From Bacteroidota bacterium (GTDB taxonomy: Bacteria > Bacteroidota > Bacteroidia > B-17B0 > Aurantibacillaceae), in the NCBI GenBank assembly GCA_900299295.1, contig OMJH01000017.1, forward strand, positions 1 to 50,354: a DNA stretch of 50,354 nucleotides, read 5' to 3'. Every line of letters begins with the position of its first letter. Positions within the stretch are counted from its first letter, which is position 1. Under the pieces are notes generated by a model. That model searched no databases. It saw nothing but the letters and a program-made list of their open reading frames with translations, and was not told where the DNA came from. Positions 1-50,354 of this stretch are shown one piece after another. The position numbers and the translations under genes were made by a program.

Positions 1-267
1 TCCTCCTAATCCAACCGTTTGATTATTCGGATCTGCTTCCGGAACCTTAACGCCTGCCTCTACTGCATCCAATGCGCGCCCGCCCGACGAAAGAATTTTC
101 CATGCTTCTGCATTCGCCGCTACTCCAAAATTCCAGGTCGATATCACAATGGGTTTATTTACTTTTCTTCCTGCAAAATCGAGCATTTCCGCGGCATGTG
201 ATTTATCCATCATTGCAAGACCGGAAACTGCTGCGGATGTTTTTAAAAATTTTCGTCTTGAAACCAT
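1..267 (-). CDS. N(4)-(beta-N-acetylglucosaminyl)-L-asparaginase, N-terminal part
   Basis: Seen: an ATG at 267 opens 89 codons that run off the left edge without a stop. The protein starts MVSRRKFLKT, a twin-arginine (Tat) export signal, followed by a short Ala/Ser region. The mature part begins KPIVISTWNFG, then has GGRALDAVEAG and VPEADPNNQTVGLGG, all typical of the alpha subunit of bacterial glycosylasparaginases. Known: this Ntn-hydrolase family cleaves the GlcNAc-Asn bond of N-linked glycopeptides and is activated by autocleavage before a catalytic Thr, which would lie outside the window. Inferred: a periplasmic enzyme. The gene is divergent from the MazG-like gene with about 80 bases between them. 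The family call is firm; completeness cannot be judged. Confidence 0.85.
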   Translation of the reverse strand, partial: MVSRRKFLKTSAAVSGLAMMDKSHAAEMLDFAGRKVNKPIVISTWNFGVAANAEAWKILSSGGRALDAVEAGVKVPEADPNNQTVGLGG

Positions 268-350
268 AAATCAGATTTGTGTGAGTAGTAAAGATAAACA
301 ATGCCGAACGCGCATCCGAAAATTATTTGTTTAATTTAGGTCTGAATTTT

Positions 351-686
351 ATGAAACTATCAACGGCGCAAAAAACAGTTGACGACTGGATTAAGAAATA
401 CGGCGTTCGCTATTTCAATGAGCTTACCAATGTGGCGATACTGAGTGAAGAAGTTGGGGAGGTGGCACGCATTATAGCTCGGCGCTATGGAGAGCAATCT
501 GAAAAAGAAACGGATAAGGAAAAAGATCTCGGGGATGAACTTGCGGATGTACTGTTTGTTTTAATTTGTCTTGCCAATCAAACCGGTGTTGATTTGGAAA
601 AATCATTTAAAAAAAATCTGTCAAAAAAAACAATTCGTGATAAAAAACGACATCTGGCAAATAAAAAGCTCAGAAAATCGAAATAA
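351..686 (+). CDS. MazG-like nucleotide pyrophosphohydrolase
   Basis: Seen: 111 residues from the ATG at 351. The frame opens upstream at 327, but those eight residues are not family-like, so 351 is preferred. The metal-binding pattern of the all-alpha NTP-PPase superfamily is present: SEEVGEVARI near residues 32-41 and GDELADVLFVL near 66-76, an EExxE...ExxD arrangement. The C-terminus is strongly basic (KKTIRDKKRHLANKKLRKSK), longer and more charged than needed for the fold. Known: these small enzymes hydrolyse (d)NTPs to monophosphate and pyrophosphate, often clearing non-canonical nucleotides. The gene stands alone and converges on the siaBC operon across a terminator hairpin. Exact substrate is unknown. 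Confidence 0.85.
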   Translation: MKLSTAQKTVDDWIKKYGVRYFNELTNVAILSEEVGEVARIIARRYGEQSEKETDKEKDLGDELADVLFVLICLANQTGVDLEKSFKKNLSKKTIRDKKRHLANKKLRKSK

Positions 687-691
687 CAGTC

Positions 692-726
692 AAAAAAAAA
701 GCACGCCAGATTTTCACAGGCATGCT
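692..726 (-). terminator. Rho-independent terminator of the siaBC operon
   Basis: An 8-bp stem with one C/A mismatch (AGCACGCC at 700-707, GGCATGCT at 719-726) encloses an 11-nt loop. Read on the minus strand the hairpin is followed by nine T residues (the A-run at 692-700), the expected layout for termination of siaBC transcripts. In the plus direction the downstream T-run is poor. Confidence 0.7.
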
Positions 727-747
727 TGTATATTTAAATATTAATAT

Positions 748-1128
748 TTACTCGTCAACCTGTACCATTTTAAAAGGGACATTGATGATTGCCTGATAAT
801 CTTCGCCTGCTTCCAGCATATCCTCATCATCTTCTTCGTAATGCCAGTTAATAGTAACCTGGCTTCCGCCTTTATGAATCGTTTCCAGTTTCTTGAAAAC
901 ATCCAAGATACATTTTGAAGACGAAGTATTAAAATATTCCAGCTGAATGTTCACATTAGTTGCAGGCTTCGGTGCGCCGGCATATTTTTCAAGATTATCT
1001 ACAAGAGGTTTATAAAACTCGATGGAGTTTTCAGGGATCGAACGCCCCTTAATTTCCAAAAATCCACCCTCCATATCGAAATTAATTGTTGGAGTTTTAG
1101 GGGTTCCTGCGATTGAGAATTTTTCCAT
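748..1128 (-). CDS. siaC: SiaC-family regulatory phosphoprotein (DUF1987)
   Basis: Seen: 126 residues; the conserved segment EYFNTSSSK holds Thr68, and downstream is a WHYEEDDEDMLEAGEDY acidic stretch typical of the domain. Known: in Pseudomonas aeruginosa, SiaC is a STAS-like switch protein phosphorylated by the kinase SiaB and dephosphorylated by the PP2C-type phosphatase SiaA; the unphosphorylated form activates a diguanylate cyclase and promotes aggregation. The Thr here falls in the corresponding conserved motif. The gene starts 5 bases after the siaB stop, so the two are surely co-transcribed. Odd: neither SiaA nor SiaD is encoded beside them, so the phosphatase and output partner must be elsewhere or different. 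Confidence 0.88.
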   Translation of the reverse strand: MEKFSIAGTPKTPTINFDMEGGFLEIKGRSIPENSIEFYKPLVDNLEKYAGAPKPATNVNIQLEYFNTSSSKCILDVFKKLETIHKGGSQVTINWHYEEDDEDMLEAGEDYQAIINVPFKMVQVDE

Positions 1129-1133
1129 ATTGC

Positions 1134-1685
1134 TTATTGTTGATTTGTTGATACTTTAATATTTAATGTAAAAAAAGAAAATTTATCGTCCACTTTCAGA
1201 AAGTCGTATTCGAGTTTTTGACCTGTCTTCCGAGCAATGTCAATCATTCCTAAACCCCCTCCGCCTTTCAAACTCATCTCTCCGTTATTTAAAATTTGTT
1301 TATAATAATCTTTTAATTCTTCTTTTGACAAAGAATTAACGTCATCCAATCGATTTTTTAAGCCTGCCACATTTTCATTGAAAAGGTAATTTCCCGTAAT
1401 AATGTGATAAGCGCCATTTGTTTTTCCAATCATGAAAATTGCAGAACGGCCGGTGGCAGCCCCTTCTCCGGAAGTTTCATCCATATGATGATATAGATTT
1501 TGAAGACATTCCACTAAAACATTATAAACCTTTTTTTTCAAGCGGGGCTCCTCATGCATGGTATCCATTTTACTTTCAATAATCTGCAAAATGGAGGTCA
1601 GTAACTCAGAAGTAATATCACCTTTGAAAGAAAGCAGAATATTATTCCGCTCCATATTATGATAAAAGTCAAAAATATCCGTCAT
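1134..1685 (-). CDS. siaB: SiaB-family protein kinase
   Basis: Seen: 183 residues with a GHKL-type ATP-binding fold. The N-box is VLVECLQNLYHH (about residues 57-67, with Glu59 and Asn63) and the glycine-rich lid is KGGGGLGMIDIARKTG (about 140-155). Known: SiaB-type proteins are small anti-sigma-like Ser/Thr kinases that phosphorylate SiaC. First gene of a two-gene operon with siaC, which lies directly downstream. A -33/-7 pair of Bacteroidota type lies about 30 bases upstream. The kinase has no sensor domain of its own, so the stimulus must act through another protein, probably the missing phosphatase. Confidence 0.87.
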   Translation of the reverse strand: MTDIFDFYHNMERNNILLSFKGDITSELLTSILQIIESKMDTMHEEPRLKKKVYNVLVECLQNLYHHMDETSGEGAATGRSAIFMIGKTNGAYHIITGNYLFNENVAGLKNRLDDVNSLSKEELKDYYKQILNNGEMSLKGGGGLGMIDIARKTGQKLEYDFLKVDDKFSFFTLNIKVSTNQQ

Positions 1686-1713
1686 TTCAAAAAAATACCA
1701 CTTTTATTGGTAA

Positions 1714-1742
1714 CAAAATTAAAAATAAGTTTCAATTCTCAA
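1714..1742 (-). promoter_or_regulatory. Candidate promoter for siaBC
   Basis: On the minus strand, TTG (1742-1740), an 18-nt spacer and TAATTTTG (1721-1714) match the Bacteroidota TTG-N17-23-TAnnTTTG consensus. The predicted leader before the siaB ATG at 1685 is about 20 nt. This is the only promoter in the window where I found both boxes at proper spacing. Confidence 0.45.
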
Positions 1743-1792
1743 TGAATTTTTTTGAAAGCGATAAGAAAAAGGAAATTAAACCTATAAAAGGT

Positions 1793-1800
1793 TATTTTTG
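1793..1800 (+). promoter_or_regulatory. Candidate -7 box for the polysaccharide run
   Basis: TATTTTTG matches TAnnTTTG and lies 15 nt before the asnB ATG at 1816. No TTG sits 17-23 nt upstream, so the call rests on the -7 box alone. Confidence 0.3.
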
Positions 1801-1815
1801 AAGAAAAACCCCCCC

Positions 1816-3699
1816 ATGTGCGGAATTGCTGGCATAATGGTCCTTAATAACGTTGAAAAAACCATTCTGCAGCGAATCGAAGATTGTGCCAGGGCAATCG
1901 CTCACCGCGGACCCGATAACCTTTCTACAACTCAATTTGCCGATATTGCCCTATCGCATAGCCGCCTTTCAATCATTGACACCTCAGCAGCTGCCAACCA
2001 ACCTTTACATGATACCGCAAAAGAATATACCATTGTTTTCAATGGCGAAATTTTTAATTATGCTGAGATCCGCAACGAATTGACTCATAAAGGAGTAAAC
2101 TTCCAGACACAAGGAGACACAGAAGTTTTTTTGGAATTGTTCAAAAAGGAAGGTTTGAAAGCACTAGAACGCATTAGCGGATTTTTTGCTGCGGCTATCT
2201 ACCATCACTCTACTCAAAAATTGTATCTTTTTCGCGATCGGTACGGTGTAAAACCTCTCTATTACTATTACAACAATCACACTTTCATATTTTCCTCTGA
2301 AGTGAGAGGAATTCGCGCGTCAGGTGTATCATTAACCCTCTGTAAAGAAGCACTACACTTTTACCTGCAGCTTAACTATATCCCCGGTGAACTGAGTATT
2401 TATGAGGAGATAAAAAAAATTCCGGCAGGACATTACGCCATTATATGCAACGACGGCATAAAGTGCGAACCCTATTATTCACTTTTGAGCAAACTACATT
2501 CAATACACGCTGATGAAAATTCGATTGCGCAAGTATTAAAAAATTTGCTGGAAAAAAGTGTAAAAGACCGGCTTGTCGCAGACCTACCCGTGGGTTGTTT
2601 TTTAAGCGGTGGAATTGATTCAACCATTGTGGCCGGTATAGCGGCAAGGGAAATACCGCAGCTCCCTACCTTCTCACTTGGGTTTAAGGAAAACAGCTGG
2701 TTTGATGAAAGTAAATATGCAGAACTTGCCGCAAGACATTTTAAAACCGAACATCACACATTTAGTTTAACCAATCATGATTTGCTTGAACACTTTGATG
2801 ATTTCCTATTGGCACAAGACGAACCATTTGCAGATTCATCCGCATTAAACGTTTTTATTTTAAGCAAAAAAACAAAAGGTTTTGTAAAAACTGTTCTATC
2901 CGGCGACGGCGCCGATGAAATTTTCGGAGGATACACCAAACACCGTGCTGAATGGCTGATTCAAAATGATCCACTAACAAGAATTTTTGGAAGGTTCGGA
3001 AAATTTACCGCAACCATTTTTCCCGCTTCACGAAACAGCTCATTTGGAAATAAAATCCGGCAATGGCAAAAATTATCCGCTTTAACGGATTTGCCAGCGG
3101 AGGAACGCTACTGGAAAATGGCCTGCATTAGTTCAGAAATTGAAGCATCTTCACTGCTTAAATCCGAATTCATTACTGACAAATTTGAATCCACGAAAAG
3201 TAAATTTTTGGAATCGGTACGTAAAAACAATAACCTGAATGGAGTATTATTAAATGACATTAACCTCGTTTTGGAAAATGACATGCTTGTAAAAATTGAC
3301 AGGATGAGTATGGCAAATGGTTTGGAAATCAGAAGTCCTTTTATGGATTATAGGGTTATTGAATTTGGAATGAATATATCTGAAAATCTTAAAGTCAACA
3401 AAAAGGAAGGCAAGTTCATTTTAAAAAAAGCATTTACAAACCTTATCCCTGAAGAATTAGTACATCGTAAAAAACGCGGATTTGAAGTGCCGCTCCAACA
3501 GTGGATGAAAAAAGAGCTGAAGGAAAAAATTTCAGGTGATTTACTTGAAAAAAGGTTCATTGAAGAACAGGGTATTTTTAATTATCCCGCCATAAAAAAT
3601 TTACTTGAAAAGGCTCATTCGAAAAATCCGGGCGATTCCGTAGCACGCATTTGGGGGCTAATGATGTTTAATAATTGGTACAAGAAAATGCAAACCTAA
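1816..3699 (+). CDS. asnB: Asparagine synthase (glutamine-hydrolysing)
   Basis: Seen: 627 residues. The frame opens at a TTG at 1798, but ATG 1816 is chosen because it gives MCGIAG, exposing the catalytic Cys2 of the class II glutamine amidotransferase domain once Met is removed. That domain spans roughly residues 1-210 (HRGPD, NGEIFNYAE, GDTEV, RDRYGVKPLYY). The synthetase domain follows, with the PP-loop LSGGIDST at 263-270 and SGDGADEIFGGY. Known: it makes asparagine from aspartate, glutamine and ATP; paralogues in polysaccharide loci amidate sugars or sugar acids. Its position, 6 bases before a glycosyltransferase and upstream of wza/wzc, makes the second role possible. The two roles cannot be separated from sequence alone. 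Confidence 0.92.
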   Translation: MCGIAGIMVLNNVEKTILQRIEDCARAIAHRGPDNLSTTQFADIALSHSRLSIIDTSAAANQPLHDTAKEYTIVFNGEIFNYAEIRNELTHKGVNFQTQGDTEVFLELFKKEGLKALERISGFFAAAIYHHSTQKLYLFRDRYGVKPLYYYYNNHTFIFSSEVRGIRASGVSLTLCKEALHFYLQLNYIPGELSIYEEIKKIPAGHYAIICNDGIKCEPYYSLLSKLHSIHADENSIAQVLKNLLEKSVKDRLVADLPVGCFLSGGIDSTIVAGIAAREIPQLPTFSLGFKENSWFDESKYAELAARHFKTEHHTFSLTNHDLLEHFDDFLLAQDEPFADSSALNVFILSKKTKGFVKTVLSGDGADEIFGGYTKHRAEWLIQNDPLTRIFGRFGKFTATIFPASRNSSFGNKIRQWQKLSALTDLPAEERYWKMACISSEIEASSLLKSEFITDKFESTKSKFLESVRKNNNLNGVLLNDINLVLENDMLVKIDRMSMANGLEIRSPFMDYRVIEFGMNISENLKVNKKEGKFILKKAFTNLIPEELVHRKKRGFEVPLQQWMKKELKEKISGDLLEKRFIEEQGIFNYPAIKNLLEKAHSKNPGDSVARIWGLMMFNNWYKKMQT

Positions 3700-3705
3700 A
3701 AACCA

Positions 3706-4893
3706 ATGCCAAAAATTCTTCGAATAATTAATCGTTTCAATTTAGGCGGGCCTTCTCATAATGTTGCGTATTTAAGTAAATACCTAAGCCCTGAATTTGA
3801 GACCTTACTGATGGGAGGCAATGCTGAGCAGGATGAGGAAAGTTCTGAATTCTTATTTGAAGAAATGAAAATTAACCGCTTGGTTATTCCGGAAATGGCA
3901 AGGGAAATTAATTGGAGAAAAGACATCAGGGTGTACAGAAAAATAGTAGAAATCATCCAAGACTTCAAACCAGACATCATACACACACACGCAAGCAAAG
4001 CGGGTGCAATTGGCAGAGTGGCAGGTTTTAATTGTAAGGTACCGGTAATTATACACACATTTCATGGGCATGTTTTTCATTCCTATTTTGGAGGTTTAAA
4101 AACCGAATTTTATCGGAAAACTGAACAATTACTAGCCCGTCGAACAGATGCCATTATCGCTATTTCTGACAGACAAAAAACTGAATTAAGCGAAATTTAT
4201 AAAATTGCTGCTAAAGATAAAATTCATGTAATACCGCTTGGTTTTGACCTTACGCGGTTTAGTGAAAACATGGCGGAAAAGAGAATATCCTTTCGGAAAA
4301 AATTTAACATAAGAGATGACGAAACCGTGGTGATGAGTATAGGCAGACTGACAGAGATAAAAAATCAGGAGTTATTTATCTCAGCAATCAGTGAATTAAA
4401 AAAGAACCCCGGATTAGTAGCAAAAGGAGTTTTGGTAGGTGATGGAGAACGAAAAGAAAAATTAGAATTGGCTGCAATTCAACAAGGGCTAACAGTAGGA
4501 AATGAAAAAAATGAATTCAAAGGAGATTTAATATTTACATCCTGGATAAAAGAGGTTGATTATGCCATAGCCGGAGCAGATTTAATTTGTTTAACCAGTA
4601 AAAACGAAGGCACGCCTGTAAGCCTTATTGAAGCACAGGCCGCCGGCAAACCGGTTGTATCAACAGATGTTGGGGGAGTGAGAGATGTTATTTATAATTC
4701 ATCAGAGAGCGTAGTGCAGTTAGGTGACCCCATAGCCTTTGCCAATAAAATAAAACAGATTATAGATCTCATAAAAAAAACACCACCCTTAACTGAAAAA
4801 TTAAAAAATTTCGCGTTCGAAAAATTTAATTACCAGCGATTAACGAAAGAAACCGCTCAGCTTTACATGACTCTTTTAAAAGGAAAAATGTGA
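3706..4893 (+). CDS. Glycosyltransferase family 4 (GT-B fold)
   Basis: Seen: 395 residues. The N-terminal half starts MPKILRIINRFNLGGPSHNV, with the Gly-Gly turn typical of GT4 acceptor domains, and contains DIIHTHASKAGAIGR. The donor half has MSIGRLTEIKNQELFI, GVLVGDGERK and the EX7E-type motif NEGTPVSLIEAQAAGKPVV. Known: GT4 enzymes are retaining transferases using nucleotide sugars, usually acting at the cytoplasmic face on lipid-linked glycans. It follows asnB by 6 bases and precedes the export genes, so it probably adds a sugar to the repeat unit of the same polysaccharide. Donor and linkage cannot be told. Confidence 0.9.
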   Translation: MPKILRIINRFNLGGPSHNVAYLSKYLSPEFETLLMGGNAEQDEESSEFLFEEMKINRLVIPEMAREINWRKDIRVYRKIVEIIQDFKPDIIHTHASKAGAIGRVAGFNCKVPVIIHTFHGHVFHSYFGGLKTEFYRKTEQLLARRTDAIIAISDRQKTELSEIYKIAAKDKIHVIPLGFDLTRFSENMAEKRISFRKKFNIRDDETVVMSIGRLTEIKNQELFISAISELKKNPGLVAKGVLVGDGERKEKLELAAIQQGLTVGNEKNEFKGDLIFTSWIKEVDYAIAGADLICLTSKNEGTPVSLIEAQAAGKPVVSTDVGGVRDVIYNSSESVVQLGDPIAFANKIKQIIDLIKKTPPLTEKLKNFAFEKFNYQRLTKETAQLYMTLLKGKM

Positions 4894-4903
4894 TTTTTTT
4901 TGT

Positions 4904-4911
4904 TAATTTTG
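4904..4911 (+). promoter_or_regulatory. Candidate -7 box before the wza-like gene
   Basis: TAATTTTG lies in the 62-base gap between the GT4 gene and the wza-like gene, with a predicted leader near 40 nt. This is the only sizeable gap in the run, so an internal promoter is plausible. No -33 TTG at the right spacing. Confidence 0.3.
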
Positions 4912-4955
4912 TATTCGCAAAAAGCTTACCCCATAAGAAGCCTTAAGAAATTACA

Positions 4956-5750
4956 ATGCGAACTGAACCCCTTAAAGGAAACGCGTTCTCAACATTAATA
5001 AAACCGCTGTTTATTGCCGGCATGTTGATTACAGTATTAAGTTCCTGTAAAATTGCATCATTTTTAAAGCCTAACGTATTACTCAACGCGCCAACTAATT
5101 ATGCATACCCAAAACTAAACGACAGTATTTCAAAATTGGATTACCGTATTGCACCGGCTGACTTACTCAACATTTCCATATCGCCAAACAATGGCTTTAA
5201 CAGAGTTAATTTCATTGCTGAAAACAACGCTCAAATTGGAAAAGATTACATTGAGGCAATTGTGGGAAATGACGGCCTTGTTAAATTGCCACTTGTTGGA
5301 TATGTAAATGTAAATGGTAAAACAGTGAGAGAACTGGAGTCATTAATCGAAACCTTATATGAAAATTATTACATTAAACCATTTGTAGTGGTTACAATAA
5401 ATAATAGGCGTATTGTGGTATTGCAAGGAACAGGAACCAGCCGTTCCTTAATTTTAAAAGATAATAATACCACGCTGTATGAAGCGCTTGGCGAGGCCGG
5501 AGGTATTCGTGAGGATGGTAAGGCTTATTCCATTAAATTAATCAGAAAAATAAATGGTGCAAGTACTGTTTTTAAAATTGATTTATCTAACATAAAAAAT
5601 GTAGAAAACGGTAATATTACCTTGCAGGCAAATGATGTTATTTACGTTGAACCAAGACTTAGGTTATTCAAACGGACGGTTAATGAAATTACTCCAATAC
5701 TTTCAATCATTTCAACCTCCTTATTGATTTTTAACCTTTTTAAGCAATAA
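4956..5750 (+). CDS. Wza-like polysaccharide export outer-membrane lipoprotein
   Basis: Seen: 264 residues. A signal peptide ends in the lipobox LSSC with Cys31 as the lipidated residue. A Poly_export domain follows (DYRIAPADLLNISI, then GNDGLVKLPLVGYVNVNGKT, about residues 65-125), then an SLBB-type segment (VVVTINNRRIVVLQG, with ALGEAGGIRED, about 145-215). A single hydrophobic helix lies near the C-terminus (about 243-262). Known: Wza-family proteins form the outer-membrane channel for capsule or exopolysaccharide and contact the Wzc polymerisation regulator. The wzc-like gene starts 1 base after its stop. It is shorter than E. coli Wza (about 379 residues), in line with a single SLBB domain. 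Confidence 0.9.
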   Translation: MRTEPLKGNAFSTLIKPLFIAGMLITVLSSCKIASFLKPNVLLNAPTNYAYPKLNDSISKLDYRIAPADLLNISISPNNGFNRVNFIAENNAQIGKDYIEAIVGNDGLVKLPLVGYVNVNGKTVRELESLIETLYENYYIKPFVVVTINNRRIVVLQGTGTSRSLILKDNNTTLYEALGEAGGIREDGKAYSIKLIRKINGASTVFKIDLSNIKNVENGNITLQANDVIYVEPRLRLFKRTVNEITPILSIISTSLLIFNLFKQ

Positions 5751-5751
5751 A

Positions 5752-8214
5752 ATGCTGAATTACAATTCCGGAAACCCAAATCAAAATCTGGATAATTACA
5801 AAGACCGATTAACTAAGTTCAGCAGCGAATTTGAATTGGGCGTATTTCTGTTTATCGCTAAAAAAAGTCTTTTGTGGATTATTTTATTTTTTGGAATTGC
5901 AGTAACAACTGCCTTTTTATACTTACGATACGCTGCTAATATTTACCAAGCAAGAACCGTGTTACAACTTGTTAACGACAACAACGCAAGCAGAATTCTT
6001 GAAGTTAATTCAGGAAATGAAAACCAGAATCAGATTGCAGAAGCCCTGGAATTAATAAAGTCCCCTGCCTTCCTTAAAAGAGTTATTTCAAAAATTGATT
6101 TGTCCGTAGGCTATTTTAATGAAGGTTCTTTTAAAAACAACGAGCTTTATAATTCTTCTCCTGTTTTAATTGTTACCAAAATAAAAAACAATTCACTATT
6201 CAATAAAAAAATATATGTTCATCATGAAACTTCTGATAAAGGAGAAATTGAATACCAGAGCAATGGTAATACCGTTAAACTAAAATTCAAAAAAGAACAG
6301 CTCGCAATCAATGATGATTTGGAAATTTTAGTTTACAATAATCCTAGAATATCTCAATCAGATTATCAAACCGCAATAAAAGCCATTCAAAGACCATTCT
6401 TTATTAATTATTCAGAAGACTGGTTAATTTCTTCATTACAATCAAAACTTGACATAAAAATCGTGAATGAATTAGCGGGGACAATTGCAATTACCTTCAA
6501 CGATTTAAATCCCGATAAGGCCGCAGACGTTGTGAACGTAATGGGGGATGAATTTATATTATTCGAACGGGAAAATAAAAGGGCAAGCTCCCAGAGTGTG
6601 ATTAATTTCATTAACGACCAGTTAAATATGATTTCAGATACCTTGAGAAATTCTGAAAATGATATTGTCGATTATTCGAAAAAAAATAAAATTTCTGCAG
6701 ACGCTGAACTTTCGAAAATGAAATTAAGCAGAATTACCCCAATGGAAGACCAATCCTTACGCCTTCAAATTGATCTTGTTTTATTAGATTCAATAAAAAA
6801 TAATTTAGAACGAAACAAATCCATTGACACCTACCAATTGACTAGCATTGTTGCAGGAAGTGAAGATGAACCAACAATTCGCGAACATACGCTTAACCTA
6901 TCGAAACTATTATCGCAAAAGGAAGAAATGCTTTTGTTGCAAAAACCTTCAAACCCTGCCATTATTGAAAAAAATAATTTAATCGAAATCCAGAAAAAGT
7001 TATTAATCAACTCGATAACCGGTTTACAAGCAAAAATGAAGCAGCGCCTTTTTGTGATTCAGACAAAAACTGAAGAAATGTCGCGCAACATTGAAGTTTC
7101 AGGCTCCAATGATATGAATTATTTACGCATGATGAGGAAATTCAATATCAATGAAAAATATTACTATCTGCTGCTTGAAAAGAGGATAGAGTTTTACCTT
7201 GCAAATGAAGGTTTTGTTTCAAAAAATCTTGTACTGGAAAAAGCAACTCCAAATTTAATTCCTGTTGCCCCATCAAAAAAAACAACAGTCTTGTTAGCGC
7301 TTTTATCATCCTTGATGTGTTGTTTACTTCTCATTTTTGCACGATATCTTTTGCATGATAAAATTTCTTCTTTAAATGAAATCACGCAACATACACAGGC
7401 TGGTATAAGTACTTTAGGGATTATTCCGAAATATGACCAAAAAATTCCTGTATCCCAATTAATTATTGGTCATAACCCAAAGTCACTCATCGCCGAAGCC
7501 TTCCGAACACTTCGAACTAATCTGCAATTTATTTCCAATACAGAGGGCACAAAAGTAATGGCTGTAACTTCTACAATTTCCGGTGAAGGAAAAACATTCA
7601 TCGCATTAAATCTCGGAGGTATAATTGCATTCAGCGGTAAAAAGGTAATCATCATTGACCTTGATATGCGTAAACCAAAAATTCACAAAGGTTTCAATGT
7701 TGAAAACACAAAAGGAATGAGTACCCTACTCATAAACAAAAACACAATTGAAGAATGTACGCACAAATCCAGCCTTGACGGATTAGATTTTATTACCTCA
7801 GGTCCAATTCCACCGAATCCATCAGAGTTGATTATCAGTAAAAAAATGCAAATGGTTATTGACGAACTGAAATCGAAATATGATATGGTAATAATTGATA
7901 CACCACCCGTTGGATTAGTAACTGACGGAATACCTATTATTCAAAAGGCTGATTATCCCGTTTATGTTTTCAGATCGGATTACTCCCGTAAAAATTTCAT
8001 ACAGATTATCGACCGGCTATACAATGAAAATTCAATCAGCAAATTATCTGTAGTATTAAACGATGTTGATATTAATAACTCTACCTATGGATACAATTAC
8101 GGCTATGGTTATGGCTATGGTTATGGTTACGGAAACGGATATGGTTATTATGCCGAAAAAACAAAAAAAGGTTTAAATATCTGGCCCTTTAAAAATAAAA
8201 TCAAAACCAGTTGA
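5752..8214 (+). CDS. Wzc-like chain-length regulator and tyrosine autokinase
   Basis: Seen: 820 residues. A Wzz-type periplasmic region lies between TM1 (about residues 39-60) and TM2 (about 508-532), with long coiled-coil-prone helices near 260-460. The cytoplasmic BY-kinase domain has Walker A SGEGKT (Lys614), Walker A' DLDMRKP (Asp636, Asp638) and Walker B VIIDTPP (Asp716). The C-terminal tail has 11 tyrosines between residues 779 and 800 in a Tyr-Gly alternation. Known: BY-kinases autophosphorylate in trans on a C-terminal tyrosine cluster, and cycling of this state controls polymer length and export. The rmlC ATG lies 2 bases after the stop. All kinase residues are intact, so it should be active. 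Confidence 0.93.
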   Translation: MLNYNSGNPNQNLDNYKDRLTKFSSEFELGVFLFIAKKSLLWIILFFGIAVTTAFLYLRYAANIYQARTVLQLVNDNNASRILEVNSGNENQNQIAEALELIKSPAFLKRVISKIDLSVGYFNEGSFKNNELYNSSPVLIVTKIKNNSLFNKKIYVHHETSDKGEIEYQSNGNTVKLKFKKEQLAINDDLEILVYNNPRISQSDYQTAIKAIQRPFFINYSEDWLISSLQSKLDIKIVNELAGTIAITFNDLNPDKAADVVNVMGDEFILFERENKRASSQSVINFINDQLNMISDTLRNSENDIVDYSKKNKISADAELSKMKLSRITPMEDQSLRLQIDLVLLDSIKNNLERNKSIDTYQLTSIVAGSEDEPTIREHTLNLSKLLSQKEEMLLLQKPSNPAIIEKNNLIEIQKKLLINSITGLQAKMKQRLFVIQTKTEEMSRNIEVSGSNDMNYLRMMRKFNINEKYYYLLLEKRIEFYLANEGFVSKNLVLEKATPNLIPVAPSKKTTVLLALLSSLMCCLLLIFARYLLHDKISSLNEITQHTQAGISTLGIIPKYDQKIPVSQLIIGHNPKSLIAEAFRTLRTNLQFISNTEGTKVMAVTSTISGEGKTFIALNLGGIIAFSGKKVIIIDLDMRKPKIHKGFNVENTKGMSTLLINKNTIEECTHKSSLDGLDFITSGPIPPNPSELIISKKMQMVIDELKSKYDMVIIDTPPVGLVTDGIPIIQKADYPVYVFRSDYSRKNFIQIIDRLYNENSISKLSVVLNDVDINNSTYGYNYGYGYGYGYGYGNGYGYYAEKTKKGLNIWPFKNKIKTS
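8086..8151 (+). repeat. Tyr-Gly coding tandem repeat in the wzc-like gene
   Basis: A run of degenerate six-base units of the type GGYTAY, each coding Gly-Tyr and most perfect from about 8101 to 8130, encodes most of the tyrosine tail. Near-identical short units could expand or contract by slippage without breaking the frame, changing the number of phospho-acceptor tyrosines. Confidence 0.75.
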
Positions 8215-8216
8215 AC

Positions 8217-8765
8217 ATGGAAATAAGTGAATGCTCAATTCAGGGCCTGCTGATTATTCAACCAAGAGTTTTTCAGGATGACAGGGGCTATTTTTTTGAA
8301 AGCTGGTCAAAAGGAGAATTTATAAAAGATGGAATTGATGTCGATTTTGTTCAGGATAATCAATCGCTTTCACACAAAGGAGTACTTCGGGGCTTACATT
8401 TTCAATCTCCACCTTTTGCTCAGGGAAAACTTGTACGTGTTATAAAAGGAGCGGTTTTAGATGTTGCGGTTGATATTAGGAGAAATTCACCAACGTACGG
8501 CAAACACTTCGCAATTGAATTGAACGAGGACAATAAAATAATGTTTTTTATACCGCCCGGCTTTGCTCATGGATTCGCAACCTTAACTGATAATACAATT
8601 TTCTCCTATAAGTGCACAGCTTATTATAACAAAGAATCGGAGGGCACAATTTTATGGAAGGATAACAACCTAAACATTAACTGGCTACTCGACAATCCAA
8701 TGATATCAGAAAAAGATAAAAAAGGAATAAATTTTTCTGAATTTCAATCACCCTTTTATTCCTAA
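8217..8765 (+). CDS. rfbC: dTDP-4-dehydrorhamnose 3,5-epimerase
   Basis: Seen: 182 residues from ATG 8217. The frame opens at a TTG (8211) overlapping the wzc stop, but the ATG gives the expected N-terminus. The cupin fold is clear: DDRGYFFESW, GVLRGLHFQ with the probable catalytic base His61, GKLVRVIKGAVLDVAVDIRR, and FIPPGFAHGFATL, followed by Tyr131, the likely acid. Known: RmlC converts dTDP-4-keto-6-deoxyglucose to dTDP-4-keto-L-rhamnose for L-rhamnose synthesis. Its partners RmlA, RmlB and RmlD are not in the window, so they must be elsewhere, or the product feeds another deoxysugar route. It sits between the kinase and the initiating transferase, pointing to surface-polysaccharide use. 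Confidence 0.92.
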   Translation: MEISECSIQGLLIIQPRVFQDDRGYFFESWSKGEFIKDGIDVDFVQDNQSLSHKGVLRGLHFQSPPFAQGKLVRVIKGAVLDVAVDIRRNSPTYGKHFAIELNEDNKIMFFIPPGFAHGFATLTDNTIFSYKCTAYYNKESEGTILWKDNNLNINWLLDNPMISEKDKKGINFSEFQSPFYS

Positions 8766-8766
8766 A

Positions 8767-9846
8767 ATGCTTGCAAATTTACCGCTATTCTATTTGTTGC
8801 TTTTTTCAGGGTCAATCATATTTTCCCTTTTAATTAATTCCCTGCTGCTAAAATTCGCTCGTACTTTAGGAATCAGAAATAATCCTGAACTTCAAATCCG
8901 GTGGTCAAATAGCGTTAAGCCTGCACTCGGCGGAATTTCATTTTACCTTACTTTTCTGATTTTATTTTTGCTGTCCGATTTGTTACTTTCAGCTCCTTTC
9001 GATAATTTTTCCACCGTAGGCAGAATTGCCTTCCTTTGCAGCCTTACCATCGCATTCCTTCTTGGCTTATCAGATGATGCGTTTGATACAAAACCACTCA
9101 TAAAATTTTCTGCTCAAGTGGTCTGTTCAATCCTGTTGATTTTAGGTGGTATTAAAATAAATTGTTTTGAAAGTGAATTTCTGAATTACGCAATGACAAG
9201 CCTGTGGGTTGTGGCAATCATGAATTCATTTAATATGCTGGATAATATGGATGCAATTGCAACAGTTACAGCAATTGGAATAATTTCCTATTTCATCCTT
9301 GCTGATTTCAGCATTCATCATACAGCAACCATTTTCTCCCTTATTTTATGCGGCATACTTGCTTGCCTGATTGGTTTTCTTTACTTCAACTGGCATCCTT
9401 CGAAAATGTTTATGGGAGACACCGGATCGCAATTTATAGGTGCCTTACTTGCAGTCGGTGGCATTAAATTTTGCTGGAATTATCCCACAGCAGCAATTGG
9501 TGAACTAGTTCTTTTTTCACCGTTAAAGAATTTAACACTCGTCTACCTCATCTTCTTGCTTCCGATTTCCGATACTACCTCCGTATTTATAAACCGGATT
9601 TTAAAAGGAAATTCCCCTTTCGTAGGAGGAAAAGATCATACCACCCATCATTTATTTTTCAATGGCATTACGGAAAAAAAAATTGCTATTCTTTTTCTTG
9701 GTCTTACAGTAACCGGCGGATTCCTTGCCCTTAAAATGAATGAAACCGGAAAACTAACACCTGTTCAAATCGTACCCTACCTAATTTTCCCCTGTTTAAC
9801 AAGCATTTTCCTTTATCTGTTTACGGTCATTAAAAAAAGAAAATGA
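8767..9846 (+). CDS. MraY/WecA-family polyprenyl-phosphate sugar-1-phosphate transferase
   Basis: Seen: 359 residues with about ten transmembrane helices. Family motifs are present in order: GLSDDAFDTKPLIKFSAQ (Asp-Asp, Mg-binding), NSFNMLDNMDAIA (the NxxNxxDxxD loop), FMGDTGS, and the cytoplasmic His motif KDHTTHH. Known: these enzymes transfer a sugar-1-phosphate (often GlcNAc-1-P) from UDP-sugar to undecaprenyl phosphate, the first committed step of O-antigen or exopolysaccharide repeat units. It starts 1 base after rfbC and its stop overlaps the next ATG by 4 bases (ATGA at 9843-9846), so translation is probably coupled. It is the likely initiating enzyme for this locus. Confidence 0.9.
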   Translation: MLANLPLFYLLLFSGSIIFSLLINSLLLKFARTLGIRNNPELQIRWSNSVKPALGGISFYLTFLILFLLSDLLLSAPFDNFSTVGRIAFLCSLTIAFLLGLSDDAFDTKPLIKFSAQVVCSILLILGGIKINCFESEFLNYAMTSLWVVAIMNSFNMLDNMDAIATVTAIGIISYFILADFSIHHTATIFSLILCGILACLIGFLYFNWHPSKMFMGDTGSQFIGALLAVGGIKFCWNYPTAAIGELVLFSPLKNLTLVYLIFLLPISDTTSVFINRILKGNSPFVGGKDHTTHHLFFNGITEKKIAILFLGLTVTGGFLALKMNETGKLTPVQIVPYLIFPCLTSIFLYLFTVIKKRK

Positions 9847-10868
9847 TTTCTATAAAAGATTTCATTAATAAATTACGGATAAAAAAAAAATTTGTCTTTT
9901 TATTATCAGGCTTCACAATTCTTTCTGCTGCCGTATTTCTCTTTTTTTTTCTTTCCAAAAAACCAAAAGTTACAAATGAAATACCTTGCGTTAATTGGCA
10001 GGAGCGTTTAGGCATTAACTTGCCCAGCGGTTTCAATTTTGCAAACGACTCACTTCCCATAAACGATAGCATTTTTCTTACAAAGCTCAAGAAATTCTTG
10101 CCGCAGAAAAAAAATGTGAGCAAACAGATGGAAACTGTAATTAAACGTGCAGAACAATGGTTTCCTGTAATTGAAAGCATTCTAAAAAAAAACAATTTAC
10201 CGGAAGACCTGAAATACATTGCTGTGACCGAATCTCGGCTAAACAACGCAGTGAGTCCACGAGGCGCTGCAGGATTTTGGCAATTGATGAGACCAACAGC
10301 AATAAAATACGGACTGGAAATAAATGACAATATTGATGAACGACTTTCTGTAAATAAGTCGACAAAAGCAGCGTGTAAATACCTGAATGAAGCTCATCGG
10401 CAATTGGGATGCTGGGCACTGGCAGCGGCAGGATATAACCTTGGAATTAATGGCGTTGCTAAACAGGTTAAAATTCAAAACACGAAAAACTACTTTGACT
10501 TGGATTTGAACAGCGAAACCGAGGCTTATGTTTTTAAATTAATCGCACTTAAATATGTTTTTGAAAATACCAGGGAATTTGGAATAAATATTCCAAGGAA
10601 AAATAATTCGAAACCCATTTTTCAAACTTATTCTTCTGACTCATCAGTAATTCACCTTCATGCCCTGGTCACAAAATATAACCTAGATTTTGACCTTTTT
10701 AAAAAAATGAACCCGTGGATGAAAAATGAAAAATTCAACAACGCTGAAAGAAAAACATACACCTTTGAATACCCAAAACCATATACATTAGAAAATTTTA
10801 AGAAGTTTCTTTTTAAAAATGAAACAAAAGACAAAGATTCAATCACCGAATTCCATTCTAAATCGTAA
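9843..10868 (+). CDS. Membrane-anchored lytic transglycosylase (MltD-like)
   Basis: Seen: 341 residues. An N-terminal hydrophobic helix (about residues 16-38) anchors or exports the protein. The SLT/GH23 domain (about 100-250) contains YIAVTESRLNNAVSPRGA with catalytic Glu130, then GFWQLMRPTA and AAAGYNLGINGV. The C-terminal part (about 265-330) resembles a weak LysM-like module (HALVTKYNLDFDLFKKMNPW), but only one copy and degenerate. Known: these enzymes cleave MurNAc-GlcNAc bonds to form 1,6-anhydro ends. In a polysaccharide operon it could open peptidoglycan for the export complex; that is inference. It overlaps the upstream gene by 4 bases. Confidence 0.88.
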   Translation: MISIKDFINKLRIKKKFVFLLSGFTILSAAVFLFFFLSKKPKVTNEIPCVNWQERLGINLPSGFNFANDSLPINDSIFLTKLKKFLPQKKNVSKQMETVIKRAEQWFPVIESILKKNNLPEDLKYIAVTESRLNNAVSPRGAAGFWQLMRPTAIKYGLEINDNIDERLSVNKSTKAACKYLNEAHRQLGCWALAAAGYNLGINGVAKQVKIQNTKNYFDLDLNSETEAYVFKLIALKYVFENTREFGINIPRKNNSKPIFQTYSSDSSVIHLHALVTKYNLDFDLFKKMNPWMKNEKFNNAERKTYTFEYPKPYTLENFKKFLFKNETKDKDSITEFHSKS

Positions 10869-10894
10869 ATTCATTCCGTATTTAACCCTCTCAG

Positions 10895-13738
10895 GTGGAA
10901 CAATTCTCAGAAGAAATTGAAATAAGTGGCGCGCGCGTTCACAACCTAAAGAATATTCATTTATCCTTACCGCGAAACAAACTGGTTGTGATAACCGGAT
11001 TGAGTGGTAGCGGTAAATCCTCTTTAGCGTTTGACACCCTCTTTGCTGAAGGTCAACGCCGTTACATTGAAAGCTTCTCGTCGTATGCGCGTCATTTTTT
11101 GGGAAATCTAGAACGACCCGATGTAGATAAAATTTCAGGGCTTTCGCCGGTTATCTCAATCGAACAGAAAACAGTAAATAAAAACCCTCGCTCAACTGTC
11201 GGGACCATTACTGAAATTTACGACTTCCTTCGGTTATTATTTGCGCGAGCAGGAGAAGCATACTCTTATGCAACCGGAGAAAAAATGGTGCGCTATTCTG
11301 ACGAACAGATTTTACAACTCATACTCACTTCGTTCAACGAAAAAAGAATTGTGCTTCTTGCTCCCATCGTAAAGGGACGTAAGGGGCATTATCGAGAATT
11401 ATTTGAACAAGTGCGAAAACAAGGTTTTACCAAGGTGAGAGTTGATGGTGAAATAAAAGACCTTGTTGGAAAAATGCAAGTCGACCGCTATAAAATTCAT
11501 GACATTGAACTTGTAATTGACCGGTTGGAAATTAAAAAAAAGGAAGCTGCTAGATTACAGCAGTCAATTCAGTTAGCGCTAAAAACAGGTAAAGGCACTT
11601 TAATGGTAATGGAATACAATGAAAAGAGCAGTTCTAAAATAAAGCCCCGCTTCTTCTCACGCCTGCTTATGTGCCCTACCACAGGTATCTCCTACGACGA
11701 GCCTGCTCCGAATCTTTTTTCCTTCAACTCGCCATACGGGGCATGCCCGAATTGCAATGGACTCGGTACCATTTCTGAAATAGACATTAATAAAATTGTT
11801 CCTGACAAATCACTTTCACTGAAGGAAGGTGCACTTGCACCGGTCGGATCATTTCGTGAAAACTGGATTTTCGCGCAACTGTCAGCTCTTGGGAAACATT
11901 TTGGTTTCACGCTTAACACACCTTTCAACGAACTGGAAGAAGCTGCTGTTCAGGCCATTTTATTTGGCAGTGAAGAATTACTAAAAGTAAAAACGAAGGA
12001 ATATCCGGCCGGATATTCCTCAAGCTTTGAAGGCGTAGCATCGTTTATTGCACGACAGGCAGAAGAAGACCCATCACCAGGCATACAGCGATGGGTACAA
12101 GGCTTTACCAATAAAATTCCATGCCCAACCTGCAACGGGACTCGCTTAAAAAAAGAATCTTTATTTTTCCGCATTCACGATAAAAATATTTCTGAACTTG
12201 CAGAATTTGAAATTTCAAAATTACAGGACTGGTTCAGTTCGATCGAAAAAAAACTTAGCAAACAACAAAACATTATTGCTGAAGAAATTTTAAAAGAAAT
12301 TCGTGCCCGAATAGGGTTTTTGATGGAGGTTGGATTGGACTATGTAACACTCAACCGAAGCTCGCGTTCACTGAGCGGAGGTGAAGCGCAACGAATTCGG
12401 TTGGCAACACAAATCGGATCTAAACTCGTTGGCGTACTTTATATCCTGGATGAACCCAGCATTGGTCTCCACCAGCGCGACAATCAACGTTTAATAGAAT
12501 CATTGAAAAATTTACGCGATGCAGGAAATTCGGTATTAGTCGTTGAGCACGACAAGGATATGATTCTTGAATCGGATTACGTTATTGATGTGGGTCCTGG
12601 CGCAGGTGTACATGGCGGAAAAATTGTTGCAGCAGGACCGCCTGCAGCATTAAAAAATTTCAATTCAATTACTTCTGATTATATCAGCGGCAAAAAACAA
12701 ATTCCTGTTCCAAAATCCCGCAGAATAGGAAACGGAAAAAAATTGGTTTTGAAAAATGCAAGCGGACATAATTTACATGATGTAACGGCATCATTTCCGC
12801 TAGGGACCTTCATTTGCATTACAGGGGTTTCCGGAAGTGGGAAATCAAGTTTGATTAACGATACCTTATTTCCTGCACTCAATAAACATTTTTATGGAGC
12901 GGAAAAAAAACCATTGCCTTTCAAAAAAATAGATGGATTACAACACCTTGATAAAGTGATTGACATTGACCAATCACCTATTGGGCGAACTCCACGTTCC
13001 AATCCCGCAACATACACCAATGTATTTTCGGACATCAGGACCTTATTTACTGAACTACCTGAATCAAAAATCAGAGGTTATAAACCGGGAAGATTTTCTT
13101 TTAATGTAAAAGGTGGTAGATGCGAAGCCTGCCAGGGCGCCGGCGTGAAAACAATTGAGATGAATTTTCTTCCTGATGTTTACGTAAATTGCGACGAATG
13201 CCTTGGTAAACGTTACAATCGCGAAACACTTGAAATTCGTTTCAAAGGAAAATCCATCAGCGATGTTCTCAACCTGACCATCGAACAAGCGACTGATTTT
13301 TTTTCCAGCATTCCTTCCATCTTTCAAAAAATAAAAACATTGAATGAAGTTGGTCTTGGCTATATTACCCTTGGGCAACAAGCCACGACCTTATCCGGCG
13401 GAGAAGCACAACGCGTTAAATTGGCAACTGAACTTTCGAAGCGCGACACCGGAAATACATTATATATTTTAGATGAACCCACTACCGGATTGCATTTTGA
13501 AGACATCCGGATTCTTCTGGGCGTTCTCAATCGTCTTGTTGAGAGTGGTAATACGGTTATGGTAATTGAACATAACCTGGATATTATAAAATGTGCCGAC
13601 TACCTGCTTGATTTAGGCCCGGAAGGTGGTAAAAATGGCGGAACTGTAATATGTCAGGGCACACCGGAAGAGGTAATCAAAAACAAGCAAAGTCATACCG
13701 CTTACTATCTAAAAAAAGAATTGAAATCAATTAATTAA
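10895..13738 (+). CDS. uvrA: Excinuclease ABC subunit A
   Basis: Seen: 947 residues, normal for UvrA. The start is a GTG at 10895: the conserved N-terminus (ISGARVHNLKN) begins at once and there is no suitable ATG. Two ABC ATPase halves are complete: Walker A GLSGSGKSS at 35-43 and GVSGSGKSS in the second half, with signatures SLSGGEAQRIRLA and TLSGGEAQRVKLA. The zinc modules include CPTC...N-type and CEAC/CDEC pairs. In the first module (Cys260, Cys284, Cys287) the expected second cysteine is Thr263. Known: UvrA finds bulky DNA lesions and loads UvrB. It is 26 bases behind the transglycosylase gene; sharing that transcript is probably accidental. Confidence 0.96.
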   Translation: MEQFSEEIEISGARVHNLKNIHLSLPRNKLVVITGLSGSGKSSLAFDTLFAEGQRRYIESFSSYARHFLGNLERPDVDKISGLSPVISIEQKTVNKNPRSTVGTITEIYDFLRLLFARAGEAYSYATGEKMVRYSDEQILQLILTSFNEKRIVLLAPIVKGRKGHYRELFEQVRKQGFTKVRVDGEIKDLVGKMQVDRYKIHDIELVIDRLEIKKKEAARLQQSIQLALKTGKGTLMVMEYNEKSSSKIKPRFFSRLLMCPTTGISYDEPAPNLFSFNSPYGACPNCNGLGTISEIDINKIVPDKSLSLKEGALAPVGSFRENWIFAQLSALGKHFGFTLNTPFNELEEAAVQAILFGSEELLKVKTKEYPAGYSSSFEGVASFIARQAEEDPSPGIQRWVQGFTNKIPCPTCNGTRLKKESLFFRIHDKNISELAEFEISKLQDWFSSIEKKLSKQQNIIAEEILKEIRARIGFLMEVGLDYVTLNRSSRSLSGGEAQRIRLATQIGSKLVGVLYILDEPSIGLHQRDNQRLIESLKNLRDAGNSVLVVEHDKDMILESDYVIDVGPGAGVHGGKIVAAGPPAALKNFNSITSDYISGKKQIPVPKSRRIGNGKKLVLKNASGHNLHDVTASFPLGTFICITGVSGSGKSSLINDTLFPALNKHFYGAEKKPLPFKKIDGLQHLDKVIDIDQSPIGRTPRSNPATYTNVFSDIRTLFTELPESKIRGYKPGRFSFNVKGGRCEACQGAGVKTIEMNFLPDVYVNCDECLGKRYNRETLEIRFKGKSISDVLNLTIEQATDFFSSIPSIFQKIKTLNEVGLGYITLGQQATTLSGGEAQRVKLATELSKRDTGNTLYILDEPTTGLHFEDIRILLGVLNRLVESGNTVMVIEHNLDIIKCADYLLDLGPEGGKNGGTVICQGTPEEVIKNKQSHTAYYLKKELKSIN

Positions 13739-13751
13739 TAAACTCTCACTT

Positions 13752-14465
13752 ATGACAGACAAAAAAGAAGAAAAAATCAGAAATGCATTTGAAGAAAAGG
13801 ACTGGAACAATATTAAGGCTTCTGATTCATGGCAGATATTTAAGATCATGAGTGAATTTGTAGAAGGATTCGAGAAAATGTCAAGAATTGGTCCTTGTGT
13901 TTCAGTTTTTGGCAGCGCCAGAACCAAACCGGAAAACAAATATTATCAGATTGCAGAAGAAATTGCGTATAATTTGGTAAAGGAAGGTTACGGAGTAATT
14001 ACAGGTGGTGGACCAGGAATTATGGAGGCAGCGAATAAGGGAGCCAAACGCGGCGGGGGCAAATCTGTCGGGCTAAATATCGCTTTGCCTTTCGAACAAA
14101 AACATAATGATTTCATTGATTACGACAAGTCAATAAACTTTGATTATTTCTTTGTACGAAAAACAATCTTTCTAAAATATTCTCAGGGATTTATTGCTAT
14201 GCCCGGTGGATTTGGAACTATGGATGAATTATTTGAAGCCTTAACTCTTGTGCAAACCAATAAGATTGCTCAATTTCCTGTTGTATTGGTCGGTAAAAAT
14301 TATTGGGAAGGTTTGGTTTCGTGGCTGTCAACGACAATGAAAGATAAAGAGCAAAACATTCATGCAACAGATATTGAACTCTTTAAAATAGTTGAGACTG
14401 CAAACGAAGCAGTAAAACACATCGTGGATTTCTATTCCAAGTATTTACTGAAACCGAATTTTTAG
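13752..14465 (+). CDS. LOG-family protein (TIGR00730-type, phosphoribohydrolase-like)
   Basis: Seen: 237 residues with a Rossmann-type fold. It has VFGSARTKPENKYY near the N-terminus, GVITGGGPGIMEAANKGA, and the hallmark PGGFGTMDELFEALTLVQT. Known: proteins with PGGxGTxxE split nucleoside 5'-monophosphates such as AMP or cytokinin ribotides into base and ribose 5-phosphate. This member belongs to the longer bacterial group with an N-terminal helical extension (first ~45 residues). It follows uvrA by 13 bases and ends 7 bases before the convergent PKD gene. The physiological substrate is unknown. Confidence 0.88.
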   Translation: MTDKKEEKIRNAFEEKDWNNIKASDSWQIFKIMSEFVEGFEKMSRIGPCVSVFGSARTKPENKYYQIAEEIAYNLVKEGYGVITGGGPGIMEAANKGAKRGGGKSVGLNIALPFEQKHNDFIDYDKSINFDYFFVRKTIFLKYSQGFIAMPGGFGTMDELFEALTLVQTNKIAQFPVVLVGKNYWEGLVSWLSTTMKDKEQNIHATDIELFKIVETANEAVKHIVDFYSKYLLKPNF

Positions 14466-14472
14466 TCTTGAA

Positions 14473-16281
14473 TTAATTCTTAATTACCTTTCTGCATATT
14501 TCCTTATTTCCGGCTTTTACTTTAAGATAATAAATTCCTGCTGCCAGGTTTGAGTTTGAATGCTTGAAATGTTGCTCACCCTTTTTAGCTTTTTCTGTGG
14601 CGACCAGCGCAACTGAATTTCCTAAAACATCAAACAATTCGATTGCTACTTCACTTTCGTTTGGAAGGTTGAAATTAATCGTCAATTCATCCGAAAATGG
14701 ATTGGGAGCAACCGTCAGCGTTTGTAGGAAATCTGTTTCTTCAATTCCAACCACACCGCTAACAATTACAAAAGTGCAAACTGTATCGCTGCAACCGGGA
14801 ACAGGCGGAGGATTTAATACAGCACAAACAATATTAAATCCGTTAGCAGTGTACTGATGCGTTGGATTTAACCCAAATCCGGTACCACCATCTCCGAAAA
14901 TCCAGGCAACTACCGGAAAAATTCCTCCGTTCGTAACGTTTGCGGTAAATGTGTAATTACCTCCTCCGTTGTTTACATAACTGATTTGCATGGAGCACCC
15001 TGCAGAAGTTATAATGACCGTATCACAAAATTGTGATGTACATCCATTATCGGCTGAAACATAATCCATGCAAACGGTATAAGTTCCTGGCGAAGTATAG
15101 GTGTTATTTGCAATAGCCCCTGTACCGGTATTTCCATCGCCAAAATCCCAGGTATAGCTGTCATTAAAATTCAACGGATTTGCAGTAAATACCTGCACGG
15201 TGCCTGCACTGGTATTGTCCCATGAAACAGGACATGAAAGTGAATTAACAGTAACTACAAAGGTGTTGCAAACCGTATCAGCGCCACAGCCACCATTATT
15301 CTGAGTAACAATCATGCACGCTGTATATGTCCCGTCAATATAAAGATTGGAGGGATTTGCGCCACCACCAAAATTCCCGTCGCCAAAATCCCAATTAAAA
15401 CTATAGGATGAATTATTTGGAGTTCCAAAAAACTGAACATTTCCTGTCAGCGTATCAATAGTGTAGGAGTAATTTCCATTAATCTGTCCGGGAACAACAA
15501 TTGTATCAAATATTGAATTTGAACAACCGCTTTGCGTGACCATGGAAAGCTGCACAATATAAAAACCGCAGGAAGCATACGTAACGGATGGATTAACTTG
15601 CGTTGAGGTTTGAAAATTTCCGAATGCCCACTGAAAACCCGTGACACTGTCACCGGGTGCAGTTGAGGTATTTGTAAATGTTACCAAGGTTCCGCTGGCT
15701 GAATAACTAAATGAAGCCTGACACGCAGGTGCGTTAATATTTACATTGAAAAACGTACAAAAAGTGTCGGTTACACAAGCGCCTGAATTATCAGTAAAAA
15801 TTGTACAGGCCCATTGAGCTCCGTTTTGAAAATTGCTTGTTACCGTTGAACCAACCCCGGTGCCTCCGTTACTGAATCCCCAGCTGTAAAAAAAACCAAG
15901 TTGATTAGGTAAAGCCGATATAGTTACATCACCCGTGGTAGTATCAATAGAAACGGATAGGTTCGCATTTACAGAACCGCTTACAGCAATCGTGTCTTCA
16001 AATGTAGAGCTGCATCCTTGCGCCGTAACTATGTCAAGCGTAACAACATATGACCCGCAAGAAGAATAAACAAGAGATGTATTTTGACTAGAATCGACAC
16101 TTCCATTACCCAAAGACCAAGACCATGAAACGATGCTATCTGCAGTTACAACGGAATTATCTGTAAACATAACGGAATCCCCTGACTGATTATAAGTAAA
16201 GGAAGCGGTACATTGAGCGGTAACTGAAAATGATAATTGAAGGAACAATAAGGCGATAAAACAGGTAAAAAGATTTTTCAT
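14473..16281 (-). CDS. PKD-repeat surface protein with T9SS C-terminal sorting domain
   Basis: Seen: 602 residues. Signal peptide of about 22 residues ending near VTAQ. Six PKD-like modules follow (about 23-98, 100-180, 185-265, 266-345, 348-425, 428-505), several with the typical W.FGDG core, and each with paired Cys residues (GCS, DTVC types). The last ~80 residues are a type A T9SS sorting domain: VAPNPFSDELTINF, ELFDVLGN, LAAGIYYLKVKAGN. Known: such proteins are exported by Sec, moved across the outer membrane by T9SS, and attached or released after domain removal. No catalytic domain is visible; an adhesin or structural role is inferred. Convergent with the LOG gene. Confidence 0.88.
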   Translation of the reverse strand: MKNLFTCFIALLFLQLSFSVTAQCTASFTYNQSGDSVMFTDNSVVTADSIVSWSWSLGNGSVDSSQNTSLVYSSCGSYVVTLDIVTAQGCSSTFEDTIAVSGSVNANLSVSIDTTTGDVTISALPNQLGFFYSWGFSNGGTGVGSTVTSNFQNGAQWACTIFTDNSGACVTDTFCTFFNVNINAPACQASFSYSASGTLVTFTNTSTAPGDSVTGFQWAFGNFQTSTQVNPSVTYASCGFYIVQLSMVTQSGCSNSIFDTIVVPGQINGNYSYTIDTLTGNVQFFGTPNNSSYSFNWDFGDGNFGGGANPSNLYIDGTYTACMIVTQNNGGCGADTVCNTFVVTVNSLSCPVSWDNTSAGTVQVFTANPLNFNDSYTWDFGDGNTGTGAIANNTYTSPGTYTVCMDYVSADNGCTSQFCDTVIITSAGCSMQISYVNNGGGNYTFTANVTNGGIFPVVAWIFGDGGTGFGLNPTHQYTANGFNIVCAVLNPPPVPGCSDTVCTFVIVSGVVGIEETDFLQTLTVAPNPFSDELTINFNLPNESEVAIELFDVLGNSVALVATEKAKKGEQHFKHSNSNLAAGIYYLKVKAGNKEICRKVIKN

Positions 16282-16301
16282 GATGTGTTATTTATTCATG
16301 A

Positions 16302-16309
16302 CAAAAGTA
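16302..16309 (-). promoter_or_regulatory. Candidate -7 box for the PKD protein gene
   Basis: TACTTTTG on the minus strand, 20 nt before the ATG at 16281. It faces away from the ispG box 23 bases further on, so 16282-16346 appears to be a compact divergent promoter region. No -33 TTG at standard spacing. Confidence 0.35.
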
Positions 16310-16332
16310 AAAAAATACCCCCGATTAATTGT

Positions 16333-16340
16333 TAAATTTG
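16333..16340 (+). promoter_or_regulatory. Candidate -7 box for ispG, nearly leaderless
   Basis: TAAATTTG, a perfect TAnnTTTG match, ends only 6 nt before the chosen ispG ATG at 16347. If transcription starts a few bases past the box, as is usual, the mRNA would have almost no leader. This also argues against the TTG at 16329 as the start, since that codon lies upstream of the box. Confidence 0.4.
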
Positions 16341-16346
16341 AACCGC

Positions 16347-18305
16347 ATGTATTCAAACGAAAACAACAAGTTTTGCAATTCTCTTTTTTCTTATAGTCGG
16401 TTTATTTCACGGGAAGTAAAAATCGGCGATTTATACCTCGGAAATTCCCATCCCATTCGTTTGCAAAGTATGACCACAACTGATACAATGGATACCATTA
16501 AAACTGTTGAACAAAGCATTCGTATGATTGAAGCCGGAAGTGAAATCGTCCGTATAACAGCCCCTTCAATTAATGAGGCAAAAAATTTAGAGCTAATTAA
16601 AAATGAATTACGAAAAAGGGGTTATAATACACCTATTTGTGCTGATATTCACTTTACACCCAATGCGGCTGAATTTGCAGCAAGGGTAGTTGAAAAAGTA
16701 CGCGTTAATCCCGGCAATTACGCCGATAAAAAGAAATTTGAACAACATGATTACAGTGATTCTTCATATGAGGCTGAGCTGGAACGGATTCGGAAAAAAT
16801 TCACACCACTGGTTGCAATTTGCAAAGAATATGGAACTGCAATGCGTATCGGAACAAATCATGGTTCATTGTCTGACCGCATTTTGAGTCGTTACGGCGA
16901 CACTCCGCTCGGCATGGTTGAATCTGCGTTGGAATTCGTACGAATTTGCGAAGAAAATAATTTTCATGCGATTGTTCTTAGTATGAAAGCGAGCAATCCG
17001 CAGGTAATGGTTCAGGCCTACCGTTTACTTGTGAATAAAATGCTGGCAGAAGGAATGAATTATCCTTTGCACCTTGGTGTAACCGAGGCAGGCGACGGTG
17101 AAGACGGACGAATAAAATCTGCAGTTGGAATTGGCACATTACTCGAAGATGGATTGGGCGACACTATTCGGGTTTCACTAACCGAAGAACCTGAATTTGA
17201 AATACCTGTTGCACGTATTCTTGCAGAGCGATACTCAAAACGGATATCCGTAAAAAATATAGATGACGAAATTTCATCACCACTTTCATCTTTTTACTCT
17301 CCTTTCACCTACGAAAGAAGGAACACCCGTGAGGTAATTTCAATAGGAAAGTCTCAAGTTCCACGTGTTATCGCTGATCTCAGCGATAAAAATGAAATCA
17401 CCCAGGCATCACTCTTCGCCTATGGCTATCACTATGCTGTTCAAACAGACAAGTGGAATCTTAGTGACCAGGCGGTAGATTTTATTTATACTGGAAACAC
17501 ATCCGTTGACTTTGAAATTCCGGGAACGCTTGGAGTTATTTACAATACCGAAAAATGGAAGCAACATTCCCTAAAAGAAAGAACCTATCCTTTATTTTGT
17601 GCAGAAGAATTTATTCGTGCTACTGAAACTCATCCGCATCTGAATTTTGTAGCGGTAGATGTTGCATCGTTAAACGAAAATTTCGTTCAATCGATTTCTA
17701 AATTCAAAAATGTGGTATTAATAGCTGATACCTTATGCGAAAATGCCTTTCAGGATTTGCGCTCACTCTTTTTGTTACTTAAAAAATACAATTGTGATTT
17801 ACCCACCTTCATTAAAAGGAATTTCGTTAATTTGAATGATCAGCAGTTTCAATTATTTGCCGCAACGGATGTCGGAGGGTTATTGCTGGATGGATTTGGA
17901 GATGGCGTGTGGATGAAACAAAAAAATTGTGTGAGTAGCCAACTATTAAATTCAACCACGTTTGGAATTTTACAGGGCACACGAACTCGAATTTCAAAAA
18001 CAGAATATATTTCCTGTCCAAGTTGCGGAAGAACCTTATTTGATTTACAGGAAACAACCGCTAAGATCAGAAAAGTAACTGATCATTTAAAGGGCGTAAA
18101 AATCGGTATTATGGGATGCATTGTAAACGGACCTGGTGAGATGGCGGATGCCGATTACGGATATGTAGGAACCGGCCCCGGAAAAATTACTTTGTATAAA
18201 GGCAAAGAGGTAGTGAAGAAGAATGTTGCAAGTGAGGAGGCTGTGCAGGAACTCATCAACTTAATTCGCGAAAACGGTGATTGGGTTGAACGTGCCGAAA
18301 ATTAA
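16347..18305 (+). CDS. ispG: 4-hydroxy-3-methylbut-2-enyl-diphosphate synthase, long form
   Basis: Seen: 652 residues from ATG 16347; the frame extends to a TTG at 16329, which is rejected. The TIM barrel begins RLQSMTTTDTMDT and includes ADIHFTPNAAEFAA and VRVNPGNYADKK. An insert of roughly 250 residues (about 290-540) separates it from the C-terminal Fe-S domain, which carries CPSCGRTLFD and IMGCIVNGPGEMADADYGYVG, supplying the three [4Fe-4S] cysteines. Known: IspG makes HMBPP in the MEP isoprenoid pathway; Bacteroidota, Chlamydiae and plants use this longer three-domain form against about 370 residues in E. coli. Its stop overlaps the convergent barrel gene's stop in a shared TTAA. Confidence 0.95.
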   Translation: MYSNENNKFCNSLFSYSRFISREVKIGDLYLGNSHPIRLQSMTTTDTMDTIKTVEQSIRMIEAGSEIVRITAPSINEAKNLELIKNELRKRGYNTPICADIHFTPNAAEFAARVVEKVRVNPGNYADKKKFEQHDYSDSSYEAELERIRKKFTPLVAICKEYGTAMRIGTNHGSLSDRILSRYGDTPLGMVESALEFVRICEENNFHAIVLSMKASNPQVMVQAYRLLVNKMLAEGMNYPLHLGVTEAGDGEDGRIKSAVGIGTLLEDGLGDTIRVSLTEEPEFEIPVARILAERYSKRISVKNIDDEISSPLSSFYSPFTYERRNTREVISIGKSQVPRVIADLSDKNEITQASLFAYGYHYAVQTDKWNLSDQAVDFIYTGNTSVDFEIPGTLGVIYNTEKWKQHSLKERTYPLFCAEEFIRATETHPHLNFVAVDVASLNENFVQSISKFKNVVLIADTLCENAFQDLRSLFLLLKKYNCDLPTFIKRNFVNLNDQQFQLFAATDVGGLLLDGFGDGVWMKQKNCVSSQLLNSTTFGILQGTRTRISKTEYISCPSCGRTLFDLQETTAKIRKVTDHLKGVKIGIMGCIVNGPGEMADADYGYVGTGPGKITLYKGKEVVKKNVASEEAVQELINLIRENGDWVERAEN

Positions 18306-19045
18306 AAACGGATTCCGCAGCCAATCCCTGCATGAACCTGTGAGATGAATAAACTTCGCGCAGTAAATTCCTCCTCAAATAAAAAACGTGAAGGTGGATA
18401 TTTTACTATTATTGAAAAGTTAAAGGCGCGCCGCAAATCATCTTTAAAAAACTCCATTCCCCAGGCTAACTGAAAATACATCCCTAATGAATTATTTTTT
18501 GCTGAAGGGATTAACTGAGTTACCACCTTTGCATTAAAAATTGTTTTTCCTGAGACATCCGTTACAATACAAGCTGCAGGTAAAACAAATCGCATAGCCG
18601 GCCCGGCATCAAAAAAATATTTGTACCTGTCTCTCATTTTTCCCTCAAAAAAACTTCGAAATAATATCGGGAAAACCATTTCGTTCCAACGCAAAGAATA
18701 ACCAAAATCAAAATTTTTATCATATATGGCCGGCGCCCCGCTTTTAAAATAATAAGATGAAAATTTGGTTCCGTGCGAAAACCATTCGGCTCCGGAAACC
18801 AATGAAAATTTCCGGGTTATGCGAAATTCAGGGATGACGGCAACAGAAAAAGCCGGTAAAAAATTAAGTCGACTCGAATGATGTAAATTTCCGGAGTAAT
18901 ACCCATAAAAAGTATGAGCATTTAAATGTAAATACAACCTTTCCGTATTTTTTTGAGAAAACAGCGAAGTGATGAATGAGGCGCCAAGCAAAAAAAATAA
19001 AAAAAAATGGCGACGCAAACAATAGTATCTTAAACTCAAAATCAC
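18302..19045 (-). CDS. Predicted outer-membrane beta-barrel protein
   Basis: Seen: 247 residues starting with GTG at 19045, three bases after the SDR stop; no ATG occurs before the hydrophobic segment. A signal peptide of about 30 residues (FFLFFLLGASFITSLFSQ) precedes a protein of alternating beta-strand pattern (FSLVSGAEWFSHG, FPILFRSFF, YFFDAGPAMRF, GMYFQLAWGMEFF). It ends GIRF, a C-terminal Phe as in outer-membrane barrel beta-signals. No specific family is recognised; PorT-like or generic Bacteroidota barrels are the nearest idea. Last gene of a six-gene minus-strand run. Confidence 0.7.
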   Translation of the reverse strand: MILSLRYYCLRRHFFLFFLLGASFITSLFSQKNTERLYLHLNAHTFYGYYSGNLHHSSRLNFLPAFSVAVIPEFRITRKFSLVSGAEWFSHGTKFSSYYFKSGAPAIYDKNFDFGYSLRWNEMVFPILFRSFFEGKMRDRYKYFFDAGPAMRFVLPAACIVTDVSGKTIFNAKVVTQLIPSAKNNSLGMYFQLAWGMEFFKDDLRRAFNFSIIVKYPPSRFLFEEEFTARSLFISQVHAGIGCGIRF

Positions 19046-19048
19046 AAA

Positions 19049-19801
19049 TTACTCGCGAACAGATACAGTAGAACTTGCTTGTCTGGTTGGCATAATTACC
19101 AATTCATTGATATTTACGTGCGCCGGCCGGGAATACATCCAGTAAATTGTTTCAGCAATGTCTTCAGCGGTAAGCGGCTGCAATCCTTTATACACGTTTT
19201 TTGCACGCTCCTCATCGCCCTTAAAACGCACCACGCTGAATTCTGTTTCCGCCATGCCTGGATTTATACTGCTTACTTTTATTCCATGCTGAACCAAATC
19301 CATTCGCATTCCTCTGTTAAGTGCATCTACGGCAAATTTTGTGGCACAATACACATTCCCGTTGGGATAAACTTCCTTACCGGCAATACTTCCGACATTT
19401 ATTATGTGTCCACGTTTTTGCTGAATCATTAACGGAGATACAATTCGTGTCATGTATAGCAAACCCTTAACATTTGTATCTACCATTCGCTCCCAGTCAT
19501 CAATTAGTCCGTCATGGATAGAGGACATGCCCACGGCAAGCCCCGCGTTATTAACGAGTAATTCAATTTTCTTAAATGAATCAGGTAGCTCATTAATAGC
19601 TCTTTCCACTTGGGAAAAGTTACGTATATCAAAATCAAGTGCTATGACATTAACTTTATGCATAGATTCAATTTCCTTTTTGAGGTCATTCAAACGCTGG
19701 GTTCTGCGTCCGGTGATAATCAAATCGAATCCTTTCGAAGCGAATAACTGCGCAGTGGCTTTACCAAAACCTGCAGTGGCGCCTGTAATTAATACAATCA
19801 T
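19049..19801 (-). CDS. Short-chain dehydrogenase/reductase (YdfG-like)
   Basis: Seen: 250 residues, classical SDR. Cofactor motif TGATAGFG near residues 6-13, then ITGRR, which favours NADP(H); structural NNAG near 86-89; catalytic Ser in INVGSIAG and the YCATK Tyr-Lys pair near 151-155. Known: relatives such as E. coli YdfG oxidise L-allo-threonine, serine or 3-hydroxy acids. Nine bases downstream of the amino-acid permease, which fits hydroxy-amino-acid metabolism, but the substrate is inferred only from similarity. Confidence 0.88.
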   Translation of the reverse strand: MIVLITGATAGFGKATAQLFASKGFDLIITGRRTQRLNDLKKEIESMHKVNVIALDFDIRNFSQVERAINELPDSFKKIELLVNNAGLAVGMSSIHDGLIDDWERMVDTNVKGLLYMTRIVSPLMIQQKRGHIINVGSIAGKEVYPNGNVYCATKFAVDALNRGMRMDLVQHGIKVSSINPGMAETEFSVVRFKGDEERAKNVYKGLQPLTAEDIAETIYWMYSRPAHVNINELVIMPTRQASSTVSVRE

Positions 19802-19810
19802 AATTTTTAT

Positions 19811-21541
19811 TTAGTGTTGAGAATTCAATCGGCTCTTCTGATATCCGTAAATAAAATAAATCAAAAGTCCTAAGGCAAGCCACGCCAGAAACCACAACCA
19901 GTTCTCCTTGGTCATTCCGGTTAAAAGATAGAGGCAGGATATAAGGCCCAGCAATGGAATGAGAGAATATTTTTTAATTATTGCAAGAACAGATAAAACA
20001 AAACAAATACACCAAAAAACTATTCCTGCAATTTTAAAAGTAGCCAGGTCCATAAAGGATTTTTTACCTGAGGTAAAATCCGCTTCAGAAGAAAAATCAA
20101 AATTAAGGAGGTCCTCGAAATAATGGGTGAAGTAATATACAGTCGGGATAATTAAAATTAATAATGGTAACAACACATAACCTCCATTTATGTAGGGTAA
20201 GTGAAACTTGCCTTTTTCACGTGGACGTGCAGGAATGAGTAGTACACCCCCACAAACTAAAACAAATGCAAATAAGGTTCCGATACTTGTAAAATCAAGT
20301 ACAAATGTTTTATCAGTAAAAAATAACGGTACACCCACAACCATTCCTGTTATTGCTGTTGAAAAACCGGGCGTTTTATATTTCGGGTGAATTTGCTGAA
20401 ACTTCTTTGGCAACAGTCCGTCACGGCTCATGCTCATCCAAATTCTTGGTTGACCCATTTGAAAAACAAGCAAGACGCTGCTCATCGCGACAACTGCACA
20501 CACTGCAACCAGGAATTGCATCCATCCAACATTTAATTGATCTTTTTCAAAAATAAAGGCGAGGGGATCGCCTACTCCATCAAACTTTTTATAATCGACA
20601 GCACCGGTTAATACCAGCGATAAAAGAATGTATACGATGGTACAAATTACCAAGGAATATATCATTCCACGGGGTAAATCGCGCTGAGGATTTTTACTTT
20701 CTTCGGCAAGAACTGAAACTGCATCGAAACCGATATATGCAAAAAAAACTCCGCTGACCGCGAGCATAATTCCACTAAAGCCATTTGGCATAAATGAGTG
20801 AACACCGTTTGTATTAGGCGGATTCCAGTTGGCAGTAAGGCCATTTGAAAACACGAAATAACCCCCAACAAGAATAACCATTGAAACAACAATTAATTTA
20901 AGTATCACCATTACATTACTGAAGTTTCGGCTTTCCTTTACACCGCGAAATACAAGCGCTGTAATTAATAAATTAATCATAACAGCAGGGATGTCTGCAA
21001 TCAACCGTATCCCCATGAAAATGGGTGCACTGCGCCATGCCAGCAACAACTCCTGATTACTGCTTCCGTTTTCAACTGCCTTTTTTGCTTCGAGATACGA
21101 TGTGCAGAAATAAGGAGGAATATGCCATCCGCATTTATCCATAAGTGAGGTAAAATAATCGCTCCATGAAAAAGCAACGTAAATGTTTCCAATCGAATAT
21201 TCCATCAACAATGCCCAACCAATAATCCAGGCAAAAATTTCACCAAAAGAAACATAAGCATAGGTGTAAGCGCTTCCTGAAACCGGAATTCGTGACGCAA
21301 ATTCACTGTAACAAAACGCAGTGAAACTGCATGCTACAGCAACAATTACGAACAGCAGAATTACTCCTGGACCACCACTAAAAACAGCGCCGCCTAAACT
21401 ACTAAAACTACCTGCGCCAATAATGGCGGCGATCCCGAAAAAAGTAAGATCACGAAGAGTAAGTACCTTATGTAAGCCTTGCCCATGTTCTGATTCGGCA
21501 GCATTAATTGAACTAACAGATTTACGTCGTAGAATTTTCAT
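19811..21541 (-). CDS. APC-superfamily amino-acid permease
   Basis: Seen: 576 residues with 12-14 predicted transmembrane helices. The N-terminal region LTLRDLTFFGIAAIIGAGSFSSLGGA is the APC TM1 substrate-binding loop (GxG). FYSEFASRIPVSGSAYTYAY-like sequence follows (CYSEFASRIPVSGSAY), and later VFFAYIGFDAVSVLAEESKNPQRDLPRG is a well-known signature of cationic or neutral amino-acid transporters. Known: proton-coupled uptake of amino acids at the inner membrane. Its own -7 box lies 11 nt upstream, so it may be expressed apart from the GT-C-like gene before it. Substrate not determinable. Confidence 0.9.
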   Translation of the reverse strand: MKILRRKSVSSINAAESEHGQGLHKVLTLRDLTFFGIAAIIGAGSFSSLGGAVFSGGPGVILLFVIVAVACSFTAFCYSEFASRIPVSGSAYTYAYVSFGEIFAWIIGWALLMEYSIGNIYVAFSWSDYFTSLMDKCGWHIPPYFCTSYLEAKKAVENGSSNQELLLAWRSAPIFMGIRLIADIPAVMINLLITALVFRGVKESRNFSNVMVILKLIVVSMVILVGGYFVFSNGLTANWNPPNTNGVHSFMPNGFSGIMLAVSGVFFAYIGFDAVSVLAEESKNPQRDLPRGMIYSLVICTIVYILLSLVLTGAVDYKKFDGVGDPLAFIFEKDQLNVGWMQFLVAVCAVVAMSSVLLVFQMGQPRIWMSMSRDGLLPKKFQQIHPKYKTPGFSTAITGMVVGVPLFFTDKTFVLDFTSIGTLFAFVLVCGGVLLIPARPREKGKFHLPYINGGYVLLPLLILIIPTVYYFTHYFEDLLNFDFSSEADFTSGKKSFMDLATFKIAGIVFWCICFVLSVLAIIKKYSLIPLLGLISCLYLLTGMTKENWLWFLAWLALGLLIYFIYGYQKSRLNSQH

Positions 21542-21552
21542 TGATGGAAAAA

Positions 21553-21560
21553 CAAAAATA
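21553..21560 (-). promoter_or_regulatory. Candidate -7 box for the amino-acid permease
   Basis: TATTTTTG on the minus strand lies in the 23-base gap between the membrane-protein gene and the permease, 11 nt before the permease ATG. A TTG lies 15 nt upstream, slightly too close for the consensus. Would act as an internal promoter. Confidence 0.28.
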
Positions 21561-21564
21561 AGGA

Positions 21565-23097
21565 TTAAGATGCATCAACCATAAACTTAATTAATTTGGT
21601 ACTGCGCAGCTTTTCAACATCAACCAAAGAAAAAATACCTGCAAGTAAAAATGGGAGTGCAGGAGCTTTGTAGCGAACAATTGCACCGACCACCGGGGTA
21701 GTAAAGCCAATGATTAAAAATAAAGTTAGAACAAAGAAAAAAGTAAAAAGAAAAAAGTTATTGGTAACATCATGAAATGAAATAAAAAAAAGTGACCCGA
21801 TGATTAAAAATATAAAGATTAAATTTTCAATGAAGCAGATTTTTTGCTGCAAGGATTTACATTCGTTGGGGAAAGGCCGAAAAAGAACGTTCCCGATTGC
21901 TGAAGGTAGATACCCAATAAACGATGAAAAACTATAGTTTAAATGCGGCATTAGGTATGCGCTGCCTGCAGGAGGAATATTTGCAGATAACCAATACAAG
22001 GCCGTGTCTTTAGAATTGGTAATTTCAATAGTATCAGTTTTTGATATTGAATTCCAGGTAAGATAAGTGCTTCCTGAACGAATAATTACCGTGTCTTTTT
22101 TTGCAGTTTTAATAATATTCATTTGATCATTGTACTTCATCCATACTGCAGTTGAATCCCGATATAAAAAAATCCCGCCCTTTGCCACATTAATAAAATC
22201 ATGCTGATACCGAACTAGCTCCTTAACGGGATTTAGATTTAAAACAAACAAACATAGCGTGAAAACAGAAATAAGAAAAAGTAAAAAAACAGAAAGAAAT
22301 ACAATAACTGCATAATTGAATCTCCAATTTTTAATCAAAAAGAAAGAAAAAAGTGCAGGTAGTAGAAGGATAAAGAAATAAGGTTTCACTAAAAAAGAAA
22401 GAAAAATACTAAAAGAAAAAAAGAATAACGTTTTTATATCCGTTTTATGTTCACGAAAAAACCGGAAAGAGGAGAAGATAAAAATTCCGTTGGCAAAAAT
22501 TAATAGCCCTTCCTTCAATAAAGCAGAACTCCAAAATATAAGCGAGGGCGAAAAAACTAATGCGAGAATCAATAATTTTATTTTACCTGCAAAAAATGGA
22601 CGAAAGGCATGAAATATTGCAACTAAACCTGTTAAGGAGAGAAAACTCATAATAACAGTTCCTCCATGAAAAGCACCAAAAGAAATTAATTGAACAATTG
22701 CATCGAAACGAATTATTGTTCGACAATCATTTATTAGAAAAAAATCGTGCACGCGAGACCAGCGTTGCATTTTTGAAATATAAGTTTCGAACAAATGATA
22801 ATCATTGTTTTGGAACCCCAATAGTAAGCGGATACCATCTAGCGGTCTTGTTCGCAGGGCATCAGCAATTATTTTCCCGTCGTTGTAATACAACAACACA
22901 TCCGAGGTTTGCGGGTCCGTATACAAATGCGTATAAACAAAAGTTAAGGCAATTCCGAAAAGAATTTTTAAACTAAAAAATAGCTGAATCCAAATTGTTG
23001 AAATGCCGGTTATTTTAAAAAAAGAAGCTTTGCCAATGATGTATAAGAATAAAACAGCAAACAGAAACGGGAGAAGGAAGTTTAAAACAGTTGTCAT
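21565..23097 (-). CDS. Multi-spanning membrane protein, possibly GT-C-type
   Basis: Not assigned to a known family. Seen: 510 residues with about ten hydrophobic helices. An extracytoplasmic loop (about residues 60-125) carries acidic motifs (TSDVLLYYNDGK) after TM2, then SPSLIFWSSALLKEGL (about 183-198), and a large hydrophilic loop (about 287-390). RYKAPALPFLLAGIF near the C-terminus (about 475-489) resembles the RY..P..P motif seen in membrane glycosyltransferases and polymerases. Inferred: a lipid-linked-sugar glycosyltransferase or polymerase. Its upstream partners encode a PAP2 phosphatase and a propeller protein, 3 bases away, supporting an envelope role. Other integral membrane functions are not excluded. 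Confidence 0.65.
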   Translation of the reverse strand: MTTVLNFLLPFLFAVLFLYIIGKASFFKITGISTIWIQLFFSLKILFGIALTFVYTHLYTDPQTSDVLLYYNDGKIIADALRTRPLDGIRLLLGFQNNDYHLFETYISKMQRWSRVHDFFLINDCRTIIRFDAIVQLISFGAFHGGTVIMSFLSLTGLVAIFHAFRPFFAGKIKLLILALVFSPSLIFWSSALLKEGLLIFANGIFIFSSFRFFREHKTDIKTLFFFSFSIFLSFLVKPYFFILLLPALFSFFLIKNWRFNYAVIVFLSVFLLFLISVFTLCLFVLNLNPVKELVRYQHDFINVAKGGIFLYRDSTAVWMKYNDQMNIIKTAKKDTVIIRSGSTYLTWNSISKTDTIEITNSKDTALYWLSANIPPAGSAYLMPHLNYSFSSFIGYLPSAIGNVLFRPFPNECKSLQQKICFIENLIFIFLIIGSLFFISFHDVTNNFFLFTFFFVLTLFLIIGFTTPVVGAIVRYKAPALPFLLAGIFSLVDVEKLRSTKLIKFMVDAS

Positions 23098-23100
23098 TTT

Positions 23101-23997
23101 TCAATCTTTACTCATGTTTACCACTGCCAGCCATTTGCCGTTAGGGGAAAAAGCAAACCGAGTAATTTTTTTTATTCCGAACGAAGTAAAGTCCGCCAAT
23201 TCAAGCCACATTTTCAACTCTTGATCAAATCGCATCAACTTTTTATCTTGACTCTTCAGCAATCCCAATCGCTGATGCCAGATAAAATCTTCACTTTCAA
23301 GATTCAATTCAGTAATCAAAACGGAATGCTGGGTACGTAAGTCATATTGCCGAATTTGAGCTTGGTCATTATCTTTAATACCGTAGATAAATTTTTTCAA
23401 TCCCGAATTCCTGAAGGAACGCGTTGGTTGGTTCGCTAAAAATACACGTTTTTTACTTTTCAAATCGGTGACCCAAAGTGAATGGGGCGATGTAAGTTTA
23501 TAAAACAATAAAGAATCATTGTTTAACCACCAATAGTAACCAACACTATCCAAACTTGCATCCACCAATTGTTGCTGCGCTTCAGTTATTGCCACTTCAT
23601 TCTTTTTGTTTGATTTCCTGAACTTCCAAATCCGTTGAACAGAATCAGGCTCTACCACAACTACCGAAATAAATGATAAATCAGGAGTTACCATCGGACT
23701 GTATTCGCTAACCTTTGTGTTGGTTATTTGAGAAGTTTTTTTTGCCCTCAGATCAAACTCATAAATATCAGACTGAACACCATCACGAATAGAAGTAAAT
23801 AGCATTTGCCTATTGTCGTTTGTAAAAAAGGGCTGATTATCATAACCCGGATTATTTGTTGCGTTAAGGCCTTTTTTAAGTAAAATTGCCTTATCCGTTA
23901 CGTCGATTTCAAACAGCCAGATATCACTTTCAGGTGGTGCTTGAGCAAATTCAACTAAAGATGACAAAAAAAGGAAAATCACTAATAATGTTTTCAT
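23101..23997 (-). CDS. Secreted TolB-like beta-propeller protein
   Basis: Seen: 298 residues. Signal peptide of about 19 residues (LLVIFLFLSSLVEFAQA). Repeated WD40/PD40-like blades follow: DNRQMLFTSIRDGVQSDIYEFDL, VSEYSPMVTPDLSFISVVV, and near the end ITRFAFSPNGKWLAVVNMS. Known: PD40 propellers occur in TolB and many Bacteroidota periplasmic proteins, where they bind peptides or scaffold complexes. No enzyme motif is seen. It lies 8 bases after PAP2 and 3 bases before the GT-C-like gene, so all three should be made together. Confidence 0.75.
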   Translation of the reverse strand: MKTLLVIFLFLSSLVEFAQAPPESDIWLFEIDVTDKAILLKKGLNATNNPGYDNQPFFTNDNRQMLFTSIRDGVQSDIYEFDLRAKKTSQITNTKVSEYSPMVTPDLSFISVVVVEPDSVQRIWKFRKSNKKNEVAITEAQQQLVDASLDSVGYYWWLNNDSLLFYKLTSPHSLWVTDLKSKKRVFLANQPTRSFRNSGLKKFIYGIKDNDQAQIRQYDLRTQHSVLITELNLESEDFIWHQRLGLLKSQDKKLMRFDQELKMWLELADFTSFGIKKITRFAFSPNGKWLAVVNMSKD

Positions 23998-24005
23998 GAA
24001 GTATT

Positions 24006-24593
24006 TTAAGTTGAAGATGAGCCCTGTATATCCATTTCAAATTTCTGAAACATTTTACATTGGAAATAATAAAAAAGAAATCCAAATGTAATCCCTACAA
24101 TCATTCCACCAACTACATCCGCAGGATAATGAACCCCGGCATAAATTCTTCCATATGAAACAAGCGAGGCCCAAATAAAAAGCAAGTATGCATTAATGCG
24201 TTTCATCGGCCGAAGCGTAAGAAAAACGAAAATTGCAATTCCCCACAGGTTTGCCGCGTGTGACGAAACAAAACCAAATTGCCCGCCACGTTCCGAATTA
24301 ATTAAATGAACGTTTTCTTTCAATTCAATGTTATGGGAGGGGCGGTAACGTTGAACCGAGTTTTTAATTAAAACTGAACTTTGGTCAGTAAACAAAACTA
24401 AAAACGCAACCAAAGTCAAACTCAGCCCTATTTTTTTTTTGAAACGTCGAACTAAAAAGAATAGAAACACAGCATAAAGTGGAATCCAGGTAACAACAAG
24501 TCCGCAATATCTAAAAAAAGTGTCAAACCATGGATTGTGAAAACCATTCAAAAATAAAAACAACCAACGATCGAGATATTCAAGCCATTCCAT
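24006..24593 (-). CDS. PAP2-family membrane phosphatase
   Basis: Seen: 195 residues with about five transmembrane helices. The three phosphatase signatures are present: KNSVQRYRP (Lys77 to Pro85), the SSHA motif (His112) and YGRIYAGVHYPADV (Arg149, His155, Asp159). Known: PAP2 enzymes dephosphorylate lipid phosphates including undecaprenyl pyrophosphate, phosphatidylglycerol phosphate or lipid A. First gene of a minus-strand run that includes a GT-C-like protein, so recycling of undecaprenyl carriers is a reasonable but unproven role. A -7 box ends 4 nt before its start codon. Confidence 0.9.
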   Translation of the reverse strand: MEWLEYLDRWLFLFLNGFHNPWFDTFFRYCGLVVTWIPLYAVFLFFLVRRFKKKIGLSLTLVAFLVLFTDQSSVLIKNSVQRYRPSHNIELKENVHLINSERGGQFGFVSSHAANLWGIAIFVFLTLRPMKRINAYLLFIWASLVSYGRIYAGVHYPADVVGGMIVGITFGFLFYYFQCKMFQKFEMDIQGSSST

Positions 24594-24597
24594 TTTT

Positions 24598-24605
24598 CAA
24601 AGGTA
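24598..24605 (-). promoter_or_regulatory. Candidate -7 box for the PAP2 run, nearly leaderless
   Basis: TACCTTTG on the minus strand matches TAnnTTTG and ends 4 nt before the PAP2 ATG at 24593. No TTG at the standard 17-23 spacing (nearest at 14 and 25 nt). Confidence 0.35.
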
Positions 24606-24674
24606 GAAAAAGCCAACGGCAAATAGCACTCAAAAATTCAAAAAGGTCCAGCCTCAACTAAACCAAAAGAAAAT

Positions 24675-26081
24675 TTATTTTACAGTTGACGGACAAACAC
24701 AAGCTGTAGTTGGTAAACCTGCCTTTTGCATTGCGGCGAATCCACCCTTAATATCAATCAAATTATCAAATCCACGTGACTTTAATATCGACATAGCAAT
24801 GACGCGTCGGTAACCGCCTGCACAATGGACGAAATACGTTTGATTTTTATTCAGGTTAATTGTCCAGTCGTTGATATAATCGAGAGGTTTGTTTTCTGCT
24901 CCTGATAAATGTTGCGCATCATGCTCTCCTGGCTTCCGAACATCCAAAACTTTAACGGACTCTTTTTCTATTTTATTTTTTAATTCATCTGCTGAAATTG
25001 CATCAAGAGACGATGTCTCTCGCCCTGAATCTTTCCAAGCCTGAATTCCTCCATTCAAAAATCCAATTGAATTGTCGTAACCAACTCGTGATAAACGCAT
25101 AATCGTTTCTTCTTCCCTGCCTTCGGGAGTAACGAGCAAGATCGCGTGTTGTAAGTCAGGAATAAGTGCTCCAACCCAGGGGGCAAACTGCCCGTCCAGC
25201 CCAATAAAAATTGAGTTGGGAATATGCGAAGAACTAAACGCTTCATTATTTCTTACATCCAGAATAAGAGCGCCTGTTTCATTTGCCAATCGCTCAAAAT
25301 CTTCCGGATTCAATGGAATATTCCCTCTTTCTACAACCTGATCGTAAGAAGAATACCCTGATTTGTTCAAAGCGGCATTTTTTGGAAAATATTTTGGTGG
25401 TGGTAAAATTCCGGTTGTTACTTCTCGTATGAATTCCTCCTTTGAAATAGACTGAAGTGCGTAATTAACCTTTAGCTGATTTTCAAGTGTGTCAAAAGTA
25501 TCCTTGCTTAAATTTTTTCCACAAGCACTTCCGGCACCGTGCGCAGGATATACAATGATGTGTGGAGGTAAATTCATGATCTTATTGCGTAGTGAATCAT
25601 ATAACATACCTGCTAAATCATCCTGTGTTAGGTTAGTGCTGACAGTTAAATCGGGGCGACCGACATCACCAATAAAAAGCGTATCACCCGTGAAGATGCA
25701 ATATTCCTTGCCTTTCTCATCAAATAGAAGAAAGGAAGAGGATTCCTGTGTATGTCCGGGTGTATGAAGTAAACGAATTTTAATTTTACCAACCCAAAAT
25801 TCTTCATTGTCTTTTCCTTGGTGAATTGAAAAACCGGTATCCGCGCCCGGACCAAAAACAATCGATGCGCCGGTTTTGGATGCCAAGTCAACATGTCCAC
25901 TAACAAAATCTGCATGGAAATGCGTTTCGAAAACGTATTTTATTTTCAATTTCTCTTTTTCTGCGCGATCAAGGTATGGCTTGGTTTCTCTTAACGGATC
26001 AATAACTGCAGCTTCGCCTTCCGACGAAATGAAATAAGCACCTTGAGAAAGGCAACCTGTATAAATCTGTTCAATTTTCAT
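24675..26081 (-). CDS. Persulfide dioxygenase fused to two rhodanese domains (Blh/ETHE1-like)
   Basis: Seen: 468 residues. The metallo-beta-lactamase domain (about 1-245) has THFHADFVSGH (His54, His56, Asp58), HTPGH (His110) and FTGDTLFIGDVGRPDL (Asp133), matching the single-iron His/His/Asp site of ETHE1. Rhodanese domain 1 (about 258-355) has no Cys at its loop (TPEGREEE, about 318-325). Rhodanese domain 2 (about 362-460) has an active HCAGGYR loop with Cys420. Known: these enzymes oxidise glutathione or low-molecular-weight persulfide to sulfite; rhodanese moves sulfane sulfur. Last gene of the operon behind a BigR-like repressor and a TauE-type exporter, which fits disposal of sulfide as sulfite. 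Confidence 0.92.
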   Translation of the reverse strand: MKIEQIYTGCLSQGAYFISSEGEAAVIDPLRETKPYLDRAEKEKLKIKYVFETHFHADFVSGHVDLASKTGASIVFGPGADTGFSIHQGKDNEEFWVGKIKIRLLHTPGHTQESSSFLLFDEKGKEYCIFTGDTLFIGDVGRPDLTVSTNLTQDDLAGMLYDSLRNKIMNLPPHIIVYPAHGAGSACGKNLSKDTFDTLENQLKVNYALQSISKEEFIREVTTGILPPPKYFPKNAALNKSGYSSYDQVVERGNIPLNPEDFERLANETGALILDVRNNEAFSSSHIPNSIFIGLDGQFAPWVGALIPDLQHAILLVTPEGREEETIMRLSRVGYDNSIGFLNGGIQAWKDSGRETSSLDAISADELKNKIEKESVKVLDVRKPGEHDAQHLSGAENKPLDYINDWTINLNKNQTYFVHCAGGYRRVIAMSILKSRGFDNLIDIKGGFAAMQKAGLPTTACVCPSTVK

Positions 26082-26092
26082 ATTTTATTTTT

Positions 26093-26905
26093 TTAGTTAA
26101 TCAATTCTTTAACCAATATTACACTGCCAATTATAAGCGAAACCCAACCAAATATCGGCCGGAGACGCTTGCCTGCGATATACCCGGAAACAAACCTACC
26201 GATAAAAATTCCGGCTATCGATAATACACTTACACAAAATATAAATTTCCAGTCAATCGCACAATGATGTAAGGCGCCTAAAAACCCTACCATTGAATTC
26301 ACTGAAATAATAATCAGTGATGTTCCGATTGCTTTTTTCATGGGTATGCGTAAAAAATTCACCAAAACCGGAATAATCATAAAACCACCTCCCGCTCCCA
26401 CAAACCCGGAAATAAAACCAACCAAAACTCCCATGATCGCAACCATGGGCACTTTAAAAGGTGTATTAAATACCTCAGCAAACATGATGTCCTTGTTTTT
26501 TTCATTCCTTTTTCTGCTAATCATACTTATGGAGGCAAAAAGTATTAAGACAGAAAAAACAATCAGGACCACGCTCTCCTTTTTTAACTCTATTTGATTT
26601 ATCTGAATAAAAACATCAGGTAAAGATGGCATAATCCATTGGCGGGTTACATAAATTGAAAACATGGAAGGAAGTGCAAAAAGTAGCAAAGCCTCTGCTT
26701 TAAAATCACCGGATCGAAGGCAAGAATAAGACCCAAACAGTGAAGTCAGTCCGACAATAAAAAGAGAATAAGCACTTGCCTCAAGCGGTGCTATAGAAAA
26801 AACGTAAACAAGGACTGGCATTGCCAGTATTGAACCACCTCCCCCAACCAATCCGAGTAAAATCCCGATAACAACAAAAAGAAAATATCCCACTACTTCT
26901 TGCAT
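26093..26905 (-). CDS. TauE/SafE-family sulfite or sulfur-anion exporter
   Basis: Seen: 270 residues and about eight transmembrane helices. Both half-repeats carry the family glycine motif: GLVGGGGSILAMPVLVYVF in the first half and GFVGAGGGFMIIPVLVNFL in the second. Known: TauE/SafE proteins move sulfite, sulfoacetate or related anions across the inner membrane. It overlaps the ArsR-type gene by 13 bases and sits 11 bases before the persulfide dioxygenase gene, so export of the sulfite made by that enzyme is the simplest role. Confidence 0.9.
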   Translation of the reverse strand: MQEVVGYFLFVVIGILLGLVGGGGSILAMPVLVYVFSIAPLEASAYSLFIVGLTSLFGSYSCLRSGDFKAEALLLFALPSMFSIYVTRQWIMPSLPDVFIQINQIELKKESVVLIVFSVLILFASISMISRKRNEKNKDIMFAEVFNTPFKVPMVAIMGVLVGFISGFVGAGGGFMIIPVLVNFLRIPMKKAIGTSLIIISVNSMVGFLGALHHCAIDWKFIFCVSVLSIAGIFIGRFVSGYIAGKRLRPIFGWVSLIIGSVILVKELIN

Positions 26906-27195
26906 ACCGACTTATCACATTTAATAATACATTTTACGATGCCGAATATCTGTGGGTTTTTTAATGTATAAAATATTTGCTTTCCGTTTCTGCGGACAAC
27001 AACAAGACCTTTGGATTTAAGATTATTTAAATGGTGGGATGTCAAACTTTGTTCGCAACCCATATAATCCGCAATTTCATTAACCGAAACAGAATTTCTG
27101 CTGGCCAACAAACACAAAATTTTCAATCGAATCGGGTTGGCGACTGATTTCAGCACCTCCGTTACCCTGTTCAATGTTTTTTCTGATTGTTCCAT
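26893..27195 (-). CDS. ArsR/SmtB-family repressor, BigR/YgaV/SqrR-like persulfide sensor
   Basis: Seen: 100 residues, winged helix. Core PIRLKILCLLASRNSVSVNEIADYMGCEQSLTSHHLNNLKSKGLV, with the wing VVVRRNGKQIFYTLKN. Cysteines are at 28, 47, 89, 93 and 98. Cys28 in LKILCLL and one of the C-terminal cysteines align with the pair that forms a disulfide or polysulfide bridge in BigR, YgaV and SqrR. The ELCVCD metal box of ArsR/SmtB is not present. Known: those proteins release DNA when sulfide persulfidates the cysteines. A perfect palindrome covers the promoter 12 nt upstream, so autorepression is likely. First gene of the operon. Confidence 0.87.
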   Translation of the reverse strand: MEQSEKTLNRVTEVLKSVANPIRLKILCLLASRNSVSVNEIADYMGCEQSLTSHHLNNLKSKGLVVVRRNGKQIFYTLKNPQIFGIVKCIIKCDKSVCKK

Positions 27196-27203
27196 TTACA
27201 CAA

Positions 27204-27211
27204 CAAACATA
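27204..27211 (-). promoter_or_regulatory. Candidate -7 box of the sulfide operon
   Basis: TATGTTTG on the minus strand matches TAnnTTTG and ends 8 nt before the repressor ATG. It overlaps the proximal arm of the palindrome at 27207-27230, so repressor binding would block the polymerase. Confidence 0.45.
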
Positions 27212-27230
27212 TGAAAAAAATTTCATATGT
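27207..27230. promoter_or_regulatory. Palindromic operator of the sulfide operon
   Basis: A perfect inverted repeat: ACATATGAAA at 27207-27216, four A residues, then TTTCATATGT at 27221-27230. The 24-bp dyad size suits a dimeric winged-helix ArsR protein, and its position over the -7 box suits repression. It lies immediately upstream of the gene for the probable ligand. Confidence 0.72.
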
Positions 27231-27271
27231 ATTTGAAAAAAACGGCACAAAGAGGAAAACGATTCGGTAAA

Positions 27272-28738
27272 TTAATTGATATTTATGACGGGACGGAAAC
27301 CAATGAAAGGACAAGGAATTATACCTAATGGAAATTCAGTAAAATCATTGTCTCGAATACGGAGAAATTCTGAGCTACTATTCCAGTTCCCGCCCTTTAC
27401 AGAAAAATGTCCTTTACGGTCAACAACCATTTCTGATACATTTCCTGCCATATCATATAACATATAAGGATTTGCTGGATATATCCCGGCCTTGGTTGTA
27501 AACGTATTTAATTCTCCCTTATGGGTTTTGATATGTCCGTTGGTAACTGTTTCTGAATGTTGACCAAGTAAAAAATCAAAATCATTTTGCTGGGTTTCTT
27601 TAAAGTTTGCTTCAAAGCGATGATGTAAAATACCCGATTTAATTGTGCCAGAAAAAGTCCCATATTCGATGTGAGGCCGACCACCCGCGGCGGCCCTTTC
27701 CCATTCACCTTTATTTGGAAGGCGAACAATAATTGAACGTGAAGCTTCTGCAGAGGCAGATATTACCTCCTGCATCCACTTGCAATACAAATTAGCGCCT
27801 TCTGGAGAAATAAAAACAATTGGATAATCGGAAAATTCCTTTCCTGTTAAATAACGCTCGAAAAAGTCTTTGTCATGTTCACTCAGCAAGGTACCAAACG
27901 AGCCATCAAGATGCGGACGTGCCGTTTCATATTCATCTTCTCTACCTTGCAGGAGAAGATCCAAAAGAAAAACATTATACTCTCCAACCGTTACTTCAGT
28001 AGGCCACATGTAAAATGGCACTTGAAAAGTTTTATCGTTATAAGGTCCCTGGGCGCCGGGAATCAAAGGCAAACGCTGAGTGATTTCTGTAGTAATTTTT
28101 GCTGCCAGTTTCTCTCGCTCCTGTTTTACAAAAGTTCGTTTTTGAACTTCATCCGAAATAACTATTTTTTTTGCGCTCAAAACTGTTTCTTTATTATCTG
28201 ATTCAGAAAGCAATAAACTGCCATGAGCTGCTGAATCCGATAAAGAAGAATTTAAATTAATTTGAATCCCGTTTTTTAATTCGCTTTTGGTGAATTTGAC
28301 CGTGCCTGATTTGATTTTTTTATTTTCAACATACGTTCCCGTAAAATAATCATTCGCCGATTTGCTTTCTGTCGTTTGTTCATAATCATTGGTTTTTAAA
28401 TTTGAGTTTGTATTGGACGAGGATGATACGTTGTTTATCTTATTTTGATTGGTAGCCGTTGAAATTTTATCTCCTTCCTCGGTATTAAATTGCAACAGAT
28501 AAATTAGGGTTGCGATACCGGAAAAGATTAAGGCGCTGCTAAGTCCCCATACCCATGGTAACCTGTAAAATGCAGTTCTTTTTGAAGCAGACACATGAAC
28601 CTTTCCCGATGTCCAATTCTGACTGAAAACATGCTGGCTGGCAGCATCAAAAAGCTGATCATTCGCGGGACTTGCTTGATCAAGTTCTAAAAAACTTTGA
28701 CGTAATAACTCGTCGATTGATGGTCCTGAGCCTTCCAT
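27272..28738 (-). CDS. Membrane protein with anti-sigma-like N-terminus and FGE/SUMF1-like domain
   Basis: Seen: 488 residues. An acidic helical N-terminus (1-45) and a basic stretch (KVHVSASKRTAFYR) lead into one transmembrane helix (about 61-82), predicting N-inside. A low-complexity Ser/Asn/Thr linker (about 85-240) follows, then an FGE-sulfatase-type domain (about 240-488): TEVTVGEYNVF, PIVFISPEGANLYCKWM, VRLPNKGEWERAAAGG, YDMAGNVSEMVVD, VKGGNWN, GFRPV. The catalytic cysteine region after GGSW is replaced by SSSEFLRIRD, so formylglycine formation is unlikely. Known: catalytically dead FGE-like folds serve as structural parts, for example GldJ/GldK in T9SS. It starts 5 bases after a sigma factor gene, so an anti-sigma or sensor role is inferred. 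Confidence 0.72.
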   Translation of the reverse strand: MEGSGPSIDELLRQSFLELDQASPANDQLFDAASQHVFSQNWTSGKVHVSASKRTAFYRLPWVWGLSSALIFSGIATLIYLLQFNTEEGDKISTATNQNKINNVSSSSNTNSNLKTNDYEQTTESKSANDYFTGTYVENKKIKSGTVKFTKSELKNGIQINLNSSLSDSAAHGSLLLSESDNKETVLSAKKIVISDEVQKRTFVKQEREKLAAKITTEITQRLPLIPGAQGPYNDKTFQVPFYMWPTEVTVGEYNVFLLDLLLQGREDEYETARPHLDGSFGTLLSEHDKDFFERYLTGKEFSDYPIVFISPEGANLYCKWMQEVISASAEASRSIIVRLPNKGEWERAAAGGRPHIEYGTFSGTIKSGILHHRFEANFKETQQNDFDFLLGQHSETVTNGHIKTHKGELNTFTTKAGIYPANPYMLYDMAGNVSEMVVDRKGHFSVKGGNWNSSSEFLRIRDNDFTEFPLGIIPCPFIGFRPVININ

Positions 28739-28743
28739 GTTAA

Positions 28744-29334
28744 CTAACTTGCTTTGTTAATATTTATTACTTTTCCTGTTTCGCTTACCGCTTCAACATG
28801 CAAATCCTGCATACGCACGGAAAGCATGTTTTTCAGACGGGAATAATACACTTTAAGTTGTTCTTCCGGTTTATTTACGTAACGTGCAATTTCACTGTAT
28901 GCCACTTCCTGACTTCTCATTAACAACAAAATTCGTTGCCAATCTTCCAATTTATCCAGCTCTGCACGAAGACGACTGAGCATTGGGTTTGCAATGCCTG
29001 AACCTGAATTTACCGCAACAAAATTTCTACGTGTTTCGTCTAAAGGAATAAAAGTAGCACCCTGATGCCGTGTATTCTCGTCTCGAATATGATTCTTCAG
29101 GAAATTAATAAACATCCTGAAAATAAAGGAAGCAAATTTCTGCTCATTTTCAAATTGATAGCGCGAGTAAACTTCCTGAACCTTGTAAATGGTTTTATAA
29201 ACCAAATCCCATCCTGCATCTTCATTAATTTTGTAAACAGCCTTACTATAACCCAACAACTTACGGCCGTACTGCTCAAACAACCAGGAAATGGCTTTGT
29301 CTTTGTCTTTTAATATGTCTAATATCTTTTCCAA
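28744..29334 (-). CDS. ECF-like RNA polymerase sigma factor
   Basis: Seen: 196 residues. Region 2 spans about residues 15-85 (WLFEQYGRKLLGYSKAVY, FASFIFRMFINFLKNHIRD) and region 4 about 128-175 (LDKLEDWQRILLLMRSQEVAYSEIARYVNK, VYYSRLKNML). The start is a TTG at 29334: an in-frame TAG lies just upstream and no ATG precedes region 2. Known: group IV sigma factors with this layout are held by membrane anti-sigma factors encoded next to them. The downstream gene, 5 bases away, encodes a membrane protein with a suitable cytoplasmic stub. Region 4 shows some divergence but keeps a helix-turn-helix. Confidence 0.82.
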   Translation of the reverse strand: MEKILDILKDKDKAISWLFEQYGRKLLGYSKAVYKINEDAGWDLVYKTIYKVQEVYSRYQFENEQKFASFIFRMFINFLKNHIRDENTRHQGATFIPLDETRRNFVAVNSGSGIANPMLSRLRAELDKLEDWQRILLLMRSQEVAYSEIARYVNKPEEQLKVYYSRLKNMLSVRMQDLHVEAVSETGKVININKAS

Positions 29335-29420
29335 AGCAGGATACTAAGAATCACAGAATAATAAACACCACAAGGTAACACGAATTTCCAATGAATTAAA
29401 ATTATTTAGATGAAAGGGAA

Positions 29421-30356
29421 TTAATCTTTGGGCACATGAAGCTGAAATAATCTGCGCTCCTGACGCTGAAATTCAATACTTAACGCTTCGGGTTCATTGT
29501 TCATGTATGTTAAAATTGAATTGATTCTGGAAATATCCTGGCTGGATAATTTGCCAGGTTCCTTCATCAGCCGTGCTACCTCGAGCATATCTCCACTGGC
29601 CAGTTCCTGATATTTTTCAAGCAACAGAATACCCGATTGCACATAATTTGAATCGTTCTCAAAAAACCCGACCGATTTCATTATTTTCATTCCTTTTGTA
29701 GAAGAAACTATTAGTTCTAGTCTTGCCTTTTCGATTTCATCCGCCTTTTTTGTATTAATAGCATCGGCTAAATTGTTAAAATCGCGAAAAGCCCTGAAGT
29801 AGTTTAAAAAAACAGATTCAGTATAGTTATTGAGTTTACGGATACGCTCGAGCTGATCCTGAATTTTTTCATTCTCCTGAATGGAAAGGTGATTATTTGA
29901 TGCGAATTTCTTCTGAACCGTCCTCAATTCCAGAAACATTGCATTAATTCTTATTTCAGCACTATCCTCTGCTAAAAAGAACCTTTCCATCGCCTCAAAA
30001 TTTTCCGCAGAACTTCTTTTTAAGTTTACCACCTGCTTGAAATCCATATTGTACATGCTGCGTTCACGCTCAAGAATTTCAAGCGTTTCTCGTCGTAATT
30101 TATCATCACCGGAATAGGAAGGCATACGTTTTAAAATTGCCATTGATGAATCCAGCTGACGTATTATAGCTAGCCTGGTAGATTCAACTTCGTCAGCTAT
30201 TTCGGTATGCACCACCGCAGTTATAAAACGCTTGGTTTTCTCGAAGATTAATCCGTGTTCACTTAAAACAGTATTGTAATATTGAATTGCAGTAACCTGA
30301 CCATAACCACATAAAAAACTACAAACAATAAGGGGTAAAATTATTTTTTTTATCAT
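29421..30356 (-). CDS. Secreted helical protein, possibly LIC11966-like surface protein
   Basis: No firm family. Seen: 311 residues; signal peptide of about 19 residues (IILPLIVCSFLCGYGQ). The rest is almost wholly alpha-helical and charged, with coiled-coil-prone stretches (about 60-130 and 170-250). The start YYNTVLSEHGLIFEKTKRF and the overall build resemble Bacteroidota proteins named after Leptospira LIC11966; I hold this loosely. No catalytic motif, lipobox or T9SS domain is seen. It lies 86 bases upstream of the sigma factor gene on the same strand, so it could be co-transcribed with that pair or be separate. Confidence 0.6.
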   Translation of the reverse strand: MIKKIILPLIVCSFLCGYGQVTAIQYYNTVLSEHGLIFEKTKRFITAVVHTEIADEVESTRLAIIRQLDSSMAILKRMPSYSGDDKLRRETLEILERERSMYNMDFKQVVNLKRSSAENFEAMERFFLAEDSAEIRINAMFLELRTVQKKFASNNHLSIQENEKIQDQLERIRKLNNYTESVFLNYFRAFRDFNNLADAINTKKADEIEKARLELIVSSTKGMKIMKSVGFFENDSNYVQSGILLLEKYQELASGDMLEVARLMKEPGKLSSQDISRINSILTYMNNEPEALSIEFQRQERRLFQLHVPKD

Positions 30357-30442
30357 TACTAAGGCGCTAAATAAGGTTATTTCATGGTAAAGGCCGATGA
30401 ATTTACAAAAATGCTGCCAAAAGTTTAAAAATTTAATACATC

Positions 30443-31390
30443 TTATTTATTCCATTTCAAGTCGGAAAACCGTTTCATTAATTCGAATTTTCGCGCTTGA
30501 ATCAGATTAGTATGTTTTTCTGACTCGTCATTTTGAATAACCCTGTGTTGCAGCATTCGGTTGTACTTTTTCATTTCTTCTACAACTACACGACTTTCAT
30601 TATCCAGCAAATAAGTACAAAAGCTATCTAAGACGAGGTCAGTCGCTTGACTTGAAGGATGCACGAGATCTTCATTAAAAAATCTGTAATCTCGCAATAC
30701 ATCCGTTACAATTTCAAACGCCGGAAAATATATCGTATTTTCCATTTCACAAATAGAATGAACAGCCCGAATTAACTCCGCCTTACTCCGATTATTTTCA
30801 ATTAATCCATCGCGGATATAGCGTACCGGACTGACTGAGAAAATAAATTTAACAGCCGGATTCAAGACGCGTATTTTTTCAATTAATTTTTTCCAATCAT
30901 CTGTGATTGCATCCGATTGAACTAATTTTTTCTGAAATAAATTTCCCGACATTTTATGACAATTCGCCACTATTTGATTACGTTCGGAATGCCACCAGCC
31001 GTGAGCAGAACCAAACGTAATTATCACCCAACGACAATCGAGCAAAAATTTATGGGCAGAAGTTAAGTTGTTATTAATTTCAATTAATAAGTTTTCAGCA
31101 TCTTGTTTGGTAATTTTTCCATGATGAAACCAACTGTAAAATCTGCCCTGATTAAAGATCAAATCATCATGTGTGTAAAAATCAATATCTGCAATACGGC
31201 GAAGCGAATCTGATATAACAAGTGGATTAAATAAAATACCATGCGAATTAACCAGACAGTGAAAATGATTTTTATCAAAGAATTGGCCGATATTTTCAGC
31301 AAAACATGAACCTGAAAAAATCAATTTTTCCCGGTAATTGATTTGACCGGCGACTGAATGGACAGGCGGTAAATCAAGATAAAACTTCAT
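30443..31390 (-). CDS. GSCFA-domain protein
   Basis: Seen: 315 residues. The naming motif GSCFA is at 27-31 (LIFSGSCFAENIG), followed by CLVNSHGILFNPLVIS and WVITFGSAHGWWH, IFSVSPVRYIRDG and LVHPSSQATDLV. These are blocks of an SGNH/GDSL-like hydrolase fold, with Ser28 as probable nucleophile and a late D/H pair (EDLVHPS). Known: GSCFA proteins are conserved in Bacteroidota and Proteobacteria, with no established substrate. The gene starts 3 bases after purS ends, so the two are co-transcribed, although no link to purine synthesis is evident. Confidence 0.88.
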   Translation of the reverse strand: MKFYLDLPPVHSVAGQINYREKLIFSGSCFAENIGQFFDKNHFHCLVNSHGILFNPLVISDSLRRIADIDFYTHDDLIFNQGRFYSWFHHGKITKQDAENLLIEINNNLTSAHKFLLDCRWVIITFGSAHGWWHSERNQIVANCHKMSGNLFQKKLVQSDAITDDWKKLIEKIRVLNPAVKFIFSVSPVRYIRDGLIENNRSKAELIRAVHSICEMENTIYFPAFEIVTDVLRDYRFFNEDLVHPSSQATDLVLDSFCTYLLDNESRVVVEEMKKYNRMLQHRVIQNDESEKHTNLIQARKFELMKRFSDLKWNK

Positions 31391-31393
31391 GAA

Positions 31394-31645
31394 TCAATCC
31401 TGAACAATTCGATATTCAAAAAACTCCATTATTTGATTACAAAGGAGTTTTTTGCAGGCTTGCTCTACTTTTTCAGCAGCAATTTCCTTAGATTCAGCCT
31501 CAACTTCCAGCGTAATATGTTTCCCAATCCGCACATTTCCGATTTCGGGTAACCCAAGATTCATCATTCCGTTAGTTACAGCCTTGCCTTGCGGATCCAG
31601 CAAGGCTTTTAGGGGCATTACATCGATTTCAGCTCGAAATTTCAT
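31394..31645 (-). CDS. purS: Phosphoribosylformylglycinamidine synthase subunit PurS
   Basis: Seen: 83 residues, the usual size. MKFRAEIDVMPLKALLDPQGKAVTNGMMNLG matches the PurS N-terminus, and IGKHITLEVEA with VEQACKKLLCNQIMEFFEYRI matches the C-terminal half. Known: PurS dimers bridge PurL and PurQ in the three-subunit FGAM synthase, the fourth step of purine synthesis. PurL and PurQ are not in the window. Its presence implies the split (small PurL) enzyme in this organism. A -7 box lies 16 nt upstream. Confidence 0.9.
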   Translation of the reverse strand: MKFRAEIDVMPLKALLDPQGKAVTNGMMNLGLPEIGNVRIGKHITLEVEAESKEIAAEKVEQACKKLLCNQIMEFFEYRIVQD

Positions 31646-31661
31646 AATTATTAGTATTGAA

Positions 31662-31669
31662 CAAAAATA
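31662..31669 (-). promoter_or_regulatory. Candidate -7 box for purS-GSCFA
   Basis: TATTTTTG on the minus strand, 16 nt before the purS ATG at 31645. No matching -33 TTG. Confidence 0.33.
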
Positions 31670-31721
31670 GCGTAATGAATTGAAAAAGAATTAATCTTCT
31701 CAAAACTGATGAAAAATTTAT

Positions 31722-32465
31722 TCAATTAAAATTAAAGAAGTAATTCAACACACTTGCAACAACATAAAGCAATACACCTATGGGAATAGCGAAAGCTCCA
31801 GATAACAAAAACAGCCCTAAAACAGCTGCCAAAAACAGAAATCGTAAGCGATTAGACGACCAGCTAAAATTCTTGAATTTTAAGGAAAACATAGGTATTT
31901 CTGATACCATTAAAAAACACATAAAAACTATAAGTGGGATTAACAATTTTAAATCTAATAAAAACAGATAATTCTCCTTAAATACCCCGTAAGAATTTTG
32001 GCAAACAAATCCTATAAAGGCAAAGAACGCAGCGTTGGCCGGTGTTGGCAAACCAATAAAATTATTCGTTTGTCGAGCATCAATGTTAAATTTTGCAAGC
32101 CGAATTACCGAAAAAACCGGAATCATCCACGCAATGTAGGGTAAAAAATGAAGATATGGCGATTTATTTAGACTGGAAATGGTATTCATTTCAATGATTT
32201 CCTTAAATAGCTGAAACATAATCATTCCGGGGGCTAGTCCGAATGTAACCGCGTCCGCCAACGAATCCAACTGTTTGCCAAATTCGCCCCCGACCTTAAG
32301 TAATCGAGCAAAAAAACCATCAAAGAAATCAAATACAGCAGCCAAACCGATGCATAAAGCCGCGTAATGATAGTTTCGGTCAAAGGCAAACACGATGGCC
32401 TGGCAACCCATTATCAAATTAGCGATGGAAAAAAAATCAGGAACGGCTTTTTTAATTTTCAGCAT
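31722..32465 (-). CDS. pssA: CDP-diacylglycerol-serine O-phosphatidyltransferase
   Basis: Seen: 247 residues from ATG 32465; a TTG six bases upstream is in frame but less likely. The CDP-alcohol phosphotransferase signature DGx2ARx8Gx3Dx3D is exact, starting DGFFARLLK and ending QLDSLAD (about residues 50-74). About seven transmembrane helices follow. Known: the enzyme joins serine to CDP-diacylglycerol to give phosphatidylserine, precursor of phosphatidylethanolamine, at the inner membrane. The early VPDFFSIANLIMGC is typical of the PssA subgroup. It stands apart, 76 bases before purS, and is divergent from the PorV-like gene. Confidence 0.92.
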   Translation of the reverse strand: MLKIKKAVPDFFSIANLIMGCQAIVFAFDRNYHYAALCIGLAAVFDFFDGFFARLLKVGGEFGKQLDSLADAVTFGLAPGMIMFQLFKEIIEMNTISSLNKSPYLHFLPYIAWMIPVFSVIRLAKFNIDARQTNNFIGLPTPANAAFFAFIGFVCQNSYGVFKENYLFLLDLKLLIPLIVFMCFLMVSEIPMFSLKFKNFSWSSNRLRFLFLAAVLGLFLLSGAFAIPIGVLLYVVASVLNYFFNFN

Positions 32466-32499
32466 TTTCAAAAAAAATATGTTGTTTGCATTAGTTAAA

Positions 32500-32507
32500 T
32501 AAATTTG
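32500..32507 (+). promoter_or_regulatory. Candidate -7 box for the PorV/PorU2 pair
   Basis: TAAATTTG in the 124-base divergent gap. A TTG lies 15 nt upstream (32482-32484), a little short of the consensus spacing. The predicted leader is about 75 nt. Confidence 0.32.
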
Positions 32508-32589
32508 AATTTTTTTCCTCGAAAGTTAAAGGCAAATTTCTTCTCCATTTTTATAGAATTTATGAAAAAATTAGCTAATTTTATCGACT

Positions 32590-33720
32590 ATGAAATTACA
32601 AAAGATTTTATCTCGTATTTTGATTTACTTCGGTTTTTCTGCTGCATTGGCTCAACCTGCCAAATACAGTAATGAATTTCTGGGAATCGGTGTCGGCGCG
32701 CGAGCCCTCGGAATGGGTTATACCAATATTGCTTCGGTGAACGATATGACAAGCGGCTACTGGAATCCGGCAGGCCTTATGGGCATTCAATCAAATTTAC
32801 AGGCCGGAATGATGCACTCGGAATATTTTGCAGGAATAGCAAAATATGATTATGGGTCAATCGCTGCGAAGTTGGATAGTTTAAGTACCGGAAGTATCAG
32901 TTTTATCCGCTTCGGAATTGATAATATTCCCAACACAACAGATTTAATTGACGCCAACGGAAATGTGGATTACGATCGTATATCCACCTTTAACGCCACC
33001 GACTTCGCTCTCATGCTCACCTACGCTCAAAACATCGAACGTATTCCTGGACTTGATTTCGGAACAAATGTAAAGATCATCCGTCGTACCATAGGTGACT
33101 TTGCAGGTGCCTGGGGATTTGGATTAGATGCAGGCGCCACCTACAAATTCAAAAATTTTAAATTCGCTGCTGTAGGTAAAGACATTACCGGAACCTTCAA
33201 TGCTTGGTCCTATAACCTCCCTCCAAATATGATTTCAACCTTTCAGGTCACAGGAAATGAAATTCCTGTTAACAACGTTGAGGTTACGGTACCTCGCCTA
33301 ATTTTAGGAACAGCTTACACAAAAAATGTTTTCAAAGACAAAATTGCGTTAACCGGTGAAATTAATCTTACCAACACCTTTGATGGCAAGCGAAACGTGC
33401 TGATTAAAACAAATTCACTTAGCGTTGATCCTACCATGGGAATTGAAATTGGCTATATTAAAACGATATTTCTGCGTGGTGGAATTAACAACATTCAAAA
33501 AATAACAGATGTAACCGGAAAAGAAGTAACTAGCGTTCAGCCAAATTTCGGCGTTGGACTCAAGTATAAAATATTTTCTTTGGATTATGCTATGACCAAT
33601 TTCAATAATTCAACTGTTTCAACCTACAGTCATGTGTTTTCACTGAAACTTGATATAAATAAGTTCCATATGGACTTACATCTACATCATCACCATCATT
33701 TAAACAATCAGCACCATTAA
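32590..33720 (+). CDS. PorV/PorQ-family outer-membrane barrel with His-rich tail
   Basis: Seen: 376 residues; signal peptide of about 21 residues ending ALAQ. The mature start FLGIGVGARALGMGYTNIASVNDMTSGYWNPAGL is the FadL/PorV-type hatch region common to PorV and PorQ proteins. A 14-strand-type barrel pattern follows, ending with the strand VFSLKLDINKF, whose Phe359 resembles a barrel beta-signal. Residues 360-376 form an extra tail with nine histidines in 17 residues. Known: PorV carries T9SS cargo from the translocon to the sortase PorU. The gene is 19 bases before a PorU2-like peptidase, so a carrier or partner role is likely. Whether it is PorV itself or a paralogue is uncertain. Confidence 0.82.
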   Translation: MKLQKILSRILIYFGFSAALAQPAKYSNEFLGIGVGARALGMGYTNIASVNDMTSGYWNPAGLMGIQSNLQAGMMHSEYFAGIAKYDYGSIAAKLDSLSTGSISFIRFGIDNIPNTTDLIDANGNVDYDRISTFNATDFALMLTYAQNIERIPGLDFGTNVKIIRRTIGDFAGAWGFGLDAGATYKFKNFKFAAVGKDITGTFNAWSYNLPPNMISTFQVTGNEIPVNNVEVTVPRLILGTAYTKNVFKDKIALTGEINLTNTFDGKRNVLIKTNSLSVDPTMGIEIGYIKTIFLRGGINNIQKITDVTGKEVTSVQPNFGVGLKYKIFSLDYAMTNFNNSTVSTYSHVFSLKLDINKFHMDLHLHHHHHLNNQHH

Positions 33721-33739
33721 AAAATTCAGAATAACTCTT

Positions 33740-36700
33740 ATGAAGAAATTTATTTTTACTTTTCTCCTCGCACTCTTTTCATCTGCTTTATTTTCACAGT
33801 CCTACACTTACGGGAACGAGTGGATAAACTACAGTCAGCAATATTTTAAAATAAAACTTTATAAAGAGGGAATTTACAGAGTAGACTCTTCAACACTGGC
33901 CAATGCAGGTATTAATCTTAATTCAGTAGACGTCAGAAATTTTCAAGTATTTATTTATGGGCAAGAGCAATTTATTTATGTTTCAGATAATAACACAAAC
34001 AATAAGTTAAACTCCGGCGAATACATTGAATTTTACGGCAAGCAAAATGACTGCTCCTTTGACTCAAGCATGTACTATAATATAACTTTTGTCCCTAATC
34101 CATATTTTAGCATTGTTCAAGATACGGCTACAGCCTTTTTAACCTGGAACAATTCCATCAATAACAAAAGATTTACAATTTTAACAGACACAAGTTTTAC
34201 CAATTATACTCCTGCACCTTATTTCATAAGCCAATCTGTTTATACAAAAAAGGCAGATTACTTTAGTGGACGATATAATTTTGTGAATCAAACCGACCCT
34301 CGTTTCACTTCTTGCGAAGGCTGGGGAGATTATGGTCCTGGATTAGGCGCTTCCAAATCATTTAAAGTTCCTACACCATTTGCATTCGCAGCAGGAGGTA
34401 CAAGTTTAATTACCGCCTCCTATATGAGTAGCTCGGCAAACTACCAATTACAAAATAATCCTTTGGGAGACCACCACTTTCGCGTAACATGGAAAGACAA
34501 TAACAACAACTATAATATTTTCGCCGATACTGTTTTTTGGGGTTTCCAACCCTTTAAAAGCATGACCTCTGTCAGCTCTGCTTTGTTACGCGATACAACT
34601 GAGTTTGTACTCACCAGTATTAATGAGCCGGGTTATTCTTCAAATTCCTCTGCCGTAAATTATTTTTCGATTCAATATCCAAGAACTTACAATATGAGTG
34701 GAGCAAATCAGTTTACACTTTATATACCTGATGCAACCGCTCCTATTACAAAATCATTTTCTCAATTCAGTAATTTTTCACACTCAAGCCAGGCAACTGT
34801 AAAAGTTTTCGATTTGACTAACGGCAATATGGTTTTTCCTAATATGAATGGAAATACAGGTAAATTTCTATTAAACAATGGCAGTGGAATAAAAAAAGTG
34901 CTCCTTACCTCAAGTGATAACGACATTCAGGTTACTGGCCTTGAAAAAGTAAATGGTACAGGCACATTTATTAATTATCTTAATCAGGGCAACAAGGATT
35001 CTGCCTTTGTAATCGTTACACACGCTAAATTTTGGAACGAGGCTAATGCATACAAAACTTATCGTGAATCTGCAGACGGGGGTAGTTTTCAAACCGTGGT
35101 CGGAGAAATAAATGATTTATACGATCAGTTTGGATACGGCATTAAGAAACACCCAAAATCGGTTCGGAATTTCATGAAAATGCTGATTGACACATTCAAC
35201 ACCCAGCCCAAGTACTTGTTCTTAATTGGCAAATCAGGATACGGAATTAACGGATTCTGGAATCCTGCGGCCTATGAGGCGAATTTGGTTCCTTCGTGGG
35301 GATATCCTCCGTCCGATAACCTTATTTTAGCCGGACTCAATGGAACATTTTTAGAGCCAGTGGTACCTACTGGCCGTATAGCTGTCACCAAACCTGTAGA
35401 GGTGCTCGATTATTTGGATAAGGTTCACGAACACGACACAACTCAACTTGCGAAATGGGAGAAAAACGTTGCACACTTTGTTGGGGGTCTTTATCAAAAT
35501 GAAATTGATCTGTTTAACTATTACATGACAAATTATGCCGGAATAATTTCCGGCCAGTACTTTGGTGCCAATGTTAACACTTTTATTAAAACCACTTCAT
35601 CGCCAATTCAAACCTCTGTGCCTGACTCTGTAATTAATTTAATCAACAACGGAGTAAATTTAATGACGTTTTACGGCCATAGTTCTAATCAGAGTTTTGA
35701 TTTCAATCTCAATGATCCCACAAAATTCGAGAACAAAGGCAAATACCCATTATTGCTGTCCAATAGTTGCTATACAGGCGACATCCATCAAATAGATACT
35801 TTTAGCCTCAGTGAAAGATATGTCTTGACTAAAGACAAAGGTGCAATTGCTTTTATTGGAAGTACAAAAACAGGGATCGCACAATTACTGGCAATTTATT
35901 CCGAAAATTTTTATCAACAGCTAACATCAGCAAGTTACGGACAAGGAATCGGGGATATTTCAAAATCGGCAATCGCAAATACACAGTATGTAATGCAATA
36001 CCCGGATTTTGTTGAACAAATTACGTGTATGGAAATGACCTTGCACGGTGACCCCGCAGTCAAACTCAACCGGCATACCAAACCAGATTATGCTATTCGA
36101 AATGAGGACCTCATTTGTAAAACAGATATTTATCCGGACAGCATCGGTATCAATTTAAACATTTATAATCTAGCCAGGGCAATTAGCGATTCGTTCAGGG
36201 TAGTTATTACTCGAACATTCCCAGACGGTTCTAAAGAAATTTTCATAGATACCGTAAATGCACCCTACTATAAAACAACCTTAAGTTATTTCATCCCGTT
36301 GAATCCCGATAAAGGAGCCGGATTGAATTATTTTAATGCAGTTATTGATGATATCAATCGAATCGACGAAGAAGATAATACAATCAACAATAAAACCGGC
36401 AACATTCCACTTTTAATTAATGGCAATGATATTGTTCCGGTTTATCCCTATGAATTTGAAGTTTTACCGATTGCATCAAGCATAAAACTAAAAGCATCAT
36501 CCGTGGATCCATTCGCGAGTCCAAAAAATTATATTTTTCAATTAGACACCTGCGACAAATTCATAAATCCGATTGCCTCAACAACCGTAACAGCCTCGCC
36601 CGGCGGAGTAATTGAATGGAACGCTCCCTTGTTAAATGCAGGACTAACTGATTCTATCGTCTATTACTGGAGGGTGAGCAGAGACAGTACAAGCCCACAA

Positions 36701-38863
36701 CAAAGTTACATCTGGAGAAAAAGTTCTTTTCAAATAATTGACAGCACATATGGTTGGGCACAAGCTCATTTCGATCAATTTCAAAATAATAAGTTTCAAT
36801 TTGTAAATTATTTAAAAACGACACGTGATTTTGAATTCGCAAATAACATTAATACAATCAATGTACATCAGGGGTTCTATCCTTTTTGGGGTGGAAGTGT
36901 ACAACCAGTTGATTTAATCTTCAACTACAATAATTCGCTTGAAAAAGCGGCCTCTCAGTCAGATAATGGATGGACTTTTTTCGTAATCGATTCTACAACC
37001 GCGTTATTTGATTCAAACAAAGTTGTAGGTAATACCTACAAATTCGGCTCAGATAATTATTGTTTATGTGGCGATATCACCTTTTATGATTTCGGAAGTA
37101 ATGGCCCTTTAAACCTTCCTTTCGCTACTAACACAACGAGCATAGGAGACAGTATTACCAGCTTTCTGAATTCAATACCGCCAAATAAATGGCTTCTTGG
37201 TTACAGCAATAATTACTGGCGCGGTGTCTATAACGGCGGCTTTGGAAACGGGCCCCAGTTTAGTAATCAGTTCTATTCGGCCCTTGACAACTTTGGAGTG
37301 CCGGGCACTTCATTGCTGATGAACCTAATCGACACCCAGGCCGTTGTATTTTTAGGAAGAAAAGGCCTAGCTCCGGGAACTGCACATACGGTAATTGGCG
37401 CAAACAAAAAATCTATAATTGATTTTTCAGATTCAATTGCGGCACACTGGAACAGAGGATACATCACCTCGCCGTTAATTGGTCCTTCTCACAACTGGAA
37501 AAGTTTGCATTGGCGTTACTCTACTCTTGAACCAAATAGCCAAGACTCGTTGAAATTAACCGTATATGGTATTACATCTACCGGTATTTCCAATCCGCTA
37601 TTTACCTTGAACCAAACTACCTTGGACGTGACCAATTTATCATCATTAGTGGATGCACAAACCTATCCCTATCTTCGACTTGTTGTCGAACTGGGAGACG
37701 ATAGCCTGCGAACTGCTCCGCAACTTAAACGATGGCATGTACTCTTTGATCCGGCTGCTGAAGGAGCTCTAGCCCCTGCTGAAGGATTTACAATCGTATC
37801 CGACTCCTTGCAGGAAGGAGACTCAATCCGAATTGTAATGCCGTTCAAAAACATCAGTAATTTCATGTTCCGTGACAGCCTTGTCCACACGTATTGGATT
37901 GAAGACAACGCAAATATTCCTAACCCACTTCCTTACAAAATGCACCGTGATTCTTTGCTTCCAGACCAAATAATTTTTGACACCATCCGCATTAGCACCT
38001 TAGGCTATCCCGGAAATATTGCCTTGTGGATTGATGTTAACCCGTCTACAAACCCGAGATATCAATATGAGAAGGAGCGATTTAATAACATTGCGCGAAT
38101 CCCTTTAAATGTAAGTCGTGACCTTGTTAATCCTATTCTTGACGTCACATTCGATGGAGTGCATATTCTCAATAAAGATATTGTTTCATCAAAGCCCGAA
38201 ATTTTAATCACGCTGAAAGATGAAAACAAATTCCTTGCAATTAATGATACTGCTGATTTTGAAGTTTACCTTACCAAGCCAGGCACAGTCAGTGAAACAA
38301 GAATTTGGTTCTGCCCGGGATGCAATATAAATTACACCAACATACAAATGCAATTCGAACCCGCCCAATTGCCAAACAACAGTTGTAAGGTGTTATTTAA
38401 ACCTGATCTGACAACTGACGGAATTTACACACTGAGAGTTCGTGCTAAAGACCGCAGCAGTAACGAAAGCGGGGCAAACGACTATCAAATTCAATTTGAA
38501 GTTATCAATCGTTCAACCATAACCCAAGTGATGAATTACCCGAATCCGTTCAGCACAAACACAAAATTTGTCTTCACACTAACGGGCAGCGAAGTTCCTG
38601 AAACGTTCATGATTCAAATTATGACAGTAAGCGGGAAGGTAGTACGCGAAATAAAGAGGGAAGAATTAGGATACATACATGTCGGACGCAATATCACCGA
38701 ATACAGCTGGAATGGAACCGATGAATTTGGTGATCGACTTGCAAATGGTGTCTATTTGTACCGTGTAGTCGCACGACTGAATGGAGAAAAAATTGAAAAT
38801 CGGAAATCTGCCGCAGATGATTACTTTACCAAGGAGATCGGCAAGATGGTGATTATTCGTTAA
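33740..38863 (+). CDS. Peptidase C25 (gingipain-type), PorU2-like T9SS sortase candidate
   Basis: Seen: 1707 residues. Signal peptide of about 19 residues (FTFLLALFSSALFSQ). A beta-rich N-terminal region (about 20-415) is followed by the C25 caspase-like domain (about 420-790), with catalytic His647 in YGHSS and Cys677 in SNSCYTG. Then come Ig/CARDB-like beta modules (about 800-1590), and finally a FlgD/T9SS-like C-terminal domain with YPNPF, WNGTDEFGDRLANGVYLYRV. Known: PorU (about 1150 residues) removes T9SS sorting domains and attaches cargo to A-LPS; longer homologues are called PorU2. Size and partner gene favour PorU2. Convergent with a T9SS-type nuclease gene only 9 bases away. Confidence 0.85.
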   Translation: MKKFIFTFLLALFSSALFSQSYTYGNEWINYSQQYFKIKLYKEGIYRVDSSTLANAGINLNSVDVRNFQVFIYGQEQFIYVSDNNTNNKLNSGEYIEFYGKQNDCSFDSSMYYNITFVPNPYFSIVQDTATAFLTWNNSINNKRFTILTDTSFTNYTPAPYFISQSVYTKKADYFSGRYNFVNQTDPRFTSCEGWGDYGPGLGASKSFKVPTPFAFAAGGTSLITASYMSSSANYQLQNNPLGDHHFRVTWKDNNNNYNIFADTVFWGFQPFKSMTSVSSALLRDTTEFVLTSINEPGYSSNSSAVNYFSIQYPRTYNMSGANQFTLYIPDATAPITKSFSQFSNFSHSSQATVKVFDLTNGNMVFPNMNGNTGKFLLNNGSGIKKVLLTSSDNDIQVTGLEKVNGTGTFINYLNQGNKDSAFVIVTHAKFWNEANAYKTYRESADGGSFQTVVGEINDLYDQFGYGIKKHPKSVRNFMKMLIDTFNTQPKYLFLIGKSGYGINGFWNPAAYEANLVPSWGYPPSDNLILAGLNGTFLEPVVPTGRIAVTKPVEVLDYLDKVHEHDTTQLAKWEKNVAHFVGGLYQNEIDLFNYYMTNYAGIISGQYFGANVNTFIKTTSSPIQTSVPDSVINLINNGVNLMTFYGHSSNQSFDFNLNDPTKFENKGKYPLLLSNSCYTGDIHQIDTFSLSERYVLTKDKGAIAFIGSTKTGIAQLLAIYSENFYQQLTSASYGQGIGDISKSAIANTQYVMQYPDFVEQITCMEMTLHGDPAVKLNRHTKPDYAIRNEDLICKTDIYPDSIGINLNIYNLARAISDSFRVVITRTFPDGSKEIFIDTVNAPYYKTTLSYFIPLNPDKGAGLNYFNAVIDDINRIDEEDNTINNKTGNIPLLINGNDIVPVYPYEFEVLPIASSIKLKASSVDPFASPKNYIFQLDTCDKFINPIASTTVTASPGGVIEWNAPLLNAGLTDSIVYYWRVSRDSTSPQQSYIWRKSSFQIIDSTYGWAQAHFDQFQNNKFQFVNYLKTTRDFEFANNINTINVHQGFYPFWGGSVQPVDLIFNYNNSLEKAASQSDNGWTFFVIDSTTALFDSNKVVGNTYKFGSDNYCLCGDITFYDFGSNGPLNLPFATNTTSIGDSITSFLNSIPPNKWLLGYSNNYWRGVYNGGFGNGPQFSNQFYSALDNFGVPGTSLLMNLIDTQAVVFLGRKGLAPGTAHTVIGANKKSIIDFSDSIAAHWNRGYITSPLIGPSHNWKSLHWRYSTLEPNSQDSLKLTVYGITSTGISNPLFTLNQTTLDVTNLSSLVDAQTYPYLRLVVELGDDSLRTAPQLKRWHVLFDPAAEGALAPAEGFTIVSDSLQEGDSIRIVMPFKNISNFMFRDSLVHTYWIEDNANIPNPLPYKMHRDSLLPDQIIFDTIRISTLGYPGNIALWIDVNPSTNPRYQYEKERFNNIARIPLNVSRDLVNPILDVTFDGVHILNKDIVSSKPEILITLKDENKFLAINDTADFEVYLTKPGTVSETRIWFCPGCNINYTNIQMQFEPAQLPNNSCKVLFKPDLTTDGIYTLRVRAKDRSSNESGANDYQIQFEVINRSTITQVMNYPNPFSTNTKFVFTLTGSEVPETFMIQIMTVSGKVVREIKREELGYIHVGRNITEYSWNGTDEFGDRLANGVYLYRVVARLNGEKIENRKSAADDYFTKEIGKMVIIR

Positions 38864-38881
38864 AGCCTCTTATTAACGAAT
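38855..38881. repeat. Inverted repeat formed by two convergent gene ends
   Basis: ATTCGTTAA (38855-38863) and its exact complement TTAACGAAT (38873-38881) are separated by 9 nt. Each arm is an Ile-Arg-stop end of the flanking gene. The hairpin could act as a weak bidirectional terminator, but there is no T-run on either side. Confidence 0.6.
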
Positions 38882-40135
38882 GGTAAAGAGTGTAGAACCA
38901 AGCGTCTGATTTTTCAATTCCAGTTTGGCTATATATACACCGGGTGAAAACCCTAAATCATCAGCAGGCAAAATAGTCACTCCCTCCTGCAAAAAGATAT
39001 TTTTGTTTCCAATCAATTTGCCTCCTAAATCATAAAAACTTAATACAGCCTTATTGGATTGGGGAGCAAAAATGCACCAGTTTGAATTACCAAAAATATC
39101 AGTACAATATCGGAAAGAAAAATTGCCCATAGCGTATTCCTGAACTCCAACAGTTGTACCTACTTCAAGATCCATGAGTACAGGCAAATGGTCAGACATA
39201 TTGAATAAGGCCGTATTGACGTTTGCCGGAACCGAAGAGTTAACCGGTGCCTCAATAATTGATTTATTTAAATGATTTCCATCGTTTCCACCTGCCTTAT
39301 AGGAGCCTGAAATATAACGAATCTTAGAGCCACCCGTCATCACACGCCCGTTGGCCAGAAAAAAATCAAAACGATCATCCAATCCGCCCGTTGCACCGCC
39401 ACAGCAACCGGGATTTGTGCTGGAACGCGTAGATTGTGTATGAATTCCCGCAAATAAAGAATTGGAATTCCAGGATCCTCCCGCATTAATAGGGTCATAA
39501 AAAACATGAGAACAAGAAGAGCCGGTAATGTAAGTCCAGGCCGATTCTGTATTGTTATACAAGTTAAAATCACCTCCAATAATTAAATTTTCAGTTTGCG
39601 GCAAAATGGAAACATAATTACAAAAATCAGTTACCTCACTTAAACGACTTGCTGCATCCGATGCCAAACTTCCCGCCTTCAAGTGAGCACTGAACAAATT
39701 AAGATAAGCTGTATCTCCGACTGAAATTACGTGGTAAACACGATAGCGAGTAATGTCGCGCAAGTCAGTTGGTATTTGATTTTGCGATTTCAATTTAACC
39801 TTTTGATTGTTGTAGTAAAGCATATTATCTGTATCAGGTCCATTGGAAAAAACAGCACGGGAATAATAATTTACGCCATTTACATTAAATGCGCTGTCAA
39901 GCATAAGTTGGGCACCACTACCGTCTACCATTTCCGAACATATCATTAAATCAGGTTTAAAATGTGTGACAATTTTTCTCAAATCAAGATAACGAGTTGC
40001 GTTCGCATCAGTCGAAGTGTAATTCAAAAGATTGTACGTCATTAATCGAAGTGTGTCCTGAGCCGAAATTGAAAGCGAAAAGAAATATAGAACTAATGTA
40101 AACCTATTTTTGAATTTGATGAATACTTTTTTCAT
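38873..40135 (-). CDS. Secreted endonuclease/exonuclease/phosphatase-family protein with T9SS C-terminus
   Basis: Seen: 420 residues. Signal peptide of about 25 residues (LVLYFFSLSISAQ). EEP-fold motifs occur in order: LRLMTYNLLNY (about 30-40), ICSEM (metal Glu), IIGGDFNLY (about 200), DDRFDFFLANG (about 255) and SDHLPVLMDL (about 320). The last ~80 residues are T9SS-type: FSFRYCTDIFGNSNWCIFAP, FYDLGGKL, FSPGVYIAKLEL. Known: EEP enzymes are Mg-dependent nucleases or phosphodiesterases; T9SS-exported versions act on the cell surface or in the medium, for example to use extracellular DNA or phosphoesters. Exact substrate unknown. A CCGG-rich Cys cluster (NPGCCGGATGG) is seen near 245. Confidence 0.87.
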   Translation of the reverse strand: MKKVFIKFKNRFTLVLYFFSLSISAQDTLRLMTYNLLNYTSTDANATRYLDLRKIVTHFKPDLMICSEMVDGSGAQLMLDSAFNVNGVNYYSRAVFSNGPDTDNMLYYNNQKVKLKSQNQIPTDLRDITRYRVYHVISVGDTAYLNLFSAHLKAGSLASDAASRLSEVTDFCNYVSILPQTENLIIGGDFNLYNNTESAWTYITGSSCSHVFYDPINAGGSWNSNSLFAGIHTQSTRSSTNPGCCGGATGGLDDRFDFFLANGRVMTGGSKIRYISGSYKAGGNDGNHLNKSIIEAPVNSSVPANVNTALFNMSDHLPVLMDLEVGTTVGVQEYAMGNFSFRYCTDIFGNSNWCIFAPQSNKAVLSFYDLGGKLIGNKNIFLQEGVTILPADDLGFSPGVYIAKLELKNQTLGSTLFTIR

Positions 40136-40150
40136 GCGAATATTTTAGGA

Positions 40151-40158
40151 CAAAAATA
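40151..40158 (-). promoter_or_regulatory. Candidate -7 box for the secreted nuclease
   Basis: TATTTTTG on the minus strand, 15 nt before the ATG at 40135. A TTG lies 15 nt upstream, short of the consensus. The rest of 40136-40347, the longest gene-free stretch in the window (212 bases), shows no other clear signal. Confidence 0.33.
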
Positions 40159-40347
40159 TCCAAATAAAACAAGCAAGAGAACTAAATCTTAAATTTTTAG
40201 ATAAGGTTGTGGTGTAATTATGAATACAAATAAAATAGGTTAGCCTTCTTAATTTTTGTAAAAAAGACAGTAACGGAGTAATTCTAAAGCAATAGGATAA
40301 GTTATAGCGGCAAGGCAAAGGATTCAATTTAATTGCTAAGTCAATAA

Positions 40348-42117
40348 ATGTTTAACCAAAATGAAATCATCATGAGCACAAGAAACCTCCAAAACAAGCG
40401 CGCAGTAAATACGCGAATAAAAACCGAAGTACTTCCTGATGGAAGGTATTCAACACTAACCTGGTTATTAATTTTAATTATGATGATTTCTTTTACATTT
40501 TTAAGCGCGGGTAATCCTCGTCAAAAAGATACCTCGCACTGGAGAAATCCAACAGCCGAAATAAAGCAGGTATTTACATGCGATAGCAAATTGAAAAATC
40601 CGGAGATTCTTAAATTGTATACCGATAATTCCTATGAATTTTTGGTGTATCAAAAGGGGCGAAATCGTTCTGAAATGCGCAGGGAAACCGGAACTTACAC
40701 GTTAAAAGGAAAAACCCTTATGTTGAAACGAGATGGAAAACCAAAAGTATATTCTCCAAGATATAAAAACACATATTTTATTTCTGACAATGGAAAATTA
40801 TATGCTTCCTTATGGGACAAGTTTGTAAACAAAGATCAATTGTTACTAACACTAAACACAGAGCCAAATTATCTTCAGCCTTTTTATATTGATCCGTTGA
40901 ATGGTACAATTGTTACAAACAAGGAAGCTCCCGCAAAAATTGACCTGGAAGACCTTGTGAAAAATTTAACGAGGTACGCCAAGAATGAGGAAGAAAAAGT
41001 GAATATACTTGTAAACTTCATCATAAACAGTATCAGTTATGATTATGCAAAGGCAGATGGAAAAACAAGTCCTGTAAAAGACGGCAGCATTAAAGGGATG
41101 CTGGCAGGAAGAGTACGAATGGGTGTTTGCGGCGATTATGCAATTATGACAAAAACACTGATGAAAATGGCAAACATCGAGGCAGAATATATACATGGAA
41201 GTGCTAGGAACTCATTTAATCAGATTCAATTAAAAATTCCTGATAATCACGCCTGGAACACTATAACAGTAAACGGCGAGAAAAGGCTTTACGATGTTTG
41301 CTGGTCGGATTGCGTGAATGGTGGCTGGCTTAATGTAAAGCCTTCGATAATGATAAGGACACATTTCCCTGCAAACAAAGCCGATCAGCTCCTTGAAAAC
41401 CCAATTACAGAAGCTGAATTTAACTATCAACCGTACATTTACGCATCATCAAGTCAGGAGATAGAAAATTACTATCCAAAAAATGCAATAAATCACGTTG
41501 ACGAAACATTTACCATGACCTACGACAAAATAATTAAGGATGTAAAAGTACGCTCAGTAGATACCAGCTTATTTGAAATAGTTTACTCGGAAGAAGGTGG
41601 TAACGGAAAGAAAATCTATCGATCAACACAAATAGATAATTTTATCCTATCCCACCAAGATGGTAAAACAACAATTACTGTTCCTGTAAAAAACCGTGTA
41701 AATGGGCTTATTTTTGATTTTGGAGAGGCAGAGTTTGGATATAAAGTAATCCGTTCTAGCAAAACAGATGATTTCAAATATGCAGTATCCTCTGTTAACC
41801 GAAATCACGTTGACAGTTACTTCAGGGCTGTTTTCTCTGCAGTTTTCCTGAGTGACATCCCTAAATTGAAAGAGCTGGTCGGAGAAAAAAACCCTGTCTT
41901 CTTTAACCAGAAAGGAAAACTGACGCTTTCAAAGGACCTTCTTGATAAATTCAGGACCTGGGATGGACTTATGACGTGTCTTCAAATACGAAACAATTTC
42001 GAATCTGTAAACGGTAAACTGGAATGTACAAGTACCACACGAAGTATTGAAATGTTCGGAAAAGAATTCCAGATTGAACTTAATGAGGAAGGGTATCAAA
42101 TTGTAGCGATGAAATAA
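40348..42117 (+). CDS. Membrane-anchored transglutaminase-like (papain-fold) protein
   Basis: Seen: 589 residues from ATG 40348; ATG 40372 (MSTRNLQNK) is an equally possible start. A basic N-terminal stretch of 30-odd residues precedes one hydrophobic helix (about 36-54), so the bulk is periplasmic or surface-exposed. The transglutaminase-core motifs are GVCGDYA (Cys261), DNHAWN (His301) and YDVCWSD (Asp316), a complete triad. The N-terminal ~190 and C-terminal ~230 residues match nothing I recognise. Known: bacterial proteins of this fold are mostly peptidases or amidases rather than cross-linkers. It stands alone and ends at a strong bidirectional terminator. Confidence 0.75.
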   Translation: MFNQNEIIMSTRNLQNKRAVNTRIKTEVLPDGRYSTLTWLLILIMMISFTFLSAGNPRQKDTSHWRNPTAEIKQVFTCDSKLKNPEILKLYTDNSYEFLVYQKGRNRSEMRRETGTYTLKGKTLMLKRDGKPKVYSPRYKNTYFISDNGKLYASLWDKFVNKDQLLLTLNTEPNYLQPFYIDPLNGTIVTNKEAPAKIDLEDLVKNLTRYAKNEEEKVNILVNFIINSISYDYAKADGKTSPVKDGSIKGMLAGRVRMGVCGDYAIMTKTLMKMANIEAEYIHGSARNSFNQIQLKIPDNHAWNTITVNGEKRLYDVCWSDCVNGGWLNVKPSIMIRTHFPANKADQLLENPITEAEFNYQPYIYASSSQEIENYYPKNAINHVDETFTMTYDKIIKDVKVRSVDTSLFEIVYSEEGGNGKKIYRSTQIDNFILSHQDGKTTITVPVKNRVNGLIFDFGEAEFGYKVIRSSKTDDFKYAVSSVNRNHVDSYFRAVFSAVFLSDIPKLKELVGEKNPVFFNQKGKLTLSKDLLDKFRTWDGLMTCLQIRNNFESVNGKLECTSTTRSIEMFGKEFQIELNEEGYQIVAMK

Positions 42118-42182
42118 AATTGATTTCACTTTTTCTTTCAGAAAATTTAAAACGATAATTTAATTTTCAAATTTATTGAAAC

Positions 42183-42210
42183 AAAAAATCCCGGGTTCCC
42201 GGGATTTTTT
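42183..42210. terminator. Bidirectional rho-independent terminator
   Basis: A perfect 13-bp inverted repeat (A-run plus TCCCGGG at 42183-42195; CCCGGGA plus T-run at 42198-42210) with two bases between the arms, in practice a slightly larger loop. The A and T flanks supply a U-tract in both directions. It separates the convergent transglutaminase-like and GEVED genes. Confidence 0.9.
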
Positions 42211-42231
42211 TCATTCTGCTCAGATTAACAA

Positions 42232-44634
42232 TTACTGCAATACAATTTTTCGTACGGAAACACCTCTTTCACTGATAAATTTTATAAAATAAACGCCTTT
42301 CGGAAAACGAGAAAGATTCACTGACCTTTGATTATTTCCTTTTGATAAATCTTCCATAATCTCACGGTAAAGTTCCTCCCCGTTTAAATTTGTTACCTGC
42401 AAAATAAGAGAAGACTTCGAATCTAAACGCGTTGCCCAATTGACAATTCCATCAGCGCTTGGGTTCGGGAAAACATAAAAATAAGAAGTATTAACATCAG
42501 CTTTTGTTCCGAGCGGTGTTGTCAGGTTAACCAAATAATCTTCCGTTTCTCCGGAACCAAAATTAAGACAGGCAGAAGTTGAATCCAACGCGCCCGCAGT
42601 TGACCTTGATCGAATACGCATTCCGGTTAACCCCATTCCTACGTTCGTGGGTACTTGAAAAGATTTTACGTTAACAACACCTGCTGTTGAGGTTGTACAA
42701 ACCTGCGTTCCTTCGGTTGCTTCAAAAATACCATTCTGGTTATAATCAATCCACATTTCACATTTTGCATTGCCCTGTAATAAAACGTAAATGTTATAGG
42801 AAAACCCCCATATTAAATCGCCTGTTGTATTCCCGATTGCAGGATATTGTGTATAAAAAGTAGTTGAACATCCCGTTAACCCATTTGCCAATGTGGTGTT
42901 GTCTATCGCAACCGAATCAATTGTGGTTGCAGGCGTATTTACACATCCGCCGCCAATTCCGCTTACGCAGTAACAATTGTAAAAGGGTTGAATAACCACA
43001 GATACCACCGACGAAGTGTCTGACTGGCCACTACATGTTACCACACAAGCATATAGCGTATTTACTGTTGGTGTGGCGTTAAAAGATGGGCTAGTCGCAC
43101 CCGTTACATTGCTCCATGTCGTTCCGCCATCTGTTGAAGAAATCCATTGCACACTGCTTCCAAAACCGCTTGTAAATCCACTTACCGAAAGGGTCACCTG
43201 ATTACCGGAACAGATCGTATCATTGCTAATGGAAGCAACTCCTGCTGTGGGCGGAGCAACACAAGCCTGCGCAGGATCAATCGTAATCAAATAATCTTCC
43301 GTTTCACCCGATCCAAAGGTCGTACAAGCAGTGGTAGAATCATTCGCTCCGTTCGCGGCTCTCGAACGAACTCTCATTCCTGTTAAACCGGTCATCGCCG
43401 TTAGAGGAATATTTACCTGAGAAGTAACAACTGTATTTGCTGTTGAAGTAAGACATAACTGTGTCCATTCAGCCGGTTCAAATACTCCATTATGATTATA
43501 ATCAATCCAAACAGATGATTTGACATTACCGGTGTAGGAGGTATAAAACTGGTACGATTGACCTTGTGTTAAGTTTGCTGTAGTGTTTCCGGTTGCCGGG
43601 TAAGCTGTATAGAATACTGTTGAACAACCTGTAAGTCCATTTGCAAGTGTTGTACCTCCTATTGCAACTGAATCGATTGCGGTTGCCTGGGTAACGCAAC
43701 CACCTCCAATACCTGAAACACAATAACAATTATAAAATGGATTTACATCCACCAATACGGCATTTGAAGTGTCAGACTGCCCTGAACATGTAACCATGCA
43801 GGCAAAATAAGTTGCAGCAGTTATTGGTGTAGAGAAGGTGGAATTTGTTGCTCCGCCGATAGCTGTCCATATTATACCATTCGTTGATGAAAGCCACTGA
43901 TAGGTCAATCCTGATGCGGTTGTTGTTCCATTAAGTGTTAAAGACACCGGATTATTTCCACAAACAGCAACCGGGTTGGCAACCGTGGTACCGGCTACGG
44001 GAGTTCCTGTGCAAGCCAATACCGGAACAAAAACGAATTGCACGTTATGTCGGTTACCATTGATTAAGGTCCCATTGCCTCCGGGAGGGGTACCACTGCC
44101 AGTTAAGCTTTGCCAATATTGTTCCCTTGCCGCCGTAACTGCTGAATATCGAAATCCCTTACCAAGTATCTGAGCATCCGTGCCTGCAGTACCCCCGGAG
44201 TTGGTTTCAATAATAATTTCCAGATTATTGGTTGAATTGTAAATATAAGGTGTAGATAAATTAACCATTGTCCATTGCCCTTTTACGAAAGATGAAGCAG
44301 GTATCGAATCACTATACACGAGTAGCGCTCCGCTTTCTTCAGTTGCAACCGTGGAGGCGGTGAATGTAGAGTCGGTAACTTCCTTGATAAAAATTTTAGT
44401 TTTTGCATAACCTGGATTATTTATTGTGTCACAATAAAAACCAATCTGCGTGATTTGTCCGGAAGCATTTATTTCAGCATGAGTATATTTAATAGCTGTC
44501 CTTTCGTACGCGCGATTTGTACCAAATGGTTTTCGCCACGGACTCTGCGTTAATCCTGTGCCAACTGGATTTGCTGAAGGAATAATTACTGTTTGAGCTT
44601 TAAATCCGCAAATCAGCATTAGCGATAAAAACAA
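42232..44634 (-). CDS. GEVED-repeat secreted protein with T9SS sorting domain, signal peptide interrupted
   Basis: Seen: 800 residues from a TTG at 44634, but this start gives only a stub signal peptide (FLSLMLICGFKAQ) with no basic residues. Nine codons upstream, an ATG at 44661 gives MNQKS, then TAA, then TLILFLSLMLICGFKAQ, a perfect signal peptide but for the stop. Domain order: N-terminal beta domain (about 14-205); two copies of an Ig-like plus GEVED unit (about 208-452 and 458-704; GSGETEDYL ends each); and a type A T9SS domain (VFPNPSADGIVNW, LSRFPKGVYFIKF). Known: GEVED modules occur in large secreted surface proteins. It may be a recent pseudogene, a sequence error, or be rescued by a non-ATG start. 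Confidence 0.78.
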   Translation of the reverse strand: MFLSLMLICGFKAQTVIIPSANPVGTGLTQSPWRKPFGTNRAYERTAIKYTHAEINASGQITQIGFYCDTINNPGYAKTKIFIKEVTDSTFTASTVATEESGALLVYSDSIPASSFVKGQWTMVNLSTPYIYNSTNNLEIIIETNSGGTAGTDAQILGKGFRYSAVTAAREQYWQSLTGSGTPPGGNGTLINGNRHNVQFVFVPVLACTGTPVAGTTVANPVAVCGNNPVSLTLNGTTTASGLTYQWLSSTNGIIWTAIGGATNSTFSTPITAATYFACMVTCSGQSDTSNAVLVDVNPFYNCYCVSGIGGGCVTQATAIDSVAIGGTTLANGLTGCSTVFYTAYPATGNTTANLTQGQSYQFYTSYTGNVKSSVWIDYNHNGVFEPAEWTQLCLTSTANTVVTSQVNIPLTAMTGLTGMRVRSRAANGANDSTTACTTFGSGETEDYLITIDPAQACVAPPTAGVASISNDTICSGNQVTLSVSGFTSGFGSSVQWISSTDGGTTWSNVTGATSPSFNATPTVNTLYACVVTCSGQSDTSSVVSVVIQPFYNCYCVSGIGGGCVNTPATTIDSVAIDNTTLANGLTGCSTTFYTQYPAIGNTTGDLIWGFSYNIYVLLQGNAKCEMWIDYNQNGIFEATEGTQVCTTSTAGVVNVKSFQVPTNVGMGLTGMRIRSRSTAGALDSTSACLNFGSGETEDYLVNLTTPLGTKADVNTSYFYVFPNPSADGIVNWATRLDSKSSLILQVTNLNGEELYREIMEDLSKGNNQRSVNLSRFPKGVYFIKFISERGVSVRKIVLQ
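42523..43263 (-). repeat. Ig-like/GEVED repeat unit 2 of the GEVED protein
   Basis: Codes for residues of about 458-704. It shares FYNCYCVSGIGGGCV, TLANGLTGCST, FGSGETEDYL and VTCSGQSDTS with unit 1 (43279-44013), so it is a tandem duplication of about 245 codons with only a short linker between copies. Confidence 0.75.
43279..44013 (-). repeat. Ig-like/GEVED repeat unit 1 of the GEVED protein
   Basis: Codes for residues of about 208-452, upstream copy of the tandem pair. Same module order as unit 2; protein identity is clearly higher in the motif blocks than in the loops. Confidence 0.75.
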
Positions 44635-44661
44635 GATCAGGGTTTAACTTTTTTGATTCAT
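44635..44661 (-). other. Remnant of the GEVED protein's signal-peptide start with in-frame TAA
   Basis: On the minus strand: ATG AAT CAA AAA AGT, then TAA at 44646-44644, then ACC CTG ATC joining the frame at TTG 44634. A one-base change (for instance from AAA or TTA) accounts for the stop. The basic n-region (MNQK) and the hydrophobic core are otherwise normal. Confidence 0.75.
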
Positions 44662-44761
44662 AATTTGTTTATTTATTGGTTTAAAGGTAATTCTTTAACA
44701 AATACCGATAAAAAAATTTACCGATTTATCTTTTGGATTGGCCTATGCTTTTTTTGAATTA

Positions 44762-45997
44762 CTAAATTTTCAAATTCAAATGCGAAGCAACAATTGATTT
44801 AGCTGCAACATAGGCTGTACTCCATGCCGCCTGAAAATTAAATCCGCCCGTAACGCCGTCTACGTTCAATACTTCGCCGGCGAAATACAATCCACGAATA
44901 CGCTTACACTCCATAGTTTTCATATCCACGTCATTCAGGTCTACTCCTCCACACGTAACAAATTCTTCCTTAAAAGTTGTTTTCCCACTCATCGTGTAAA
45001 CATCGCTTCCTAATTTATTCACTAAACGTTGAATGGATTTTGAGTTCTGTTCACTCCAGTTTTTTGACAATTCAATCCCTGATGAAACTAAAAGATACGC
45101 CCATAATCGCCTTGGTAAATGAAAAATAGCTGAATTTTCCGGGAATGAATTTGATTTTTGATGTATTGCATTCATCAGTGTTGCCCGTATCTGTTCCTCA
45201 TTTTCAAATTCAGTCCAGTTAATAATAATTTCTGCGGCGTAATTTCTTTCATGAAAAAACTCGGCTGCAAATGCGGAAAGTTTTAATACCGCCGGACCAC
45301 TGAATCCCCAATGCGTAATGAGTAACGGACCCCGGTATCGATATTTTGTTCCCGCAACTTTTACCTCAACGTTCGGAATACTAATACCCATTAATTCCGT
45401 TACAGACTGTGCTTTTAAATTAATGGTAAATAAACTTGGAACCGGAGAAATAATGCGAATGCCCAATGAATGTAAAAAATGATAGCCTTGAAGTTTATTA
45501 AAACCTCCGGCAGCCACAACAACAGACGAACAATTAATTTCATCTTTATGTGTTTTTACAACAAAATTTCCGATTGTTCCTTCAACTGAAATTACCTCAC
45601 AGGAAGTGCGGACGGAAACATGTTTAGCATTACAGGCATCAAACAAACAAGTTATAATGCTTTGTGAAGAATCTGATTTTGGAAATATTCTTCCATCCTG
45701 TTCCGTTTTCAACGGAACGCCCCGCGATTCAAACCACGCTTTCGTCTCCGCTACACCAAATTGATGAAAAACGTGTTTAAGTTGCCTGGCTCCCCTGGGA
45801 TAATTCTGAATCAAATCGGAAATATGTGTGCAATCGTGCGTTACATTGCAGCGACCTCCACCGGAAATCCGGACTTTAGAAAGCAGCTTTGAAGACTTCT
45901 CAAGAATAATAATTTGCGTTTCAGGAGCCATTTCGACAAGGTTTGCCGCTGAGAAAAAACCAGCAGCTCCCCCACCGATTATAACAACCTTATGCAT
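44762..45997 (-). CDS. HI0933/BaiN-family FAD-dependent oxidoreductase
   Basis: Seen: 411 residues. FAD-binding VVIIGGGAAGFFSAANL at the N-terminus, then the family marker KVRISGGGRCNVTH (about 41-54), VVVAAGGFNKLQGY, and the closing NVDGVTGGFNFQAAWSTAYVAAKS. Known: this widespread flavoprotein group has a Rossmann domain plus an inserted beta domain. Few members have proven functions; some reduce steroid or quinone-like substrates. The gene starts 24 bases after hutI ends, so the two may share a transcript without an obvious biochemical link. Confidence 0.88.
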   Translation of the reverse strand: MHKVVIIGGGAAGFFSAANLVEMAPETQIIILEKSSKLLSKVRISGGGRCNVTHDCTHISDLIQNYPRGARQLKHVFHQFGVAETKAWFESRGVPLKTEQDGRIFPKSDSSQSIITCLFDACNAKHVSVRTSCEVISVEGTIGNFVVKTHKDEINCSSVVVAAGGFNKLQGYHFLHSLGIRIISPVPSLFTINLKAQSVTELMGISIPNVEVKVAGTKYRYRGPLLITHWGFSGPAVLKLSAFAAEFFHERNYAAEIIINWTEFENEEQIRATLMNAIHQKSNSFPENSAIFHLPRRLWAYLLVSSGIELSKNWSEQNSKSIQRLVNKLGSDVYTMSGKTTFKEEFVTCGGVDLNDVDMKTMECKRIRGLYFAGEVLNVDGVTGGFNFQAAWSTAYVAAKSIVASHLNLKI

Positions 45998-46021
45998 GAT
46001 TATCTTGATTCAAAAACGAAA

Positions 46022-47266
46022 TCAAAAAACATTTCCGTTAACAATTACCTTATCGATTAAATCCGCTGTAAAACTATACGGTATATAAGCAAGCGAAGGA
46101 ATTTCTTTTGTAATAATTACATTCCCTCTTTTACCATGAGCAATACTTCCAACTTCATGTTGCAATTCCATTGCGTATGCCCCGTTTAGGGTTGCTGCAT
46201 TAATTGCCTCTTCAGGCAACATTCGTAATTTTATACAGGCCAGAGAAATTACAAAACTCATTTTACCCGAGGGCGAAGAACCCGGGTTATAATCGCTTGC
46301 CAATGCCAAAGGAAGGCCGCTACTGATTATTTTTCGTGCAGGCGGATAATCAAATCCAAGAAAAAAAGCAGTTGATGGCAGTAAGGTAGGCATTGTATTA
46401 CTGTTCAATAATTCTTCTATTTCATTGTCAGCTGTAAATTCTAAATGATCCACTGAAACCGCGCGATGCTTCACTCCCACTTGTATACCTCCGGAATAAT
46501 CAAGTTCGTTCGCGTGAATTTTTGGCTTAATACCATACGAACCTGCTGCGCTTAAAATACGCTCGGTTTGTTCAACATCAAAAAAACCACGATCACAAAA
46601 CACATCTACGTAATCCGCAAGTTCTTCTGCAGCCACAGCAGGAATCATCTCCTTTACGACTAAATCCACGTATGCATCACGGTTCGATTTAAATTCAGCC
46701 GGAAAAGAATGCGCTCCCAAAAAAGTAGACTTAATTGGAATCGGAGACACTTCTTTTAATCGTTTTATCACCCGTAACATTTTTAATTCCGACTCCAGAT
46801 TCAGTCCGTAACCACTTTTAATTTCTACTGCTCCGGTTCCATTTTTTATCACTTCATTCAAACGCATTAACGCACTTTCATATAAATCGTTTTCAGAAGT
46901 GTTTCGTAATAGTTCTGCAGAATTTACAATCCCGCCTCCGCGTTTCGCAATTTCCTCATAGCTTAACCCGTTTATCTTATCCACAAATTCAGATTCCCGT
47001 GTTCCCGCGAAAACCATATGCGTATGACTGTCGCACCAGCTGGGTAATACAAATTTTCCTGCTGCATCAATTACCTCCAAAAAACGCCAGTCCTCAATCC
47101 CCGGAAAATTTTCCATACTTCCGTAATCGGCAATTTTACCCTCATCAATCGCAAGCCATGCGTCATTAATGCATGGCAATTTAGCCATTTCCTCTCCGCT
47201 CACTTTTTGAACTGAAACGTCATGAATTCCAACAAGTGTCTTAATATTTTTAATGAGAATTTTCAT
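46022..47266 (-). CDS. hutI: Imidazolonepropionase
   Basis: Seen: 414 residues from ATG 47266. The frame extends to 47320, but that extension (MCSDLSCFHERLLC) is not family-like and would run through the promoter. Metal ligands: DSHTHMVFAGTR (His81, His83), LGAHS (His186), HANELDYSGG and LASDYNPGSSP with the catalytic Asp. GGGIVNS and EIKSGYGL are also conserved. Known: HutI hydrolyses 4-imidazolone-5-propionate to N-formimidoyl-L-glutamate, third step of histidine breakdown. HutH, HutU and the later enzymes are not in the window. A -7 box ends 5 nt before the start codon. Confidence 0.94.
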   Translation of the reverse strand: MKILIKNIKTLVGIHDVSVQKVSGEEMAKLPCINDAWLAIDEGKIADYGSMENFPGIEDWRFLEVIDAAGKFVLPSWCDSHTHMVFAGTRESEFVDKINGLSYEEIAKRGGGIVNSAELLRNTSENDLYESALMRLNEVIKNGTGAVEIKSGYGLNLESELKMLRVIKRLKEVSPIPIKSTFLGAHSFPAEFKSNRDAYVDLVVKEMIPAVAAEELADYVDVFCDRGFFDVEQTERILSAAGSYGIKPKIHANELDYSGGIQVGVKHRAVSVDHLEFTADNEIEELLNSNTMPTLLPSTAFFLGFDYPPARKIISSGLPLALASDYNPGSSPSGKMSFVISLACIKLRMLPEEAINAATLNGAYAMELQHEVGSIAHGKRGNVIITKEIPSLAYIPYSFTADLIDKVIVNGNVF

Positions 47267-47271
47267 AGTAT

Positions 47272-47279
47272 CAAAAATA
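47272..47279 (-). promoter_or_regulatory. Candidate -7 box for hutI, nearly leaderless
   Basis: TATTTTTG on the minus strand ends 5 nt before ATG 47266. This supports the shorter hutI start and predicts an almost leaderless transcript. No -33 TTG at standard spacing (a TTTG lies 26 nt away). Confidence 0.4.
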
Positions 47280-47351
47280 CACAATAATCTTTCGTGGAAG
47301 CATGACAAATCACTGCACATGAATTAAGCAAATTGAATTATCTTAGCAGAC

Positions 47352-48431
47352 ATGAGCGGAAATTCCTTTGGAAAGATTTTAAAACTTAGCACCTTCGGTG
47401 AATCGCACGGACCTGCGGTTGGCGGCGTATTGGAAGGAATTCCATCAGGAATGAATATCGATAAAGAATTTATTCAACATCAGCTCAACCGGCGAAAACC
47501 GGGGCAATCTTCAATAACTTCACCCCGTCTGGAAGGCGATGAGATTGAATTTTTATCGGGAATTTTTGAGGGAAAATCTATCGGAACACCCATCGCCTTT
47601 CTGGTTCGGAATAAAGATCAAAAACCGGAAGATTATGAAAAGCTGAAAGATGTATTTCGTCCCTCGCATGCCGATTTTACCTATGAGGCCAAATACGGAT
47701 TACGCGATTACCGAGGTGGAGGAAGATCATCAGCGCGCGAAACAATTGCTCGCGTTGCCAGTGGAGCAATTGCACAACTGCTATTGCAGCAAAACAAAAT
47801 TCAAATCGTTGCTTATGTTTCACAAGTTCACCAACTGAAATTAAACAAGCATTATTCCGAACTGAATTTTAAGGATATCGACTCAAACGCAGTTCGATGC
47901 CCTGACAAGGAGACAGCAGAAAAATTTATTCAACTGATTGAATCCATAAAAGAGAGCGGTAACACTGTGGGGGGTATAATTTCCTGCGTTATTAAAAACG
48001 TTCCCGCCGGACTCGGTGAGCCTGTGTTTGATAAACTTCATGCTGATTTAGGAAAGGCAATGCTGAGCATCAATGCCGTGAAAGGTTTTGAAATAGGTTC
48101 CGGATTCGATTCAGTAAATTTTACAGGACAAGAATTGAACGACATCTTTGAAATCCGTGAAGAAAAAATCAGAACCCGCAGCAACAATTCGGGGGGAATT
48201 CAGGGAGGGATCTCGAACGGGGAAGATATTTTCTTTCGTGTTGCGTTCAAACCGATTGCTACTGTTTTACAAGAGCAAGAATCCGTTACCCGAACCGGAG
48301 CATCAACCAAAATTAAGGTCGATGGCCGACATGATCCCTGCGTATTGCCGCGTGCTGTTCCTATTGTAGAAAGTATGGCGGCACTTGTCATCGCCGATCA
48401 TTGGTTAAGAAACAAAACTTCAAGAATTTAA
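47352..48431 (+). CDS. aroC: Chorismate synthase
   Basis: Seen: 359 residues, normal length. Signatures are complete: GESHGPAVGGVLEGIPSGM (about 17-35), YRGGGRSSARETIARVASGAIA, IRTRSNNSGGIQGGISNG and RHDPCVLPRAVPIVESMAALVIADH. Known: it converts EPSP to chorismate with reduced FMN, the last step of the shikimate pathway. Divergent from hutI across 85 bases, and 4 bases before a symporter gene. No other aro genes are in the window. Confidence 0.96.
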   Translation: MSGNSFGKILKLSTFGESHGPAVGGVLEGIPSGMNIDKEFIQHQLNRRKPGQSSITSPRLEGDEIEFLSGIFEGKSIGTPIAFLVRNKDQKPEDYEKLKDVFRPSHADFTYEAKYGLRDYRGGGRSSARETIARVASGAIAQLLLQQNKIQIVAYVSQVHQLKLNKHYSELNFKDIDSNAVRCPDKETAEKFIQLIESIKESGNTVGGIISCVIKNVPAGLGEPVFDKLHADLGKAMLSINAVKGFEIGSGFDSVNFTGQELNDIFEIREEKIRTRSNNSGGIQGGISNGEDIFFRVAFKPIATVLQEQESVTRTGASTKIKVDGRHDPCVLPRAVPIVESMAALVIADHWLRNKTSRI

Positions 48432-48435
48432 TCCA

Positions 48436-49791
48436 ATGCCAAAAAATCGTTTGCTTCGTTTTATTCTAATCGCCCTTATCAGCGGAGTTGTACTTGGTAC
48501 CATCATCAACCTAAACGCAGAAAAAAAATTAAAATCACTTGACAAACCTTTTTCTGCATTTACAGCTCAATACGGAAATACAGATGAGGCGAAACGTGCG
48601 TACGAAACACATTTGGAAAACACTAAAAAAGAAAAACAGGATTATAAAAAATCGTTAGCCGCACCTTTCAATACCTTTAGTCAGATTTTCCTTTTACTCA
48701 TCAAAATGATTATTGCCCCGCTGGTATTTTCGGTACTGGTGCTGGGAATTGGAAAAGTAGGCGACATCAGGGTAATGGGCAGAATTGGCATAAAAACTAT
48801 CGTTTATTTCATGTGCGCAACGCTTATCGCGTTATGTATTGGACTTGTTATCGCGAACATATTTAAACCCGGTAAGTATATGACAATGGAATTACCCAAA
48901 GCGGGAACTGAAACAGGTGTTCAGGCAAATAAGCAAACTGCATCGCATTTCATTGAACACGTAATTCCATCCAGTATAATCCGCGCAATGGCTGAAAACG
49001 ACATTCTTCCCATAGTTGTCTTTTCAGTTTTCTTCGGAATTGCAATCAGTTATGTTGGTGAAAAAGGCAAACCCATAATTAAAACATGCGAATCACTAAG
49101 CGAGGTAATGTTTAAACTAACCGATATCATTATGAAGTTTGCACCATTGGGTATTTTCGGCGCCATAACTGCAATACTGATACAACAAGGGCCGTCGATT
49201 ATGGCTGGATATATTTATCTAATCGCATGCTTTTTCGGCGGCTTATTATTTTTCATTTTTGTTGTTCTGTTTCTTGTTTGTATTGCTTTTCGTATTCCGT
49301 TTTTCAGTTTGTTGAGTGCCATTAAAGAACCGGCCATACTTGCATTCAGCACCGCAAGTTCGGAAGCCGCAATGCCGGTAACAATCGAAAATTTGGAGAA
49401 ATTCGGTATCAGCAATCGTGTAGTAAGTTTTGTGCTTCCGCTCGGGTATTCCTTTAACCTGGATGGAAGTATCATGTATATGACCTTTGCCACTGCATTT
49501 ATTGCTCAGGCATATGGTATGGATATGAGCACCGGTGATCAAATTCAAATGATGTTGATACTTTTATTGGCGAGCAAAGGAATTGCCGGAGTTCCGCGTG
49601 CTTCATTAGTGGTTATTGCAGGGATGCTTTCCACATTTCATATTCCCGCCGAAGGTTTACTGCTTGTACTCGCCATTGATCAAATTTTGGATATGGGACG
49701 CTCAGCCACGAACGTTGTTGGAAATGCTGTGGCTAGCGCCGTGGTCGCAAAGTCTGAAAATGAATTTACCCCAAACGCCAATTTAAGGTAA
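48436..49791 (+). CDS. Dicarboxylate/amino acid:cation symporter (DAACS family)
   Basis: Seen: 451 residues, eight transmembrane helices plus two hairpins. The HP1 Ser-rich motif is ASSEAAMP (about 307-314), followed by FNLDGSIMYM (the NMDGT equivalent), SKGIAGVPRASLV (HP2) and DQILDMGRSATNVVGNAVA. Known: members take up glutamate, aspartate or C4-dicarboxylates with H+ or Na+. Odd: the loop between TM1 and TM2 (about residues 28-78) is some 30-40 residues longer than in GltPh, charged and helical (EAKRAYETHLENTKKEKQDYKK is within it). Four bases after aroC. Confidence 0.92.
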   Translation: MPKNRLLRFILIALISGVVLGTIINLNAEKKLKSLDKPFSAFTAQYGNTDEAKRAYETHLENTKKEKQDYKKSLAAPFNTFSQIFLLLIKMIIAPLVFSVLVLGIGKVGDIRVMGRIGIKTIVYFMCATLIALCIGLVIANIFKPGKYMTMELPKAGTETGVQANKQTASHFIEHVIPSSIIRAMAENDILPIVVFSVFFGIAISYVGEKGKPIIKTCESLSEVMFKLTDIIMKFAPLGIFGAITAILIQQGPSIMAGYIYLIACFFGGLLFFIFVVLFLVCIAFRIPFFSLLSAIKEPAILAFSTASSEAAMPVTIENLEKFGISNRVVSFVLPLGYSFNLDGSIMYMTFATAFIAQAYGMDMSTGDQIQMMLILLLASKGIAGVPRASLVVIAGMLSTFHIPAEGLLLVLAIDQILDMGRSATNVVGNAVASAVVAKSENEFTPNANLR

Positions 49792-49805
49792 GGTGTGTTC
49801 CAACT

Positions 49806-50354
49806 ATGGAATCTTCAAAAATCTTAAATGAAATTCCTTTTCTTCGAATTATTTTACCTTTCATAGCAGGCATTATAATTTACCTGAACTTATCTTCCGC
49901 ACTCAATTGCATTTATTATGTATTGCTTTTCTTTTGCCTGACTTTCCTTTTGTGGAGGAAAATGAAAAAAAATAATAGCGAATTTTTGAAAAACAGCTTT
50001 GGCGGATGTAGTCAGTTATTTTTAATTTTTTTCGGCTACCAGTTTGCATTTCAACACGAACACTTCAACGATAAAAATAATTATTCAAATTACCCAATGC
50101 TGCCCCAAGAGTTTATTGCGGTGGTTGGGGATATTCCTGTTAAAGGAGAAAAAGTGATAAAGGCAGAATTACAAATACAGAAAATTCGAACAAACGACAA
50201 ATGGGAAAAATCAGGTGGAAAACTGCTTGCGTATATCCATGAAAAAAAACTACAGAAAATTAATTATGGAGATCAATTACAATTTAAATCACATCTTCAA
50301 TTACCGGAAACTCCAAAAAATCCGGGAGGATTTAATTATTCTTCTTTTTTAAAA
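49806..50354 (+). CDS. comEC: ComEC/Rec2-family DNA-uptake channel, N-terminal part
   Basis: Seen: ATG 49806 opens 183 codons that run off the right edge. Two hydrophobic helices (FLRIILPFIAGIIIYLNL and YYVLLFFCLTFLLW, about residues 12-47) plus a third near 67-77 are followed by a soluble DUF4131/OB-like segment: AVVGDIPVKGEKVIKAELQI, GKLLAYI, INYGDQLQFKSHL, and LPETPKNPGGFNYSSFLK. The NPGGFNY phrase is a hallmark of ComEC just before its polytopic Competence domain. Known: ComEC is the inner-membrane channel for transforming DNA. It lies 14 bases after the symporter gene. Confidence 0.88.
   Translation, partial: MESSKILNEIPFLRIILPFIAGIIIYLNLSSALNCIYYVLLFFCLTFLLWRKMKKNNSEFLKNSFGGCSQLFLIFFGYQFAFQHEHFNDKNNYSNYPMLPQEFIAVVGDIPVKGEKVIKAELQIQKIRTNDKWEKSGGKLLAYIHEKKLQKINYGDQLQFKSHLQLPETPKNPGGFNYSSFLK

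Follow-up and report, generated by a model that had tools for sequence, protein, structure and literature searches.

The gene considered here lies on the minus strand of the window (the whole stretch of DNA analysed, 50,354 nucleotides) and encodes a GEVED-domain protein with a type IX secretion (T9SS) tail. Its ATG is followed by codons for Asn, Gln, Lys and Ser and then by a TAA, beyond which TLILFLSLMLICGFKAQ continues in the same frame (Table 1). Read from the ATG, the frame comprises 809 codons and contains exactly one stop, at codon 6; the 803 codons past the TAA are open and end at the stop at 42232-42234. Mechanical open reading frame (ORF) calling places the start at a TTG and returns a protein of 800 residues. 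An in-frame TAA within the signal peptide of a GEVED T9SS protein had been described in an earlier note on this DNA, which was right in both coordinates and reading.

Table 1. Features of the GEVED gene (positions in the window)
Feature	Position	Strand	Remark
Ancestral ATG start codon (supported by relatives)	44659..44661	-	Same spot relative to the signal-peptide end in 5/5 closest relatives
Signal-peptide coding stretch, 23 codons, broken at codon 6	44593..44661	-	
In-frame TAA, codon 6	44644..44646	-	Column holds a sense codon (Leu or Lys) in 5/5 relatives
TTG picked by mechanical ORF calling	44632..44634	-	14-residue remnant without Lys/Arg
Intact 800-residue frame, GEVED / T9SS-tail protein	42232..44634	-	
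GEVED domain, best stretch, residues 374-451	43282..43515	-	Profile match
Internal repeat, copy two, 56% identical to the first; presumed other GEVED stretch	42544..43281	-	Second match in own genome
Por_Secre_tail, type IX secretion C-terminal signal	42241..42474	-	

The 800-residue ORF matches GEVED (PF20009) in two stretches with an E-value of 1.4e-40 (138.3 bits against a cut-off of 24.4) and Por_Secre_tail (PF18962) with an E-value of 1.2e-10, the latter giving it a C-terminal sorting domain. An internal duplication spans 42544-43515 (minus strand), its copies being 56% identical; in two relatives (L031 and L032) the proteins are longer and their matches overlap, which suggests one more repeat. 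In the portion of PMC10952558 available, GEVED is defined as a domain of fibrillar adhesins and is placed in adhesin-type proteins, and the product of this gene is likely to be a surface or secreted adhesin-like protein. Its domain make-up, internal repeat and C-terminal signal are those of other cargo combining GEVED with Por_Secre_tail, and the GEVED protein of its genus mate is 60% identical over the whole length. Unlike that other cargo, the protein of the window has a signal peptide interrupted by TAA.

Upstream of the GEVED gene lie an HI0933-like flavoprotein gene (44762-45997) and a further gene (46022-47320), which we take to be hutI. In a member of another genus of the same family (L003), the gene immediately upstream of the GEVED homologue is a homologue (60% identical) of this putative hutI, and the arrangement is therefore old at least in part.

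The comparison of N-termini covered 15 distinct relatives, L002 and L033 being taken as one contig and counted once because both are 10337 bases long and share an N-terminus. The five closest (L031, L032, L033, L035 and L036) encode proteins that are 50-60% identical, and the stretch from the ATG to the Gln predicted as the cleavage site measures 23 codons in every one of them, just as it does in the window. The column of the stop is occupied by Leu in four of them and by Lys in the genus mate. The four Leu rows are 91-99% identical over 75 nt and represent approximately one lineage, so that the five relatives amount to about two independent lineages. In each of the ten further relatives (L003-L011 and L014), the signal peptide is unbroken and begins with an ATG. 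An N-terminal Sec signal peptide is therefore intact in 15/15 relatives examined and is broken at codon 6 in the window as assembled. This comparison of N-termini gives good support to the ATG as the probable ancestral start. The signal-peptide region is free of stops in every relative examined, and the TAA is accordingly not a conserved feature. A scan of genome contigs, from which the window's own and very near records may have been excluded, yielded relatives but no near-identical copy of the locus; the genus is represented by two genomes only, the source and one other (that with the 60% identical protein), with one genome per species.

The type IX cargo of the same genome provides a yardstick for these N-termini. 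Por_Secre_tail has 95 matches in the genome, 94 besides the target; 10 of these are cut by a contig end and were set aside. An open frame with an ATG-started signal peptide is present in 82 of the remaining 84: 69 of them satisfied an automatic rule for signal peptides that included an ATG, and inspection of the N-termini by eye added 13. Nearly all of the intact genes (81/82) encode Lys or Arg within residues 2-6, and their signal peptides are 17-39 residues long with a median of 21 (75/82 with a measurable xQ junction). Breaks are also seen in other cargo genes. In L225 (G000:C127:1411-2217), codon 96 is an in-frame TGA; the signal peptide before it is intact and the C-terminal signal beyond it is open. 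L213 (G000:C103:7713-8690) is a C-terminal-signal frame lacking a signal peptide, with upstream coding in another frame, and looks frameshifted. Both breaks can be explained equally well by assembly error or by real decay.

Single substitutions that would create a stop make up 325 of the 7272 possible in the frame (4.5%). Had selection ceased, the finding of no second stop in 809 codons would limit the unselected substitutions to fewer than about 67 at 95% (2.8% per site), a bound that indels would tighten. The undamaged remainder of the frame makes the stop a recent one in evolutionary terms. Comparison with the genus mate gives a dN of 0.32 and a dS saturated at approximately 2.2, which shows that the protein was constrained in the past.

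A stop stands where the relatives have a sense codon, and the remaining frame is intact. The gene as assembled is most probably (about 85%) a null allele of an ordinary T9SS cargo gene, being either a single recent nonsense allele or the product of a wrong consensus base. One substitution would have converted the sense codon at position 6 of the signal peptide to TAA; two compensating one-base indels could have given rise to the same sequence. Translation from the ATG would then stop after five residues. No downstream start appears to restore a usable signal peptide, so the GEVED protein of approximately 800 residues would not be exported, never entering the route through Sec and type IX secretion, and its expression is presumably lost. 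The claim that the signal peptide is disrupted while the downstream frame is intact is supported by the 800-residue ORF, its domains and the N-termini of the relatives. The secretion machinery, judged by SprA alone, is not visibly lost, given that SprA is encoded by an open frame of 2461 residues (SprA_N, E-value 4e-161). Loss of the whole secretion system was considered and rejected on the presence of SprA together with the signal peptides of 82/84 other testable cargo genes. A stop at codon 6 is an ordinary case and not a new biological device. In the portion of PMC8400371 available, the gldB gene of Flavobacterium psychrophilum FPS-S11B likewise carries one premature stop in a gene linked to type IX secretion or gliding that is otherwise intact. 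In contrast to that case, the stop in the window sits in the signal peptide of a single cargo gene, within an unphenotyped draft metagenome genome.

On a rival account, the gene may truly begin at the TTG or a nearby downstream codon, the mini-frame from the ATG being either meaningless or a leader for reinitiation. The TTG is 9 nt past the stop, within reinitiation range, and non-ATG starts do exist, with a GTG start in 1/59 cargo genes sampled from a related 6-contig genome (G009). Against this, a protein started at the TTG would have 14 residues up to the Gln, none of them Lys or Arg, and since such a remnant is both uncharged and outside the range of 17-39, its export is unlikely; none of the 75 measured signal peptides is as short and 81/82 are charged, and an ATG starts the signal peptide in nearly all of the genome's testable cargo. 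The earlier note had reserved the case of homologues that truly begin at the TTG, and a start in that position is found in 0/15 homologues examined. A true TTG start is thus improbable. Programmed frameshifting was dropped because inspection by eye of the two alternative frames near the A run showed that neither joins the main frame with one shift. That the TAA is read as an amino acid, by suppression or recoding, would fit the intact frame downstream of it. The 35 tRNA matches include none with the UUA anticodon that would decode TAA, in an assembly that is 93.17% complete and may lack a tRNA (33/35 were typed by ARAGORN; L154 and L157 are Ile-type and His-type by eye from sequence). TAA is moreover the terminator of 26/35 window genes, and the relatives have no conserved stop. 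The proposal of a suppressed stop is not supported by these observations, and such decoding is barely credible. Reversible mutation might instead switch a surface protein on and off within the population. Adhesin-type proteins are a class with known switching, and the occurrence of GEVED among them favours this account. A search for repeats around the site revealed no simple-sequence tract, invertible repeat or recombination site that could serve as a phase-variation device. The direct repeats measure 10-12 nt and the inverted arms 10-21 nt, with no more than 70-71% complementarity in the longer arms, and chance would be expected to give repeats of this sort; six A residues make up the run before the stop, and a single allele is represented. 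On/off variation, as the earlier note had suggested it, consequently lacks a visible device and is very unlikely. If the stop were real and maintained, inefficient read-through or reinitiation might confine the protein to rare cells or low amounts, acting as a nonsense-based brake on adhesin-like cargo, a scheme that is very unlikely.

A further account places the fault in the assembly: the cells would possess a sense codon, and the assembled sequence would contain either one wrong base or a pair of homopolymer errors that compensate each other. In favour of an error, the source is a draft metagenome genome of 230 contigs with 3.95% contamination, the remaining frame is pristine, and broken cargo genes number 3/85 testable in this assembly versus 0/59 in G009. 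The latter difference is not significant (Fisher p = 0.27) and is no proof that the source assembly is the worse of the two. The G009 sample comprised 59 of 150 matches (the top 20 plus 39 taken near the bottom of the ranking), all with an unbroken signal peptide; 57 passed by rule, among them L322 on the wrong Met, and L366 and L367 were accepted by eye. Real nonsense alleles are, in addition, common in bacteria. On general priors the base is real in the cells with a probability of about 60%, as opposed to about 35% for a wrong consensus base, the error being a possible but less favoured origin. Among the four readings originally offered, those of a recent nonsense mutation and a consensus error are both retained, and the other two are disfavoured. 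Literature searches for T9SS cargo subject to phase variation, for in-frame stops in metagenomes and for assembly errors yielded no papers.

Taking the gene as a null allele has a bearing on annotation. An automatic caller would start at the TTG, lose the signal peptide and report a cytoplasmic GEVED protein; TTG-started GEVED proteins of this kind should be flagged as broken secreted proteins. If the stop is confirmed, a lineage of Bacteroidota with 94 other C-terminal-signal matches would supply another instance in which one surface protein was lost recently. The one GTG start among the 59 sampled G009 cargo genes, and their only non-ATG start, belongs to the signal peptide of L322 (G009:C1:724818-726501). 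The window also contains a second Por_Secre_tail gene (14473-16281, minus strand), which has an intact signal peptide and an ATG start.
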